53,501 nt of DNA from positions 1 to 53,501 of the forward strand of contig JAUWCU010000005.1 of assembly GCA_030609135.1 (NCBI GenBank), given 5' to 3'. Below the pieces are notes generated by a model. The model was not told the DNA's origin. It was given only the letters and a program-made list of their open reading frames with translations, and did no database searches. Source of the stretch: Candidatus Stahliibacteriota bacterium. GTDB taxonomy: Bacteria > Hydrothermota > Tepidihabitantia > SM23-42. Below, piece after piece: positions 1 to 53,501 of the stretch. Positions within the stretch are counted from its first letter, which is position 1. Every line of letters begins with the position of its first letter. A program made the translations under genes and the position numbers.

Positions 1-61
1 AACCAGAGAAACACGCTAACGTGCTGGAAACCATTTAATCCTAACGGATTGGAAAGTAAAT

Positions 62-109
62 GGAGTGCAACGGCTTGCCGTTGCATGCAGTAGCAAGCTA
101 CTGCACTCC
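62..109. repeat. Branched double-hairpin repeat, copy 1
   Basis: Forty-eight bases fold as a perfect three-way junction. The outer stem is GGAGTG (62-67) with CACTCC (104-109). Inside are hairpin 1, CAACGGC-TT-GCCGTTG (68-83), the linker CATG (84-87), and hairpin 2, CAGTAGC-AA-GCTACTG (88-103). All stem positions pair. The copy at 274-321 is identical, and the identity continues about 17 bases past the 3' edge. The copy at 25555-25606 keeps the scaffold but has different stems. Confidence 0.85.
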
Positions 110-155
110 GTAGCTACCGAGATAAGATGCAAGAAGTAAGAGTCACGCTGGCGCT

Positions 156-203
156 GTAGTTGTCTGATGAATCTCCGCAATGCGTGAGCAGGCAGGCGAC
201 TAC
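156..203. repeat. GTAGT...ACTAC inverted-end repeat (BIME-like), degenerate copy
   Basis: GTAGT at 156-160 pairs with ACTAC at 199-203. The left end reads GTAGTTGTCTGAT and the right end, read inward, GTAGTCGCCTG; both match the ends of the elements at 3716, 18045, 34639 and 52096. The inner hairpins of this copy are eroded. Confidence 0.55.
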
Positions 204-273
204 AATTTTCTCAATTACCTAATAACTTAGTTACTTAATAACTGAACATCATATGTTCGCCTTTACAGCTGAT

Positions 274-321
274 GGAGTGCAACGGCTTGCCGTTGCATGC
301 AGTAGCAAGCTACTGCACTCC
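274..321. repeat. Branched double-hairpin repeat, copy 2
   Basis: This is an exact direct copy of the element at 62-109: outer stem GGAGTG/CACTCC, two 7-bp hairpins, CATG linker. It is followed by the same 'gtagctaccgagataag' text as copy 1, so the duplicated unit is about 68 bases. Confidence 0.85.
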
Positions 322-339
322 GTAGCTACCGAGATAAGA

Positions 340-405
340 GGCAAGAAGTGAGAAGTAAGAAGTAGGAAGTAAGAGGTAAGAAACAAGAAGTAAGAAACAA
401 GAAAA
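340..405. repeat. Purine-rich low-complexity tract
   Basis: The tract is made of 5-8 base variations on 'aagtaag', 'gaagtag' and 'aacaag'. The complementary pyrimidine version recurs at about 3838-3912, 17818-17857 and 46256-46280, always between genes. No reading frame or stable hairpin is seen in it. Confidence 0.6.
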
Positions 406-541
406 CCAGATCAACGAAGAAACAAAGAATACCGTATTCGTAATTCGTTTTTCGTGCTCGTAATTTTGGATTTTACCCGAGCCCGTTATGAACGAGCTGG
501 GTTTAGGTGTTTGTATCTTCTCAGACGACTACATTTTCTGT

Positions 542-1366
542 TTAGTCGGTTTGGAACGTCGAAAACACTTCGCCATTGCGCAGTAAATAGTGACATCCAT
601 GTGGTTCAGTAGGAATTGAGTCAACGATTCCGTAGATAAGCAATTCCTTTAATCTAAAGGGTTTACGGCCAATTTGTTTTGTGAATTCTAATATTTCATT
701 GTTCAAAAATTCTATATCTAATTTCATCTTTATTTTTTTAATGTACATCTCGGCAATTGCTTTCTCCTCAGGATTTTTTGTATTATTATAGAGATCCAGC
801 CACAAGGCAAGTGCGGTCTTTAAATCTCCGAGCCTATAATAGGTAACAAATGCTGCCCAGCGTTTGGGTGTATCTGGAGCATCTGGTTTTTGTGAAGCAA
901 TACGAAAATATCTCTGTGCAATACGATGTTCACGCAAGAATACATAGTGAATAAAACCATACATAAATGGAAGACGCCAATCATCAGGATTTGCCAGCAT
1001 CCCTTTTTTCATTAACATCCGTGCCTGATCCGGTTTTTGTGCATCATGGGTTAACATCAAGCCACCCAAGGAATAGGCATACATAAATCTATGGTCAAGG
1101 GTTGTCAGGATGTCCAAAATATGGTACATGAGTTCAAATCGTGCATCGCTCATGCGATGCTCACCATAGTATTGAATGAATCTTAGCCAGACTAAATCTG
1201 CAAGTGGTGCATAAAATCCCATTGATAAAGCCCTGAGCGCGGTTCCGGACGGAAAATACGTCAGCTCTCCAATCAATTCATGTGGTGATTTGCCAAGGTC
1301 AATACGGTACGAGAAATTGGCGATGATGAAGAGAAGCAGGATGATAACAATGATGTTCTTTTTCAT
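542..1366 (-). CDS. Membrane-anchored TPR-like protein of the ABC exporter operon
   Basis: A 274-residue protein with one N-terminal hydrophobic segment (about residues 5-18), likely an uncleaved anchor or signal, followed by helical repeat-like sequence rich in Y/A/L (about 60-220) that resembles degenerate tetratricopeptide repeats. No catalytic motif is visible. It is the third gene of a minus-strand run with an ABC permease and ATPase; that order (ATPase, permease, TPR membrane protein) is one I recognise from other bacteria. The function is unknown, possibly an accessory subunit of the exporter. The RAYT gene and its hairpins sit between it and the permease, so co-transcription may be disturbed. 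No strong ribosome-binding site precedes the ATG. Confidence 0.7.
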   Translation of the reverse strand: MKKNIIVIILLLFIIANFSYRIDLGKSPHELIGELTYFPSGTALRALSMGFYAPLADLVWLRFIQYYGEHRMSDARFELMYHILDILTTLDHRFMYAYSLGGLMLTHDAQKPDQARMLMKKGMLANPDDWRLPFMYGFIHYVFLREHRIAQRYFRIASQKPDAPDTPKRWAAFVTYYRLGDLKTALALWLDLYNNTKNPEEKAIAEMYIKKIKMKLDIEFLNNEILEFTKQIGRKPFRLKELLIYGIVDSIPTEPHGCHYLLRNGEVFSTFQTD

Positions 1367-1393
1367 TTCAATATACTTCTAACAGTGCTGGAT

Positions 1394-1439
1394 TGTCATG
1401 CTGAACTTGTTTCAGCATCTCTAAAAAATTCTTCATGAC
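1394..1439. repeat. TGTCAT...ATGAC hairpin repeat, partial
   Basis: ATGCTGAA (1398-1405) pairs with TTCAGCAT (1411-1418), and TGTCAT at the left edge pairs with ATGAC near 1435-1439. The same words occur at 21719-21796, in the two MITE copies, and in a related form at 10299-10413. This copy has only one of the two inner hairpins. Confidence 0.55.
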
Positions 1440-1492
1440 GGGGCTAAAGCCCCTACTCCAAGAAAAAACTGGAGTAGAGCCTTTAGGCTCGT
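1440..1492. repeat. Inverted pair of REP hairpins at the 3' side of the RAYT gene
   Basis: Two REP-like units face each other. At 1440-1460 (minus) the unit reads GGAGTAG followed by stem GGGC-TTTA-GCCC. At 1471-1492 (plus) it reads GGAGTAG then GAGCC-TTTA-GGCTC. Both have GTAG at the foot and an invariant TTTA loop, while the stems differ. This matches known REP/BIME architecture, in which RAYT transposases recognise a GTAG beside a hairpin. They lie 8 bp beyond the RAYT stop codon. Confidence 0.75.
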
Positions 1493-1499
1493 GAAATAA

Positions 1500-2045
1500 T
1501 TAATAATTATCATATTTATCGACATAATCAATAATCGGATAACGCATAAATAGATCCTTAATCCATTCTGAGCCATTTGTCTTTAAATAATGAGAATAAC
1601 TCGAATATTTGTAGGATGCCAGGTTGTCAAATTTTTTAATATATTTATGTTTAATTGGATTATTATGAATATAGTTGAAACGTGTAAAAATATCATTTTT
1701 ATTTCTAATGCATGTATCCCAGTAACTATACCAGATTTTTCTTATAGTTTGCTTCTCTAATTTGTTAATCATATATGAACTACGGCCATTGATTAGATTC
1801 ATTAATTTGCTCAAAAATCTGCTATTTAGGATCTCTACCAAAATATGATAATGATTTTCAAGAATAACCCAGGCGAAGAGATTACATTGAATTTCTTTGA
1901 TAGAATTAAAAATCGCCTTGCGTAATATTTGCTTTTTAATGTTTGTACTAAAATATTTCTGTTTATTTATTGTTGAAGAAGTTATAATATAAATTGTATT
2001 ATCCCTATAAATATGAGGTGGATTATGGTAGACAATCTGGCTCAT
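1500..2045 (-). CDS. REP-associated tyrosine transposase (RAYT, Y1_Tnp family)
   Basis: A 181-residue single-domain HUH enzyme. The HUH motif is H65-Y-H67 in 'ENHYHILVE', and the likely catalytic tyrosine is Y125 in 'YIHNNPIK', a hallmark of this family. Members cut and join single-stranded DNA at REP hairpins. The gene is intact and AT-rich compared with its neighbours. REP hairpins with GTAG feet flank it on both sides (1440-1492 and 2062-2118), as is typical of RAYT loci, and it sits inside an ABC-transporter operon in the same orientation. The family assignment is firm; its activity on these particular repeats is inferred. Confidence 0.88.
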   Translation of the reverse strand: MSQIVYHNPPHIYRDNTIYIITSSTINKQKYFSTNIKKQILRKAIFNSIKEIQCNLFAWVILENHYHILVEILNSRFLSKLMNLINGRSSYMINKLEKQTIRKIWYSYWDTCIRNKNDIFTRFNYIHNNPIKHKYIKKFDNLASYKYSSYSHYLKTNGSEWIKDLFMRYPIIDYVDKYDNY

Positions 2046-2061
2046 AATTTAACTAACTGGA

Positions 2062-2118
2062 CGGGCGTAAACGCCCTACTCCAGAGAGCGCGAGGCACGG
2101 GCGTAAACGCCCTACTCC
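2062..2118 (-). repeat. Tandem pair of REP hairpins upstream of the RAYT gene
   Basis: Two identical minus-strand copies (2062-2082 and 2098-2118) read GGAGTAG then stem GGGCG-TTTA-CGCCC, separated by 15 bases. They have the same GTAG foot and TTTA loop as the pair at 1440-1492 but a different stem. They occupy the gap between the ABC permease stop and the RAYT start, so they would lie in the transcript leader of the RAYT gene. Confidence 0.8.
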
Positions 2119-2126
2119 ATTTATTA

Positions 2127-2894
2127 TCATTTGAATTCCCTTTTCTCAAATATAATAATTGCCAGATAAACAAGAAAAATCGTATAAATCAACCCATAAC
2201 AGATTGAAAACAAGAGCTGGTCTGGATATAAAGGTAGTTTATGGACTAAATCGATTCTCAGATTGAAGTTCTCAAGATTCGGCATTATGTAGTAGAATCC
2301 ATAAGCAAGATACTTCATTGCGGGTATTTTGACCTGGTCAGCAAATAGCTTAAGGTCAGGACTGGCATGGCCAATAATAAAGAAGATAATACCCATCATT
2401 GCGCTCAATGCGGGTGAAGAAAAGGATGAAAATAACAGAAGGATCCCGAGTAAGATCATTATTTCTAAAATCAAGAATGGTATTGCAATCAGCAGAGAAA
2501 AATCAAAGGAACCTTCATAAAAAAAGATCACGAGTTGTTGAATAACTGCCATGGAGCATACCAGTATTATGATAAGTAGTAATAATCCCAAGAACTTACC
2601 GATGATGATTTCACTCCTTCTGACAGGTTTTGTTATTACCGTATAAATTGTGCGTTTCTCAATATCTTTGTGTATGAGTGTTGAACCTATTATTATAACG
2701 ACCAAGACCCCAAAGAGCGCTGATACTGCCAGGCTAAAATCCCTGAGTATTCGTGGTGCTTCACCCAGAGCAAACGGTTCAAGAAAGATTGAGACAACAA
2801 TCAATAGGATACTAAATATTACAAGTAGTAGGAGAATTTTCTGACGTAGGCTTTCTTTAAATGTGTTTTCAATTATAGCCCAAATTCTATTCAT
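2127..2894 (-). CDS. ABC-2 type transporter permease
   Basis: A 255-residue polytopic membrane protein with about six hydrophobic segments (near residues 18-38, 58-75, 98-120, 135-155, 160-178 and 228-248). The 'DIEKRTIYTVITKPVRRSE' region between the second and third segments is typical of NosY/ABC-2 permeases. It overlaps the ATPase gene by 8 bp, so the two are translated together and form one exporter. The substrate cannot be told from sequence. Confidence 0.85.
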   Translation of the reverse strand: MNRIWAIIENTFKESLRQKILLLLVIFSILLIVVSIFLEPFALGEAPRILRDFSLAVSALFGVLVVIIIGSTLIHKDIEKRTIYTVITKPVRRSEIIIGKFLGLLLLIIILVCSMAVIQQLVIFFYEGSFDFSLLIAIPFLILEIMILLGILLLFSSFSSPALSAMMGIIFFIIGHASPDLKLFADQVKIPAMKYLAYGFYYIMPNLENFNLRIDLVHKLPLYPDQLLFSICYGLIYTIFLVYLAIIIFEKREFK

Positions 2895-3633
2895 TTCTCT
2901 TTATCTGTTTCACAAACCAATCTTCGAGTGAAATTTCATCGGTTTTAAGCCCTTTCCTCAGAAGTTTGTTTAACTCGCCAACCTTTATGATTTGCCCATC
3001 TATTATTATGCCAATGCGGTCACATACAGCCTCTGCGTCTGGAAGTATGTGGGATGAGAAAAAGACTGTGTTACCTTTTGCCTTTTGCTCAAGGATTATA
3101 TCCTTTATTTCTTTTCTTCCGATTGGATCGAGGCCGGTAAGTGGTTCATCCAAAATCAATAGTTCTGGTTCTGCCACTAATGCCTGCGCAATACCAATAC
3201 GCTGGAGCATACCCCTGGAGTATTTGCGTAACTGCAATCTGACCGCATGTTTTAACCCCACTTTTTCAAGTAGCCCCAAAATACCTGATTTATAGTTCTT
3301 TTGATTGCTGAGCAGAGCAGAGATTTTCAAGAATTCATAGCCGGTCAGATGTTCATAAAAATAGGGTGATTCAGGTAGAAAACCTATACGTTTTTTCACT
3401 TTGAGCGCATTGGCAGGGTGTCCGAAAATCTCAATACTCCCGGAATCAGGTCTAATGAGCCCGGTAATGATCTTTATCGTAGTTGTTTTGCCAGCTCCAT
3501 TTGGGCCCAGAAATCCGAATATCTCTCCTTTATAAATTTCCAGTGAGACATCTTTGAGAACTTGTTTTTTGTTTTGCCAGAAATGGTTTTTGAATGACCG
3601 ACATATGTTTTCTAATTCAATAGCCATATCCAT
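2887..3633 (-). CDS. ABC transporter ATP-binding protein
   Basis: A 248-residue ABC ATPase. It shows Walker A (GPNGAGKTT, about 43-51), a Q-loop region, the signature 'YSRGMLQR', Walker B (LLILDEP) and the H-loop 'SSH'. It is the first gene of the operon and pairs with the ABC-2 permease immediately downstream. A TTTACA-16-TATAAT promoter (3642-3669) puts the predicted transcript start 1-2 bases before the ATG, and there is no Shine-Dalgarno sequence, so the mRNA is probably leaderless. A second ATG two codons in is an alternative start. Confidence 0.9.
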   Translation of the reverse strand: MDMAIELENICRSFKNHFWQNKKQVLKDVSLEIYKGEIFGFLGPNGAGKTTTIKIITGLIRPDSGSIEIFGHPANALKVKKRIGFLPESPYFYEHLTGYEFLKISALLSNQKNYKSGILGLLEKVGLKHAVRLQLRKYSRGMLQRIGIAQALVAEPELLILDEPLTGLDPIGRKEIKDIILEQKAKGNTVFFSSHILPDAEAVCDRIGIIIDGQIIKVGELNKLLRKGLKTDEISLEDWFVKQIKRNE

Positions 3634-3641
3634 TCTTTGAA

Positions 3642-3669
3642 ATTATACTCATAAAGACCGCTTTGTAAA
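3642..3669 (-). promoter_or_regulatory. Sigma-70-type promoter of the ABC operon (leaderless)
   Basis: On the minus strand TTTACA (3664-3669) and TATAAT (3642-3647) are 16 bases apart. Seven bases past the -10 box is 3635, and the ATG begins at 3633. Confidence 0.65.
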
Positions 3670-3715
3670 CAAATATTTCGCCATTTTAGGAACTTGGACA
3701 GATTGTTTAATAGCT

Positions 3716-3790
3716 GTAGTTGTCCAATTCACCCACGTCCCTTATGAAAGAGCGGGGTTCATTGGACTGCCCGATAAATCGGGCGACTAC
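3716..3790. repeat. GTAGT...ACTAC inverted-end repeat with two inner hairpins
   Basis: GTAGT (3716-3720) pairs with ACTAC (3786-3790). Inside, GTCCAAT pairs with ATTGGAC across a long loop, and CCCGAT-AA-ATCGGG forms the second hairpin. The left flank 'aacttggacagattg' recurs inverted beside the element at 18045-18091, so the repeated unit extends past the ACTAC edge. Confidence 0.75.
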
Positions 3791-3922
3791 TGCCTAGTGC
3801 CTAGTATTTACTCCGTTACTCTGATACTCTGTTTCTCATCTTCCTATTTTCCCAACTTCCTATCTTCGAATCTTCTTATCTTCTCACTTCTTACTTCCTA
3901 CTTCTTCTTTCTTCTAACGGGG

Positions 3923-3950
3923 TTGACATTTTGGGGATTTTAAGTACAAT
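3923..3950 (+). promoter_or_regulatory. Sigma-70-type promoter of the PpiC gene
   Basis: TTGACA (3923-3928) and TACAAT (3945-3950) are 16 bases apart; transcription should start near 3957. A strong ribosome-binding site, AAAGGAGGT (about 3964-3971), precedes the ATG at 3978. The -35 box sits at the end of the word 'ctaacggggttgaca', which also carries the clpC -35 box. Confidence 0.8.
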
Positions 3951-3977
3951 ACTAATCTAAAGAAAGGAGGTTCTAAG

Positions 3978-5927
3978 ATGAATCTGATACTGCTAATATG
4001 TATGGCATTGCCGCAAGATTATATCAATCTTGTATTAGATGGTCAATATGAGGAAGCGATAGTCTATTGTGAGCAAAAGATTGAAAAAGGGAAGAAAGTC
4101 TATGATTGGACTTTGGAAAAGGGAGATATTTATTTAGCCAAATTCGGAGATTTTGACAAAGCAGTTGAAGTCTATAAGGGTTTGATAGAAAGCCGTAAGA
4201 AAAAGGACGGTTGGTTGTATTATCGCTTAGCATTGGCTCATGAAATGAACGAGGATTTCTTGAGTGCGGCTAAGGCTTATGAGATAGTTGCCACAAGATA
4301 TCGCAAATTCCCAATCGATTCATTTTCCCTGAGCGGTGTGGAACGCTGCTTTAAGAAGAATTACCAGGATTTCGTTGCCACGATAAATGGCTACAAGATA
4401 ACCAGGCTTGAGCTGGACGAAGAGATGTCAAAACGCTTCGGGGGTGGCGCGCGTAATGAAAAAGCTGTTCTCGATGGCATGATACTCAGCAGACTGATTT
4501 TTGAGAATTCAAAGAATTACCGTATAGATACCACACAATTTTTTCAGCAAGCAATGATTAACCAAAGAAAGTCCTTGCTGCTTGAAGAGGTTTATACAGT
4601 TGAAGTAATTGAGGGAGCTAAGCCAAGCGAAAGAGAGATGAAGAAATTCTATAAGAACAACAAAAACTACTTACTCAAGGCTGAGATCAGAGGAAAGGAA
4701 ATAGTTGTTGAATCCGAAAGCCTGGCTAATTTCCTGCTCGATTCGCTGAAAAGACATGTCGAAAGTTTTGACACGCTTGCCAAGGTCTATTCCACTGCCC
4801 ATTCAAGTAAGAATAAGGGCAACATGGGTGTGGTTTTCAAGGGTGTGAAGCCAGCGCCGGTTGATAAGCTGTTATTCAAATCAAAGCTGAACGAATTAAT
4901 TGGGGTTATACCTTTTGATGAAAAATATGGCATCTATATAGTAACCGATCGCAAACCTGAACGGTACAGGGATTATGAAAATGTAAAGAGTCAGATACAA
5001 GCACAGCTCAAGGCAGAAAAGCTCAAGGGGATAGAAGAGAAATTTATTAGGAAACTGAAGAAGAAAGCAAAGATTAAGATGTACGAAGGAGATATGAGTG
5101 AGCTGGCTAAGTCAGGTGATGACCCTGTGGCATTAGTCATAAATGGAAGAGAGATCCGAAAAAGCGATATCGAAAAGAGAAATGAATCACAGCCCAATTT
5201 CGGTCGGGTTGATTTGACACAACCAGAAGGATTCGAAAAACTGTTAAACACGATAATTGAAGATGATCTTAGATTTGAATTTGGTGAGCGAAACAAATAC
5301 TTTCTATATGATGGTTATATAACCAAACTCCAGACCACACTAAAGCAGACAATGGAAAATGGTTTGTACAGAAAAGTTGTTGTTGAAGCAGCAAAAGTGG
5401 ATTCGCAAGAAATAGTGGATCTGTATGATAAACAAAAGGAAGACTTCAGGGTTGAAGAAGTGGTTCAATATCAGGAAATTGTTGTCGACAATAAGGCAAA
5501 GGCTGAGGAACTGAGACAGCTTGTTATCGAAAATCCAGCATGCATGGATTCGCTTGCCAGAGAACATTCAATCGCACCGTCAAACAAGCGCGGTGGTATC
5601 ACCGGTCCAATAAGAAGAAATGTACGTTCCAAGAAATTTGAATCTATTGTGTTCAAACTCAGAGATGGAGATATCAGTGCGGTTTTAAAAAACGATGATG
5701 GAAACTACACTTTTGTAAAAGTGCTTACGTACACTCCTGAAGGATATAGGACACTTGATGAGTTGTGGCAGAACATCGAAGCTAATTTATTGAGAGAAAA
5801 ACAACGTAACTTAGCCAATAGTTTTATTGAAAACATACGTGAGCATGCAGAGATCGAAATATTCTTGAGTGAACCTGAGCCGATAGAGGAACCTGGAGTT
5901 GAGGAGAGCGATAAGCCAAATGACTAA
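3978..5927 (+). CDS. Periplasmic PpiC/SurA-like peptidyl-prolyl isomerase with TPR N-terminus
   Basis: A 649-residue protein. A short hydrophobic N-terminus (about 1-12) looks like a minimal signal peptide. TPR-like repeats follow (about 15-120), then a SurA-N-type helical region, a first parvulin-like domain (about 230-330, weak), a second SurA-N-like segment, and a second, clearer parvulin domain (about 490-600, with 'LAREHSIAPSNKRGGITGP'). The last 20 residues are acidic and rich in proline and glutamate. It is probably an outer-membrane protein chaperone or foldase. It is the first gene of a plus-strand unit with galT 20 bp downstream, although the functions are unrelated. The TPR fusion is the least usual part. 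Confidence 0.82.
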   Translation: MNLILLICMALPQDYINLVLDGQYEEAIVYCEQKIEKGKKVYDWTLEKGDIYLAKFGDFDKAVEVYKGLIESRKKKDGWLYYRLALAHEMNEDFLSAAKAYEIVATRYRKFPIDSFSLSGVERCFKKNYQDFVATINGYKITRLELDEEMSKRFGGGARNEKAVLDGMILSRLIFENSKNYRIDTTQFFQQAMINQRKSLLLEEVYTVEVIEGAKPSEREMKKFYKNNKNYLLKAEIRGKEIVVESESLANFLLDSLKRHVESFDTLAKVYSTAHSSKNKGNMGVVFKGVKPAPVDKLLFKSKLNELIGVIPFDEKYGIYIVTDRKPERYRDYENVKSQIQAQLKAEKLKGIEEKFIRKLKKKAKIKMYEGDMSELAKSGDDPVALVINGREIRKSDIEKRNESQPNFGRVDLTQPEGFEKLLNTIIEDDLRFEFGERNKYFLYDGYITKLQTTLKQTMENGLYRKVVVEAAKVDSQEIVDLYDKQKEDFRVEEVVQYQEIVVDNKAKAEELRQLVIENPACMDSLAREHSIAPSNKRGGITGPIRRNVRSKKFESIVFKLRDGDISAVLKNDDGNYTFVKVLTYTPEGYRTLDELWQNIEANLLREKQRNLANSFIENIREHAEIEIFLSEPEPIEEPGVEESDKPND

Positions 5928-5947
5928 GGAGCGGATACACAGGAATA

Positions 5948-6949
5948 ATGCCTGAATTACGTAAAGACCCGGTTTTAGGACGTTGGGTTATCATCTCGAC
6001 AGAACGCGCAAAACGGCCAAAAGATTTCAAATCGACACCTGAGAAAAAAGTAGTGGCACCAGAATCATGCCCTTTTTGTCCAGGTAATGAGGCTGCAACA
6101 CCTCCTGAAATAATGGCATACCGTCCTGATAATACTAAGCCAAATACGCCGGAATGGACCTTGCGCGTCATCCCCAATAAATTCCCTGCCTTGCTCGTCG
6201 AAGGAGATATTAGCCGGCGGGGTGAAGGCATTTACGACCGGATGAATGGTATTGGCGCCCATGAAGTAATAATAGAATCCCCTGATCATTCAATGGACCT
6301 TGCGGATTTGGAAATTGAGCACTTCCAGAACGTCATATATGCTTACCAAGAAAGGATGCTCGATTTGAAAAAGGATCAAAGACTTCGCTACACTATGGTT
6401 TTTAAAAACTTCGGCGCGGCGGCAGGTGCTTCACTTGAGCATAGTCACTCTCAATTGATTGCTACACCGATTGTCCCCAAACGAGTAATGGAGGAAATGG
6501 ATGGCGCTAAACGCTACTATGAGTACCGCGAACGGTGTATTTTTTGCGATATTGTGGTTCAGGAAACCAAAGACAGAAAGCGTTTGATCAACGAAAACAA
6601 TTCATTTATCCTGATATGCCCGTTTGCTCCGCGTTTTCCCTTTGAAACCTGGATATTGCCGAGGAATCATATCTCTAACTTTGAGGATGCTTCGAGAGAC
6701 GAGCTTGATGATCTTGCTTCGATTCTCAAGGATTGCCTGTTGAGGATGAAAAAGGCACTCAATACACCTCCGTATAACTATGTCATACACACGGCACCTA
6801 TTACCCTGCGCGGTATTGATTTTTACCATTATCACCTGGAAATCATACCGGTTCTTACCCATATTGCTGGATTTGAGTGGGGGACAGGGTTTTATATAAA
6901 TCCGACCGGACCCGAAGAGTCTGCGGCATACCTTAGAAATATTATATAG
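5948..6949 (+). CDS. galT: Galactose-1-phosphate uridylyltransferase
   Basis: A 333-residue enzyme of the Leloir pathway that exchanges UMP between UDP-glucose and galactose-1-phosphate. The nucleophile motif is H165-S-H167-S-Q169, with H167 the expected uridylylated histidine. C41-P-F-C44 and a second 'CIFC' provide metal ligands. 'RDPVLGRWVIIS'-type N-terminal and 'IGAHEVIIESP' sequences are family signatures. The length is normal. It follows the PpiC gene by 20 bp with a weak ribosome-binding site, and glgA lies downstream, so both may serve storage-sugar metabolism. Confidence 0.92.
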   Translation: MPELRKDPVLGRWVIISTERAKRPKDFKSTPEKKVVAPESCPFCPGNEAATPPEIMAYRPDNTKPNTPEWTLRVIPNKFPALLVEGDISRRGEGIYDRMNGIGAHEVIIESPDHSMDLADLEIEHFQNVIYAYQERMLDLKKDQRLRYTMVFKNFGAAAGASLEHSHSQLIATPIVPKRVMEEMDGAKRYYEYRERCIFCDIVVQETKDRKRLINENNSFILICPFAPRFPFETWILPRNHISNFEDASRDELDDLASILKDCLLRMKKALNTPPYNYVIHTAPITLRGIDFYHYHLEIIPVLTHIAGFEWGTGFYINPTGPEESAAYLRNII

Positions 6950-7060
6950 AAGAGGGTTCAAACATGGTTCAAGAAGGCAATGAAGGCAAGAAGGATAATG
7001 AAGCCATTAATAGCCTGGTTAACCGTCTCTCAGCCCTCTCTGAGCCTTGTATCAGCTTTT

Positions 7061-7218
7061 TATTACTCCGAACAATAGTTTCAATTATGTTGTGGAACCT
7101 GTCATTCCGAACTTGTTTCGGAATCTCGATAAAGTGAGACTCTGAAATAAATTCAGAGTGACAATAATGCAACATGCTAACGAAATCCACTGAAACTATT
7201 ATATGTTCTCCTTAGTAA
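7061..7218. mobile_element. MITE-like element, copy 1 (upstream of glgA)
   Basis: A 158-bp non-coding element, nearly identical and inverted relative to 49252-49413. Its ends are inverted repeats built on GAACATATAATAGTTTCA preceded by TTACT-like words. Inside is a double-hairpin core (7100-7163) with outer TGTCA/TGACA and inner stems ATTCCGAA/TTCGGAAT and CTCTGAA/TTCAGAG. It ends 8 bp before the glgA start codon, so it forms almost the entire glgA leader. No transposase is inside; movement would have to be in trans. Confidence 0.75.
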
Positions 7219-7226
7219 TTTAAACT

Positions 7227-8615
7227 ATGAAGATCGCTTTTGTTGCATCTGAAGCAATACCTTATGCAAAGACTGGTGGACTTGCCGACGTTGTTGGTGC
7301 TTTGCCGATTTCACTGAGACAACTCGGTTTAAACGTCACGGTTTTCTTACCAAGGTATAAAGGAATAAAGGGTACTCTGTGCGACCGCATCTCAATAGAA
7401 ATGGGTGAGAAATATGACATTAAGGTGTACAAAGATGATGACTTTTATTTTATAGACTACCCTAACTTTTTTAATCGCGACGGGCTTTACGGAACTGAAA
7501 AAGGAGATTTTTCAGATAATTGTGAGCGTTTTACACTGTTTTCCAAGGTGGTCTCACAACTTATTCTAAAAGCTTCGTATGATATAGTCCATTGCCACGA
7601 CTGGCAGACAGGTCTGATCCCGTTGTATCTAAAACTCGGCAAAAGCAGCGCGAGGAGCATTTTTACCATCCATAATTTGGGCTATCAAGGCCGCTTTCCT
7701 GCACAAAAATTCCCAATTCTTGGGCTCGACAACGGTTATTTCACACCCGAAAGTATTGAGTATTATGGAGATATTAATTTCTTAAAAGCCGGTATACTAT
7801 ACAGCGATGTAGTAACTACCGTTTCACAAAATTATGCGCAGGAAATTCAGACTCCAGAAATGGGTTTTGGTCTTGACGGTGTACTGCGGACAAGGCAGGC
7901 AAGCTTGATCGGGATTGTCAATGGTATTGACTATGGTCGATGGAACCCTGAAACTGACGATTTGATCTATAACAAGTACGCTGATTTCAGAGGAAAGCAA
8001 AAGAATAGACAAAGACTAATGGATGAATGCGGCCTCAAAGGCACACGGCCATTGATTGGTATGGTTTCCCGAATCGCAGGACAGAAGGGGTTTGATATAT
8101 TGGTTAAGGCATTTGACTCGATTATTGATATGGGTTTTAATGTGATAATCCTCGGTTCTGGTGACGAGAGTTTTCAAAAGAAATTGACTACTTTTTCCAC
8201 TGTTCATCCGCAGCGGGTATCGGTCAATATCAAATTTGATAACAAACTCGCCCATCGCATATATGCGGGCAGCGATTTCTTTCTCATGCCGTCCAGGTAT
8301 GAGCCCTGTGGTCTTGGTCAACTCATCAGTCTTAGGTATGGCACCATACCAATTGTGCGGCATACTGGTGGATTAGCTGATACGATTACTGATTATGATC
8401 CCGTATCTGCTAAAGGTAACGGTTTTATTTTTACTGAATATTCAAGTAAACATCTGATTACTGCTTTGTCAAGAAGCATGATGGCTTATAATTGCCGAGA
8501 TGCTTTTGAAAAACTGTCAGAGAAATGTATGACCATCAATTTTTCATGGGGTGAATCTGCAAAGAAATATGTTCAATTGTACAAAAATACAAGGCTATCT
8601 GGTACGGAAGAATAG
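7227..8615 (+). CDS. glgA: Glycogen synthase (ADP-glucose type, GT5)
   Basis: A 462-residue bacterial starch/glycogen synthase that transfers glucose from ADP- or NDP-glucose to alpha-1,4-glucan. The N-terminal glucosyl-donor loop is K15-T-G-G-L, and the C-terminal half carries 'MPSRYEPCGLGQ' and 'RHTGGLADT', both family hallmarks. The length is normal for GT5. The only ATG that fits the conserved start (MKIAFVASEA) is 8 bp after a MITE copy, and no ribosome-binding site is apparent, so translation may have adapted to the insertion. Confidence 0.92.
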   Translation: MKIAFVASEAIPYAKTGGLADVVGALPISLRQLGLNVTVFLPRYKGIKGTLCDRISIEMGEKYDIKVYKDDDFYFIDYPNFFNRDGLYGTEKGDFSDNCERFTLFSKVVSQLILKASYDIVHCHDWQTGLIPLYLKLGKSSARSIFTIHNLGYQGRFPAQKFPILGLDNGYFTPESIEYYGDINFLKAGILYSDVVTTVSQNYAQEIQTPEMGFGLDGVLRTRQASLIGIVNGIDYGRWNPETDDLIYNKYADFRGKQKNRQRLMDECGLKGTRPLIGMVSRIAGQKGFDILVKAFDSIIDMGFNVIILGSGDESFQKKLTTFSTVHPQRVSVNIKFDNKLAHRIYAGSDFFLMPSRYEPCGLGQLISLRYGTIPIVRHTGGLADTITDYDPVSAKGNGFIFTEYSSKHLITALSRSMMAYNCRDAFEKLSEKCMTINFSWGESAKKYVQLYKNTRLSGTEE

Positions 8616-8661
8616 TCTTTAGAGGTTAAACCATTAACCACCAAACATACGTCTAATTATA

Positions 8662-9183
8662 ATGAAAGGCGATGAGGATGCTATTTATGTTAAGAGTTTT
8701 AAGGGCGGTGACGAAAAAGCATTTGACCAGCTCTATGAGAAATATCAGATATCTATACACGCTATTTGCTATAGATATACCAGGAATGAAGCTGATGCCC
8801 GTGAACTCACCCAGGACGTTTTTGTTAAGGTTTATAATAACCTTAATAAGTTCAGGGAAAAGTCGAAGTTCTTCACATGGCTGTATAGGATTGCGGTTAA
8901 TACCTGTTTTTCATTCAAACGCAAACACAAAGAGCCGCTTTTGGATTTGTCACCGGCAAAAGAATCAGTGGATTTAGGAAAGCGAGTGAGGATGAAAATA
9001 GCAATTGATAATGCACTTTTAAAACTGCCCAAACGGCAAAAGTTGTGTTTTATACTGCGTCATTATGAAGGTTACACTTTTTCCGAAATAGGTGATATTA
9101 TGGGTATTACCACTGGCGCAGCTAAGGCAAACCATCATCATGCAGTCAGGAAACTTAGAATTTTACTGGAGGCGTGGATATGA
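8662..9183 (+). CDS. ECF-family RNA polymerase sigma factor (RpoE-like)
   Basis: A 173-residue sigma factor with region 2 (about 15-85, including 'RNEADARELTQDVFVKVY' and 'FFTWLYRIAVN') and region 4 (about 118-170, helix-turn-helix 'YTFSEIGDIMGITTGAAK'). Region 3 is absent, as is usual for ECF factors. The stop codon overlaps the start of the zinc-finger anti-sigma gene (ATGA), and a CpxP-like periplasmic gene follows, so this is most likely an envelope-stress regulon. Its target promoters cannot be deduced here. Confidence 0.92.
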   Translation: MKGDEDAIYVKSFKGGDEKAFDQLYEKYQISIHAICYRYTRNEADARELTQDVFVKVYNNLNKFREKSKFFTWLYRIAVNTCFSFKRKHKEPLLDLSPAKESVDLGKRVRMKIAIDNALLKLPKRQKLCFILRHYEGYTFSEIGDIMGITTGAAKANHHHAVRKLRILLEAWI

Positions 9184-9731
9184 GAATCTGCCAGGAGTTT
9201 AAAGATAAGGTTATTGATTACATAGAACACGCTATGCCCGAACAAGAGCGTAACAGGTTTGAGCAACATTTGAATAGCTGCAAGCATTGCCAACAAGAGT
9301 ATACCAGAGTCAAGGAACTCTATGAGCTTCTTGATAAAGATGTTGTGCCAGTACCTGAACAGGCTTTTTTTGATGAACTGAGAATCAGTGTCAGACAACG
9401 AGAAATTCGACTGCGCAAGTTCAGGGTGTCAAGGTTGGTAAAGGTCCTGATACCAGCTTTTGCGGTTGTTATGCTTGCGTTGTATGTTTTACGTCCTGAG
9501 AATACGGTCAGGATATCTGTACCGACATCTGTTCTGCTCGAGGATGAGACCATTGCCAAAATCAGCCTTGGCGGCATTATTGACGACAAGTTGGTCAATG
9601 ACCTAATCGTTGTCGAAGACGATTTACCGATTGATATTGATGAGACGATCCATGGATTGAGCGATGTAGAAAAGGCTGAATTTATTGAGATTTTAGATAA
9701 AGAACTGAGTAAATTGCAGGAGGATGTATGA
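9180..9731 (+). CDS. Anti-sigma factor with zinc-finger (zf-HC2) domain
   Basis: A 183-residue membrane protein. The cytoplasmic N-terminus carries the ZAS motif H30-x3-C34-x2-C37, which binds the cognate ECF sigma factor. One transmembrane segment lies near residues 87-103, followed by an acidic periplasmic tail. I chose the ATG at 9180, which overlaps the sigma stop as ATGA and has GGAGG at 9168-9172; a GTG at 9174 is possible but badly spaced. It presumably holds the upstream sigma factor inactive until an envelope signal arrives. Confidence 0.88.
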   Translation: MRICQEFKDKVIDYIEHAMPEQERNRFEQHLNSCKHCQQEYTRVKELYELLDKDVVPVPEQAFFDELRISVRQREIRLRKFRVSRLVKVLIPAFAVVMLALYVLRPENTVRISVPTSVLLEDETIAKISLGGIIDDKLVNDLIVVEDDLPIDIDETIHGLSDVEKAEFIEILDKELSKLQEDV

Positions 9732-9732
9732 G

Positions 9733-9781
9733 ACCCCCACCCTTGCCCTCCCCCTTGAAGGGGGAGGATATAGGAGGGGGT
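9733..9781. repeat. GC-rich hairpin repeat between anti-sigma and CpxP-like genes
   Basis: CCTCCCCCT pairs with AGGGGGAGG around a TGA loop (9747-9767). An outer ACCCCCACCC partly pairs with GGAGGGGGT. It is a strong hairpin with no T-run, inside a probable operon, so it is more likely a dispersed repeat or transcript-stability element than a terminator. Confidence 0.6.
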
Positions 9782-9794
9782 GAAAGGAGGTTTA

Positions 9795-10253
9795 ATGTCT
9801 ACTCGACAGAAATTGTTGATTTTGTTAGGTTTGATTGTGTTCTGTTTAGCCCAGCCGTTTGCTGATGATGACCCCCGGGCGATAATCGAGAAAGTAAAAA
9901 TCTACCGGCTTACCCAAGAACTCGATTTGACGACTGAACAGGCTATTCGATTTTTTCCGAAATTAAACGATCTACAAAAAATTGAGCGCAATTTTGGCGA
10001 GGAAAAAATGAGAATTATTCATGGATTGAAGGGGCTCCTTCGAGAGCACGCGTCTGATGAGGAGATATTAGACGAGGTCGCCAAATTTGAAGAGTTGCAA
10101 AAAGATAAACTGACCAGGCAAATAGAAACGATGAAGGAAATTTGGCAGATACTAACCCCGGTACAGAGGGCAAAATTCCTGATTTTCCGGGAAGAGTTTA
10201 ACAGAGAAATTCGGGAAATGATTAAGCAAATAAAGAAACACCGAAAACCCTGA
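9795..10253 (+). CDS. CpxP/Spy-like periplasmic helical protein
   Basis: A 152-residue protein with a signal peptide (about 1-23, ending 'LAQPFADD') and an all-helical body. Two LTxxQ-like elements, 'LDLTTEQAIRFFP' and 'LTPVQRAKFLIF', are hallmarks of the CpxP/Spy/heavy-metal-resistance superfamily. I start it at the ATG at 9795, preceded by AAAGGAGG (9784-9791); the GTG upstream would include the ribosome-binding site in the protein. With the ECF sigma and anti-sigma genes it forms a probable envelope-stress sensor set. Confidence 0.8.
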   Translation: MSTRQKLLILLGLIVFCLAQPFADDDPRAIIEKVKIYRLTQELDLTTEQAIRFFPKLNDLQKIERNFGEEKMRIIHGLKGLLREHASDEEILDEVAKFEELQKDKLTRQIETMKEIWQILTPVQRAKFLIFREEFNREIREMIKQIKKHRKP

Positions 10254-10298
10254 GCACAGACTGTTACTATGTGACATAAATTCTTGAAAAAACCACGT

Positions 10299-10413
10299 TG
10301 TCATTGCCCGATTCCCTGATCAAGTCAGAGGACAAGCTTGATCCTCCGGTCAAGCCGGAGGACGCAATCCACAGGCAGAAATCTTCTGGATTCCCGCTTT
10401 CGCGGGAATGACA
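10299..10413. repeat. TGTCATT...AATGACA multi-hairpin repeat
   Basis: TGTCATT (10299-10305) pairs with AATGACA (10407-10413). Inside are GATCAAG/CTTGATC, CTCCGGT-caag-CCGGAG, and CCCGC-TTTC-GCGGG, with AATCC/GGATT as an internal closing stem. The architecture is that of a branched, multi-arm junction. It has the same outer words as the element at 21719-21796 and the MITE cores, but different arms. Confidence 0.65.
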
Positions 10414-10444
10414 CCCAGCAGAAATTAATGTTACAGAACACTAG

Positions 10445-10593
10445 TTACTAAAGAGAACATGAAATAGTTTAATCAAATACTGCTCAATGTATGTCGTCAT
10501 TTTCCTGGATTCCCTGGTCCCTTCGACATATAACTCAGGACTACAGCAAGCTATGGAGAACTATCAAATTAAACTATTTAAGGTTCTGAGTAA
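10445..10593. mobile_element. MITE-like element, copy 3 (diverged)
   Basis: The ends form a terminal inverted repeat: the left begins TTACTAAAGAGAACAT and continues GAAATAGTTTAAT; the right, read inward, begins ATTACTCAGAACCTTA and continues AATAGTTTAAT. This matches the terminal repeats of the elements at 7061-7218 and 49252-49413. The interior differs and carries an ATGTCG...CGACAT stem around a 'tcattttcctggattcc' segment. Confidence 0.6.
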
Positions 10594-10617
10594 TATATCT
10601 TTATCAGATATCGTGTA

Positions 10618-12012
10618 TTATCCACCGACTCTGCCAGTGTGTAATAGATCATGATGAAACATTGGCCAATTAGTATTAGCCAGGGTACCAGTACCATGGA
10701 TAGCATATAGATAACCATCATAAGATCCAATGTAGATTGTGCCGTCTGGTCCAATTGCTGGAGAAGACCTTACTTCACCACCAGTCGCGTAGCTCCACCT
10801 AAGTGAACCACCTGGATTCAGTGCATACACGTAGTGATCCATTGATCCAATATAGATCGTACCGTCAGAACCAATTGCCGGAGTTGAAATCACGGCAGCA
10901 TCAGTGGAATAAGACCATTTTGAGGTGCCATCTGGATCTATCGCATAGATATTTCCATCAATTGACCCGACATAGATTGTTCCATCCGCACCAATCGCCG
11001 GACAAGAAGTTACGGAACCGTTTGTAAGATAGCGCCATTTAAAATTGCCGTCAGAGTCAATAGCATACAAGTAATTGTCCCATGAACCGACATAGATTGT
11101 ACCATCTGCACCAATCGCCGGAGAAGAAGTAATATAATTGCCTACGTAATAACTCCATTTTAATGTACCATTTGGATAAAGAGCATAAAGATTATCGTCC
11201 CATGACCCGAAATAGATTATACCGTCATTATCAACCGCTGGAGAACAACATACTAAATTACTTGTTAGGTATTGCCAGTTTGATACGCCGCTTTGGTCCA
11301 ACGCATAAAAATTCCCGTCATTTGATCCAAAATAGATTGACCCATCCGAACCAATCGCCGCAGTGGAGTGCACATATTGACCGGTGGAAAAAGTCCATGA
11401 TAATGCACCGCCCGATGTTATCGCATAGAGATCAAAATCATAGGACCCGACATAAATCATGCCACCAGCACTGATTGCCGGCGAAGAATAGACAGCGCCG
11501 CCAGTTTGGTAACTCCACCTGAACGTACCATCAGAGTTTATCGCATATAGATAACCGCCCAATGAACCGACATAGATTGTACCATCAGAGCCAATCGCCG
11601 GAGAGGAAAATATTGAATCACCACCTATTGAATAACTCCATTTTAGTGTACCTATAAGAGTATCATTGTAAACCAATACAGATATTGTATCTGAAGTAGC
11701 TTCATTCTCAGCCGCATCAAAAGCTTTTGCAAAGATAGTGTGTAATGAGCTGTCCTGTTGAATAGAGTCGGTCACCCAATCATAGAAATACGGACTCGTT
11801 GTTGTAGTATGTGCAAGAATATTATTTATGTAGATTTCAACGTTTTCAACGCCTTCATTATCTGTAGCCTGAGCGTTTATTCTGACAACACCGGTTATTG
11901 TATCACCGTCACCTGGGCTGCTGATCAACACATGTGGTGGTTCATTATCAACGCCACCACATTCCAGCCACAACAATGTCAATACCATGCATCCGACCAG
12001 AAGTTTTTTCAT
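10618..12012 (-). CDS. Surface beta-propeller protein with PQQ-like repeats and an Ig-like domain
   Basis: A 464-residue exported protein. The N-terminus is a signal with a possible lipobox cysteine at C19, though a glutamate precedes it, so lipidation is uncertain. A bacterial Ig-like domain follows (about 27-112, 'VRINAQATDNEGVENVEIYI'). Eight 40-residue repeats ('SPAIGxDGTIYVGS...LYAI') then make a PQQ-type propeller, and the protein ends in 'NWPMFHHDLLHTG'. The repeats are also visible as 120-base units in DNA. A ribosome-binding site (AAGGGGGAA) precedes the ATG. It probably binds a ligand or partner on the cell surface; no enzymatic residues were identified. Confidence 0.8.
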   Translation of the reverse strand: MKKLLVGCMVLTLLWLECGGVDNEPPHVLISSPGDGDTITGVVRINAQATDNEGVENVEIYINNILAHTTTTSPYFYDWVTDSIQQDSSLHTIFAKAFDAAENEATSDTISVLVYNDTLIGTLKWSYSIGGDSIFSSPAIGSDGTIYVGSLGGYLYAINSDGTFRWSYQTGGAVYSSPAISAGGMIYVGSYDFDLYAITSGGALSWTFSTGQYVHSTAAIGSDGSIYFGSNDGNFYALDQSGVSNWQYLTSNLVCCSPAVDNDGIIYFGSWDDNLYALYPNGTLKWSYYVGNYITSSPAIGADGTIYVGSWDNYLYAIDSDGNFKWRYLTNGSVTSCPAIGADGTIYVGSIDGNIYAIDPDGTSKWSYSTDAAVISTPAIGSDGTIYIGSMDHYVYALNPGGSLRWSYATGGEVRSSPAIGPDGTIYIGSYDGYLYAIHGTGTLANTNWPMFHHDLLHTGRVGG

Positions 12013-12081
12013 TTTTCCCCCTTTCTTATTCTAATTTTGCCACATAATGCCGGCAACATTAGAATCGCATACGGCAAATTG

Positions 12082-13017
12082 CTATTGTATTTTCTCAATT
12101 AATGCTCTTAAATCATTATTAAGAAACTCTGATAACTTAATCTCATCGGTAACCGTTGTTACCTTTTTGTCTATCTCCTGGTTTTTCGCTACATCTTTTA
12201 TTGAAATGGTGTAATCGATCTTGCCTGCTTGTTTCGTGACCTTACCAACAATTATGTAGTCACACTGGAAGTAGACACCAATTGCGTGAGCTTGGCTATC
12301 ATTAATGTTCACACCAATATGACGTTTAATAATCTCGCTCTTCACGTCTATCTTGCTTATGAATTTGAACTTACTGAAAATGCTGACGACCTTGTATAGT
12401 TCATCTTGGCAACGTTCACCAAGATCCGCATTAGCTGCCTCAGTATTCTCTTCGCGAAACGGTAATATCACCATATACTTCTTCAGTTCTCCGGTCGGTA
12501 GGGTTTGAGGACCATACTCAAGATTTAGCTCATCAATGACTAAATCAGTTAGGTCTAATTCACTGGAAGCATAGAAAACGTTCTCCGACAGGTCAAGAAT
12601 TATAGCGAAACCTTCTTGCTGGGCGATTTTACTGATTCCTTCATTTATTGTATTCAAGAGTGGTGCCATCAGTTCGTCATTTCTCTGCTCTACTTTGCCG
12701 CCGTCACCAAAAAATTCTGCCAGGAACTTATTATAGGAAATTTTCTGCGTTTCTATTTCATCGAGTTTTCTCAATCTCGCCTTTTCAGAAAGCATGAGTT
12801 TTTGATCATCAAGCTCGGCTTTAAGATTTTCGATTCTTTGCCTCATGGCGGCAGCTGAATCGCGCTGTGTTTTAATGAAGTCGTTTAGCTCAATATTCGC
12901 TGCGGCAGTTGCCTGGTATTCATTAAAGATTCGGTCAGAGTCAACAACACCGGTCTTTGATTCTGCGGCAAACATTAGGACAACGAAAATGGCAAGGATA
13001 AAAGAAAACTGCTTCAT
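12082..13017 (-). CDS. OmpH/Skp-family chaperone fused to a CsgG/TolB-N-like domain
   Basis: A 311-residue secreted protein. The signal peptide is about 1-20. Residues 22-165 match the OmpH/Skp pattern: 'VDSDRIFNEYQA' start, long coiled coil (about 45-115), closing 'IILDLSENVFYASSELDLTDLVI'. Residues about 180-311 are an added alpha/beta domain ('YMVILPFREEN...QCDYIIVGKVTKQAGKIDYTI') resembling TolB-N/CsgG/FlgO-type penicillin-binding-activator folds. It lies 14 bp downstream of bamA, the usual place for skp. The C-terminal extension is unusual for this family; the fold call is by pattern only. Confidence 0.78.
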   Translation of the reverse strand: MKQFSFILAIFVVLMFAAESKTGVVDSDRIFNEYQATAAANIELNDFIKTQRDSAAAMRQRIENLKAELDDQKLMLSEKARLRKLDEIETQKISYNKFLAEFFGDGGKVEQRNDELMAPLLNTINEGISKIAQQEGFAIILDLSENVFYASSELDLTDLVIDELNLEYGPQTLPTGELKKYMVILPFREENTEAANADLGERCQDELYKVVSIFSKFKFISKIDVKSEIIKRHIGVNINDSQAHAIGVYFQCDYIIVGKVTKQAGKIDYTISIKDVAKNQEIDKKVTTVTDEIKLSEFLNNDLRALIEKIQ

Positions 13018-13031
13018 ATAACCTCCCTAAA

Positions 13032-15230
13032 TCAGAACATACCAAAAGGATTGATCTGGAAGTGAGGTTCAAAACCAGGTTGCTCACGATCCAGACCATA
13101 ACCCATGTCAAAACCAAGGATTCCCATCATCGGTATTTCAATGCGTACGCCCGCACCAACTCCTCGATAGAGATTATGTAAGTTAACATCTTTGTACGAC
13201 TCAAAAGCATTTCCTGCGTCATAGAACATCAGGAATGATAGGCTTGGGGAAAGTTTCAGTTTAAGTTCTAAATTGTTTATTAACAGCGCACTACCGCCAA
13301 CACGTCGTCCGTCGAGTTCCGGGGAGAGGGAGCGATCTGAATAACCTCGGACACCGTCATCACCGACGCCTCCAGCGTAAAACTTCTTATAGAGCGGTAC
13401 TTCATCAACACTCGTTACAACGCCCGCCTTTATTCTGGCCATGAGCACAAATTTCCAGTATAAAGGCAAGTAGGTCCGTGCCTCAAATGTGATTCGATTA
13501 TAGTCAGTGTTGGCGAACAAGAACTTTTTGGCGATATCAGCGCGTAACGCCATATACGAACCGCTCGTCGGGTTAAAGATAAAGTCCCTTGAATCCCGCG
13601 TAAGCGCGAACGAATTTGACACGGTCCACTTTGGTATCGTGTCATCAAAAAGACTATAACCACTACTCGGTGGTGTATATGAAGATGCAATATCGAGTAT
13701 CTGACTTCTTTCAGCGCGGAGCGTATAGCCGAATTTGGTATAGTCCAGATAGAAAGGAAATGAAACGCGACCGGCAAAACCAATATCACGTTTTGTATAA
13801 TAATCCCAGAATCGATTTGTATAATATAGGTCGAGTCCAGCACTAGTCCTTGTGCTAAAAAGCCATGGTTCAGTATACCCGATTTGAAAGTTCGTTAGTC
13901 TGCCACCTAACTCAATCTTGGTGTAGAGTCGCTGTCCTTTTCCCCACATGTTGGGGTGTGAGAGTTCAAAATAACCAGTCAATTTATCCTGGGCTGAGTA
14001 TGAAATGCCGGCACCTACGGTGGCGACACCTTCTTTCTCAGTTAGTTTGTAAATCAAATCTATGCGGCCGCTATCATCCGGGACGCCGGTTAAAGGTTCA
14101 ACGTTATCAAAAAAACCGAGGTTGAAAACCTCCCGCAGGCTTCTAATAACGTCTGAACGTCGGAATATCTCTCCGGGGATAGTTCTTAGCTCTCGCCGGA
14201 TGACGTTTTCCCGGGTGCTGTAGTTACCCGTGATTATCACGCGGTTGATGGTTGCCGGTGATGATTCTTCGATAACATATTCAATATCTATGAAACTATC
14301 ACGGGCATCTTCATTTGGCGCGATTGAACAGTATATATAACCTTCGTCAGCATAGACTCCGAATAATTCCTGATAGGTTTCTTCAACTTTGCTGAGATCG
14401 TACACATCGCCGCTTTTGTATTTCAGTGCTCTTCCGAGTTGTTGTGTGCTGAATATTGAGTTGCCAGTAAAACTAACATCACCGACATAATATTGTTCAT
14501 TCTCTTCGATATTTATTGTAATGATAAAGCGATCTGCCACGACTTCGATTATTGGCTCATCTATTTTTACATCCAGATATCCATTATCTTTATAAAAGGA
14601 TTTGATTTTTGCAACATCCTCTTCAAGTTTGACTTCATCTAACTTGCCACTGCGCAGAAACGCTTTAGGTTTGTTTTGCATCATCTTTGTAATCTTTGAA
14701 TCAGCAAAAGCATTGTTCCCGGTAATCTCTATTTTGCCGATGCGCGGTTCAATACCTTCCTCAATAATGAAAAACAGATCGATTTTGTTGAGTGAATCAA
14801 TTATTGAACTATCCTGGACCATCGTGTAATAGAATGACTTTTCTTTGTACATATCCAGGATGTTAGTCTTTGCTTCGAATACGTCTCGGTCAGTAACTAC
14901 TTGTCCGATCCTCCATTGGAGCTTTTTTCTCAGGTCTTTCTTTTTCACCTTGGTATTACCGATGAACTCAGGTCTGCTTTTAAGAAACGGTGCTTCTTCA
15001 ACGGTGATGCTGAAAAAAATACCGTCACCTACTATCGTTGTATCAATCGCAATATAGTTGAATAACCTAAGCCGAGAAAGATTTTGAAGCGCGTTTTGTA
15101 TATCTGAGCTTCGAAATTCTTCGCCGGTTTTAAACCCCGATGTTTCTATTATCAATTGCGGGTCAGCCCATTGCGCATCGACATCAATATCGATGATTTT
15201 GTAGCTAAGTAAAAAAAGGAGGAGGATCAC
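13032..15230 (-). CDS. bamA: Outer-membrane protein assembly factor BamA
   Basis: A 732-residue Omp85 protein that inserts beta-barrels into the outer membrane. It has a short signal segment, five POTRA domains (about 10-390, with 'FIGNTKVKK', '[11 protein letters not shown]', 'FTGNSIFST' and '[10 protein letters not shown]' edge motifs), and a 16-strand barrel (about 405-732). The 'GVRGYSDR' motif and a C-terminal phenylalanine (NPFGMF) are diagnostic. The GTG start overlaps the clpC stop by 4 bp, and a Skp-like gene follows, giving the order clpC-bamA-skp. Confidence 0.95.
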
Positions 15231-17626
15231 TTCTCTTTAAATTCTATTTTATCGCCCGATCTAACAAGGCGGATGCGTTTACCATCTTTGATATTACCTT
15301 TTAAGATTTCCTCAGAAAGGGGATCTTCTATCAAACGGCGTATTGTTCTTTTAACGGGGCGTGCACCGAATTCAGGGTCAAAGCCTTCCTCGACCAAAAG
15401 CTCTTTGCTTGACTCTTCAAGCTCAAGCTGCATTTTTCTTTCGCTGAGACGCTCTTCAACTTCGGCGATTAGTATGTCGACTATTTTCTTCATGTCTTCC
15501 TTGTTCAACTGCCTGAATACTATTATTTCGTCGATTCTGTTTAAAAATTCAGGTGAGAAGATCTTTTTGGTTTCCTCTAAAAGCCTTGTTTTCATTTTGT
15601 CATAGGAAACATCAGTCGAATCCGTTGCAAAACCCAAACTATCACCCTTACTGATTTCAGCAGTTCCAATATTCGAGGTCATGATTACTATTGTGTTTTT
15701 GAAATCGATTTTGCGACCGTAAGAATCAGTAAGCTGACCATCCTCGAGTATTTGCAGTAAGATGTTGAAGACATCAGGGTGGGCTTTTTCTATTTCATCG
15801 AAAAGCACTACTGAATATGGTTTTCTTTTCACTTTTTCAGTGAGTTGGCCGCCTTCCTCAAAACCGACATAACCGGGCGGCGCACCGATAAGCCTCGATA
15901 CATTGAACTTTTCCATATACTCAGACATATCAAGAGCAACCAGAGAATTTATGTCGCCAAAAATGAATTCAGCAAGCCGCCTTGCCAATTCTGTTTTACC
16001 AACACCCGTGGGTCCCAGGAAAATGAATGAACCGATCGGTCGTCTGGGGTCTTTTACGCCTGCTCTACTTCGTCTAACTGCTTTTGCTATGGCGGTAATA
16101 GCTTCCTTTTGTCCAACTACTTTCTTGCTTACTTCGTCTTCCATTTTGAGTAAGCGCTTGGATTCTTTCTGTTCTATCTTGGCTACCGGGATACCAGTCC
16201 ACCTGGATACAACGAAAGCAATATCTTCCTCAAGCACAGTTGGACGCGGCAACTTTTTATTTTTTTCCATGACCGCCAGTTGCTCTTTGAGCTTTTTCTG
16301 TTTGTCGCGAAGTTTTGCCGCCGCTTCAAATTTTTGATCAGCAACTGCTTTTTCCTTCGTTATTTTCACCGCGTCATACTCTATTTCCAAATCGGATAAT
16401 CGTTCATCTTTAACTATTTTGGACAGTTTGACTTTAGCGCCTGCCTCATCTATGACATCGATCGCCTTATCTGGTAAGTAACGATCTGTTATGTAACGAT
16501 TTGACAAACGTACCGCTGCTTCCAATGATTCGTCAGTATAAGTGATGTGATGGTGCTCTTCATATCTTTCTTTTAAACCGTGCAAGATACTGATTGTTTC
16601 CTGAACCGTAGGTGGATTTACGATAATAAGCTGGAACCTGCGCTCAAGGGCACCGTTTTTTTCTATATATCTTCGGTAGTCTTCGAGAGTTGTTGCACCA
16701 ACACATTGGAGTTCACCTCTTGCCAAGGTTGGCTTCAACATATTTGAGGCATCGATAGCACCTTCAGCAGCACCAGCACCCACAATAGTGTGAAGTTCGT
16801 CAATAAATACTATGATGTTCTTATTCTTGGTGACATCATTGATGACAGCTTTTAGCCTTTCCTCAAACTGACCGCGGTATTTTGTACCGGCAACAATGGA
16901 CGCCATATCAAGAGCAACCACACGTTTTTTCTTAAGAGAATCTGGCACATTAGCTGCGACGATATCCTGGGCAAGACCTTCGACGATTGCGGTTTTGCCA
17001 ACACCGGCTTCACCGACTAATACGGGGTTATTCTTTTTTCGACGCGATAATGTTTGAATAACCCTTTCTATTTCATTTTCCCGACCGATAATTGGATCGA
17101 GTTTGTCATCCCGGGCAAGCTGAGTAAGATCGCGTGAAAACATCTCTAAGGCAGAACTTCGGGGCTTGGTTTTTGTTTTGCCGGATACTACACTCTCGGG
17201 GCGGAGGAGCTGAATGATTTCATTTTTCAGGGTGTCATAATCCATGCCCACAGACTCTAATACTTGAGCACCCAGGCTTCCCTGGGTCCTTATAATACCA
17301 AGTAGAAGATGCTCAGTCCCTACATATGAGTGTCCGAAGTTCTTGGCTTCTTCCATAGCATAGTTCAGGCACAACCTTGCTTCATTGCTGAGCTGGACAT
17401 CTATCTTACCACCAGGACCCATGCTGATTGAGTTTTCAATGCCTTTGCGTAACTCACTGAGTTCAATACCCAAATTTATTAAAACCATGGCACCAACCCC
17501 TTCGCCTTCTTTAATCATTGCAAGAAGGAGCTGTTCTGTACCAATAAAGCTTTGCTTTGTCCTGAGCGCCTCGTCACGGGCAAGGTGCAATATTTTTCTA
17601 ACTCTTTCAGTAAACCGTTCTTGCAA
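15227..17626 (-). CDS. clpC: ATP-dependent Clp protease ATPase subunit ClpC
   Basis: A 799-residue AAA+ unfoldase. Two Clp-N repeats (about 1-145) are followed by D1 with Walker A 'GEAGVGKTA' (near 205), a UVR/coiled M-region (about 415-470, '[18 protein letters not shown]'), and D2 with 'GPTGVGKTE' (near 535) and the ClpB D2-small domain. ClpC-type features outweigh ClpB because the middle domain is short. The start is TTG with AAGGAGG 6 bases upstream; no ATG fits the conserved start. A promoter lies at 17650-17677. ClpP is not in the window. Confidence 0.93.
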
Positions 17627-17649
17627 CTAATCCTCCTTATATTTTGTAT

Positions 17650-17677
17650 ATTCTATCCATAATTGCAATTCTGTCAA
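17650..17677 (-). promoter_or_regulatory. Sigma-70-type promoter of clpC
   Basis: On the minus strand TTGACA (17672-17677) and TAGAAT (17650-17655) are 16 bases apart. The upstream word 'ctaacggggttgaca' is shared with the PpiC promoter at 3923. The leader contains AAGGAGG before the TTG start. Confidence 0.75.
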
Positions 17678-18044
17678 CCCCGTTAGATAACACCCTGTCA
17701 ACAACAAAGGGGAAAGTATGGGAGTGTCGGAGTAACGGAGTATCGGGGAGCTAGCAAATGGTGCTGCGCACGGTAGTGCCGTTTCATCCAGTCTCCGTGT
17801 CTTCCAATCCTCATAACTTTCTAACTTCAAATCTTCTTATCTTCTTGCTTCTTCTAACGGGGTCAAGCTATTTACCTGTAAACTTGGACACATCTTTATC
17901 CCTTGATTTTGAATTTATCAAATAAGCTCCTCACCCCTGAAACAATACTGAAATGATATTCAGCACAGGGTTCAGGGCAGGCTTTTGTCCTCTCCTCAGA
18001 GAGGAGAGGACAACCATCTTTTCGCACACCCTCTCCCTTTTTAA

Positions 18045-18091
18045 GTAGTCGCCTGATTTATCAGGTTTTGTCCAATAAATTGGACAACTAC
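18045..18091. repeat. GTAGT...ACTAC three-way-junction repeat, compact copy
   Basis: GTAGT (18045-18049) pairs with ACTAC (18087-18091). Inside are the perfect hairpins CCTGAT-TT-ATCAGG and TCCAAT-AA-ATTGGA joined by a short 'ttttg' linker. The right flank matches, inverted, the left flank of the element at 3716-3790. Confidence 0.8.
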
Positions 18092-18180
18092 ACCTATTAA
18101 ACAATCTGTCCAAGTTTCTGATTTACCATGTAATTTAGACAATTCCACAGGGGATTTGTTAAGTGCCTTATACTTAAGTC

Positions 18181-18216
18181 TGTCTCATTTTGAGACAATG
18201 AATAAGCTTGAGACAA
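18181..18216 (+). promoter_or_regulatory. Probable enhancer-binding-protein site for the sigma-54 promoter
   Basis: TGTCTCA-TTT-TGAGACA (18181-18197) is a perfect inverted repeat, and a half-site TTGAGACAA follows at 18208-18216. They lie about 75-105 bases upstream of the predicted sigma-54 start site, the usual distance for an NtrC-type activator. Confidence 0.55.
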
Positions 18217-18265
18217 TCAAGTACAAAAAAACTCCCTATATTTAAGGTATATGTAAGGTATTGTC

Positions 18266-18282
18266 TTGGCATATTTCTTGCA
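18266..18282 (+). promoter_or_regulatory. Sigma-54 (-24/-12) promoter
   Basis: TTGGCA (18266-18271) and TTGCA (18278-18282) place the invariant GG (18268-18269) and GC (18280-18281) exactly 12 bases apart, as the RpoN consensus requires. The expected transcript start is near 18293, 18 bases before the ATG at 18311. A longer frame starting inside this promoter is therefore not the real start. Confidence 0.75.
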
Positions 18283-18310
18283 TATTAATATTTATGGAGA
18301 TATTATCGAG

Positions 18311-21019
18311 ATGATCAAGAAAACTCTTGCTGGTATTTTAATTTTCTATATTGGATTTGTCTATGCGCAGAGCATAAACAGATCTCCAATACCTTTTGAA
18401 CCCGAGCAAGTGATTTCCCGAATCTACCAGGACGACGACTGGAACCAGCGACAATTTAGTTTTCTTGTTGATACTGTTGTGACTTCGCTCCCTGGCATTG
18501 GCGAGCAACGTTCACCTGCAGTTGCCTTTGATGGGACAAATTATTTTATCGTATATACTGAATACCGGCATGGCACGGCGCAGATTTATGGAATAAGGGT
18601 GACACCAGATGGTGTATTACTTGATTCCTCTGGGATTGCAATATCATTTGCCAGTTATTCACAACATAATCCAGGTATTGCCTTTGACAATACAAACTAT
18701 TTTGTCGTGTGGCAAGATTATCGAGATTATGGAGCAGACATCTATGGTGCACGTATTTCTACAAGCGGTGATGTGCTGGACCCAGCTGGTATCCTGATTG
18801 CTGGATCTGGAACAAACCCTGTCCTGGCATTTGATGGCACGAATTATCTTATTGCCTGGTGCCGGGGATCAGGTATATATGGAGCACGTGTAACACAGAC
18901 CGGTCAGGTTTTGGACGACATCCTGATCTCCAACACTTTCGGGCAACAGCGTGTTACTAATATTGCTTTTAACGGTACTGATTACCTGGTAGTATGGGAA
19001 GATAGTAGGAATCCCTGGTGGATGACAAATAGGGATATCTATGGCGCCCGGGTTAGCACGTCTGGTATTGTGCTCGATACCGCAGGTATTGAGATTTGGG
19101 CAGATAGTAGTTGCGACTATCGTTTTCCCAGCGTCGCATGTGACAGCACCAATTATCTGGTTGTCTGGCAAAGTCAACAAGATAATAATGTGTTTGATAT
19201 ATACGGCACCCGGGTAAACCCAGATGGTATTGTACTCGATACCACAGGTATTGCAATATCGACTGCAGGTTGTTCTCAAATGCATACATCAATTGCATTT
19301 GATGGCCCTAACTATTTTGTCGTGTGGCATCGGCATAAGCCTAACGAGCATAACGAAGTGGACAATTTTGATATTTATGGCGCACGTATTTCAACATCAG
19401 GTAATGTAATCGATACAATGGGCATTGCAATCTCAACTGCAGACAGGTTTCAATGCTATCCGGTCATTGATTTTGATGGGCTTAACTATCTTGTCGTGTG
19501 GCAGGACAAGCGATTCGGTTCTACGCTTGAAAATAATATCGGTTGTGCAAGGGTCAATCAATCAGGTCAGGTTCTTGATCCAGGAGGAATCAATCTGTCA
19601 ACACAGATGCCGGTCCAGCAATCATGTCCAGTAGCGGCATTTGACGGTACAAACTATCTTGTAGTCTGGCATGACTTTCGTGATGAATCCTTTCCTGTAT
19701 CCAATGCTGATATCTATGGCATAAGAGTAGATAAACTTGGTCAAGTCCTTGATTCTTCAGCAATCGCAATATCAACGGCAGCACATGATCAGTTGTTTCC
19801 TGCGGTTGCGTTTGATGGCACAAACTATTTTGTGGTTTGGGAAGACCGTCGCACAGACAACTATTATCCGCATATTTATGGAGCACGGGTATCTCAGACC
19901 GGCGCGGTGATCGATCCAGAAGGTATAATTATTGCCGACAGTATGTACGGAGAGATTTCTCCTTCAATTGCTTTTGATGGAACGAATTATCTTGTAGCAT
20001 GGTTTGGTCGGTGTGGTTGGTCTTCTGGAATCATTGGTACCAGGGTTTCTCAATTTGGTGTAGTGCTTGACTCTGGTGGTTTTGTGATTGACACTGCGGG
20101 TTGGTATTTTTTCAATGATCAGACCTCAATTGCATATGGCGCAGATGCTTATCTTGTTGTCTGGAACGCTAATGATATTTTTGGTGCGCGTGTTTGTACA
20201 TCTGGTGTAGTCATTGATACAATACCCATACAGATTTCAAATGGTCAGTATCGTGAGTTTTCACCATCAGTTAATTTCAATGGAACAAACTACTTTGTCG
20301 TGTGGGATGATGAACGAAATAGTACTCATCCCTGGCCTGTAGATAGTATTGATATATACGGTGCACGAGTATCTCAAACCGGTATTGTGCTCGATACCTC
20401 GAATATTCGTATCTCAGAAGCTCCAGGATATCAAAAATCTCCGGGTATTGGATTTGACGGCACAGACTATCTGGTTGTGTGGGAAGATTCTCAGAATGAT
20501 TCTTTTTATGACATTTACGGTGCCAAGGTCAATTCATCTGGCACAGTCATAAATACATACCAGATTGTTGTGCAGTCTGGAGATCAATTTGAACCACGTC
20601 TTGCCCGGGGAAACAATGATCAGATTTTGATTGTTTATTCGGGCTGGACCGATTCAATCAATATACAGCCGGCTAATACCATGCGCATCTGGGGTAAATA
20701 CTACCCCTTTGTTGGCATTGAACAAACCAGGACACTCAATGCAATACATGGATGTGAATTATATGCTTATCCAAACCCTTTTCATACGCGGGTGACCTTA
20801 AACTACTCGTATCAAAGTGCACGTGGGAAAAGCCGCATTAATATCCGCATCTACGATGTAACCGGTCGCATGGTAAAGTCATATGATGACCTGCAGGATC
20901 ATCAAGTAATATGGTATGCTTGTGATGAGTACGGAAAACACTTGCCAGCTGGTATTTATTTCTGTATGTTGTATAGTGAAGACATGACATTGAGCAGAAA
21001 AATAGTCATGATCAAGTAA
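18311..21019 (+). CDS. Large secreted repeat protein with type IX-style C-terminal sorting domain
   Basis: A 902-residue exported protein. A signal peptide (about 1-20, ending 'FVYAQ') is followed by some thirteen repeats of about 45-60 residues with the pattern 'AFDGTNYxVVW...DIYGARVsxxGxVLDxxGIxIS', probably forming one or two beta-propellers. The last 80 residues are a FlgD/Por-type sorting domain ('YAYPNPFHTRVTLNY', 'GIYFCMLYS', terminal K). It looks like an adhesin or surface-layer protein. The ATG at 18311 is chosen because it begins the signal peptide and lies just after a sigma-54 start site. A pilin-like gene follows 15 bp downstream. Confidence 0.78.
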   Translation: MIKKTLAGILIFYIGFVYAQSINRSPIPFEPEQVISRIYQDDDWNQRQFSFLVDTVVTSLPGIGEQRSPAVAFDGTNYFIVYTEYRHGTAQIYGIRVTPDGVLLDSSGIAISFASYSQHNPGIAFDNTNYFVVWQDYRDYGADIYGARISTSGDVLDPAGILIAGSGTNPVLAFDGTNYLIAWCRGSGIYGARVTQTGQVLDDILISNTFGQQRVTNIAFNGTDYLVVWEDSRNPWWMTNRDIYGARVSTSGIVLDTAGIEIWADSSCDYRFPSVACDSTNYLVVWQSQQDNNVFDIYGTRVNPDGIVLDTTGIAISTAGCSQMHTSIAFDGPNYFVVWHRHKPNEHNEVDNFDIYGARISTSGNVIDTMGIAISTADRFQCYPVIDFDGLNYLVVWQDKRFGSTLENNIGCARVNQSGQVLDPGGINLSTQMPVQQSCPVAAFDGTNYLVVWHDFRDESFPVSNADIYGIRVDKLGQVLDSSAIAISTAAHDQLFPAVAFDGTNYFVVWEDRRTDNYYPHIYGARVSQTGAVIDPEGIIIADSMYGEISPSIAFDGTNYLVAWFGRCGWSSGIIGTRVSQFGVVLDSGGFVIDTAGWYFFNDQTSIAYGADAYLVVWNANDIFGARVCTSGVVIDTIPIQISNGQYREFSPSVNFNGTNYFVVWDDERNSTHPWPVDSIDIYGARVSQTGIVLDTSNIRISEAPGYQKSPGIGFDGTDYLVVWEDSQNDSFYDIYGAKVNSSGTVINTYQIVVQSGDQFEPRLARGNNDQILIVYSGWTDSINIQPANTMRIWGKYYPFVGIEQTRTLNAIHGCELYAYPNPFHTRVTLNYSYQSARGKSRINIRIYDVTGRMVKSYDDLQDHQVIWYACDEYGKHLPAGIYFCMLYSEDMTLSRKIVMIK

Positions 21020-21034
21020 TAAAGGAGTGCGGTT

Positions 21035-21583
21035 ATGAAAAAAAGAGGGATTATAATGCTCGAACTAATGGTCATTCTTCTTGTTATGAGCATCCTTGGT
21101 ACAGCTTCACTGGGAAAACTTACCAGGATGAAGAAACGCGCTATGGAAGTAATGGTTATCCAGAATATGCATGTGATGCAGCTTGCTGCTGAAGACTTTG
21201 CCACTTTAAGTGAAGGAATCTATGCTGCAGACTGTGCCCAGACTGTTACCGCTGCAGTGCCCGTAGGTGTGAGTATTATTGACCCGCACTATATTGGTGG
21301 CAATGTTAGTGGCTTGCTTCCAGACCCCCCAGATAATCTGCTTCCATTGACCTTTAATAACCCGGTCATAGCGGGTAATAACTCATACTGGTCCCCATCC
21401 GTTGCAAACCAGCCTGCTTGGTGTTGGGTTGCTTGTAATGCTGGTGGTGTGGCATATAATCCATTTGATGCTAGTGGTTGCCCAGTAGCAAATGGTTCTA
21501 GTCCATCTCCTGCAGTGCGCTATGAAATATATGGTCAGGGGATTGAATGTACACTCCAGCTTAGTTTGACCAGTGATCAATAA
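21035..21583 (+). CDS. Type IV pilin-like / pseudopilin protein
   Basis: A 182-residue prepilin. The leader MKKRG is followed by the cleavage site G5/I6, glutamate at mature position 5 (E10), and a hydrophobic helix (about 6-28), all diagnostic of type IV filament subunits. The C-terminal domain (about 60-182) is rich in G, P, N and cysteines (five or more), suggesting a disulfide-held globular head. AAGGAGTG gives a ribosome-binding site. It is co-directional with the sigma-54-driven repeat protein, and sigma-54 control is typical for pilA, so both are likely expressed together. Confidence 0.82.
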   Translation: MKKRGIIMLELMVILLVMSILGTASLGKLTRMKKRAMEVMVIQNMHVMQLAAEDFATLSEGIYAADCAQTVTAAVPVGVSIIDPHYIGGNVSGLLPDPPDNLLPLTFNNPVIAGNNSYWSPSVANQPAWCWVACNAGGVAYNPFDASGCPVANGSSPSPAVRYEIYGQGIECTLQLSLTSDQ

Positions 21584-21876
21584 GCACCTATAACTGCCAT
21601 CCCCGCAAAAATTTTATAGTTGATTGCGCAAAGGTAATGTTTGCAATGCTTAAGAGCAATTTAGTGGTGGAAACAGTGTGCTTGAATACATGACGGATTT
21701 CAGCGGTGTTCAATTCACTGTCATGCTGAACTTGTTTCAGCATCTCCTATTTCAATTTCCATTGTGTTGAGATTCTGAAATGAATTCAGAATGACACATT
21801 TCCTATAGGCAATAAAAAGTAATCTTATGCATCTGATTTTAGACATAACTAAAAAAATGGGGGGGATGTCAGGCAC
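21584..21876. other. Convergent gap with a double-hairpin repeat
   Basis: The pilin and TPR genes converge here. The gap holds a TGTCAT...ATGACA element (21719-21796) and a G-run (gggggg, about 21859). No terminator with a proper T-run was seen. Confidence 0.5.
21719..21796. repeat. TGTCAT...ATGACA double-hairpin repeat
   Basis: TGTCAT pairs with ATGACA. Inside are ATGCTGAA-cttgt-TTCAGCAT and ATTCTGAA-atga-ATTCAGAAT, with ATCTC/GAGAT as an additional inner stem. It has the same outer words and layout as the core of the MITE copies, but sits without MITE ends. Confidence 0.7.
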
Positions 21877-23499
21877 TTATAAATCTTTGAGTTTTGTCCT
21901 AAGATTCCTATTTTTAGAATCAAATTCCAGGGCTTTTTCATAGGCTGCTCGTGCCTTTTCAGGTTTACCAAGTTTCATATACACGTCACCTAAGTGTTCG
22001 AGGATTACTCTATCTTCAACAATATCTGCAGCACGCTTCAGTTCTTCCAAAGCGTCTTCATACTTACCCATTTTATAGAATACCCAGCCCCGTGAATCAA
22101 TATAATACGCATTATTAGGATCAAGCAATAATGCTCTATCTATTAACCCGAGTGCATATTCAAGACGCTCGTTTTTTTCAGCATAGGTATAACCAACATA
22201 ATTCAATGCCATGGCATTTGTGGTATCGATTTCTATTATTTTTTGGAATATCTTGAATGCTTCTTTCTTTTTATCAAGTCGCTCACAAAGGTTAGCCAGG
22301 GCTTGTAGGGTTGAGAAGTTGTCCGGGTCTTTTTTAAGGGCTTTGTGATATTGGAAATAGGCTTGCGTGGTTTTCCCTTGCATCTCGGCACTGACGCCCA
22401 AAAGATAATATACTTGAGTCAGGTCTGCACCGTGATACCCGGCTTCAGTAAAAGCATATTCTGCAGTCTTGAAATCCTTTAAATCAATAGCAATGAATCC
22501 GAGGTATACCCATAATTCAATGAAATCAGGGTTGATTTTAAGAGCGATGGTGATTTCCTCTAATGCTATTTTATAATTGCCTTTATCAAGGTGGATCTTG
22601 CCAGCATAAAATCTTGAATAGGTATCTAAGGGGTCAAGTCGAGAGGCAATGAGAAATTCATCCAAAGCATGGTCTAACTTTCCTGTTTTATAAAATGCAT
22701 AACCCAGGCTTCTTCTAACATGACCATCAAAATGGTCGAGCTTGAGCACAGTATGTGCCATTTGTATTAGAGCATCATACTGGTCAATATCTGAGTAAAG
22801 GTCGATCAATCTCTTACCAACTGTGAGAAGGAGAGAATCATGTTTTAGGGTTCTCTCATAGTAGTAAATAGCTGAATCTTTCACATTGAGGATGTCAAAG
22901 CCCGTGCCAATCCCAATCAAGGCAGTCACATCAGTTGTGTCTAATGCATAACCTTGTCTATAGTATTCAATTGCAGCATGGTGGTCATTCATCTTACCGG
23001 CAATTGAACCGAGTCTTACGTATGTATCTGGTGTTTTTAGGGTATCTGGCATGACGAGCAAAATATCCGTTGCTGTTTTGAAATCCTGTATCGCTTCATA
23101 AAGGACTGATAGACTGTTATATATATCGATATTCTCAGGCGCTAAATTCAGCGCCTGCTCATAGTATTTGATTGCCATGCGCAAGTTGCCTTTTCCAATA
23201 TTGCCGATTGCGAGAGTATTGTAGATAGTCAGTTCTTCAGGAAAAAGCACAAGCCCTTGTTTTGCAATAGCAATACCCCTATCGAATTCCTTTAGTTTAT
23301 ATAATGCATTAGCAAATGTAATGTAGATCTCAGGGGTTTCCGGAGCCAATTCCATAACCCTTTCGTAATACGTAATTGCTTCAGCAATATTGCCTTCGAG
23401 CTCCAGATTGTTGCCAATGCTGAATAACTCATAGGCTGTCTCAGAATTGGTGAGCAGAATTACACTTACTAAAACTCGACAAATATTGATAATAACCAT
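21877..23499 (-). CDS. Exported tetratricopeptide-repeat protein
   Basis: A 540-residue protein with an N-terminal hydrophobic signal (about 1-17) followed by roughly thirteen to fourteen consecutive TPRs of 34 residues ('AIEYYRQGYALDTTDVTALIGIG', 'ALNYVGYTYAEKNERLEYALGLI'). It probably acts as a periplasmic or lipoprotein-like scaffold. It overlaps the upstream barrel gene by 31 bp, so the two are co-translated in the order rimO, barrel, TPR. No catalytic domain is present, and the partner is unknown. Confidence 0.82.
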   Translation of the reverse strand: MVIINICRVLVSVILLTNSETAYELFSIGNNLELEGNIAEAITYYERVMELAPETPEIYITFANALYKLKEFDRGIAIAKQGLVLFPEELTIYNTLAIGNIGKGNLRMAIKYYEQALNLAPENIDIYNSLSVLYEAIQDFKTATDILLVMPDTLKTPDTYVRLGSIAGKMNDHHAAIEYYRQGYALDTTDVTALIGIGTGFDILNVKDSAIYYYERTLKHDSLLLTVGKRLIDLYSDIDQYDALIQMAHTVLKLDHFDGHVRRSLGYAFYKTGKLDHALDEFLIASRLDPLDTYSRFYAGKIHLDKGNYKIALEEITIALKINPDFIELWVYLGFIAIDLKDFKTAEYAFTEAGYHGADLTQVYYLLGVSAEMQGKTTQAYFQYHKALKKDPDNFSTLQALANLCERLDKKKEAFKIFQKIIEIDTTNAMALNYVGYTYAEKNERLEYALGLIDRALLLDPNNAYYIDSRGWVFYKMGKYEDALEELKRAADIVEDRVILEHLGDVYMKLGKPEKARAAYEKALEFDSKNRNLRTKLKDL

Positions 23500-24239
23500 A
23501 ACTTGTCCGGGTCCTTTATTATATCGTTATTCAAGATATTATAAGCTAATTCCAAACCGATTCTTTTACCGTTCTTACTATAAAAAGTGTTTACCTGAAA
23601 GAGATGCTGGTGATAAAAGGAAGTATCACCCTTTGTAATGTGGAATGTCGGGTAGATATCAAAGCCGATATTATTCTTCCTGAATATGTTCACAACGGGT
23701 TTCAGGATAATCTCATAGTTGTAATCGGCACCGGCGTTAATATCCCAACCATGATAACCCCAGTGCGGATAACTTCCCAATTCAACACTCCAGACGAACT
23801 TTTTTGAACTATGCAAACGACTTGATTTATGGAAATCAGGATCGGCAATCTGCATTCTGAATCTGTTGAATACGGGTGTTCCTTCTACTTCAAAATCTAT
23901 ATCGTGTATACAGTCATGCATGAAATAAGTGGCGACCATCAATCTTTTCAAAAGTAAATCAAACCCGCCTACAATATAGTAATGCGCATACCTTGGATCA
24001 AGAGATACACCCCCGGTTTGCTCTGCCATATCAAGGTCGTCACGGTAGCTCATGAAAAAAGAAAAGTCTTTGTGCTTGACCATTGTACAATAAATCTCAA
24101 CTGAAGCGTCCATATTGTAAAGGATGGTGTCGCTATTCAGGTATTTGCCGATAAAAGCGCAGCCATGGAACTCAAGCGATAGATCTAAAGCAGATAGGGT
24201 ACAGATAAATGATAATAATACCGCCAGAATTCGTAGCAT
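23469..24239 (-). CDS. Predicted outer-membrane beta-barrel protein
   Basis: A 256-residue protein with a signal peptide (about 1-17, ending 'CTLSALDL'), alternating hydrophobic strands throughout and a terminal phenylalanine ('LLSIFVEF'), the usual signal for outer-membrane insertion. I do not recognise the family. The ATG at 24239 directly follows the rimO stop (24242) and starts a good signal peptide; an upstream TTG would give a hydrophilic extension. It may work with the overlapping TPR gene. Confidence 0.65.
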   Translation of the reverse strand: MLRILAVLLSFICTLSALDLSLEFHGCAFIGKYLNSDTILYNMDASVEIYCTMVKHKDFSFFMSYRDDLDMAEQTGGVSLDPRYAHYYIVGGFDLLLKRLMVATYFMHDCIHDIDFEVEGTPVFNRFRMQIADPDFHKSSRLHSSKKFVWSVELGSYPHWGYHGWDINAGADYNYEIILKPVVNIFRKNNIGFDIYPTFHITKGDTSFYHQHLFQVNTFYSKNGKRIGLELAYNILNNDIIKDPDKLWLLSIFVEF

Positions 24240-24241
24240 TT

Positions 24242-25492
24242 TTAACTTAGGGTCTCGGCACAAACATCACATCCAAATACATCAGAGAACCGAGCTGTGC
24301 AGAATTCTCCGATTCTGAGGTTAGTATTTTTCATGAGCACATTGCTGTCGATATCAGGACATGCGTGTTCAGTATGACCGATATACTGGCTATTCTTATG
24401 GTGGATAAGCGTCTTGTATACCTTGCCCAACCTGGATCTGTTGTTTTTTTCAATAAGTGCCTGTTGGAGCGCTACAATCTGTCCGTATCTTTGATTGATG
24501 ATTGACTCGGGTACTTGCTTAAACTCAGCAGCTTGTGTTCCATGTTCACAAAAATAAGAGAAGACACCAAGCCAGTCTATTTTAGTTTCTTTAATAAAGT
24601 TCAATAGTTCCTTGAACTCATCATCTGTTTCGGTTGGAAAACCAACGATTACTGTTGTTCTAATAGAAATTCCATCAATTACCTCTAATTTTGCGAATAA
24701 TTCTTGAATACGCTGTTTTGTCGTACCCCGGTTCATTAATTTTAAAATCCGGTTATTTATATGTTGAATTGGCAAATCAATGTACTTGCATACTTTCTTA
24801 TTCGTCTTGATTTCATCTATGATTTCGTCATTAATACTCATCGGGTGCGTATACATTATCCTTATCCATTCAATGCCTGGAATCTTGCAAATACTTCTTA
24901 TTAACTCGACAAGCATTGGTTTATTGTAAAGATCTTGTCCATAAGCAGTTGTGTCTTGGGCAATAAGTATGAGTTCTTTAACACCAATTTCTGCAAGTTC
25001 TGCAGATTCCCTTAGCAGGGTGTCGAAATCAGCGCTTTTGTATGCACCTTTTATCATCGGAATAGTGCAATATGAACAACGATTAGAACAACCATCAGCT
25101 ATTTTTAGATATGCGTAACCTTGGGTGGTTAGTAGACGTGCACGCGTAATTTTGGCATTTGTCTGTATTGTACGTAAAAGCTGTTCGTTTTGTTCAAGGG
25201 TGAAAAACCCGGCAACCCCTGGGAATGCGTCTTTTAATCGTTTGGCATAACGGTTGACTGCACAGCCGTGCACATAGACTTTCTTATTTTTGGCAATGGC
25301 TAATGCCTTTTTGATTTCTTCCTCAGTTTCTACAATTGCCGGTTCAATAAATGCACAAGTATTAATAATTATGACATCACTGTACTCTGGTATTGCGCAA
25401 ATTTCCACCCCTGCCGCGCCAAGCGCGCCAAGCAACTTTTCTGAATCTACCAGGTTTTTGGGACAACCAAGGGAGATGAGATTGACCTTCAT
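24242..25492 (-). CDS. rimO: Ribosomal protein S12 methylthiotransferase RimO
   Basis: A 416-residue radical-SAM enzyme that methylthiolates an aspartate of S12. 'SLGCPKNLVDSE' near the N-terminus is the RimO signature and separates it from MiaB. The UPF0004 domain cysteines (about C10, C46, C76) and the radical-SAM motif 'DGCSNRCSYC' bind two 4Fe-4S clusters, and a short TRAM-like domain ends the protein. The start is ATG; no clear ribosome-binding site is visible. Downstream genes are co-directional. Confidence 0.93.
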   Translation of the reverse strand: MKVNLISLGCPKNLVDSEKLLGALGAAGVEICAIPEYSDVIIINTCAFIEPAIVETEEEIKKALAIAKNKKVYVHGCAVNRYAKRLKDAFPGVAGFFTLEQNEQLLRTIQTNAKITRARLLTTQGYAYLKIADGCSNRCSYCTIPMIKGAYKSADFDTLLRESAELAEIGVKELILIAQDTTAYGQDLYNKPMLVELIRSICKIPGIEWIRIMYTHPMSINDEIIDEIKTNKKVCKYIDLPIQHINNRILKLMNRGTTKQRIQELFAKLEVIDGISIRTTVIVGFPTETDDEFKELLNFIKETKIDWLGVFSYFCEHGTQAAEFKQVPESIINQRYGQIVALQQALIEKNNRSRLGKVYKTLIHHKNSQYIGHTEHACPDIDSNVLMKNTNLRIGEFCTARFSDVFGCDVCAETLS

Positions 25493-25526
25493 TATTTATG
25501 CGTCTATACAGGCTGATAGAGAATTA

Positions 25527-25547
25527 GGAGTAGGGCGTTTACGCCTG
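25527..25547 (+). repeat. REP hairpin (GTAG foot, TTTA loop)
   Basis: GGAGTAG then GGCG-TTTA-CGCC, the same unit as the tandem pair at 2062-2118. The flank 'tatacaggctga..gagaat' just before it is also found before the REP at 25716-25736. Confidence 0.7.
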
Positions 25548-25554
25548 TATTTTG

Positions 25555-25606
25555 GGAGTGCAATGTCTCCTGACATTGCATGCAACGAGGGGTCTCGTTG
25601 CACTCC
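25555..25606. repeat. Branched double-hairpin repeat, copy 3, with compensatory stem changes
   Basis: The outer stem GGAGTG (25555-25560) / CACTCC (25601-25606) and the linker CATG (25579-25582) are identical to the copies at 62 and 274. Hairpin 1 is now CAATGTC-TCCT-GACATTG and hairpin 2 is CAACGAG-GGGT-CTCGTTG. Both are perfect, with unrelated inner stem bases and larger loops. Confidence 0.85.
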
Positions 25607-25715
25607 ACATTTAACGAGCCCCGTGAAATAATCGCCTTCTGAATGTATTTAAAGTTCCCAATTAGACTACAGCTGTCATTTATGTCTTTAACCTTCATAA
25701 TTCTATTTAACGGGG

Positions 25716-25736
25716 CGAGCCTAAAGGCTCTACTCC
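25716..25736 (-). repeat. REP hairpin overlapping the 3' end of the thioesterase gene
   Basis: On the minus strand GGAGTAG is followed by GAGCC-TTTA-GGCTC, the same stem as the unit at 1471-1492. The GGAGTAG foot begins at the last base of the thioesterase stop codon. Confidence 0.7.
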
Positions 25737-26170
25737 TACAAATTTCGACATTCTCGGTCAGCCTGTATACTACTGATTCTGATTAACTTAGCCTGAGCCC
25801 GGGCGATCAACTTACTGCTTTTATCCACGATTTCTGCATCGGCAATAATAAGCTGGTGCTTTACGCGCACTACTCTGGCACGTGCTGTGTATGTTTCATT
25901 GACCTGCATTGGGGTTCGTATGCGCACGTTCAATTCGCCGGTCACGCATTTTAAGTTGTCCTTTAGATAGGCAGCCCAGACTGTCATTTCATCAAGGATT
26001 GTACAGATGATACCGCCGTGGACAGTATTGTGATAACCTTGAGTCCACAAAGGAAGCTCAATATGCGCCTTCACACCGCCATTGCATTCTTTAATGCTCA
26101 GCTTAAGACCGTTCGGGTTATCAAAACCGCAGGCAAAACATTTTTTGTCCATAAAGAACTCAGTATTCAT
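25736..26170 (-). CDS. Hotdog-fold thioesterase (PaaI/4HBT family)
   Basis: A 144-residue hotdog protein. 'CFACGFDNPNGLKL' at the N-terminus and 'YHNTVHGGIICTILDEMTVWAA' (the hotdog helix, with the catalytic-type D/E) are typical of acyl-CoA thioesterases of the PaaI/YbgC group. The ATG at 26170 has AAGGA upstream and overlaps lolA by 11 bp. The last about 12 residues ('SSIQADRECRNL') are encoded by REP-flank sequence, so the natural C-terminus appears replaced by repeat-derived DNA. The substrate is unknown. Confidence 0.82.
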   Translation of the reverse strand: MNTEFFMDKKCFACGFDNPNGLKLSIKECNGGVKAHIELPLWTQGYHNTVHGGIICTILDEMTVWAAYLKDNLKCVTGELNVRIRTPMQVNETYTARARVVRVKHQLIIADAEIVDKSSKLIARAQAKLIRISSIQADRECRNL

Positions 26171-26780
26171 CAAGCTGAGTTCCTTCAGGTGGTTTGAATT
26201 CAAAAAGGCTTTTTGACATTTTTTTGTCTATTTCAATCTTATCGAAACTGAATTTACTCTCCTGACCAGCCTGGTCCTGGATAGAAATCGCCTGAATCTC
26301 ATATTTGCTTTTGTGAATGGCTATTATTATTTTTGTATATATATCGGTTTCCTCTTTGGGAAGTAAGGCAATCTGAACTGTGTTTTCCTTTTCTGATATG
26401 AGTTCAATATTGAATCGCTTGTCATAGTCTTTCAAGAAAATATCAGGGTTTATCTGGACCGGTATCTGACCAAGGCTCTGTCTGATTGCGCGGTTTTTCT
26501 CAGGCATGTATATCCAGAGGGAAGAACTGTCGCCAACATAAATTTGTGCCGGGTCCCCGATTTCCATTCTGAAGAAATTGGGTCTTTTAAAATATATCTT
26601 ACCATCAAACAACTGGCATGTCCCTGATAATTCATCACACAAAACTTGTGTGAATTCCGCATAGAAGCTATTGAGATCATTGTATTTCTCAGTAGTTTTA
26701 TCTATTATTTCATCCAGGTCTACGGCAAACAAGTGTTGGGTAATGAAAAATAACAGAAAAAACAGCAGTTTAACTTTCAT
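26160..26780 (-). CDS. lolA: Outer-membrane lipoprotein carrier protein LolA
   Basis: A 206-residue periplasmic carrier of lipoproteins. A signal peptide (about 1-19, 'LLFFLLFFITQHLFA') precedes the LolA/LppX fold ('FYAEFTQVLCDEL', 'GKIYFKRPNFFRMEI', 'IYVGDSSSLWIYMPEKNRA'). I start it at the ATG at 26780, preceded by AAAGGAGA; the longer frame upstream has no signal. Overlap with the thioesterase start suggests co-translation. Confidence 0.88.
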   Translation of the reverse strand: MKVKLLFFLLFFITQHLFAVDLDEIIDKTTEKYNDLNSFYAEFTQVLCDELSGTCQLFDGKIYFKRPNFFRMEIGDPAQIYVGDSSSLWIYMPEKNRAIRQSLGQIPVQINPDIFLKDYDKRFNIELISEKENTVQIALLPKEETDIYTKIIIAIHKSKYEIQAISIQDQAGQESKFSFDKIEIDKKMSKSLFEFKPPEGTQLDEY

Positions 26781-27047
26781 GGTATCTCCTTTTTGAGATT
26801 TCTGAATAAATTCAGAAATCTTCGATTTCAGTGATTTAGGAAAGATTACAGAGATGGTGAATGTTAAGAAAATCTCTGACATCATCCCTTAATCATTATA
26901 TTCGAGGGAGCTGTGAATGTTTTTCCAGAGCTCTCTTTTTGTTAAGCTTATCCAGATACCTAAGAATGTCAACAGGATTTAAACGCCTGCGGCTGGAAAT
27001 ATAGAAACGGAGACTGGGAGAAATGGCACTGCGTGCGGGACTGGCCA

Positions 27048-27116
27048 CCGCACTTATGCAAAGTGCGGAGCGGTTATGGTTCACTAAGGTGAACGGTTAT
27101 GGCTCTTACGAGCGGG
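27048..27116. repeat. Array of three mini-hairpins separated by a constant word
   Basis: CCGCACTT-atgca-AAGTGCGG (27048-27068) is followed by CGGTTATGG, TTCAC-taag-GTGAA (27080-27093), CGGTTATGG again, then CTC-ttac-GAG and CGGG. The hairpin stems differ but the 9-base spacer is repeated exactly. Confidence 0.65.
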
Positions 27117-27144
27117 AAAAGAAACGTCAGGAAGACACGGAGAC

Positions 27145-27179
27145 CTGAAGACACATCCACCTATGGTGGACTGAAGACA
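27145..27179. repeat. Mini-hairpin between 9-base direct repeats
   Basis: CTGAAGACA occurs at 27145-27153 and 27171-27179. Between them lies 'ca' plus the perfect hairpin TCCACC-TAT-GGTGGA (27156-27170). This is the same arrangement as in the array just upstream. Confidence 0.65.
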
Positions 27180-27446
27180 ACCCAGATAAACGATCGAAAC
27201 GGAGAATATCGTACTCGTGAATCGTCCCGCAAAGCGGGATCCTCGATTTACCGATCATTATATGTATCAATATGAAAAATCGGGATAAGTCGTACTCGTA
27301 AAAAAAACGATAATAACGGAACTAACGGACTAAACGGATGAAACGTCTTCCAACAGAAGTTCTGAACGTCGTAACCTCCAAACCTCAAAATACGACGGGC
27401 CCCTATTAAATAACGTGACAGAAATGCTCATGCCCTCTTTATGTCA

Positions 27447-27474
27447 TTGACAAAGTTCGACTTTTCCATATCAT
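27447..27474 (+). promoter_or_regulatory. Sigma-70-type promoter of the chemosensory unit
   Basis: TTGACA (27447-27452) and TATCAT (27469-27474) are 16 bases apart. Transcription would start near 27481, leaving a 65-base leader. A second TTGACA at 27513 has no matching -10 box. Confidence 0.55.
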
Positions 27475-27545
27475 AAAGTAAGCGACACATTATGAATAGA
27501 TAAGATATAACCTTGACAAATGAAGAAATCTGAGGAAAATTAAAT

Positions 27546-28091
27546 ATGAACCGTAAGACCCGAAAACAACGCACTAAGAAAAAGGCTCAAAAAGAAAAGA
27601 AATTCGAAGACACCAAGGTTCCGGTTGAAAAAGATAAATCCGAGGAACACAGTTTTGCGGTTTTTGATGTTGGTAAGGAGAAATTCGCGATAAATCTCGA
27701 CTCGGTAACTGAAATCCTCCACACCTTCAAAATCGTATCAGTACCACATCTTCCCAAGATGTTTTCTGGAGTAGTGAAATTGCGTGGTGAATCGGTTCCT
27801 CTCGTTGATCTGCAGATTTTACTAAAAGAGGAAAAAATCGAAACCGAAATAAGGTCTTGTCTAATAACTAAAGTTGGCACCAAATCAATGGGTTTTTTGG
27901 TTGATTCGGATGTCGCCATTATTACCACTGGGCAAGGAAAATTGTATCCCTTACCAGATAGTTTCGCAAGAGAAGAAGGCGAGTTCTTAGAAGGCATTTT
28001 TTGGACTGACAAAATCTTTGTAGGGATATTGAAACCAAAGGAAATGGTTGAAGTACTCGCTCAATGGAGGCAGCAAAATGAAAAAATTTAG
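27546..28091 (+). CDS. CheW-domain protein with lysine-rich N-terminus
   Basis: A 181-residue protein. The first about 35 residues are charged and lysine-rich. Residues about 36-175 are a CheW/SH3-like adaptor domain ('[22 protein letters not shown]', '[14 protein letters not shown]', '[14 protein letters not shown]'), which couples receptors to the CheA kinase. GAGGAAAA precedes the ATG. It overlaps the receptor gene by 14 bp. No CheA, CheY, CheR or CheB is nearby. Confidence 0.88.
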
Positions 28092-29652
28092 TGTGCCGAT
28101 TTCAATTGCCGGCTTTATTCTACAGGTTCTTTTCTTTCTCTTATTTATCAGAAGAATCGGCTATTGGCACCAGACCTGGTATGTTTTTTCACTCTTGGCT
28201 TTACCGCTTTTACTGTATAATATATTCATCGACAAGAAACCTTCACTAAATAAATATAGTGTACTCTATTTTGCCGGTACGGTAATTGCTGGTGTTTTAT
28301 CAGGGGTAATACTCGGCTATGAGATGCTTGCGATTACCTGGTTGATTATTGCTGGTGTGATATCTGGTGTCCTTGTTGCCACTGTACATTATCACTTTAT
28401 CCATCTTTTCCTACCAGGTGGACTGGAAGCGTTTGGTTTTAATCACTTCATTGAGGTAAGCATGACATTTTTCTCATGCGCTTCATACCCCATGCTGCTG
28501 TATATTCCCTTTACAGTAAATAATGCAGTAATTCTTGCCTTCATTATATTGGGTGTATCCATGCTTGTTGGTCTTGCATTGACTGTGCCGATTAATAGAT
28601 CTACGCAGATTATTTCAGGTGCGATTCAGGATTGGCAGCATATTGAGAAGCTTCCTTTAATCAGGATCACGATAATTAAAAAGATGACCGCTATCATCAA
28701 CGATTTTCTAAACAAGATAAGAAATTTGCTTGATGGCTTGAAAGATATGGGTAATGAAATAAAGACCACTTCTGAGGATCTTTCCTCGGTTTCAGAACAG
28801 ATGAATGCTTCGCTCGAGGAAGTCTCTTCTGCTATTCAACAGATAAGCAGAGGGGCGCAGGAACAATCTTCGTCCATCACATCCATAGCACAGTCGATTG
28901 AACAACTCAGCAATTTAACTTCATCAATATCATCCCAGGTGAAAATGGCATCTGTGTCTTCGAGGAGGACAAATACTTCGGCTAAACACGGTATGTCGCT
29001 GTCGCAAAAGGAAGCGAAAATATCCAAGGAAATCTTTGAACAGACGAAATTTGTTACTGAGAAAATGAGTGAATTGCGGGATCAGGCAACCGAGATTCAG
29101 AAAATACTTGATATTATTGCCGGAATAACTGAGCAGACCGATCTCCTTGCGCTCAACGCTGCGATCGAAGCAGCACGTGTTGGCGAACAGGGAAGAGGGT
29201 TTGCAGTCGTCGCAGATGAAATTAGAACACTGGCAAATGAAACACAACGTTCATCAGCAGTCGTTGAGAATTTGATCGCTGAAATTAACAAATCAATCCA
29301 GGAACTGAGTTCCTTACTTAATGCAGAGCGTGAAAAGATAAGTGAGTCTAATAGACTTGCCGCTGATACAGAAGCGCAGTTCACCGGTATTGTCAAAGCA
29401 GTTGACTTGATTACCGATATGATATCAAGGATTAACCAGGCAGCAACTAATCAGACAGAAAATACAAAAGACCTGGTGGGTCAAATTGAGCAAATCGCAC
29501 AGGTATCTGCAGAAACTGCTGCATCGACTGAGGAAGTATCAGCATCGGTGCAGGAACAGACAGCTTCAATGGAAGAATTCACTTCCACGGCAAAGGTTTT
29601 GTCTTCTTTTGCGAGCAAACTGGAGGAACTTCTTACCAGTATGAAAAAATGA
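28078..29652 (+). CDS. Methyl-accepting chemotaxis protein with a polytopic membrane sensor
   Basis: A 524-residue receptor. The N-terminal about 190 residues form roughly six transmembrane segments with short loops and no periplasmic ligand domain. A linker without a recognisable HAMP domain follows, then the long signalling coiled coil (about 215-520) with hairpin tip '[20 protein letters not shown]' and '[13 protein letters not shown]'. The ATG at 28078 has GGAGG 7 bases upstream. Such receptors may sense membrane state or an internal signal. It lies between two cheW genes, with a 4-bp overlap to the second. Confidence 0.9.
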
Positions 29653-30074
29653 ACTATTTTCTAAGATTTACTATTGGCAACATAAAACTTGCGGTGCCAA
29701 TTGACGAAGTTGGTGTAATCGCCCGACCCAAAGAAATCACCAGAAAAGGGAGGCTTGCCAAATATTTCATTGGTTTCATTAAACTTCGCAAAGAGGCGGT
29801 ACCGGTTTTTGATTTGCACGAGTTCCTCGGAATCAAACCCGTTAAACGGTTTGAAGTCATCATTTCTGATATTAATAATTCAAACATCGGCGTTAAGGTT
29901 GATAAGGTTCTTGGAATAATAGCCTCACAAGAGCTTCAGTCATATCCCGATTTTTTAAACCCCAAAAAGTATCTGGAAGGTTTTATCCCGCATGATGGTA
30001 GTGTAATCCAGGTTCTCTCGTTCGGAAAGTTGATTTCCGGGCAGAGACTGAGGGCAATACGTAAATATCTATGA
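29649..30074 (+). CDS. Second CheW-domain protein
   Basis: A 141-residue stand-alone CheW ('[21 protein letters not shown]', '[23 protein letters not shown]', '[12 protein letters not shown]'). It starts with ATGA overlapping the receptor stop, so it is translationally coupled. It is only distantly similar to the CheW at 27546, so the two may bridge the receptor to different partners or form a mixed array. Confidence 0.88.
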
Positions 30075-30123
30075 TTGGATAGTCAATACTTACAGATGGG
30101 CGAAAAGGAGGAAAGGAGGTTAT

Positions 30124-31662
30124 ATGAAGAAAGTCACAAGCGTAGTCTTTGCACTTATTTTGATGGCGTCTGCACAGAACCTAATACAGAATCCGGGTTT
30201 TGAAACCTGGTCCGGAGGAATACCTGACTATTGGGAAAAGGATGATTCAATTTTCATTTTTCAGGAAGATGTAATCGTCCACACCGGTTATTTCAGCGCT
30301 AAAGATAGTCTCATAACACAAGTTCAAACAAGCGCTGATTTGTATCAGGCAAGGTTCGTTGTCCAGGAGAATACGCAATACGATTTTGGTTTTTGGATTT
30401 ATGATAATGACCCAGCAGGCAGAGTACGACACGGTATTAACTGGTATCCATCCGGCTCAAACTGGTCCAATGACTATTCAGTTGACTCAAACGCCTGGCA
30501 GGAGCTTTCCTTTACTGCTACCTCACCGGGCGGTACAGATTCGGCGCTGGTAATGATAAGAGCCTACGATATTGCAGCAAACTGGGCTGGAGATGCAATA
30601 TTCTACATTGATGATGTTTCTTTTGCAATGCCGGCAACTCAGCCACCGGTAATCATCAGAGCATGGCATACACCGATAAACCCTGGCTCAGGCGAGGTGG
30701 TCCATGTTTATGCTAAGGTTGTCGATGATGGCACTATTATAGCCGACACACTATTCTACGGAATCAATAATCTTAATAGCCCGGTAAAAATGTCTCACAA
30801 CAGCGTTAGCAATGACACATTCATGTTCCAGGTACCAGGACAGGCTGCAGAAGACACTATTTTCTACTATCTGGAATTCATCGATAATGATTGCCTTGTT
30901 AGTGTGTCAGATACCCACGCCTTTTATGTCGGTGAAATCGAGATATCCATAAACGAAATCCTCTATGATACACCAGGCATTGACTCTGCCTGTTTTGTTG
31001 AGCTTTATGGTTCCGGCGGTGTTAGTCTTGACGGCTTCGTACTCGTTGGTGTAAACGGGCTCAACGGGGAAGACTATGTGTCTATTGATTTAACTGGTAA
31101 TTTCATACCAAACGATGGGTTTTTCGTTATCGCCCAGGATTCAGGAGTAGTTAATTATGATTTTGTGACGAGCAATGCTAATTTGCAGAACGGACCTGAT
31201 AATGCTGAATTAAGGTTGAATAATGTAGCGATCGATGCATTGGGCTATGGTACACTCAACGGTTGGTTCTTTACCGGCGAATGGCTGCCAGCTCCAGCTG
31301 TGGGATGCAATCATTCTCTTGGTCGATACCCAGACGGATATGACACTGATGACAACTCTATTGATTTTCATGATTACACCGCGGTCACCCCTGGCCAACC
31401 CAACCCCCCATTCAGTGTGCATGAAAACAAAGGAGCGCAGATCAATCTTCCGGCCATCACGAATCCAGTTCGTACCGGTGTTCTTTTTGCTTCGTTGGTC
31501 AAACGAATTGATGCCTATCCTATTATTGTTTACAATCCTTTAGGACAAGTCGTCGCTAAAGTAGCAAATTCCAGAACAACTATGAATTTGCCGTGCGGTA
31601 TCTATTTCCTAAAACTAAAAAATGTCGGGCAGGGTTGTCTGAAAATAGTTATTGTCAAATGA
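30124..31662 (+). CDS. Secreted protein with CBM-like and lamin-tail domains and a sorting domain
   Basis: A 512-residue exported protein. The signal peptide is about 1-18. Residues 20-170 resemble a carbohydrate-binding module of the CBM4/9 jelly-roll type ('LIQNPGFETWSGGIPDYW' and closing 'IFYIDDVSF'). About 175-270 is an Ig-like segment. About 275-415 is a lamin-tail domain ('ISINEILYDTPGIDSACFVEL', 'GDNAELRL'-like). The end is a type IX-style sorting domain ('VYNPLGQVVAKV', 'CGIYFLKLKN', terminal VK). GGAGG precedes the ATG. It probably binds surface polysaccharide; no hydrolase motif was found. Confidence 0.75.
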   Translation: MKKVTSVVFALILMASAQNLIQNPGFETWSGGIPDYWEKDDSIFIFQEDVIVHTGYFSAKDSLITQVQTSADLYQARFVVQENTQYDFGFWIYDNDPAGRVRHGINWYPSGSNWSNDYSVDSNAWQELSFTATSPGGTDSALVMIRAYDIAANWAGDAIFYIDDVSFAMPATQPPVIIRAWHTPINPGSGEVVHVYAKVVDDGTIIADTLFYGINNLNSPVKMSHNSVSNDTFMFQVPGQAAEDTIFYYLEFIDNDCLVSVSDTHAFYVGEIEISINEILYDTPGIDSACFVELYGSGGVSLDGFVLVGVNGLNGEDYVSIDLTGNFIPNDGFFVIAQDSGVVNYDFVTSNANLQNGPDNAELRLNNVAIDALGYGTLNGWFFTGEWLPAPAVGCNHSLGRYPDGYDTDDNSIDFHDYTAVTPGQPNPPFSVHENKGAQINLPAITNPVRTGVLFASLVKRIDAYPIIVYNPLGQVVAKVANSRTTMNLPCGIYFLKLKNVGQGCLKIVIVK

Positions 31663-31768
31663 ATCACGCGGTAGCGGGGTTTATTTAACTTCATATTAAG
31701 GCATTTTGTATAGCCTTGTTCCGCTTTTAACGGAATGCCAAAAAGATTTCCTTCTGATTTCTGGGTAA

Positions 31769-32476
31769 TCACCACTCAGTGTGAGGACTGTAATCTTGTT
31801 TTTTTGGCATAAGTGTCTCGTATGTCTGTGCTGACAACAGAATTCCGCCGCTTATTTTCTCCTCTGCTTCACAATATGAACCAGTGATTCTGATTTTTCC
31901 AAAGGAAAGCTCAAGACCAGTATTCCATTCAAAATCTTCGTCCGCGCGAAAATATAATTTCATGCCCTTGGTCGGCATAAACATGGTACCCCAAAAATAA
32001 GTAAATATGCTGTCGATCCCCTCGTATTCAAGATCACAACTTAGTGTAAGATATTCCTCAAAAGGTCTAATACTTATGCCGCCGAACATGTGGTATTTTC
32101 TGCCGATTGTTGTCTTATAACCCATGGCAAGTTTTTTGGTTACCCGAGTTTCTACACCAAAAATATGCTTTGAAATATCGCCGAATTGGTAGGCGTATCC
32201 AAAAGAAAAAGCACCCGGTAATTTATATCCAGAACCTATTTCATAATGGGTAGCATCATCGGTGACCTTTTTCATTCCCAGTCCCAGGTTTGCTAATGAG
32301 ATACCGGCTATAATGATGTCTGGGTCTGGTTGATAAGTACCGAAAATTTCAGCGCCTTTATTTATGCCTAATCCAGCCGGATTTGAGAAAACACTGAGCG
32401 AACGCATTGGCAAAGAGCTAAAATTCGCTTCATAAAAAGGATTAGTTATTATCATAAAAATTATCATGAGTGTCAT
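31769..32476 (-). CDS. Predicted outer-membrane or envelope protein, family unknown
   Basis: A 235-residue protein. The N-terminus is hydrophobic (about 1-12) and is followed by 'LSVFSNPAGLGINKGAEIFG', a motif seen at the start of PorV/FadL-like and SppA-associated barrels. The body alternates polar and hydrophobic residues as in beta-strands ('AFSFGYAYQFGD', 'LYFRADEDFEWNTGLELSF'). AAGGAAG precedes the ATG. It lies in the same minus-strand run as the GH84-like gene and sppA. No enzyme motif is present. Confidence 0.6.
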   Translation of the reverse strand: MTLMIIFMIITNPFYEANFSSLPMRSLSVFSNPAGLGINKGAEIFGTYQPDPDIIIAGISLANLGLGMKKVTDDATHYEIGSGYKLPGAFSFGYAYQFGDISKHIFGVETRVTKKLAMGYKTTIGRKYHMFGGISIRPFEEYLTLSCDLEYEGIDSIFTYFWGTMFMPTKGMKLYFRADEDFEWNTGLELSFGKIRITGSYCEAEEKISGGILLSAQTYETLMPKKQDYSPHTEW

Positions 32477-32535
32477 AATTCTTCCTTTTGGCTATATATA
32501 AGCGTTAGCACAAATCAAGCCGTTGTAGATAAATA

Positions 32536-33378
32536 CTAATTTATATTATGCATGGCTTGTTTCCAGGCTTTTTTCGGAACATACCGGTACGGCGCCTTTA
32601 TGAATTCTGCAGCCGTGTATATCAAGGGTTTAGACGGTTTGTATTGATTCATCGGGTTGATAAGAATACCCTGGGTTTGTTCAACTATTTGAGGGGCACG
32701 GTAGCGATAAGGGAACCTTAAAATGACGCCTGGTAAATAATCATTGGCAAAGATATTATCCCAGATTAACAAAGGTCTTTTCATTAATTCGGTTATTTTG
32801 TTTAGATGGCTTACATCAATCCTTTTAGAGACGACTTTTGGGCCGGTCCAAAATATCATTATGGATTTGTCCAGTTCTTTTGTAATCGTCTCTATATACC
32901 TGGTTTTCCTGAAACCCCGATATTGAGTGGGACAAAAAAACAACATGGGTCTTGGGATTTTCTTCCTAAGAAAATATAAAAGCTCATTAGCAGTGGCGGC
33001 TTGTTTTTCTGCAGTTTTTTTATCCACTGTTACAGTAATATCATCATAAAAGAGACTGAACTGGGATATGCCGATTTCAATCATTGAGTGTATCTTGTTT
33101 ATAATTCTTTTTGCGTCTGGATCTGACATAGGGGAGAGGGCGTAATTGAAGTGCACGTTTCGAGCAGAACTAAGCGCATTCAGTTTTTTGAATTCCTTCA
33201 TTTTTGACGCCGGATAAAGGCAAAGCCACTTTTTTCGATGGTAGATATCATTTTTTGGCCCATATACATATGTATTAAGACCAAGTGCCGAAAGAAATTC
33301 TATCAGATCAAGGCGCTCGCGGAAAGTATAGGGTTTACGATAAAAACCTTCAACAACGCCAAAGAACTTAGTTCCCAT
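32536..33378 (-). CDS. GH84-like beta-N-acetylglucosaminidase / O-GlcNAcase homologue
   Basis: A 280-residue single catalytic domain without signal peptide, so probably cytoplasmic. 'GVVEGFYRKPYTFRERLDL' (7-25), 'GLNTYVYGPKNDIYHRKKW' (33-51) and the catalytic Asp pair D112-D113 in 'SLFYDD' match the NAGidase (GH84) family. The usual K-D-D of the second motif is K42-N-D here, and the C-terminal helical domain of longer members is missing. It overlaps a small lipoprotein gene by 11 bp and lies downstream of sppA. The substrate might be recycled amino sugars or protein-linked GlcNAc. Confidence 0.8.
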   Translation of the reverse strand: MGTKFFGVVEGFYRKPYTFRERLDLIEFLSALGLNTYVYGPKNDIYHRKKWLCLYPASKMKEFKKLNALSSARNVHFNYALSPMSDPDAKRIINKIHSMIEIGISQFSLFYDDITVTVDKKTAEKQAATANELLYFLRKKIPRPMLFFCPTQYRGFRKTRYIETITKELDKSIMIFWTGPKVVSKRIDVSHLNKITELMKRPLLIWDNIFANDYLPGVILRFPYRYRAPQIVEQTQGILINPMNQYKPSKPLIYTAAEFIKAPYRYVPKKAWKQAMHNIN

Positions 33379-33646
33379 CTTTTAGTTCTTGTAAGAGTTC
33401 AAGCCATACTTCAGGTTCATCAGCCAACTCAGCTAATGTTTTGTTGAGGTCTAAACCATATCTCTTGCTTAGAGCTCTAACTGAATCCTCAATCCATGGT
33501 TCTTGACCGATTCTATCTCTTAACGCTTTTTCTGCCTTTATATACTCAACGAGGCTAATATGGGTATTTTTTCTGGTGCAACCGCAGAGCAAAAGGAATA
33601 GGATTATCAAATAGGTGATGAATGAATATCGTCGCGTCAGCGCCAC
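33368..33646 (-). CDS. Small predicted lipoprotein
   Basis: A 92-residue protein with a hydrophobic signal and a lipobox ending in cysteine (LLLCGC, C23), followed by a charged helical domain ('YIKAEKALRDRIG', 'LADEPEVWLELLQEL'). I do not recognise the family. It overlaps sppA by 10 bp and the GH84-like gene by 11 bp, so the three are translated as a block. Confidence 0.7.
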   Translation of the reverse strand: MALTRRYSFITYLIILFLLLCGCTRKNTHISLVEYIKAEKALRDRIGQEPWIEDSVRALSKRYGLDLNKTLAELADEPEVWLELLQELKDGN

Positions 33647-34464
33647 AAGAAACTCAGTTTGGGTATGAGCAAGCGCTCCACTGGTTTAGTAAAGAAATCA
33701 ATGAAACTAATGTGCTTTGGAGGGTAAACGAGCAAAGGTTTTTTAATACCCACCAGGTCACCAGCGATTTTTAGTGCATCCTCAAAAGAACCCAGTGTAT
33801 CTATTAAGCCGGCTTCTTTAGCCTGGCGCCCGGTGAGGATTCTACCATCAGCAAATTTGAGAACACTATCTTTAGAAAGGTCGCGCGCCTGTGCAGTTGC
33901 CTCGACAAATTGCTCGTAAACATCCATTACGACATCACCTAATAGTCTTTTTTCTTTCTTGCTCATTTTTCTAAATGGCGAGCCGATGTCTTTATGCTCT
34001 CTTGATTTTATAACCTCAAACTCAATGCCAATTTTATCCAGTAAATCTTTAAATACTGGGAATTCCATGATTACGCCGATTGACCCAGTTATTGTCCCGG
34101 GGTTAGCGACGATTATGTCAGCGGGTAGGGAAACGTAATAACCACCTGAAGCAGCTACTGCACCCATTGATACAACAACCGTTTTCTTAGCCTTTACCTT
34201 TTTTACTTGCTCGTAAATCTCTTGAGATGCCGCGACTCCACCGCCTGGTGAATCAACGCGAATGAGAATTGCTTTAATCGAAGGATCTTCGCCAAAGTTT
34301 TTGAGATCTCTAACAACATATTTGGCAGAGGTTATTACATTTTCTATTTCAATAACACCGATATTACCACCATAGCTCATAGATTTCATGCCGAAGCCAA
34401 TGGCTAAACCAATTATTATGGCGGCGGCAACGATGACGATGATGACAATGTGAATTGTTTTCAT
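33637..34464 (-). CDS. sppA: Signal peptide peptidase SppA (S49 family)
   Basis: A 275-residue short-form SppA with an N-terminal membrane anchor (about 4-24). The nucleophile is S106 in 'AVAASGGYY' and the general base K158 in 'REHKDIGSP'; the 52-residue spacing equals that of Bacillus SppA. It cleaves remnant signal peptides in the membrane. The ATG at 34464 has GGAGG 5 bases upstream; an ATG 5 codons earlier would include that site. It is the first gene of a block with a lipoprotein and the GH84-like gene. Confidence 0.9.
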   Translation of the reverse strand: MKTIHIVIIVIVAAAIIIGLAIGFGMKSMSYGGNIGVIEIENVITSAKYVVRDLKNFGEDPSIKAILIRVDSPGGGVAASQEIYEQVKKVKAKKTVVVSMGAVAASGGYYVSLPADIIVANPGTITGSIGVIMEFPVFKDLLDKIGIEFEVIKSREHKDIGSPFRKMSKKEKRLLGDVVMDVYEQFVEATAQARDLSKDSVLKFADGRILTGRQAKEAGLIDTLGSFEDALKIAGDLVGIKKPLLVYPPKHISFIDFFTKPVERLLIPKLSFLWR

Positions 34465-34562
34465 GATACCTCCTAACAAAACAGATAATAGATTTCGGAT
34501 ACTAGATGCTATTCCAGGTGATTGTTGATTTTTTCACTAGTATCTAACCACTGTTTTTATAA

Positions 34563-34588
34563 GCGCGAGACGGGATTTGAACCCAATA
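34563..34588 (-). other. tRNA 3'-end-like fragment (T-arm only)
   Basis: On the minus strand GGGTTCAAATCCCGTCTCGC matches the T-arm and start of the acceptor strand of many tRNAs. The sequence upstream cannot form D or anticodon arms, the acceptor partner is missing, and there is no CCA. It looks like a leftover of a tRNA gene or an attachment-site scar. A chance match is possible. Confidence 0.35.
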
Positions 34589-34638
34589 ACCTCAAGCTTC
34601 AATAGTCTAAGTAATTGTTCAGAACTTGGTGGACTAAT

Positions 34639-34723
34639 GTAGTCGCACGATTCATCGTGCAAAATGTAGGAGTTCATTAGCTTGCTAATGTGTTGTCGTA
34701 TGCGCCATAAATGTCGCAACTAC
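34639..34723. repeat. GTAGT...ACTAC branched repeat with three inner hairpins
   Basis: GTAGTCGC (34639-34646) and GCAACTAC (34716-34723) form the closing stem. Inside are GCACGAT-TC-ATCGTGC and CATTAGC-TT-GCTAATG, both perfect, plus a weaker GTCGTATG-rich arm. The hairpins have 2-base loops like those of the element at 62-109. Confidence 0.75.
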
Positions 34724-34808
34724 GTTTCTCTACTGAAAATTGAACAGTTACTAACCTGATATGTATGAAATAAACGGTGTTTGTGTCTGTACATCGATAT
34801 TCTATTGG

Positions 34809-35564
34809 TTATTCTCTAAGAATGGTTTCAAGTGAACGTCTAAGAATAGCTATGTCAACTTTTGTTACGAGTTTGTTCTTGTAGGCAAATGATATCTTGC
34901 CGGTTTCTTCAGATACAACAAGACAGATTGCATCGCTCTGTTCAGATATACCTAAGGCGGCGCGATGTCTCAATCCGTACCGACCGCTGAGACTTGGGTT
35001 TTCGCTCAGGGGCAACACGCAACCCGCGGCAACCAATGTATCACCCTGGATCACGCAAGCTCCATCATGGAGTGGCGTATCCGGGAAAAAGATCGTTCTC
35101 AATAATGAAGAATTAACCTGCGCATCTATTTTAACACCGGTATCGATAATATCCTTTAAGCCGATGCTTTTTTCTATCAAGATGAGGGCGCCAATTTTAT
35201 CTTCAGACATTTTCTTTATAGCATCAACAATTTCATCGACCGTTGACGACTCTTCGACCTTCAGGAAGAACTTGATAGAACGCTGTTTTCCGATACGTGC
35301 TAAGGCATTCCTGATTTCTGGTTGGAAGACGATTACGAACGCAACAACCCAAACCGCCAGTATCGATCGCATTATCCAGGAGAATGCCATCAGATCGAGC
35401 CATCGTGCGATGAATGAAATGATAAAGAACAACGCAAGGCCCACCAGTATAGGCGTTGCCTTGGTACCTTTGACAAATTTAAAGAATTCATACAGAAGCA
35501 AGGCGACAAGGACAATATCGATAATGTCAAAAGCGCGGACTGTGAGAAATCCGAAAAGCTTCAT
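34809..35564 (-). CDS. cdaA: Diadenylate cyclase CdaA
   Basis: A 251-residue enzyme that makes the second messenger c-di-AMP. Three N-terminal transmembrane segments (about 10-85) are followed by a DAC domain with the DGA motif ('PLHDGACVI') and the RHR motif ('GLRHRAALG'), both required for ATP binding and cyclisation. It is coupled by a 4-bp overlap to folP, a common cdaA arrangement. Regulators such as CdaR were not seen. Confidence 0.94.
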   Translation of the reverse strand: MKLFGFLTVRAFDIIDIVLVALLLYEFFKFVKGTKATPILVGLALFFIISFIARWLDLMAFSWIMRSILAVWVVAFVIVFQPEIRNALARIGKQRSIKFFLKVEESSTVDEIVDAIKKMSEDKIGALILIEKSIGLKDIIDTGVKIDAQVNSSLLRTIFFPDTPLHDGACVIQGDTLVAAGCVLPLSENPSLSGRYGLRHRAALGISEQSDAICLVVSEETGKISFAYKNKLVTKVDIAILRRSLETILRE

Positions 35565-36739
35565 TTTTTTACCTTATCGATGAGCATGGCAACTTTTTTT
35601 CCTGGCAAGACATCATGTACCCTCAGAATATTAGCGCCATTCCTTATGAGAATCGTGGCAAAACCGAGGGTGCCTTCGAGTCTTTGTTCTGGAGGAATAT
35701 TGAACGGCTTGCCGATAAATGATTTTCTTGAATGACCGATTATGATTGGCAGATCAAAGTCAGTCAATTCACTCAGCCGATTAGCTATTTCATAATTATC
35801 TTCAAGCCGCTTACCAAAACCCAGACCAGGATCAATTATCATATGTTTTCTGTCGACTCCGTGCTGAAGCGCAAGGTCAATTCTATTTATGAAATAATCG
35901 TATATTTCACCCATTAGATCATCATAACGGGGATTAACCTGCATATTTTTGGGCGTCCCTTTGATATGCATTATTACAAGGGCAACGCGATTTTTCGCAA
36001 CGACCTTTGCCATTTTTTTATCGAAAGACAACCCGGAAATGTCATTGACGATTTTTGCACCTTGATCCATTGCATAAGTAGCAACGTCTGCCTTGTAAGT
36101 ATCTATGGAAATAGGGAGCTTCGTGTTTTTGGCAAGGTTAGGAAAAAAAATCTTCAACCGATCGATTTCTTCTTTCTTGGTCAGTGGTTCTGCACCGGGT
36201 CGAGAAGACTCAGCACCAATATCTATGAAATCAGCACCATCTTTTTCCATTTGTTCCACTGCCTTTTTGACCGCATCGATCGTGGTATAGCGACTTCCCT
36301 GGTAAAATGAATCATGCGTAATGTTAATTGCACCCATAATATACGTGCGATCGAAAATGATTCTTTTACGACCCAGCATTAAACTCGGGGTGGTCTTTTG
36401 GGCAAGGATTTTCCCTAATTCCCTGGTTATTGGCTCTATCCATGGTTGTTCTTCAAGCCGCTGTTTTATTTTTTGCAGCTCTCTGCGGTTGGCGAAAAGG
36501 ATAGTTGATACCATTTTCCCTTTACCACCAGCATATGCTCTTTGGGGGATAGCAAGATCAGCTCCGCAAATGAGCGCTGTTTGTTTAAGAACATTTGCCT
36601 GTGCGCAGGAAAGGCCGTCGAATTTATAAACTAAGTATTGTGCCTTACTTACAAATATTGGATAAGCCTCTTCATCGACGCCGATTTGCTTTAGTTCTTT
36701 TACTATTGTATCGGGATTACCTAATGCTAATCTCCTCAC
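35561..36739 (-). CDS. folP: Dihydropteroate synthase with N-terminal extension
   Basis: A 392-residue enzyme that condenses pABA with hydroxymethyl-dihydropterin diphosphate in folate synthesis. The DHPS domain covers about 125-392, with 'IMGAINITHDSF', 'DIGAESSRPGA', 'IVNDISGL' and 'IIGHSRKSF'. The first about 120 residues form an extra alpha/beta domain seen in some anaerobe and thermophile DHPS proteins. The GTG start lies one base from the predicted transcript start of a near-consensus promoter, so the mRNA is probably leaderless. A GAGGAG inside codons 2-3 has no downstream start codon. Confidence 0.92.
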   Translation of the reverse strand: MRRLALGNPDTIVKELKQIGVDEEAYPIFVSKAQYLVYKFDGLSCAQANVLKQTALICGADLAIPQRAYAGGKGKMVSTILFANRRELQKIKQRLEEQPWIEPITRELGKILAQKTTPSLMLGRKRIIFDRTYIMGAINITHDSFYQGSRYTTIDAVKKAVEQMEKDGADFIDIGAESSRPGAEPLTKKEEIDRLKIFFPNLAKNTKLPISIDTYKADVATYAMDQGAKIVNDISGLSFDKKMAKVVAKNRVALVIMHIKGTPKNMQVNPRYDDLMGEIYDYFINRIDLALQHGVDRKHMIIDPGLGFGKRLEDNYEIANRLSELTDFDLPIIIGHSRKSFIGKPFNIPPEQRLEGTLGFATILIRNGANILRVHDVLPGKKVAMLIDKVKK

Positions 36740-36744
36740 GCTAT

Positions 36745-36773
36745 ATTATATATGGAAATTGCAAATAAGTCAA
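36745..36773 (-). promoter_or_regulatory. Sigma-70-type promoter of folP-cdaA (leaderless)
   Basis: On the minus strand TTGACT (36768-36773) and TATAAT (36745-36750) are 17 bases apart. The expected start of transcription is 36738, inside the GTG codon at 36737-36739. Confidence 0.75.
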
Positions 36774-36869
36774 GATTAAAGGGCAGGAGAGGGCGAAAAC
36801 AAGGCAGAATATGGCAAGATTATGATGAAGATTTGAAATTATGAATTTGAGAAGATTAGCAACAGAATC

Positions 36870-38231
36870 TTACATGAAATAGGTTGCTGGATTTACACCA
36901 TATTTCTGTGCGTAGATTGGTTTAATAACTTTTATTCCACTGTTCATAGATAGATCAATGACCTTGCCGTCAACCTTCTTTTCATCTTTATCAAGGATGA
37001 TTTTGACTATTGGCTGCTCAGAATATCCTTGATTCTGTCTGATGACCAAAGCTATCTCACCATTATTAAGTTCAAGACAACTGCCGATCGGGTACAAACC
37101 CAGTAATTGAATAAAGACTTTGGTCAATAACGGATCAAACCAAACATTCCTCAACTTCCACATGACGCGCAATGCGAAATGGGGTAGGTAGGGCACTACT
37201 TGATACATCCTTGGCGTTGTCATTGCATCATACGAATCACAGATCCGGACAATGCGCGAAAAAAGGATCGGACTTTCATTCTTGTTATGGATGGGATAGC
37301 CACTACCATTGTAATTCCAGTGGTGTTGATATGCAATCGTCATGGAAATCAAGCCGGTTTCATCAAGCCCTCGTGCTTTCACGATCTCTTTGATACCGTA
37401 ATCAGAGTGTTTTTTTAAGAGCTCCCATTCTTCATTGGTCAGTCGTTCTGATTTATATATAAGTTCTTTGGGAAGTGCCACCTTGCCTATGTCATGCAGA
37501 ATGCCGGCTGAACCGAGTTTGGCAAGACTCTTTTTGCTCAAACCTATCCTTTGACCCAGGGCAAGAGAGAGTATCCCTACATTAAGCGAGTGGTTGTATG
37601 TATAATCGTCAAGGTTCTTAATTGCGGTAAGCGTAAGCAAACCAAATTCATCTTGCGTCAGTGAATCAATAAGGTTATAGATAATGCGCCTGGAGCTTTT
37701 GACGTCTATCGGTTGATTCATCCAGAGGTTCTGCATTAGGTTTCTGGTGACTTTCAAGGCTTTGAAATATGTCCTTTTTATCCGTTCGCCTTCTCTTAAG
37801 AAATCAGGAACCTCATCTTCTTCGGTCGAGAATTCGACTAAAATGCGTTTGAACCCTGATGAAGAATAGCCGTTTGTGAATTCTTCTTTTTTCTTTTTGA
37901 AAATAGAAGCGAAAATGATCATCTCTTCCTTGTCGATTCCAGGTAAGAAGCTGAGTGATTTGATACCAAGTGTCTTCAACTTATCATGGATGAATTGAAG
38001 GCTTGCATAACCGTCGATTTCAAACCTTAACCGTTGTTTATTAAAGAATACGTAATCCATATATCGAACCAGCTGTACGCTGCTGTAGATATTAAGCAAA
38101 GTCTTTAAACTGTATACTATTTTTTTCGCGGCAGTTTGGACAACGTCATTGTTGAGATCATAGACTTGAACTGCCTTAACCAAAGCGTAGAGAAGCGCTA
38201 TGATGTCGGTGCCGAATTTATGAATACTCAT
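36870..38231 (-). CDS. HD-GYP domain protein, probable c-di-GMP phosphodiesterase
   Basis: A 453-residue protein. The N-terminal about 115 residues are a domain of unknown function also found in the adjacent HEAT-repeat protein ('LVKAVQVYDLNND', 'KSLSFLPGIDKEEMI'). The HD-GYP domain spans about 200-360, with H214, H246-D247-I-G-K, H275, H303-H304 and G311-Y-P. All metal ligands I can check are present, so it should be active. A beta-rich C-terminal tail follows. It overlaps the HEAT-repeat gene by 4 bp, so the two likely act together. Confidence 0.88.
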   Translation of the reverse strand: MSIHKFGTDIIALLYALVKAVQVYDLNNDVVQTAAKKIVYSLKTLLNIYSSVQLVRYMDYVFFNKQRLRFEIDGYASLQFIHDKLKTLGIKSLSFLPGIDKEEMIIFASIFKKKKEEFTNGYSSSGFKRILVEFSTEEDEVPDFLREGERIKRTYFKALKVTRNLMQNLWMNQPIDVKSSRRIIYNLIDSLTQDEFGLLTLTAIKNLDDYTYNHSLNVGILSLALGQRIGLSKKSLAKLGSAGILHDIGKVALPKELIYKSERLTNEEWELLKKHSDYGIKEIVKARGLDETGLISMTIAYQHHWNYNGSGYPIHNKNESPILFSRIVRICDSYDAMTTPRMYQVVPYLPHFALRVMWKLRNVWFDPLLTKVFIQLLGLYPIGSCLELNNGEIALVIRQNQGYSEQPIVKIILDKDEKKVDGKVIDLSMNSGIKVIKPIYAQKYGVNPATYFM

Positions 38232-39763
38232 TTTTTCCTCAAAGCCATTTCACAAGCACTGCTAATGCTCTTATTTCTTCTTTTTGCACCACGTCTCAGC
38301 ATATCCAGGACATGCCCAGTGCCGATATCCGCGAGTGCCATGGCAGAGAGTTTTCTCATAACACTGTACCTTTTGCGTCTGAAAAACACCCACTTGAAAA
38401 GCATTTTCCTCAACTGGGTAATAACTTCATGTCCTCCATTAGCAACGAGGCAGTTGAAGTATTCCCTTTGCTCAGCAAAATCAAGGTTACGAAAAGTTTT
38501 ACTCTTGATTCTGTTCAGCAAATCATAGTAGATGACCGTGTACTTGAGCCGGGTTAGTGATTGAAGTGCTTTTATGCGTACTATTTCCTCATCGTCATCC
38601 AGGTATCTTGCAATACGTACGGCTTTATCCAGTTCCGTTAATACGATAATGATTTCCGTCCTAATTGCGGCATTATGGTGGTTCATTAATGGTTCCAGCA
38701 GCGTGATCGTTTCATTTGATTTTATGAAACCAAGTATTGCAATGGTATTAACGAGCACGTCAATATCCTGATCCTGAAGCAATATTGCCAAGGTAGTAGG
38801 GTCATCCTGCGCCACGTATGCAACTGCTTTACGTAAGTCCTGCAATCGCTTCTTAAGTTTGGCGAAAGTCATCAACCTAACAAGATAGGGTATTGATTTT
38901 TTGGAAAAGAAGCTGATAAAGTTCATAAATTCGTTAAAGGTTTCTTGATGCGTGGTATTTATCACGTCTTTGAACCCAATGATGATTGGTTCGGTCTCGA
39001 ATTTTGCAACTGGGTTTATGTCTGGATATTCGCTTAACTTGTTTACGATCCGGATTGCATCGTAGAAATTCCTGTTGTCAATACATAGTTCTAGTAACTC
39101 TTTAAGAATATCGATAATCTCGTGCACTTTCTCGGTGTTTAGATAACTAATTAAAGTCGTTATTGCAAGAGGGATCCCTGAGGTTTGTTCAGCCTCAGCT
39201 ATTTGGTTTTTTAAAGTCTGCAATTCGTCTGGTGCTAAGTTAGGTTTAATAGGAATGCTTAAGTCAATATTTTCCCGCGCGATAATTTCTCTGAGTTTAG
39301 CATCGTAGTCAATGTCCATTTTGGTGAAATCTGGGACCTTGTAATCAATTACTTCATCTTCTTCTTCGACAACATAAAAGTTTATGTGCTCGAAATCTCC
39401 CTCCCAAAGCTCCAAAGCGATGTCTTCATCTTTTGAGATCTTGCTGATTATTTTGAGAAATTTGATCAGTTCATGAAAAGAAAGACCGCTGATAAAGCTG
39501 ATGTTCCTTATGCCATTACGGAATAACCGAAAGGCGATGCTGGTTTCCTTCTCGTCTTCTTTATACACTGCTTTTCCGCGGTTGCTTATTATAAATTGAT
39601 CAATTTGGTATTCAATAACTGGATGGTCCTTCAGATATATCGTTATCTTTTCATACAGCGGATTATAGAAGTTTCTTGCTGAAGGATGATTTATATGGTA
39701 CATTTGGATTACCTTGACTGCCTTTGCCAAAGATTGTATGATATATCGAGGACCACTTTCCAT
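38228..39763 (-). CDS. HEAT-repeat protein sharing an N-terminal domain with the HD-GYP partner
   Basis: A 511-residue protein. Residues about 5-115 match the N-terminus of the HD-GYP protein ('LAKAVKVIQMYHINHP', 'RNGIRNISFISGLSFHELIKFL'). An acidic linker leads to helical HEAT-type repeats (about 260-500, 'IVRIKALQSLTRLKYTVIYY', 'AMALADIGTGHVLDML'). It is the first gene of a two-gene unit. The promoter gives a leader of only about 5 bases without a ribosome-binding site. It is probably a scaffold that pairs with the phosphodiesterase. Confidence 0.78.
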   Translation of the reverse strand: MESGPRYIIQSLAKAVKVIQMYHINHPSARNFYNPLYEKITIYLKDHPVIEYQIDQFIISNRGKAVYKEDEKETSIAFRLFRNGIRNISFISGLSFHELIKFLKIISKISKDEDIALELWEGDFEHINFYVVEEEDEVIDYKVPDFTKMDIDYDAKLREIIARENIDLSIPIKPNLAPDELQTLKNQIAEAEQTSGIPLAITTLISYLNTEKVHEIIDILKELLELCIDNRNFYDAIRIVNKLSEYPDINPVAKFETEPIIIGFKDVINTTHQETFNEFMNFISFFSKKSIPYLVRLMTFAKLKKRLQDLRKAVAYVAQDDPTTLAILLQDQDIDVLVNTIAILGFIKSNETITLLEPLMNHHNAAIRTEIIIVLTELDKAVRIARYLDDDEEIVRIKALQSLTRLKYTVIYYDLLNRIKSKTFRNLDFAEQREYFNCLVANGGHEVITQLRKMLFKWVFFRRKRYSVMRKLSAMALADIGTGHVLDMLRRGAKRRNKSISSACEMALRKK

Positions 39764-39774
39764 GATTCTAAAGG

Positions 39775-39802
39775 ATTATAAGTAATTATTCGTCTTAGTC
39801 AA
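39775..39802 (-). promoter_or_regulatory. Sigma-70-type promoter of the HEAT/HD-GYP unit
   Basis: On the minus strand TTGACT (39797-39802) and TATAAT (39775-39780) are 16 bases apart. The predicted start is near 39768, five bases before the ATG. It is back to back with the rpmH promoter; the two -35 boxes are 8 bases apart. Confidence 0.7.
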
Positions 39803-39810
39803 TAAAGTTG

Positions 39811-39838
39811 TTGACTACTTCTATTTTCTGTATATAAT
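39811..39838 (+). promoter_or_regulatory. Sigma-70-type promoter of rpmH (leaderless)
   Basis: TTGACT (39811-39816) and TATAAT (39833-39838) are 16 bases apart. Seven bases beyond the -10 box is 39845, the A of the rpmH ATG, and no ribosome-binding site fits in between. Confidence 0.75.
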
Positions 39839-39844
39839 TCATGG

Positions 39845-39979
39845 ATGAAAAGAACCTATCAACCGAGTCGCAGGAAACGGCAAAAAAAACATGGATTTCG
39901 TAAACGTATAAAAACAAAAAGCGGGCGTGATGTTCTAAAGAGAAGGAGGAAGAAGAAACGAACGCGGTTAGCCGTTTAA
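39845..39979 (+). CDS. rpmH: Ribosomal protein bL34
   Basis: A 44-residue, highly basic protein matching L34 from end to end: '[19 protein letters not shown]' then '...[18 protein letters not shown]' and closing 'TRLAV'. It is the first gene of the conserved rpmH-rnpA-yidD-yidC-jag-mnmE string. An upstream ATG at 39841 is out of frame. The promoter fit suggests a leaderless message. Confidence 0.96.
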
Positions 39980-39992
39980 GGACAACAGAACA

Positions 39993-40349
39993 TTGGTTTC
40001 TCGGAGCGGTACATGTAATAAAAGCAATAATCGGGTCAAGAAGTTTGGGTTATCTGAAGCGGAGAGACTCAAACAGCAGGGAGTAAAACAATTGTTCGCA
40101 AAGGGCAATAGGTTCCATTGCGGACAACTAACAATAATCTACTTGCGGTCAAACAAGCAAGCGGTTAGTTTTGTCGCCTCCAAGAAGATTGGCTGCGCGG
40201 TTGAGCGGAATAAGGTTAAGCGAAGAATCAGGGAGGCATATCGGATGAATAAAGAGATTTTTAGAGGGTTGCAGGTGATATTTTATGCACAACACCCACT
40301 TAACTCTGAACAAATCCTGAACATTATCAGGAAGTTTCAGGAGCATTGA
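39993..40349 (+). CDS. rnpA: Ribonuclease P protein component
   Basis: A 118-residue basic protein that helps the RNase P RNA process tRNA 5' ends. The conserved core is 'FVASKKIGCAVERNKVKRR', containing the RNR motif, and 'KKFGLSEAERL' is the usual start region. Only a TTG at 39993 lies in frame upstream of that region, giving an N-terminal extension of about 15 residues. It follows rpmH by 13 bp. Confidence 0.92.
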   Translation: MVSRSGTCNKSNNRVKKFGLSEAERLKQQGVKQLFAKGNRFHCGQLTIIYLRSNKQAVSFVASKKIGCAVERNKVKRRIREAYRMNKEIFRGLQVIFYAQHPLNSEQILNIIRKFQEH

Positions 40350-40645
40350 TGAAATATATAGCGATTATTTTAATCCGGGTTTATCAAATAAGCCTCAGCA
40401 GGATGCTACCTAGAACCTGTCGTTTTACACCGTCCTGTTCGCAATACGCAATTAGTGTCTTGAACAATCACGGTGTGTTAAAAGGCAGTATCTTGAGTTT
40501 CTTGCGTATACTGAGATGCCATCCCTTCTGCTCGGGGGGTTGGGATCCAGCACCAGCGCCAGGTAGGGGTTTTATTGATATAGTGAGATGTAAACCCCAT
40601 AGGATGTTTGTTATCCAACAGGACAAGGAGTACAGCAATGAGTGA
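40349..40645 (+). CDS. yidD: Membrane protein insertion efficiency factor YidD
   Basis: A 98-residue protein with the YidD signature: 'IRVYQISLSRMLPRTCRF', 'PSCSQYAI', 'RCHPFCSGGWDPAP'. An amphipathic N-terminal helix is present. The ATG overlaps the rnpA stop (ATGA), and its end overlaps yidC by 8 bp. Confidence 0.93.
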   Translation: MKYIAIILIRVYQISLSRMLPRTCRFTPSCSQYAISVLNNHGVLKGSILSFLRILRCHPFCSGGWDPAPAPGRGFIDIVRCKPHRMFVIQQDKEYSNE

Positions 40646-42179
40646 TCGAGTGCGTACCGCCATGGCATTTCTCTTAATAATAGTAATTCTTTTAGCCTGG
40701 AATCTATTAAGCAAATCGAAAAAAACCATTGAGCCAACTAAACCTGACCGTCTCGATACAACGGTCATCAAGAGCCCGTCTGCGGTAAAAGACCTGCCAG
40801 TATCTGCTATGATGCCCGAACATGCAGATACAATCGTTATCGATAGTCCTGAAATTAGTGTTGTTCTTTCCACCGCCGGCGCTTCAGTCAAAGAATTCTA
40901 CCTTAAAAAATACGACGTTAATATTATTCCTGAAGGTGAATACCTGTTTGTTTCCAAACTCAACAACAATGAAATCCCTGTTTATGATAGTGATATCAGC
41001 GGTGATTCAATTGTCTTTACGTACTTGTATAAGGGCAATACCTATAGGAAAATCTATTACTTTAACAATCCCCATGGTTTTAGGGTTAAAACAGATATGC
41101 CTAATATCGCAGACCAAATTTTGAGCCTTAAACCAGGGTTACGCATAACCGAAGAAAAAAATAAGGGAGAAGATCTTAGACACTTCAATGTGTACGTCAA
41201 AAACGAACAAGTTGAACAGCTGAAAAAGAAGGTGAAAGATAAACTAAAATACACCGCTGATGTTGATTGGTTCGCGCTTAGAACCAAGTATTTTGTTCTA
41301 GTAATAAATAATCTGAATATAATTAACACTATCAATTTTTACAAATTGTTAAAGGATAGTCCCAAAACGACGGCTGGTGTTAAAGTGGAGCATATTGATA
41401 TTCACCGCGCGATGTTTGGTTGTTTCTATATGAGGGGCGGCGGTGACCGTTACGGCGCAGAAATCATAGGATCTGAGACGATAGATGTCGAAGTGCTCTT
41501 GTTGCCAATCAAGTATTCTGAACTGGCTAAGTTCGAAAAAGGCTATGAGAAAATGGCATCCGGTGGGTTAATAGGACCTATTTCACGGATAATCCTCTTG
41601 ATTTTCAACCTATTCTATTCAATTTTCAAGAACTATGGTTTTTCTATTGTATTCTTTGCTATTTTAATAAAGACTGTGTTTTTCCCGCTTTCGAGGAAAA
41701 TGATACTCTCACAACAAAAGATGCAGATGATTCAACCTGAGTTAAAGAAAATACAGAAGAAATATAAGGAGGATCCACAGCGGCTAAATCAGGAGATGAT
41801 GCAGTTGTATAAAACCTACAAAGTCAACCCTCTTGGCGGATGTCTCCCGCTTTTGATACAGATGCCGATCTTCTTTGCACTATATCAGACGCTAATTGCA
41901 TCAATTGAGTTCAGACAGGCTCCGTTTATCTTCTGGCTCGTCGATCTATCTATAAAGGATCCGACATACGTATTACCGATTAGCATGGGCGTTATCATGC
42001 TCGTTCAATCTCTTATGACTACGCTTGACCCGAGGCAAAGATTCATGGTCATTGTCATGCCTATATTCATGGTTTTTATCTTCTTAAATTTTCCGTCTGG
42101 ACTGCAACTTTATTGGTTTTCATACAATATTTTAACTCTGCTTGAGCACATCATAACTAAAAGAGGAGGTATTAAATGA
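40638..42179 (+). CDS. yidC: Membrane protein insertase YidC
   Basis: A 513-residue insertase of the Gram-negative type. TM1 (about 7-25) is followed by a large periplasmic P1 domain (about 60-300) and the conserved core from about 325 ('YGFSIVFFAILIKTVFFPL', 'MQMIQPELKKIQKKYKEDP', 'LGGCLPLLIQMPIFFALY'). The C-terminal region is short ('HIITKRGGIK'). The ATG at 40638 has AAGGAG upstream. It overlaps jag by 4 bp. Confidence 0.95.
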   Translation: MSDRVRTAMAFLLIIVILLAWNLLSKSKKTIEPTKPDRLDTTVIKSPSAVKDLPVSAMMPEHADTIVIDSPEISVVLSTAGASVKEFYLKKYDVNIIPEGEYLFVSKLNNNEIPVYDSDISGDSIVFTYLYKGNTYRKIYYFNNPHGFRVKTDMPNIADQILSLKPGLRITEEKNKGEDLRHFNVYVKNEQVEQLKKKVKDKLKYTADVDWFALRTKYFVLVINNLNIINTINFYKLLKDSPKTTAGVKVEHIDIHRAMFGCFYMRGGGDRYGAEIIGSETIDVEVLLLPIKYSELAKFEKGYEKMASGGLIGPISRIILLIFNLFYSIFKNYGFSIVFFAILIKTVFFPLSRKMILSQQKMQMIQPELKKIQKKYKEDPQRLNQEMMQLYKTYKVNPLGGCLPLLIQMPIFFALYQTLIASIEFRQAPFIFWLVDLSIKDPTYVLPISMGVIMLVQSLMTTLDPRQRFMVIVMPIFMVFIFLNFPSGLQLYWFSYNILTLLEHIITKRGGIK

Positions 42180-42775
42180 AAATGGTCCGAGCATCTGGTA
42201 CTAATTTAGCCGAAGCAATCGAAAATGGAATAAATATATTAAGGGTGAGGAAAGAAGAGATTGACTGCGAAATCCTATCAGAAACTGATGGAGAAACGCA
42301 AGTGAAAGTAACAATCAAAGAACCTCGCCAGCATCTTTCCGAACTAGCAAGCTTCATCCTTACCAGTTGCGGATTCAAGCCGAATATTAGGATCAGTAAA
42401 GATGATAAAGGACTGTACCTAAACATAAAAACAAAGCACACCGACGCAATTCTGATCGGGAAGAAGGGAGAAACGCTCTGGTCCCTACAATATCTGATTT
42501 CCCGACTTATGAAGCGGTTTCACCCAAACCTCAAGATTCTAGTTGATGTTGGTGGCTACCGAATGCGCCGGAATAATTTTCTGAAAAAGAAAGCAGAAGC
42601 CATTGCGTGTATTGTTTTACAGACCGGCAGAGAGATGGCCTTGGATCCTTTGACCAAAAAGGAACAACAGATCGTTGAGCATAAGCTGGCTGAGATAAAG
42701 GGAGTTAAGATCTACACGATCGGTAAAGGAGTGAGCAAGAATGTTATAATTGCTCCGAATGATGAGTTTAAATGA
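42176..42775 (+). CDS. jag: Jag/KhpB RNA-binding protein
   Basis: A 199-residue protein with a Jag-N domain (about 1-50), a KH-like domain with 'LIGKKGETLWSLQYLISRL' (about 90-125), and an R3H domain near the C-terminus ('MALDPLTKKEQQIVEHKL'). It binds RNA and is usually next to yidC. The start overlaps the yidC stop by 4 bp. Confidence 0.93.
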   Translation: MKMVRASGTNLAEAIENGINILRVRKEEIDCEILSETDGETQVKVTIKEPRQHLSELASFILTSCGFKPNIRISKDDKGLYLNIKTKHTDAILIGKKGETLWSLQYLISRLMKRFHPNLKILVDVGGYRMRRNNFLKKKAEAIACIVLQTGREMALDPLTKKEQQIVEHKLAEIKGVKIYTIGKGVSKNVIIAPNDEFK

Positions 42776-44120
42776 TACAATAGTAGCTTGTGCAACAGCA
42801 GCTGGATATTCAAGCATAGCAGTAGTCAGAGTCAGTGGTCCCGAAACAAAGCAATATATAAACGAAATCTTTCAATCGAAAAACACCGACGCGGAGCTTG
42901 TGCCGAACCGCGCTTATTATGGTGCGATTGTTAGCCTCCAAACCGGCGATCTGATTGATAGAGTATTGGTAACTTTTTTCGAAGGACCGCATTCTTATAC
43001 GGGTGAAGATGTGGCTGAAGTATCCTGTCACGGAAACCCGGTGATAGTAGAAAAAATAGTAGCCCTATTGACTAATCTAGGCGCGCGTCTTGCACAAAGT
43101 GGTGAGTTTACCAAGCGTTCCTTATTGAATGGCAAGATTGATTTACTCCAGGCCGAAGCCGTACTTGATATTGTACAAGCTACTTGTGACGAAGCCAGAA
43201 AACTGGCAATCGCCCAATATGAAGGTAAGCTTTCAGAAAAGGTTTATGAGTTACGTTCACAAATCGTCGACCTTTTATCACTGGTAGAGGCAAATATTGA
43301 TTTTCCTGAAGAAGAAGAGGTACAAGATGTTTTGAATAGTTCAAAATCACAGATAGCGGATAAGATATCAGTAATAATTAGTGCAATCGACGTTATGCTA
43401 AAAGGAGCGGAGTTGGGTAGGAAAATAAAAGAAGGTTATAAGGTGCTCATAGTTGGCCGCGCCAATGTTGGGAAGTCAACACTTTTCAACAAAATAATCG
43501 GGTTTGACCGAGCTATTACTCATGAAGAACCAGGTACAACACGCGACTATATTGATGCCTGCATTGAAGTCCATGGATTGTACATCTGGCTGTATGACAC
43601 GGCAGGTTTTCTTGATAAAGCTACTGGTTCAAATATTATCGCTCAGCAAAGGAGTTTAAAACTCCTGGACCAGGCTGATCTTGTCCTCCTCGTATTTGAT
43701 GGCAGCGAACCCATAAATGAACAGGATATCTTTCTTTACAGCTTAACAAAAGAGAAAAACAGGGTGCTTGTCGTCAACAAAATAGATATGAATGTCAGAC
43801 TTAATGAAAGTACGATATTGAGTGATTCAATGAAACTATCTGCTAAAACAGGTGAAAATTTGGATATGTTAACGAAGTGTATCAACGAGAAACTTATTCG
43901 GACATCAATGCCTAAACAGGTTCTTCTGACGAAACAAAGGCACGTTGATGCATTGAAAAAAGTGAAGGACTACCTGGAAAAGGGTATGAGTGTTGTTTCA
44001 CCAGAACTCGTGGCTTTTGAACTTCATTCAGCCCTTGAAACAATTGGTGAGTTGACTGGAAAGGTTATGCGTAAGGACATACTTGAAAAGATATTCAATG
44101 ATTTCTGCATTGGTAAATAG
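42762..44120 (+). CDS. mnmE: tRNA modification GTPase MnmE
   Basis: A 452-residue GTPase that, with MnmG, modifies wobble uridine 34. The N-terminal folate-binding domain ('VRVSGPETKQY', 'SYTGEDVAEVSCHGNP'), the G1 loop 'GRANVGKSTLFN', the G3 'DTAG', the G4 'VNKID' and the C-terminal FCIGK motif are all present. The start could be either of two adjacent ATGs (42759 or 42762); no clear ribosome-binding site precedes them. It overlaps jag by 14 bp. Confidence 0.94.
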   Translation: MSLNDTIVACATAAGYSSIAVVRVSGPETKQYINEIFQSKNTDAELVPNRAYYGAIVSLQTGDLIDRVLVTFFEGPHSYTGEDVAEVSCHGNPVIVEKIVALLTNLGARLAQSGEFTKRSLLNGKIDLLQAEAVLDIVQATCDEARKLAIAQYEGKLSEKVYELRSQIVDLLSLVEANIDFPEEEEVQDVLNSSKSQIADKISVIISAIDVMLKGAELGRKIKEGYKVLIVGRANVGKSTLFNKIIGFDRAITHEEPGTTRDYIDACIEVHGLYIWLYDTAGFLDKATGSNIIAQQRSLKLLDQADLVLLVFDGSEPINEQDIFLYSLTKEKNRVLVVNKIDMNVRLNESTILSDSMKLSAKTGENLDMLTKCINEKLIRTSMPKQVLLTKQRHVDALKKVKDYLEKGMSVVSPELVAFELHSALETIGELTGKVMRKDILEKIFNDFCIGK

Positions 44121-44148
44121 TTGACTTTGACATTTTTTTACCTATAAT
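44121..44148 (+). promoter_or_regulatory. Sigma-70-type promoter of the winged-helix gene (leaderless)
   Basis: TTGACT (44121-44126) and TATAAT (44143-44148) are 16 bases apart. Seven bases further is 44155, the first base of the GTG start codon. A second TTGACA at 44127 is too close to the -10 box. Confidence 0.72.
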
Positions 44149-44154
44149 GATACC

Positions 44155-45060
44155 GTGATTATTGATCCGATTGATCTCAAAATAATACGCCTACTTGAAT
44201 TGCACGGCAGTATCCCACTTTATGAGATCATTAGCAAGTTCCAGATCACCAAAGAGGAAGTCCTGCTGCGTGTTAAGAATTTCGAAGACACTGGTTTTAT
44301 AGAGAACTACGGCATCAAACTGTTCCTGCCCGGCATAATGGGCGGCAAGTGGTACTGGGGTTGCATCGCTGCAGAAACGACCGCCCGTTTTAAACCAGAA
44401 CGCTCGATCCCGTGCCTTGAAGAAGTTGTTGAGAATCTAACATTTCCGCGGGGTGTCTGTCCCAATATCTCGCTATTATTTTATACGAAGAAACTGAAGG
44501 AAACCTATCGAATCATAAATAAAACATCAGGTATTAAGTATGCTGAAATCTATAAGATCGACGAATATAATATAGCGGTGCCAAAGATAATGATAAAAGA
44601 AGGCTGGCACCTCATTGCCCGATTGTATGACCAGCTACGTCAGTTAAACTATGAAAAAATAAATTCAATGGTGAATAACCCTATGTCAGAAAATGATATA
44701 AAGCTCTCACGGATTATCTGGTCGAGAAGGAATCGAAAGGGGATTATCTCGATTTTCCCGAATTTCAATTGGTCAGTGTTAAAGAACTACGCCCACCTCC
44801 ACTTGGCTTTAACGACGAAACTGAGGATTAAAGAACTGAGAAGACTTGTTAACCGGGTGGGTTTCTCAGGTAACATCACCTCGCGATTCAAAAAGAGATT
44901 TATCCAGATCGAATTCGATATATGGGGTTTTTCGAATATGCAGAAGATACTCAGTTCTCTTCAGGAAATAGCTGGACTGACTATCGAAGGGTATTCGTTA
45001 GCATATAAAAACACAATTAGAAATGCTTGGATTAAAAAATACATCAAAGAGAACATCTAA
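44155..45060 (+). CDS. Winged-helix (Lrp/AsnC-like) protein, two-part
   Basis: A 301-residue protein. Residues about 4-50 form an AsnC-type helix-turn-helix ('IDLKIIRLLELHGSIPLYEI' and 'ITKEEVLLRVKNFEDTGFI'), followed by an alpha/beta stretch. From about 178 the second half starts again with 'SENDIKLSRIIW', and ends in a possible RAM-like region. The layout resembles siroheme-decarboxylase/AsnC fusions, but haem-pathway neighbours are absent, so I leave the function open. The GTG start coincides with the predicted transcript start. The last 38 bases overlap the M23 gene. Confidence 0.6.
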   Translation: MIIDPIDLKIIRLLELHGSIPLYEIISKFQITKEEVLLRVKNFEDTGFIENYGIKLFLPGIMGGKWYWGCIAAETTARFKPERSIPCLEEVVENLTFPRGVCPNISLLFYTKKLKETYRIINKTSGIKYAEIYKIDEYNIAVPKIMIKEGWHLIARLYDQLRQLNYEKINSMVNNPMSENDIKLSRIIWSRRNRKGIISIFPNFNWSVLKNYAHLHLALTTKLRIKELRRLVNRVGFSGNITSRFKKRFIQIEFDIWGFSNMQKILSSLQEIAGLTIEGYSLAYKNTIRNAWIKKYIKENI

Positions 45061-46243
45061 TTACATCTCTCCGTTAGTATTCCTGTTCGCCTTGGTATTA
45101 GGCTGTTCAGCTAAGGAAGATGTTACTGAGCAGGTTGTTCATACTACAGTATGTTATGTTGTCAAAAAAGGTGAAGTTATAGAGGATATTCTCGACCGTG
45201 AGTTACGCCATCAATCAACTACTGAGGTGCTGAGTGCTATGAAGAACGCCGGGTTTCCGTTCCGCTATTGTATACCTGGCGATTCAGTTACCCTGGCGTT
45301 TGAGGATAGTCTTTTCTTAAAGCTTACATATAAACAAAGTATCACACATGAATATTATGTCACAAAGGGAAGTCAATACCTGTGTGTTTCTATGAAACTA
45401 CCATACATCGATACAGTGGTGTGCTGTATCACTGGAGCGATTCAATCAACCCTATATGAAACTATTTTAGAACAAGGGGAAACACCCAATCTGGTATTTA
45501 GATTTGTGGACATCTTTGCATGGGAAATAGATTTCGTTACGGAAACCCAAAAGCATGATTCTTTTTTCGTCCTGTTGGAAAAGACCTTCTGTGATTCACA
45601 GTTTATTGGATATCAGAACATACTCGCGACGTGTTACAACGGCGATATCGGTCTATACTATGGCGTATATTACATGGATGCCACTGGTCATGAGGACTAT
45701 TACAACTTGAGGGGAGAGTCGCTCCGCAAATCCCTATTGAAATCGCCTTTAAGATTTTCATATATTAGCTCATATTTCTCAAAACGTAGGTTCCATCCGA
45801 TTCTAAAGATCTGGCGACCGCACCACGGTTTAGACTACTGTGCACCTACTGGTACGCCGATATCCTCAATCGGCGACGGCGTGGTGACTTATAAAGGATG
45901 GCGCGGTGGTTATGGCAACCTTGTTGAAATAAAACACAAAAACAATTTCAAGACGCGTTACGGTCACCTTTCAAAATTCGCCAAGGGTTTGTACAAAGGG
46001 AAAAAAGTCAAGACCGGTGAATTAATAGGCTATGTTGGTTCAACCGGGCTATCAACCGGGCCACATCTTCATTTCGAGTTGCACAAAAATGGTGTGCCGA
46101 TAAATCCACTAAAGGTCAAGATCCCTCGAGCACCATCAGTGAAAAAAAAATATATGGCTGATTTCGAACAATATCGTGATTCCCTGTTAAAATATATCGA
46201 ACAATTATCACAACCTGCTGGAGAAGAAATATCAAAAGATTAA
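45023..46243 (+). CDS. Lipoprotein M23-family metallopeptidase
   Basis: A 406-residue envelope protein. The signal ends in a lipobox ('FLFALVLGC', C28). A LysM-like or OapA-like middle region (about 45-250) precedes the M23 LytM domain (about 268-370), with 'HHGLDYCAPTGTPI', 'YGHLSKF' and 'HLHFEL' supplying the zinc ligands and catalytic histidine. It likely cleaves peptidoglycan cross-links. It overlaps the winged-helix gene by 38 bp. Confidence 0.88.
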   Translation: MLGLKNTSKRTSNYISPLVFLFALVLGCSAKEDVTEQVVHTTVCYVVKKGEVIEDILDRELRHQSTTEVLSAMKNAGFPFRYCIPGDSVTLAFEDSLFLKLTYKQSITHEYYVTKGSQYLCVSMKLPYIDTVVCCITGAIQSTLYETILEQGETPNLVFRFVDIFAWEIDFVTETQKHDSFFVLLEKTFCDSQFIGYQNILATCYNGDIGLYYGVYYMDATGHEDYYNLRGESLRKSLLKSPLRFSYISSYFSKRRFHPILKIWRPHHGLDYCAPTGTPISSIGDGVVTYKGWRGGYGNLVEIKHKNNFKTRYGHLSKFAKGLYKGKKVKTGELIGYVGSTGLSTGPHLHFELHKNGVPINPLKVKIPRAPSVKKKYMADFEQYRDSLLKYIEQLSQPAGEEISKD

Positions 46244-46340
46244 AGTGCGTTATAGTGTTTCTTGCTTCTTGCTTCTATCATCTTGTCCCTTGTAACTTGG
46301 GATTTGGAGTTTGGGATTTGTAATAATTTAAGGAGGTTTG

Positions 46341-47054
46341 ATGCCCATACATTTAAAGGCGAACAAAGGCGATTATGCGCCCACTGTGCTTCTGGTTGGA
46401 GATCCAGGTAGGGCCGATAGAATAAGTAAGCTATTAGATAAAACAAGACTGGTCAATGATAACCGGGGGCTGTTTGGGTATACTGGACAATACAAAAGTA
46501 AAGAAGTATCGGTACAAACTACTGGCATGGGATGTCCTTCAGCTGCGATCGTGGTTGAAGAACTGATCCAGCTCGATGTCAAAAGATTCATTAGGATAGG
46601 CACATGCGGTGGTATAGGTGAGCACATAAGACCATTGGACATCGTTGCCGCGGTAGCTGCTTCACCTTTTGACGGAACAACTCAGACTTATTTGAGACAT
46701 GAACCACTTGCACCTTATGCGACTTTCGAGATATTGAAAACGGCACACGATATTTCCAGGGCTCTGGACATTAAGGTAGTTTTTAGTGGTGTTGCAAGTG
46801 TTGATGTGTTCTATAACCCCTTTTCTGATTATGTCGATAATCTTAGGAAAAAGGGCGTCGTTGCGGTGGAAATGGAGACTAGTCTAATATACTATCTGGC
46901 AAACCGCAGTAATAAAGAAGCAGCTTCTTTCTTACTTGTTTCGGATATAGTCGGTGGCGATGAACACTTCACCAAATACGTTACTGAGCAAGAACTGGCT
47001 GAAGGGATGGAAACGCTGATTAATTTTGTGCTTGAGGTTTTCATTAATTTGTAG
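46341..47054 (+). CDS. Nucleoside phosphorylase (PNP/UDP-1 family)
   Basis: A 237-residue enzyme of the DeoD/uridine-phosphorylase fold. 'LLVGDPGRADRIS' binds phosphate, 'TTGMGCPSAAIVVEEL' and 'IRIGTCGGI' shape the active site, and 'VVAVEMETSLIYYLA' is the substrate loop. Purine or uridine specificity is uncertain. The ATG at 46341 has AAGGAGG upstream; the preceding in-frame TTG is not needed. A pyrimidine-rich repeat lies just before it. Confidence 0.85.
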   Translation: MPIHLKANKGDYAPTVLLVGDPGRADRISKLLDKTRLVNDNRGLFGYTGQYKSKEVSVQTTGMGCPSAAIVVEELIQLDVKRFIRIGTCGGIGEHIRPLDIVAAVAASPFDGTTQTYLRHEPLAPYATFEILKTAHDISRALDIKVVFSGVASVDVFYNPFSDYVDNLRKKGVVAVEMETSLIYYLANRSNKEAASFLLVSDIVGGDEHFTKYVTEQELAEGMETLINFVLEVFINL

Positions 47055-47074
47055 TATTATTGCATAGGAGTAAA

Positions 47075-47272
47075 ATGGGAAAATGGCGTTGTTCAATCTG
47101 CGGTTATATATACGACCTGCGGCTTGGTGATACTGAATCTGGAATAGAACCAGGCCGCTTTTTTTCTACATTACCTGAATACTGGGGGTGCCCGGATTGT
47201 GGTGCATCAAAAGAATATTTTGAACGAATTGATGATAATATAATATCCGATAAGGATGATGGTGCTAACTGA
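47075..47272 (+). CDS. Rubredoxin
   Basis: A 65-residue iron protein with the two knuckles 'CSICGYIYD' (C6, C9) and 'CPDCGASK' (about C40, C43) that hold one Fe in a FeCys4 site. The region between them (DTESGIEPGRFFSTLPEYW) is typical. It is an electron carrier in anaerobes. AGGAG precedes the ATG at 47075. Its end overlaps the PTS-like gene. Confidence 0.9.
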   Translation: MGKWRCSICGYIYDLRLGDTESGIEPGRFFSTLPEYWGCPDCGASKEYFERIDDNIISDKDDGAN

Positions 47273-47699
47273 ATATCTTGCTAAAAACAAAATTCTGTTC
47301 GAGCTTGATGCAGTAGACTACAAGCAGGCGATGGAACAGATGCTCCACGTCAGTGAAGTAGAAACATCCGAAGCGATTGAGCAAATTATGGAACGAGAGG
47401 CGACCATGTCAACTGTTTTGGGTAACGGGGTTGCTCTGCCACGTGTTATTCTTGAGAATAAGGCAAAAACCGAAGTCATTATGGCAATAATACCAAAAGG
47501 TGCAAGGTTTGAAAGTTTTGATCTATTGCCAATCAAAATAATAATCCTCCATCTTTTTTCGAAACAAGATGACCATGCTGCCATACTGGCGCAGACTTTA
47601 AGACTAATGAATGACGACAATCTTAAGAATGAAATCATTAACTGTCGAACAGGTAATGATGTAATAGAAGTCATTAGAGAATGGGAAGAGGATGAATGA
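47256..47699 (+). CDS. PTS EIIA-2-like protein lacking the phosphorylated histidine
   Basis: A 147-residue protein matching the PtsN/EIIA-Fru/Mtl fold: 'IEQIMEREATMSTVLGNGVALP', 'FDLLPIKIIILHLF', 'HAAILAQTLRLMND'. The active-site histidine that follows 'GVALP' in the family is arginine here (R63), so it cannot be phosphorylated at the usual place. The partner histidine (in 'DDHAAILAQ') is kept. It may be a regulatory remnant. It overlaps rubredoxin by 17 bp and the VanZ-like gene by 4 bp. Confidence 0.82.
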   Translation: MMVLTEYLAKNKILFELDAVDYKQAMEQMLHVSEVETSEAIEQIMEREATMSTVLGNGVALPRVILENKAKTEVIMAIIPKGARFESFDLLPIKIIILHLFSKQDDHAAILAQTLRLMNDDNLKNEIINCRTGNDVIEVIREWEEDE

Positions 47700-48046
47700 A
47701 GAAAAACACCAAGGTTCTTCTTTTGATATTCTGGATCATAGTTATATTCATTCTCACCGGATATCCAAAGCTGAAGGTGCCAACTATAGAATATATAGGG
47801 CTTGACAAGTTATTCCATTTCGCGATCTTTTTCATTTTGGGTATTTTTGAATACCGGTTATTGAAAACCTATCTTTTTTTCGCAATCGGCTGCAGCGTTG
47901 CCTTACTTGCAGAATTTCAGCAAATTTTAATACCAGGACGTGGTTTTGAATTACTCGATATCGGCTTTGGTATTTTAGGCCTTCTCGTTTCATATATGAT
48001 TTTCCACAGTAGGAGTGCAATTAGAAATGCGATATCAAAAACCTAA
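47696..48046 (+). CDS. VanZ-like membrane protein
   Basis: A 116-residue protein with four hydrophobic segments (about 6-24, 38-58, 60-78, 85-103). The VanZ pattern is 'LDKLFHFAIFFILG', 'AEFQQILIPGRGFELLDIGF'. Its function is unknown in most bacteria. The ATG overlaps the PTS-like gene by 4 bp. It ends inside the hisS start region. Confidence 0.85.
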   Translation: MKKNTKVLLLIFWIIVIFILTGYPKLKVPTIEYIGLDKLFHFAIFFILGIFEYRLLKTYLFFAIGCSVALLAEFQQILIPGRGFELLDIGFGILGLLVSYMIFHSRSAIRNAISKT

Positions 48047-49271
48047 GGGGACAAGAGACATTTACGGCAAAGAGCTGAAAAGAATTGAAGCAGTATGTAA
48101 TGCAGCCCGCAGTTTCTTTGTAAGAAATGGTTATCAAGAAATAAGAACTCCGGCGTTTGAAATGGCCGATCTCTTCATACGTTCAATCGGCGAACACACT
48201 GATATTGTCGAAAAGGAAAACTATACCTTCAAAGCCGGCAAAAGAATATACATGCTTAGACCTGAAGGAACCGCGTCAGTCCTGCGGGCAATTATCGAAA
48301 ACAAAATCCCTTTGCCGCGTCGTTTCCTGTATATTGAGCCAATGTATCGAAAAGAACGACCCCAGAAAGGGAGGTATCGCGAGTTCATCCAGATCGGTAT
48401 TGAATTAATCGGTGAAGATGATCCTATATACGATGCGGAAATGATTGAACAGGGAAAGAGATTTCTGGAGTCAGTCGGCGCCAGTGGCTTTACTATAGAA
48501 GTTAACTCAATAGGATGCCCGAAGTGTCGTTCTCTCTACAAAAAGGCTCTCAAAGATTTCTTGAGAGCCAAAACAAACATGCTTTGTTCGAATTGCACGG
48601 TTCGGTTAAATAAGAATTTTCTGCGCATCTTTGACTGCAAAGAACAAAAATGCCAAGAAATCTACGATACCGCACCGAAGATCACCGATAACCTTTGTGC
48701 AGACTGTACCCAACACTACGCAACAGTCAAAAAGTTTCTTGTTAAATTTAATATTGAATTTACGGAAAACAAAAAACTCGTGCGCGGACTTGATTACTAC
48801 ACCCGGACCGTATTTGAGTTCAAACACGAACTTCTTGGCGCACGGGATACGATACTGGCTGGTGGTCGGTACGATCTCCTCATGGAAGAGCTCGGTGGTG
48901 TAAATACACCGGCTTTAGGATGGGCAATGGGTGTTGATTGCGTAATTCTTAGTTTACCTGATGAACAACCGCCTCTTGTGCAGAGAAAAAGATTTTTCAT
49001 CGCGACAATGGGGGAGGGGTTAATAACTGAGACCCTAAAATTGCGAAATACGATACAGGAAAATGATCACGTTTGTATTATGGGAAACCCAAAGGACTCA
49101 GTCAAACACCAGCTCAAAAAAGCCAATCGTCTTCAAGTAGACTATACTGTTTTGTATGGGGAAGATGAAGCAGAGGCAAAAGTATGCAGCATGAAAGATA
49201 TGGAAAGCGGTGAGCAGAAACAAATAGCTCTAAGAGACTTTGCGTCGTTTGTTACTAAGGAGAACATATAA
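48027..49271 (+). CDS. hisS: Histidine-tRNA ligase
   Basis: A 414-residue class II synthetase. Motif 2 region 'YRKERPQKGRYREFIQIGIE', 'MLRPEGT', and the histidine-A motifs 'GLDYYTRTVFEF' and 'LAGGRYDLL' are present. The ATG at 48027 has AGGAG 11 bases upstream. The last codons (TKENI plus stop) come from the end of a MITE-like element (49252-49413), so the C-terminus has been trimmed or replaced by insertion. Confidence 0.94.
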   Translation: MRYQKPKGTRDIYGKELKRIEAVCNAARSFFVRNGYQEIRTPAFEMADLFIRSIGEHTDIVEKENYTFKAGKRIYMLRPEGTASVLRAIIENKIPLPRRFLYIEPMYRKERPQKGRYREFIQIGIELIGEDDPIYDAEMIEQGKRFLESVGASGFTIEVNSIGCPKCRSLYKKALKDFLRAKTNMLCSNCTVRLNKNFLRIFDCKEQKCQEIYDTAPKITDNLCADCTQHYATVKKFLVKFNIEFTENKKLVRGLDYYTRTVFEFKHELLGARDTILAGGRYDLLMEELGGVNTPALGWAMGVDCVILSLPDEQPPLVQRKRFFIATMGEGLITETLKLRNTIQENDHVCIMGNPKDSVKHQLKKANRLQVDYTVLYGEDEAEAKVCSMKDMESGEQKQIALRDFASFVTKENI

Positions 49272-49413
49272 TAGTTTCAGTGGATTTCGTTAGCATGTTA
49301 CGCTATTGTCACTCTGAATTTATTTCAGAGTCTCACTTTATCGAGATTCCGAAACAAGTTCGGAATGACAGTTTCCACAACATAATTGAAACTATTATAT
49401 GTTCGGAGTAATA
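49252..49413. mobile_element. MITE-like element, copy 2 (overlaps the hisS 3' end)
   Basis: A 162-bp element, inverted relative to 7061-7218 and nearly identical to it. Its ends are inverted repeats on GAACATATAATAGTTTCA. The double-hairpin core is at 49307-49370. Compared with copy 1, 'atat' is present in its right terminal repeat. It starts within hisS and supplies the stop codon. Confidence 0.75.
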
Positions 49414-49437
49414 AGAGTATCTAAGAACAAAACGTTA

Positions 49438-49470
49438 GAAAAAAGGGGCGGATTCCCGCCCCTTTTTTTT
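49438..49470. terminator. Bidirectional intrinsic terminator
   Basis: GGGGCGG-attc-CCGCCCC is followed by a run of eight or more T on the plus strand and preceded by A-runs that serve the minus strand. It lies between the converging hisS and subtilase genes and can stop both. Confidence 0.88.
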
Positions 49471-51838
49471 ATTTAATTACTAATAGCTTTTCTATTTGTT
49501 GTATTCCTGCTGCACCGATTTCAACGAAGTACACACCGCAAACAAGATCAATAGGTTTATCGATTTTGTGAGTGCCTGTTGACATATTTCTAATTACAAG
49601 GTTGTCAACAACCCTACCGGTTAGATCAAATACCCTTACGTTAAGGTCGGTCGTCGTACTGAGACGTATTTCAAGATGTAGCTTGTCCTTCGTAATGGTA
49701 CTAAAATTGCTGATTTCCGTACCTGGTACATAAGTGCTTGTATTTTCTTCAATACCTGGATAGAAACTGAGATCTCCAGTTATCGCATAGGCAAATCCCA
49801 TTGGACCATTCGGAACATTTTGACCAATGACCGTGATGTGCCAAACACCAGTTTGCGGGCTATTGATCCGGGCGCACTCTTCAACGTTTATATTATCCCA
49901 GGTTGAAGGGTTTGAAGAAGACTCTCCACCACTGTAGATATTACCGTGATAATAGGTACCACTCGGTGCAGTCAGTTCAAGATGCAAATTATTGACGAGT
50001 GTGGGGTTTGCACTAGGTGATGCGGCAGTATCAGTCCAAGCCATGCAAACACGCAGCGGTATTGAGGAATTGACAATAAAGGAATCAGTAATTGACATGC
50101 CTGTAGTGACACCAATTGTATCATCAACTATAATCAAGTTTCTGGAATTTCCAGCAAAGAACAAGACACTATCAACATCGATTCTTCCCCAGCCTACATT
50201 AAAACTTGGGATCGTGTAGCCGGTGTTCGGATCAGCGGAAACCATTGCCATAGACCTTAGTAAAGCAGCGCTTTGATACTTGATTGAATCAGAGGTATTT
50301 GCCGCTCCAGATGGGTAAAAGCCGGCAAGCAGATATTGCCGAATCAAACCAATTGAACCATTTGTCGCTGGTGCTGCCATACTTGTTCCAGACAAACCTT
50401 TATAGCCTGACGTGCCGGCGCCATTCGCTGACCAGATACCAGCCCATAAAGTCGTGCCGTCACCAGGTGCCGTGATATTTGGTTTAATACGGTTATCCTG
50501 GGTAGGACCACGGCTGGAAAACGATGCAATCTGTGTAGAATTCGTGCTGTTGAGCATAGCACCGACAGTCAAGATATTTTTAGCCATGCCCGGGTTTCTA
50601 ATCCTCGTACTCGAATATTCATTGCCCGCTGCATAGAGATTGAGAAAATCAGGGTTAGCATAGACATAGGCATCAGTTGAAGCATCCTGCAGCAGATATG
50701 TGCCACTGGAATTACCCCAACCCCAAGAACCTGAATGCTGCAGAATTGTATAGGGTAGCCCACGACCAAGGTGTATGGTATCATACATTGCAGTTAGATT
50801 CGTTGGAACAACAAGACCACCCGTGGCATTTGCAATATCAACGAAATAGATACGCGCCTGCTTTGCCATACCATCATAAGTGCTTGAACCCTGGGTCGTA
50901 TCATTACCAGCAACAGTGCAGTTGACATGTGTACCATGGTAGCCATTGTATGAGTTATCGCCAAATGCGGCTCCTTGATAATTTTTATATGCAACAACTT
51001 TACGATGATTTGGATACACGCCCGTTCCTGTAATAGGATAGGAGGGATCATAAAACTGCTGGTGATTAGTAGTGATCCCGGTATCCGTGGTGTTGAGCAC
51101 GACACCATTACCGACTACACCATTATACCATACTTGCCGGGCACCTGGGTTTGATGGGATACTTGAACGCCAGCCAGTCTGGGTGACCCACTGACAATTA
51201 AGGTTACATAGGGTTGGTTCAGACCACTCCTGAATCCAGAGCACACCCGGTATGCGCGCAATGTCACTGAGTTGTCCAGCATCAAGGATGACATCCATTG
51301 TTTTACACAAGTCATGGTTCTCTACTTGCGTGACATCAAACTCCATTTCCCTTATCTGCCGTGCTATATCATTAAGATCTTCATTTGGGAAAACCTGTAC
51401 TGTTATATGGATAGTTCCTTCCAGATTCTGAATGTCTTTCTCAAGTTTGTACGCAGGTTGATAGATTCCGGTCCAGTGCACAAATGATTTTGTGTTAGCC
51501 TGTATAATCTGTTCTTCAGTAGCACGGACAATGAGCGCATAATGGGGAATATACCCGAGAATTTCAATACCGTCGGTTTTTAGTTCTTCAATCCAGGTTT
51601 CATATATCGGACCAGTCATTTGGACCAGATAATACCCGCTTTTTTGGTATTCACTAATTGTAAGAGCAGTTAGTAGCTGAGGTTCACCATTACGCGTGTC
51701 GAATTCAATACCATTGGAAAACGAGATGATAAAAGCATTATCATCGGGGAATACCTCACGCGACATTACCACACCGTGTTTGTGTATATTGGTAGCGCCT
51801 AAACATGTTACAACCAATATTAACGATACCAATTTCAT
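49469..51838 (-). CDS. Secreted subtilisin-family serine protease with C-terminal sorting domain
   Basis: A 789-residue S8 protease. The signal peptide is about 1-16. A prodomain-like region (about 20-200) precedes the catalytic domain with the Asp in 'NTTDTGI', the His in 'YHGTHVNCT' and the Ser in 'GLSGTSMAAP'. A P-domain-like beta region and a type IX-style sorting domain ('VRVFDLTGRVVDN', 'CGVYFVEIG', terminal IK) follow. The ATG at 51838 has AAAGGAGG upstream, and a promoter lies at 51871-51898. It probably degrades external protein. Confidence 0.88.
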   Translation of the reverse strand: MKLVSLILVVTCLGATNIHKHGVVMSREVFPDDNAFIISFSNGIEFDTRNGEPQLLTALTISEYQKSGYYLVQMTGPIYETWIEELKTDGIEILGYIPHYALIVRATEEQIIQANTKSFVHWTGIYQPAYKLEKDIQNLEGTIHITVQVFPNEDLNDIARQIREMEFDVTQVENHDLCKTMDVILDAGQLSDIARIPGVLWIQEWSEPTLCNLNCQWVTQTGWRSSIPSNPGARQVWYNGVVGNGVVLNTTDTGITTNHQQFYDPSYPITGTGVYPNHRKVVAYKNYQGAAFGDNSYNGYHGTHVNCTVAGNDTTQGSSTYDGMAKQARIYFVDIANATGGLVVPTNLTAMYDTIHLGRGLPYTILQHSGSWGWGNSSGTYLLQDASTDAYVYANPDFLNLYAAGNEYSSTRIRNPGMAKNILTVGAMLNSTNSTQIASFSSRGPTQDNRIKPNITAPGDGTTLWAGIWSANGAGTSGYKGLSGTSMAAPATNGSIGLIRQYLLAGFYPSGAANTSDSIKYQSAALLRSMAMVSADPNTGYTIPSFNVGWGRIDVDSVLFFAGNSRNLIIVDDTIGVTTGMSITDSFIVNSSIPLRVCMAWTDTAASPSANPTLVNNLHLELTAPSGTYYHGNIYSGGESSSNPSTWDNINVEECARINSPQTGVWHITVIGQNVPNGPMGFAYAITGDLSFYPGIEENTSTYVPGTEISNFSTITKDKLHLEIRLSTTTDLNVRVFDLTGRVVDNLVIRNMSTGTHKIDKPIDLVCGVYFVEIGAAGIQQIEKLLVIK

Positions 51839-51870
51839 ATAACCTCCTTTCATATATTTAAGTCTCTATT

Positions 51871-51898
51871 ACTATACTGAATATTATTCTTATGTCAA
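51871..51898 (-). promoter_or_regulatory. Sigma-70-type promoter of the subtilase gene
   Basis: On the minus strand TTGACA (51893-51898) and TATAGT (51871-51876) are 16 bases apart, giving a leader of about 26 bases that carries the AAAGGAGG site. Confidence 0.72.
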
Positions 51899-52095
51899 TG
51901 GCTAAAACCACCCAAAGATATTGACTAAGTGAAGGGAGTATATATACTTCGAAAAGACGTTTAAAACGACAAAGTTATTGAGTTACTTGGTAATTGAGTT
52001 ACTGAAAGATGTTTTGACCGTTGCATTCGTTTTGTTTTTTTGGTTTGATTAATCTATCTGGTCTATTTTGTTTGTCTTGTTGATTAAGCACTATT

Positions 52096-52228
52096 GTAGT
52101 TGCCCAATTCATCCAGCCCTTTTGTAAAAGAGCGGGATTCATTGGGATCTATTTATTGTCGTATCCGATAAATCCCGCAATCCTATTTATAAAATTATGA
52201 TACGAAGCGGGATAAATCGGATGACTAC
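52096..52228. repeat. GTAGT...ACTAC repeat, long copy with nested inverted repeats
   Basis: GTAGT (52096-52100) pairs with ACTAC (52224-52228). Inside, CCCAAT pairs with ATTGGG across a long loop, and ATCCGATaaATCCCGC pairs, with two mismatches, with GCGGGATaaATCGGAT. It resembles the 3716-3790 copy with an inserted second palindrome. Confidence 0.65.
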
Positions 52229-52443
52229 AACGTTTGACAAAATAGGGAAAACGCATATCAAGAGGAAGAAGTTAAATACCCGAAACTACAGGAATTTAGT
52301 TTTTTCGCGCCGCATGGGAATAAAGGCGATAATACTCAGTATTCTCCCTATTTTACAAGACTTTTTCACAATAGATTAAACAAAATTATAAGTATATGAT
52401 GGCAAAAAAAATGGTTTAATGCATTTCTATACAATCTCCACCC

Positions 52444-52471
52444 TTGATTTTCTTGGCAGGTTGAGTATAAT
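52444..52471 (+). promoter_or_regulatory. Sigma-70-type promoter of the putative small RNA
   Basis: TTGATT (52444-52449) and TATAAT (52466-52471) are 16 bases apart. The predicted start is near 52478. Confidence 0.65.
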
Positions 52472-52477
52472 TTATAC

Positions 52478-52553
52478 AGAAGAGGCATTATTGCTTTTGC
52501 TTCTTTCTTGAACCGCAAACCTGTCCATTATTGGATGGGTTTGCGGTTTTAAT
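52478..52553 (+). ncRNA. Putative small structured RNA of about 75 nt
   Basis: A short unit between the promoter at 52444 and an intrinsic terminator, with no reading frame. It folds as two stem-loops: the first, AGAAG-AGGCA-TTAT-TGCTT...CTTCT (about 52478-52505), has a 3-base bulge; the second is the terminator stem. Both have the same apical sequence, CA-TTAT-TG. No known RNA family was recognised. The function is unknown; a trans-acting small RNA or a riboregulatory leader are options. Confidence 0.55.
52511..52553 (+). terminator. Intrinsic terminator of the putative small RNA
   Basis: AACCGCAAACC (52511-52521) pairs with GGTTTGCGGTT (52538-52548). The stem continues through two G-U pairs and TCCA/TGGA to a TTAT loop, making 17 continuous pairs, followed by TT-AAT. 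The stem is strong and the T-run short. Confidence 0.75.
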
Positions 52554-53135
52554 ACAAGATATAGTCATTGTGTCATTTAGTTATTAAGTCATTAAACATA
52601 GAATGAGTCATTGGTCATTGAGTCAATTAACTGATAGAACCATATAGTTATTAAGTCGTGATAAGCGTGAGAAAGTGTTGGTAATGAATGGTCTGCGCTG
52701 CTATGCATAGTAATAAAAGCATTTCTTGATCTTTTTGCCGGGAATGGAGAATAATAATTACTTAATATATTAATCAATCGATGATCAAATAGACCGCGCG
52801 TGGATAAAGACGAATATTGGTAAGGGAGATGTACGAGTAAAAAAATATCAAAACTATTTATCCTGAGCATTGCATACGATTTATTCATATCAAGCTAATT
52901 TTAGCAAATCGTCTATTAATACATTAAAATAGACATACCAGAAGGAGTTTTTAAGCAGATGGACCAAATAGCGTATATTGCCGCATTTTGTCATATTTTA
53001 CAAGGATTTGCGCGGTATTTCCCTTATTCTACTTGGTTCTGATAATAAAGATTATGCAAACTTGATAATTTTCACGTTCTGATGGTAAGCTATTATATTT
53101 CTAAGCATCTCCCCTTTTTTTGCTCCATTGACTAA

Positions 53136-53501
53136 GAGAGCATTTTTATTATAATTGAAACCAAACAATATATTAGGCAAAAGAAATCGCCAACTGACAT
53201 TGCGAAGGTATGCGGTTGCACCCGAGAATATGTCTATAAAAAAATGCGTGAGCATGGTCTTCCCTTACGAAGTAAACGCTCGGCGAGAAGAATCGCGTTA
53301 CAGAATGGTAAAATAACCGTGAAAAGAACTAACGACACTGGTGAGATTCATTCAGTTATCTATCAAAAGATCGAGTATAATGAAAAATTCTTTGCCTCCT
53401 GGTCTCAGGAAATGGCTTATGTATTGGGGATACTGTACACTGATGGTTGTTTAAGTATGCAAATTCATCATGGTAAGAGATCTACTCGAAGGACACCTAT
53501 C
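53136..53501 (+). CDS. LAGLIDADG-type homing endonuclease with N-terminal HTH (partial, runs off the window)
   Basis: An open frame from 53136 to the window end (at least 122 codons, incomplete 3'). Residues near the start form a helix-turn-helix ('SPTDIAKVCGCTREYVYKK' and 'REHGLPLRSKR'). Further on, 'WSQEMAYVLGILYTDG' fits the first LAGLIDADG motif with its acidic residue. No standard start codon lies before the HTH; the first ATG in frame (53244) would cut into it, and a stop at 53133 closes the frame upstream. The 5' end may be damaged or use a rare start. It might be a free-standing homing endonuclease. Confidence 0.6.

What the first reader, a model, noticed from the sequence alone, without database searches (positions are those of the whole stretch)
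25555..25606. Three-way-junction repeat whose stems change but stay paired
Seen directly: copies at 62-109, 274-321 and 25555-25606 share the outer stem GGAGTG/CACTCC and the linker CATG. In the third copy both inner hairpins have different sequence (CGGC to TGTC; AGTAGC to AACGAG), yet every pair is kept. Such compensatory change argues that the folded form, as RNA or single-stranded DNA, is what matters. I know of no repeat family with this exact scaffold.
Basis: seen in the sequence. Interest (0 to 1): 0.8.

Follow-up and report, generated by a model that had tools for sequence, protein, structure and literature searches.

The report
GGAG-footed paired transposon hairpin repeat (REPIN)
The folded repeat is a tiny non-autonomous mobile element (a pair of head-to-head REP hairpins, called a REPIN) of a kind already known in other bacteria, here in a variant with a different recognition motif and two consistently unlike arms, sitting inside a second such element whose own transposase gene lies in the same window.

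Summary
Three copies lie where stated, with about 30-36 places in the genome, a candidate Stahlbacteria/WOR-3 bacterium. The inner stems covary strongly. The scaffold is not a new repeat class: each half is a REP (5' foot plus hairpin), and the pair is a head-to-head REP doublet, a REPIN. The window encodes a REP-associated tyrosine transposase, RAYT (1500-2045, minus; NF047646 above cut-off; top fold match 4er8, a RAYT bound to a REP hairpin). Its flanking REPs are the outer arms of the element that encloses 25555-25606. Other RAYTs of this type, here and in relatives, are flanked by GGAGTG REPs. New within the kind: a GGAG foot instead of GT[AG]G (36% of RAYT flanks against 2% of controls); strict heterodimers (36 of 36 outer doublets), whose arms are the RAYT's own upstream and downstream REPs; unlike arms that favour the three-way 'clover' in the compact doublets; and REPIN-in-REPIN nesting. 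The outer stem never varies; it is best read as conserved foot. Mobility is inferred, not shown.

The parts
25555..25606 (.). Inner REPIN, family B: GGAGT foot 25555-25559, hairpin GCAATGTC-TCCT-GACATTGC 25560-25579, AT 25580-25581, hairpin GCAACGAG-GGGT-CTCGTTGC 25582-25601, ACTCC foot 25602-25606
   Evidence: covariance model 61.5 bits
62..109 (.). REPIN, family A (stems AACGGC and AGTAGC)
   Evidence: 55.7 bits on minus
274..321 (.). REPIN, family A, identical to 62-109, shared downstream flank
25527..25546 (+). Outer REPIN, arm 1 (GGAGTAGGGCGTTTACGCCT, one mismatch to consensus ...CCC)
25717..25736 (-). Outer REPIN, arm 2 (GGAGTAGAGCCTTTAGGCTC)
25509..25765 (.). Whole composite element bounded by the inverted repeat CAGGCTGATAGAGAAT / ATTCTCGGTCAGCCTG; absent in G003, different interior in G001 and G002
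25619..25715 (.). Third nested unit with CCCCGTGAAATAA / TATTTAACGGGG inverted ends; absent from the 108-bp composite copies
1500..2045 (-). RAYT gene (REP-associated tyrosine transposase, 181 aa, HYH motif H65-Y66-H67, Y125 aligned with catalytic Y115 of E. coli TnpAREP)
1471..1490 (+). REP flanking the RAYT on its downstream side (GGAGTAGAGCCTTTAGGCTC), same as outer arm 2
2063..2082 (-). REP flanking the RAYT upstream (GGAGTAGGGCGTTTACGCCC), same as outer arm 1
2099..2118 (-). Second upstream REP, same sequence
1440..1459 (-). Further REP-like arm GGAGTAGGGGCTTTAGCCCC next to the RAYT module
   Evidence: read in the sequence

Best explanation
The repeat is a REPIN: two REP sequences (5'-GGAG foot plus 8-bp hairpin) placed head to head, a miniature non-autonomous element of the single-strand HUH transposase called RAYT/TnpAREP. 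Copy 3 is nested in the spacer of a second, larger REPIN whose two arms are the REPs that flank the RAYT gene at 1500-2045 of the same window. Proposed working: when the region is single-stranded (replication), each strand folds and the RAYT binds the arm that reads 5'-GGAG-hairpin on that strand. The GGAG foot acts as guide; its AG pairs with the C|T of the far foot CTCC and positions the cut; Tyr125 attaches to the 5' end, and the doublet is excised or copied elsewhere. The two arms are unlike because they are the left and right ends of the RAYT unit, and in the compact doublets the unlikeness favours the clover (three-way) fold over one long hairpin. SHOWN: the doublets, covariation, RAYT identity, arm matching, heterodimer rule, presence/absence between relatives. 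INFERRED from E. coli, S. maltophilia and Marinomonas TnpAREP (PMC8266576): binding, C|T cleavage, mobility. In this genome no RAYT flanked by family A or B arms was found, so those copies may be orphans or passengers.
For: RAYT in window above the NCBIfam equivalog cut-off (94 against 80 bits); top fold match 4er8, TnpAREP with REP hairpin, E 4e-10, rmsd 2.0; H65, H67 and Y125 invariant. Window RAYT flanked by the REPs that form the enclosing element. C13 RAYT flanked by family C doublets and G028/G034 RAYTs by GGAGTG REPs. RAYT modules present or absent between relatives: window 1361-2128 against G002, G002 C1 against G000. Element absent in G003 at the rimO locus. Covariation, heterodimer rule 36/36, fold energies, GGAG foot enrichment. 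Genomes with three or more model matches tend to hold such RAYTs, Fisher p 7.6e-4.
Against: No cleavage, binding or movement was observed. The foot is GGAG, not the published GTAG/GTGG. No RAYT with family A arms was found; the RAYT with an AACGAG arm (family B) is in G002 and missing at that site in G000. No clean empty site was found for the 48-54 bp doublet alone; the empty site is for the enclosing element. Several genomes (G003, G032, G036, G038, G056) have copies but no close RAYT, and G037 has a RAYT but no copies. The 73-bp outer REPIN slightly prefers the long hairpin.
Confidence: 0.9

Rival explanations
1. A structured RNA element (riboswitch-like, terminator or mRNA-stabilising hairpin) whose three-way fold acts in transcripts.
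For: RNA folding is also strong (z -3.8 to -5.8); most copies lie outside long ORFs (20 of 26).
Against: Both strands fold equally; no Rfam match; no T-run after the doublet, the one terminator-like hit in the region is the outer arm and not above chance; copies have varied flanks; single arms flank transposase genes.
Confidence: 0.08
2. A domesticated REP/BIME with a host role (nucleoid protein or gyrase binding, mRNA decay control), RAYT being incidental. This is not exclusive of the best explanation.
For: Such roles are reported for E. coli REPs (established knowledge); element ends form the last nine codons of the thioesterase ORF.
Against: Families differ between close relatives (A found only in G000), modules come and go; no conserved gene neighbourhood was seen.
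Confidence: 0.15
3. A MITE of a different transposase: the CAGGCTGACCGAGAAT inverted repeat marks a terminal-inverted-repeat transposon and the REP arms are cargo.
For: A long inverted repeat bounds the composite; RAYT-like TIRtrons are described (PMC3733652).
Against: The window RAYT is flanked by the REP arms and not by that inverted repeat; no target duplication was noticed at the G003 comparison.
Confidence: 0.12
4. Coincidence of unrelated palindromes.
For: None after testing.
Against: Chance 0.04 in window; 30 against 2 for the reversed-pattern control in the genome; model E-values to 1e-14 in own genome.
Confidence: 0.01

Closest known systems
REPIN (REP doublet forming hairpin), Bertels and Rainey 2011, PMC3116915
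   Same: Inverted REP doublet, extragenic, folds in ssDNA, clover alternative proposed, RAYT-associated, compensatory changes
   Different: Compact spacer (0-8 nt in the compact families); foot GGAG; consistently unlike arms; clover favoured over long hairpin in compact doublets; nested in another REPIN
BIME / GTAG-tagged head-to-head REP dimers, Di Nocera 2013, PMC3733652
   Same: Head-to-head dimers, 1-5 bp spacing in some, heterodimers, dimers inside longer palindromes
   Different: Tag is GGAG, not GTAG or CGTC; heterodimers without exception in the sets tested; arms match the RAYT's own two REPs
RAYT/TnpAREP, REPtron (Nunvar 2010 PMC2817692; Quentin 2018 PMC6006769 subclass 2.8 with HYH)
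   Same: HUH (HYH) plus Tyr, flanked by two inverted REPs, some with REP read into the N-terminal frame
   Different: Published feet are GT[AG]G; here GGAG; lineage WOR-3 with relatives in Chloroflexi, Patescibacteria, Endomicrobia and others. Assignment to subclass 2.8 was not tested with a tree
IS200/IS605 (IS608) left and right end hairpins with guide tetranucleotides
   Same: Single-strand HUH chemistry; two different end hairpins; guide motif 5' of the hairpin
   Different: Elements here are inverted doublets without a gene; not shown to transpose

Membership tests
REPIN | Two REPs in inverted orientation as a repeated unit | tested here: met
REPIN | Predicted hairpin fold of the doublet in ssDNA | tested here: met
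REPIN | Cognate RAYT in the genome, flanked by the same REPs | tested here: met
   Outer family: window RAYT; family C: C13 RAYT. Not found for A and B in G000
REPIN | Mobilised as a doublet (excision/insertion events) | tested here: inconclusive
   Composite present/absent between relatives; no event seen for the bare doublet
GTAG-tagged REP | GTAG or GTGG tetranucleotide at the hairpin foot | tested here: not met
   Foot is GGAG(TG) in the inner families; outer family reads GGAGTAG; GGAG is the enriched foot across the clade. So not filed as a GTAG family
RAYT/TnpAREP | HUH motif and catalytic Tyr | tested here: met
RAYT/TnpAREP | Match to curated model and fold | tested here: met
   NF047646 94 bits over 80; 4er8 best fold match
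RAYT/TnpAREP | Cleaves ssREP at C|T | not testable with these tools
   needs the protein
Structured RNA family | Match to a known Rfam family | tested here: not met

The most novel reading that the evidence does not exclude
The GGAG/CTCC 'outer stem' is not mere foot conservation but the guide-to-cleavage-site pairing itself, and the two arms are kept unlike by selection so that the doublet takes the three-way clover, the transposase's true substrate. That would explain why REP dimers are so often heterodimers, noted as having no obvious explanation in PMC3733652.
Probability: 0.25. Interest if true: 0.6.

Novelty: new variant of a known kind. Interest (0 to 1): 0.42.

Why it matters
REP/REPIN biochemistry rests on GTAG-footed elements of Proteobacteria. 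A branch of RAYTs in candidate phyla uses a GGAG foot and obeys a strict two-arm rule in the sets tested. It offers natural variants to test how the foot picks the cut site, whether the clover or the long hairpin is the substrate, and why heterodimers prevail.

Tried and rejected
Rfam search: nothing. Terminator reading: no support. Search for a clean empty site of the bare 48-54 bp doublet in the close pair G028/G034: only RAYT-adjacent REP gain or loss was found, and the other fetched regions were not syntenic. Comparison of family A sites in C82 and C161 with G002: intergenic DNA is a mosaic of repeats without a clean junction. Family A RAYT: of the ten Y1 transposase genes of the genome none that was inspected had A arms as flanking REPs. 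The A copies in the window lie about 1.2 kb from the window RAYT, but that RAYT is flanked by the outer-type arms. The five ~335-aa Y1 transposases (L016-L020) had no foot-plus-hairpin pair at their ends. Family B: the G002 RAYT has AACGAG-type REPs on both sides rather than AACGAG plus AATGTC, so its match to B is partial. In G000/G002/G003 the number of distinct GGAGTG doublets is too small for the arm-pairing shuffle.

Full report
WHAT WAS CHECKED. The pattern GGAGTG-N30-50-CACTCC occurs three times in the window, at the stated places, against 0.04 expected. It occurs 30 times in the whole genome against 2 for the reversed control; a few of these are contig-end duplicates. Each copy folds as a three-way junction on either strand. 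A covariance model (R1) recovers only those three places in the window above noise, and 72 strand matches, about 36 places, in the genome. In all, 18 of the 61 genomes searched have matches.

ORGANISM. Contig names and lengths identify the congeneric genomes G001 and G002 as Candidatus Stahlbacteria MAGs CSMAG_2384 and CSMAG_1267, so the window belongs to the Stahlbacteria/WOR-3 lineage.

WHAT IT IS. Each half is a REP: a short foot followed by a hairpin. A RAYT gene lies at 1500-2045 on the minus strand: Pfam Y1_Tnp, NCBIfam REP_Tyr_transpos 94 bits over a cut-off of 80, sequence match to 4er8, predicted structure of mean pLDDT 87 with 4er8 as best fold match, rmsd 2.0 over 150 columns. H65, Y66, H67 and Y125 are invariant among 12 relatives, and Y125 aligns with Y115 of E. 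coli TnpAREP, the residue whose F mutant is inactive (PMC8266576). This RAYT is flanked by GGAGTAGGGCGTTTACGCCC upstream and GGAGTAGAGCCTTTAGGCTC (inverted) downstream. These are the two arms that enclose the reported repeat: 25527-25546 (one mismatch) and 25717-25736. The second short RAYT of the genome (C13) is flanked by family C doublets, and the RAYTs of G028 and G034 by GGAGTG REPs and doublets. The reported repeat is therefore a REPIN nested in the REPIN of a RAYT carried by the same window.

NESTING. The simplest outer REPIN is 73 bp. In the 108-bp composite the inner family B doublet takes up the spacer, flanked on the right by the same ACATTTAAC. The family B copies whose flanks were printed for this genome lie inside outer elements, one with its left arm replaced. 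The window copy holds a further ~97-bp unit with its own inverted ends (25619-25715). At the rimO/thioesterase site, G003 has no element (268 bp against 7 bp), while G001 and G002 have the outer arms with another interior.

COVARIATION. On 26 distinct doublets (A2), 13 of the 16 inner pairs show changes on both sides, with 48 such cells against 12.4 in shuffles and slid controls far below. Of 68 distinct arms, 53 are perfectly paired. Caution: I selected doublets with visible hairpins and left out evident chance matches of the pattern, and the sequences are related. The outer helix shows no change at all. That is built into the pattern, but strong model hits found without the pattern also nearly all keep GGAG and CTCC. 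The outer stem is best read as two conserved feet.

FOOT. Among 80 named loci with RAYTs of this type, a GGAG motif lies just before a hairpin in 36% of flanks, against 2.2% of control windows; GTAG occurs in 13% and there mostly as GGAGTAG. Loci scored negative often have GGAA, GGAT or GGAC in that place. Papers on REPs consulted here report GT[AG]G, CGTC or CnGA feet; the string GGAG at a word start does not occur in their main text, and a library search found no paper joining GGAG with RAYT or REPIN. Sub-files of those papers were not read, and such a text search cannot see GGAG inside longer printed sequences.

UNLIKE ARMS. Of 36 head-to-head outer doublets within 260 bp in four genomes, all pair one GGGCG arm with one GAGCC arm; some are orthologous, so the nominal 1.5e-11 is too small. 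In G028-type genomes no homodimer occurs among 19 distinct stem pairs, and the arms differ more than in any of 5000 re-pairings. For the outer family, family C and the G028 type, the two arms are those found upstream and downstream of the RAYT. In the compact doublets, unlike arms favour the clover by about 3-11 kcal/mol on genome means, where like arms would favour the long hairpin by about 10-15. A few single doublets and the 73-bp outer REPIN (-9.4 clover, -12.8 hairpin) are exceptions.

HOW IT PROBABLY WORKS. By analogy with TnpAREP studied in vitro (PMC8266576), which binds single-stranded REP but not its complement, cuts at C|T and uses the foot to choose the cut in at least one system, the RAYT would bind the arm reading 5'-GGAG-hairpin and cut at the C|T of a CTCC foot. 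Here GGAG and CTCC are complementary across the doublet, which makes the guide reading attractive, but this step is inference. Family B REPINs of this genome may now be passengers of the outer element: a RAYT with AACGAG-type REPs sits in G002 on C1 and is absent at the orthologous G000 site, where 46 bp remain. Family A copies are near-identical, found only in G000 among the four congeners, and have no RAYT identified here.

VERDICT. Observation confirmed; claim of an unknown scaffold not supported. New variant of a known kind: a GGAG-footed, heterodimeric, nested REPIN system of a candidate phylum.

Noticed in passing
25736-26203 (-): The thioesterase ORF reads into the composite element; its last nine codons (QADRECRNL) and stop lie in the element's end. 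The element is absent in G003, so the C-terminus must differ there.
   Followed up: partly
25619-25715; also L147, L150, L141: Separate ~97-110 bp unit with CCCCGTTAAATAA / TTATTTAACGGGG ends, nested in several outer REPINs: a possible further miniature element.
   Followed up: partly
window 155-210, 3700-3860, 52330-52500; L117 (C164 RAYT): Other REP families with a true GTAG foot (e.g. GTAGTTGTTTGATTTATCAAACA flanking the C164 RAYT) coexist in the same genome, so several RAYT/REP systems share it.
   Followed up: partly
window 6950-7225 and 49253-49407: Related inverted intergenic segments (AACATATAATAGTTTCA...) absent from G002 at both sites: another mobile repeat family.
   Followed up: no
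L190, L191 (Endomicrobia): RAYTs 51% identical to the window's are flanked by the very same REP, GTAGAGCCTTTAGGCTC, in another phylum: horizontal transfer or convergence.
   Followed up: no
L106/L107 (G034/G028 RAYT module): The RAYT module is 99.2% identical between the two genomes while flanking blocks are 91.7-95.6%.
   Followed up: no
window 542-1366 (-): 274-aa ORF next to the RAYT with no Pfam or NCBIfam match; present in G002 without the RAYT module.
   Followed up: no
window 18266-21019 (+): Protein with a T9SS type A sorting domain (TIGR04183).
   Followed up: no
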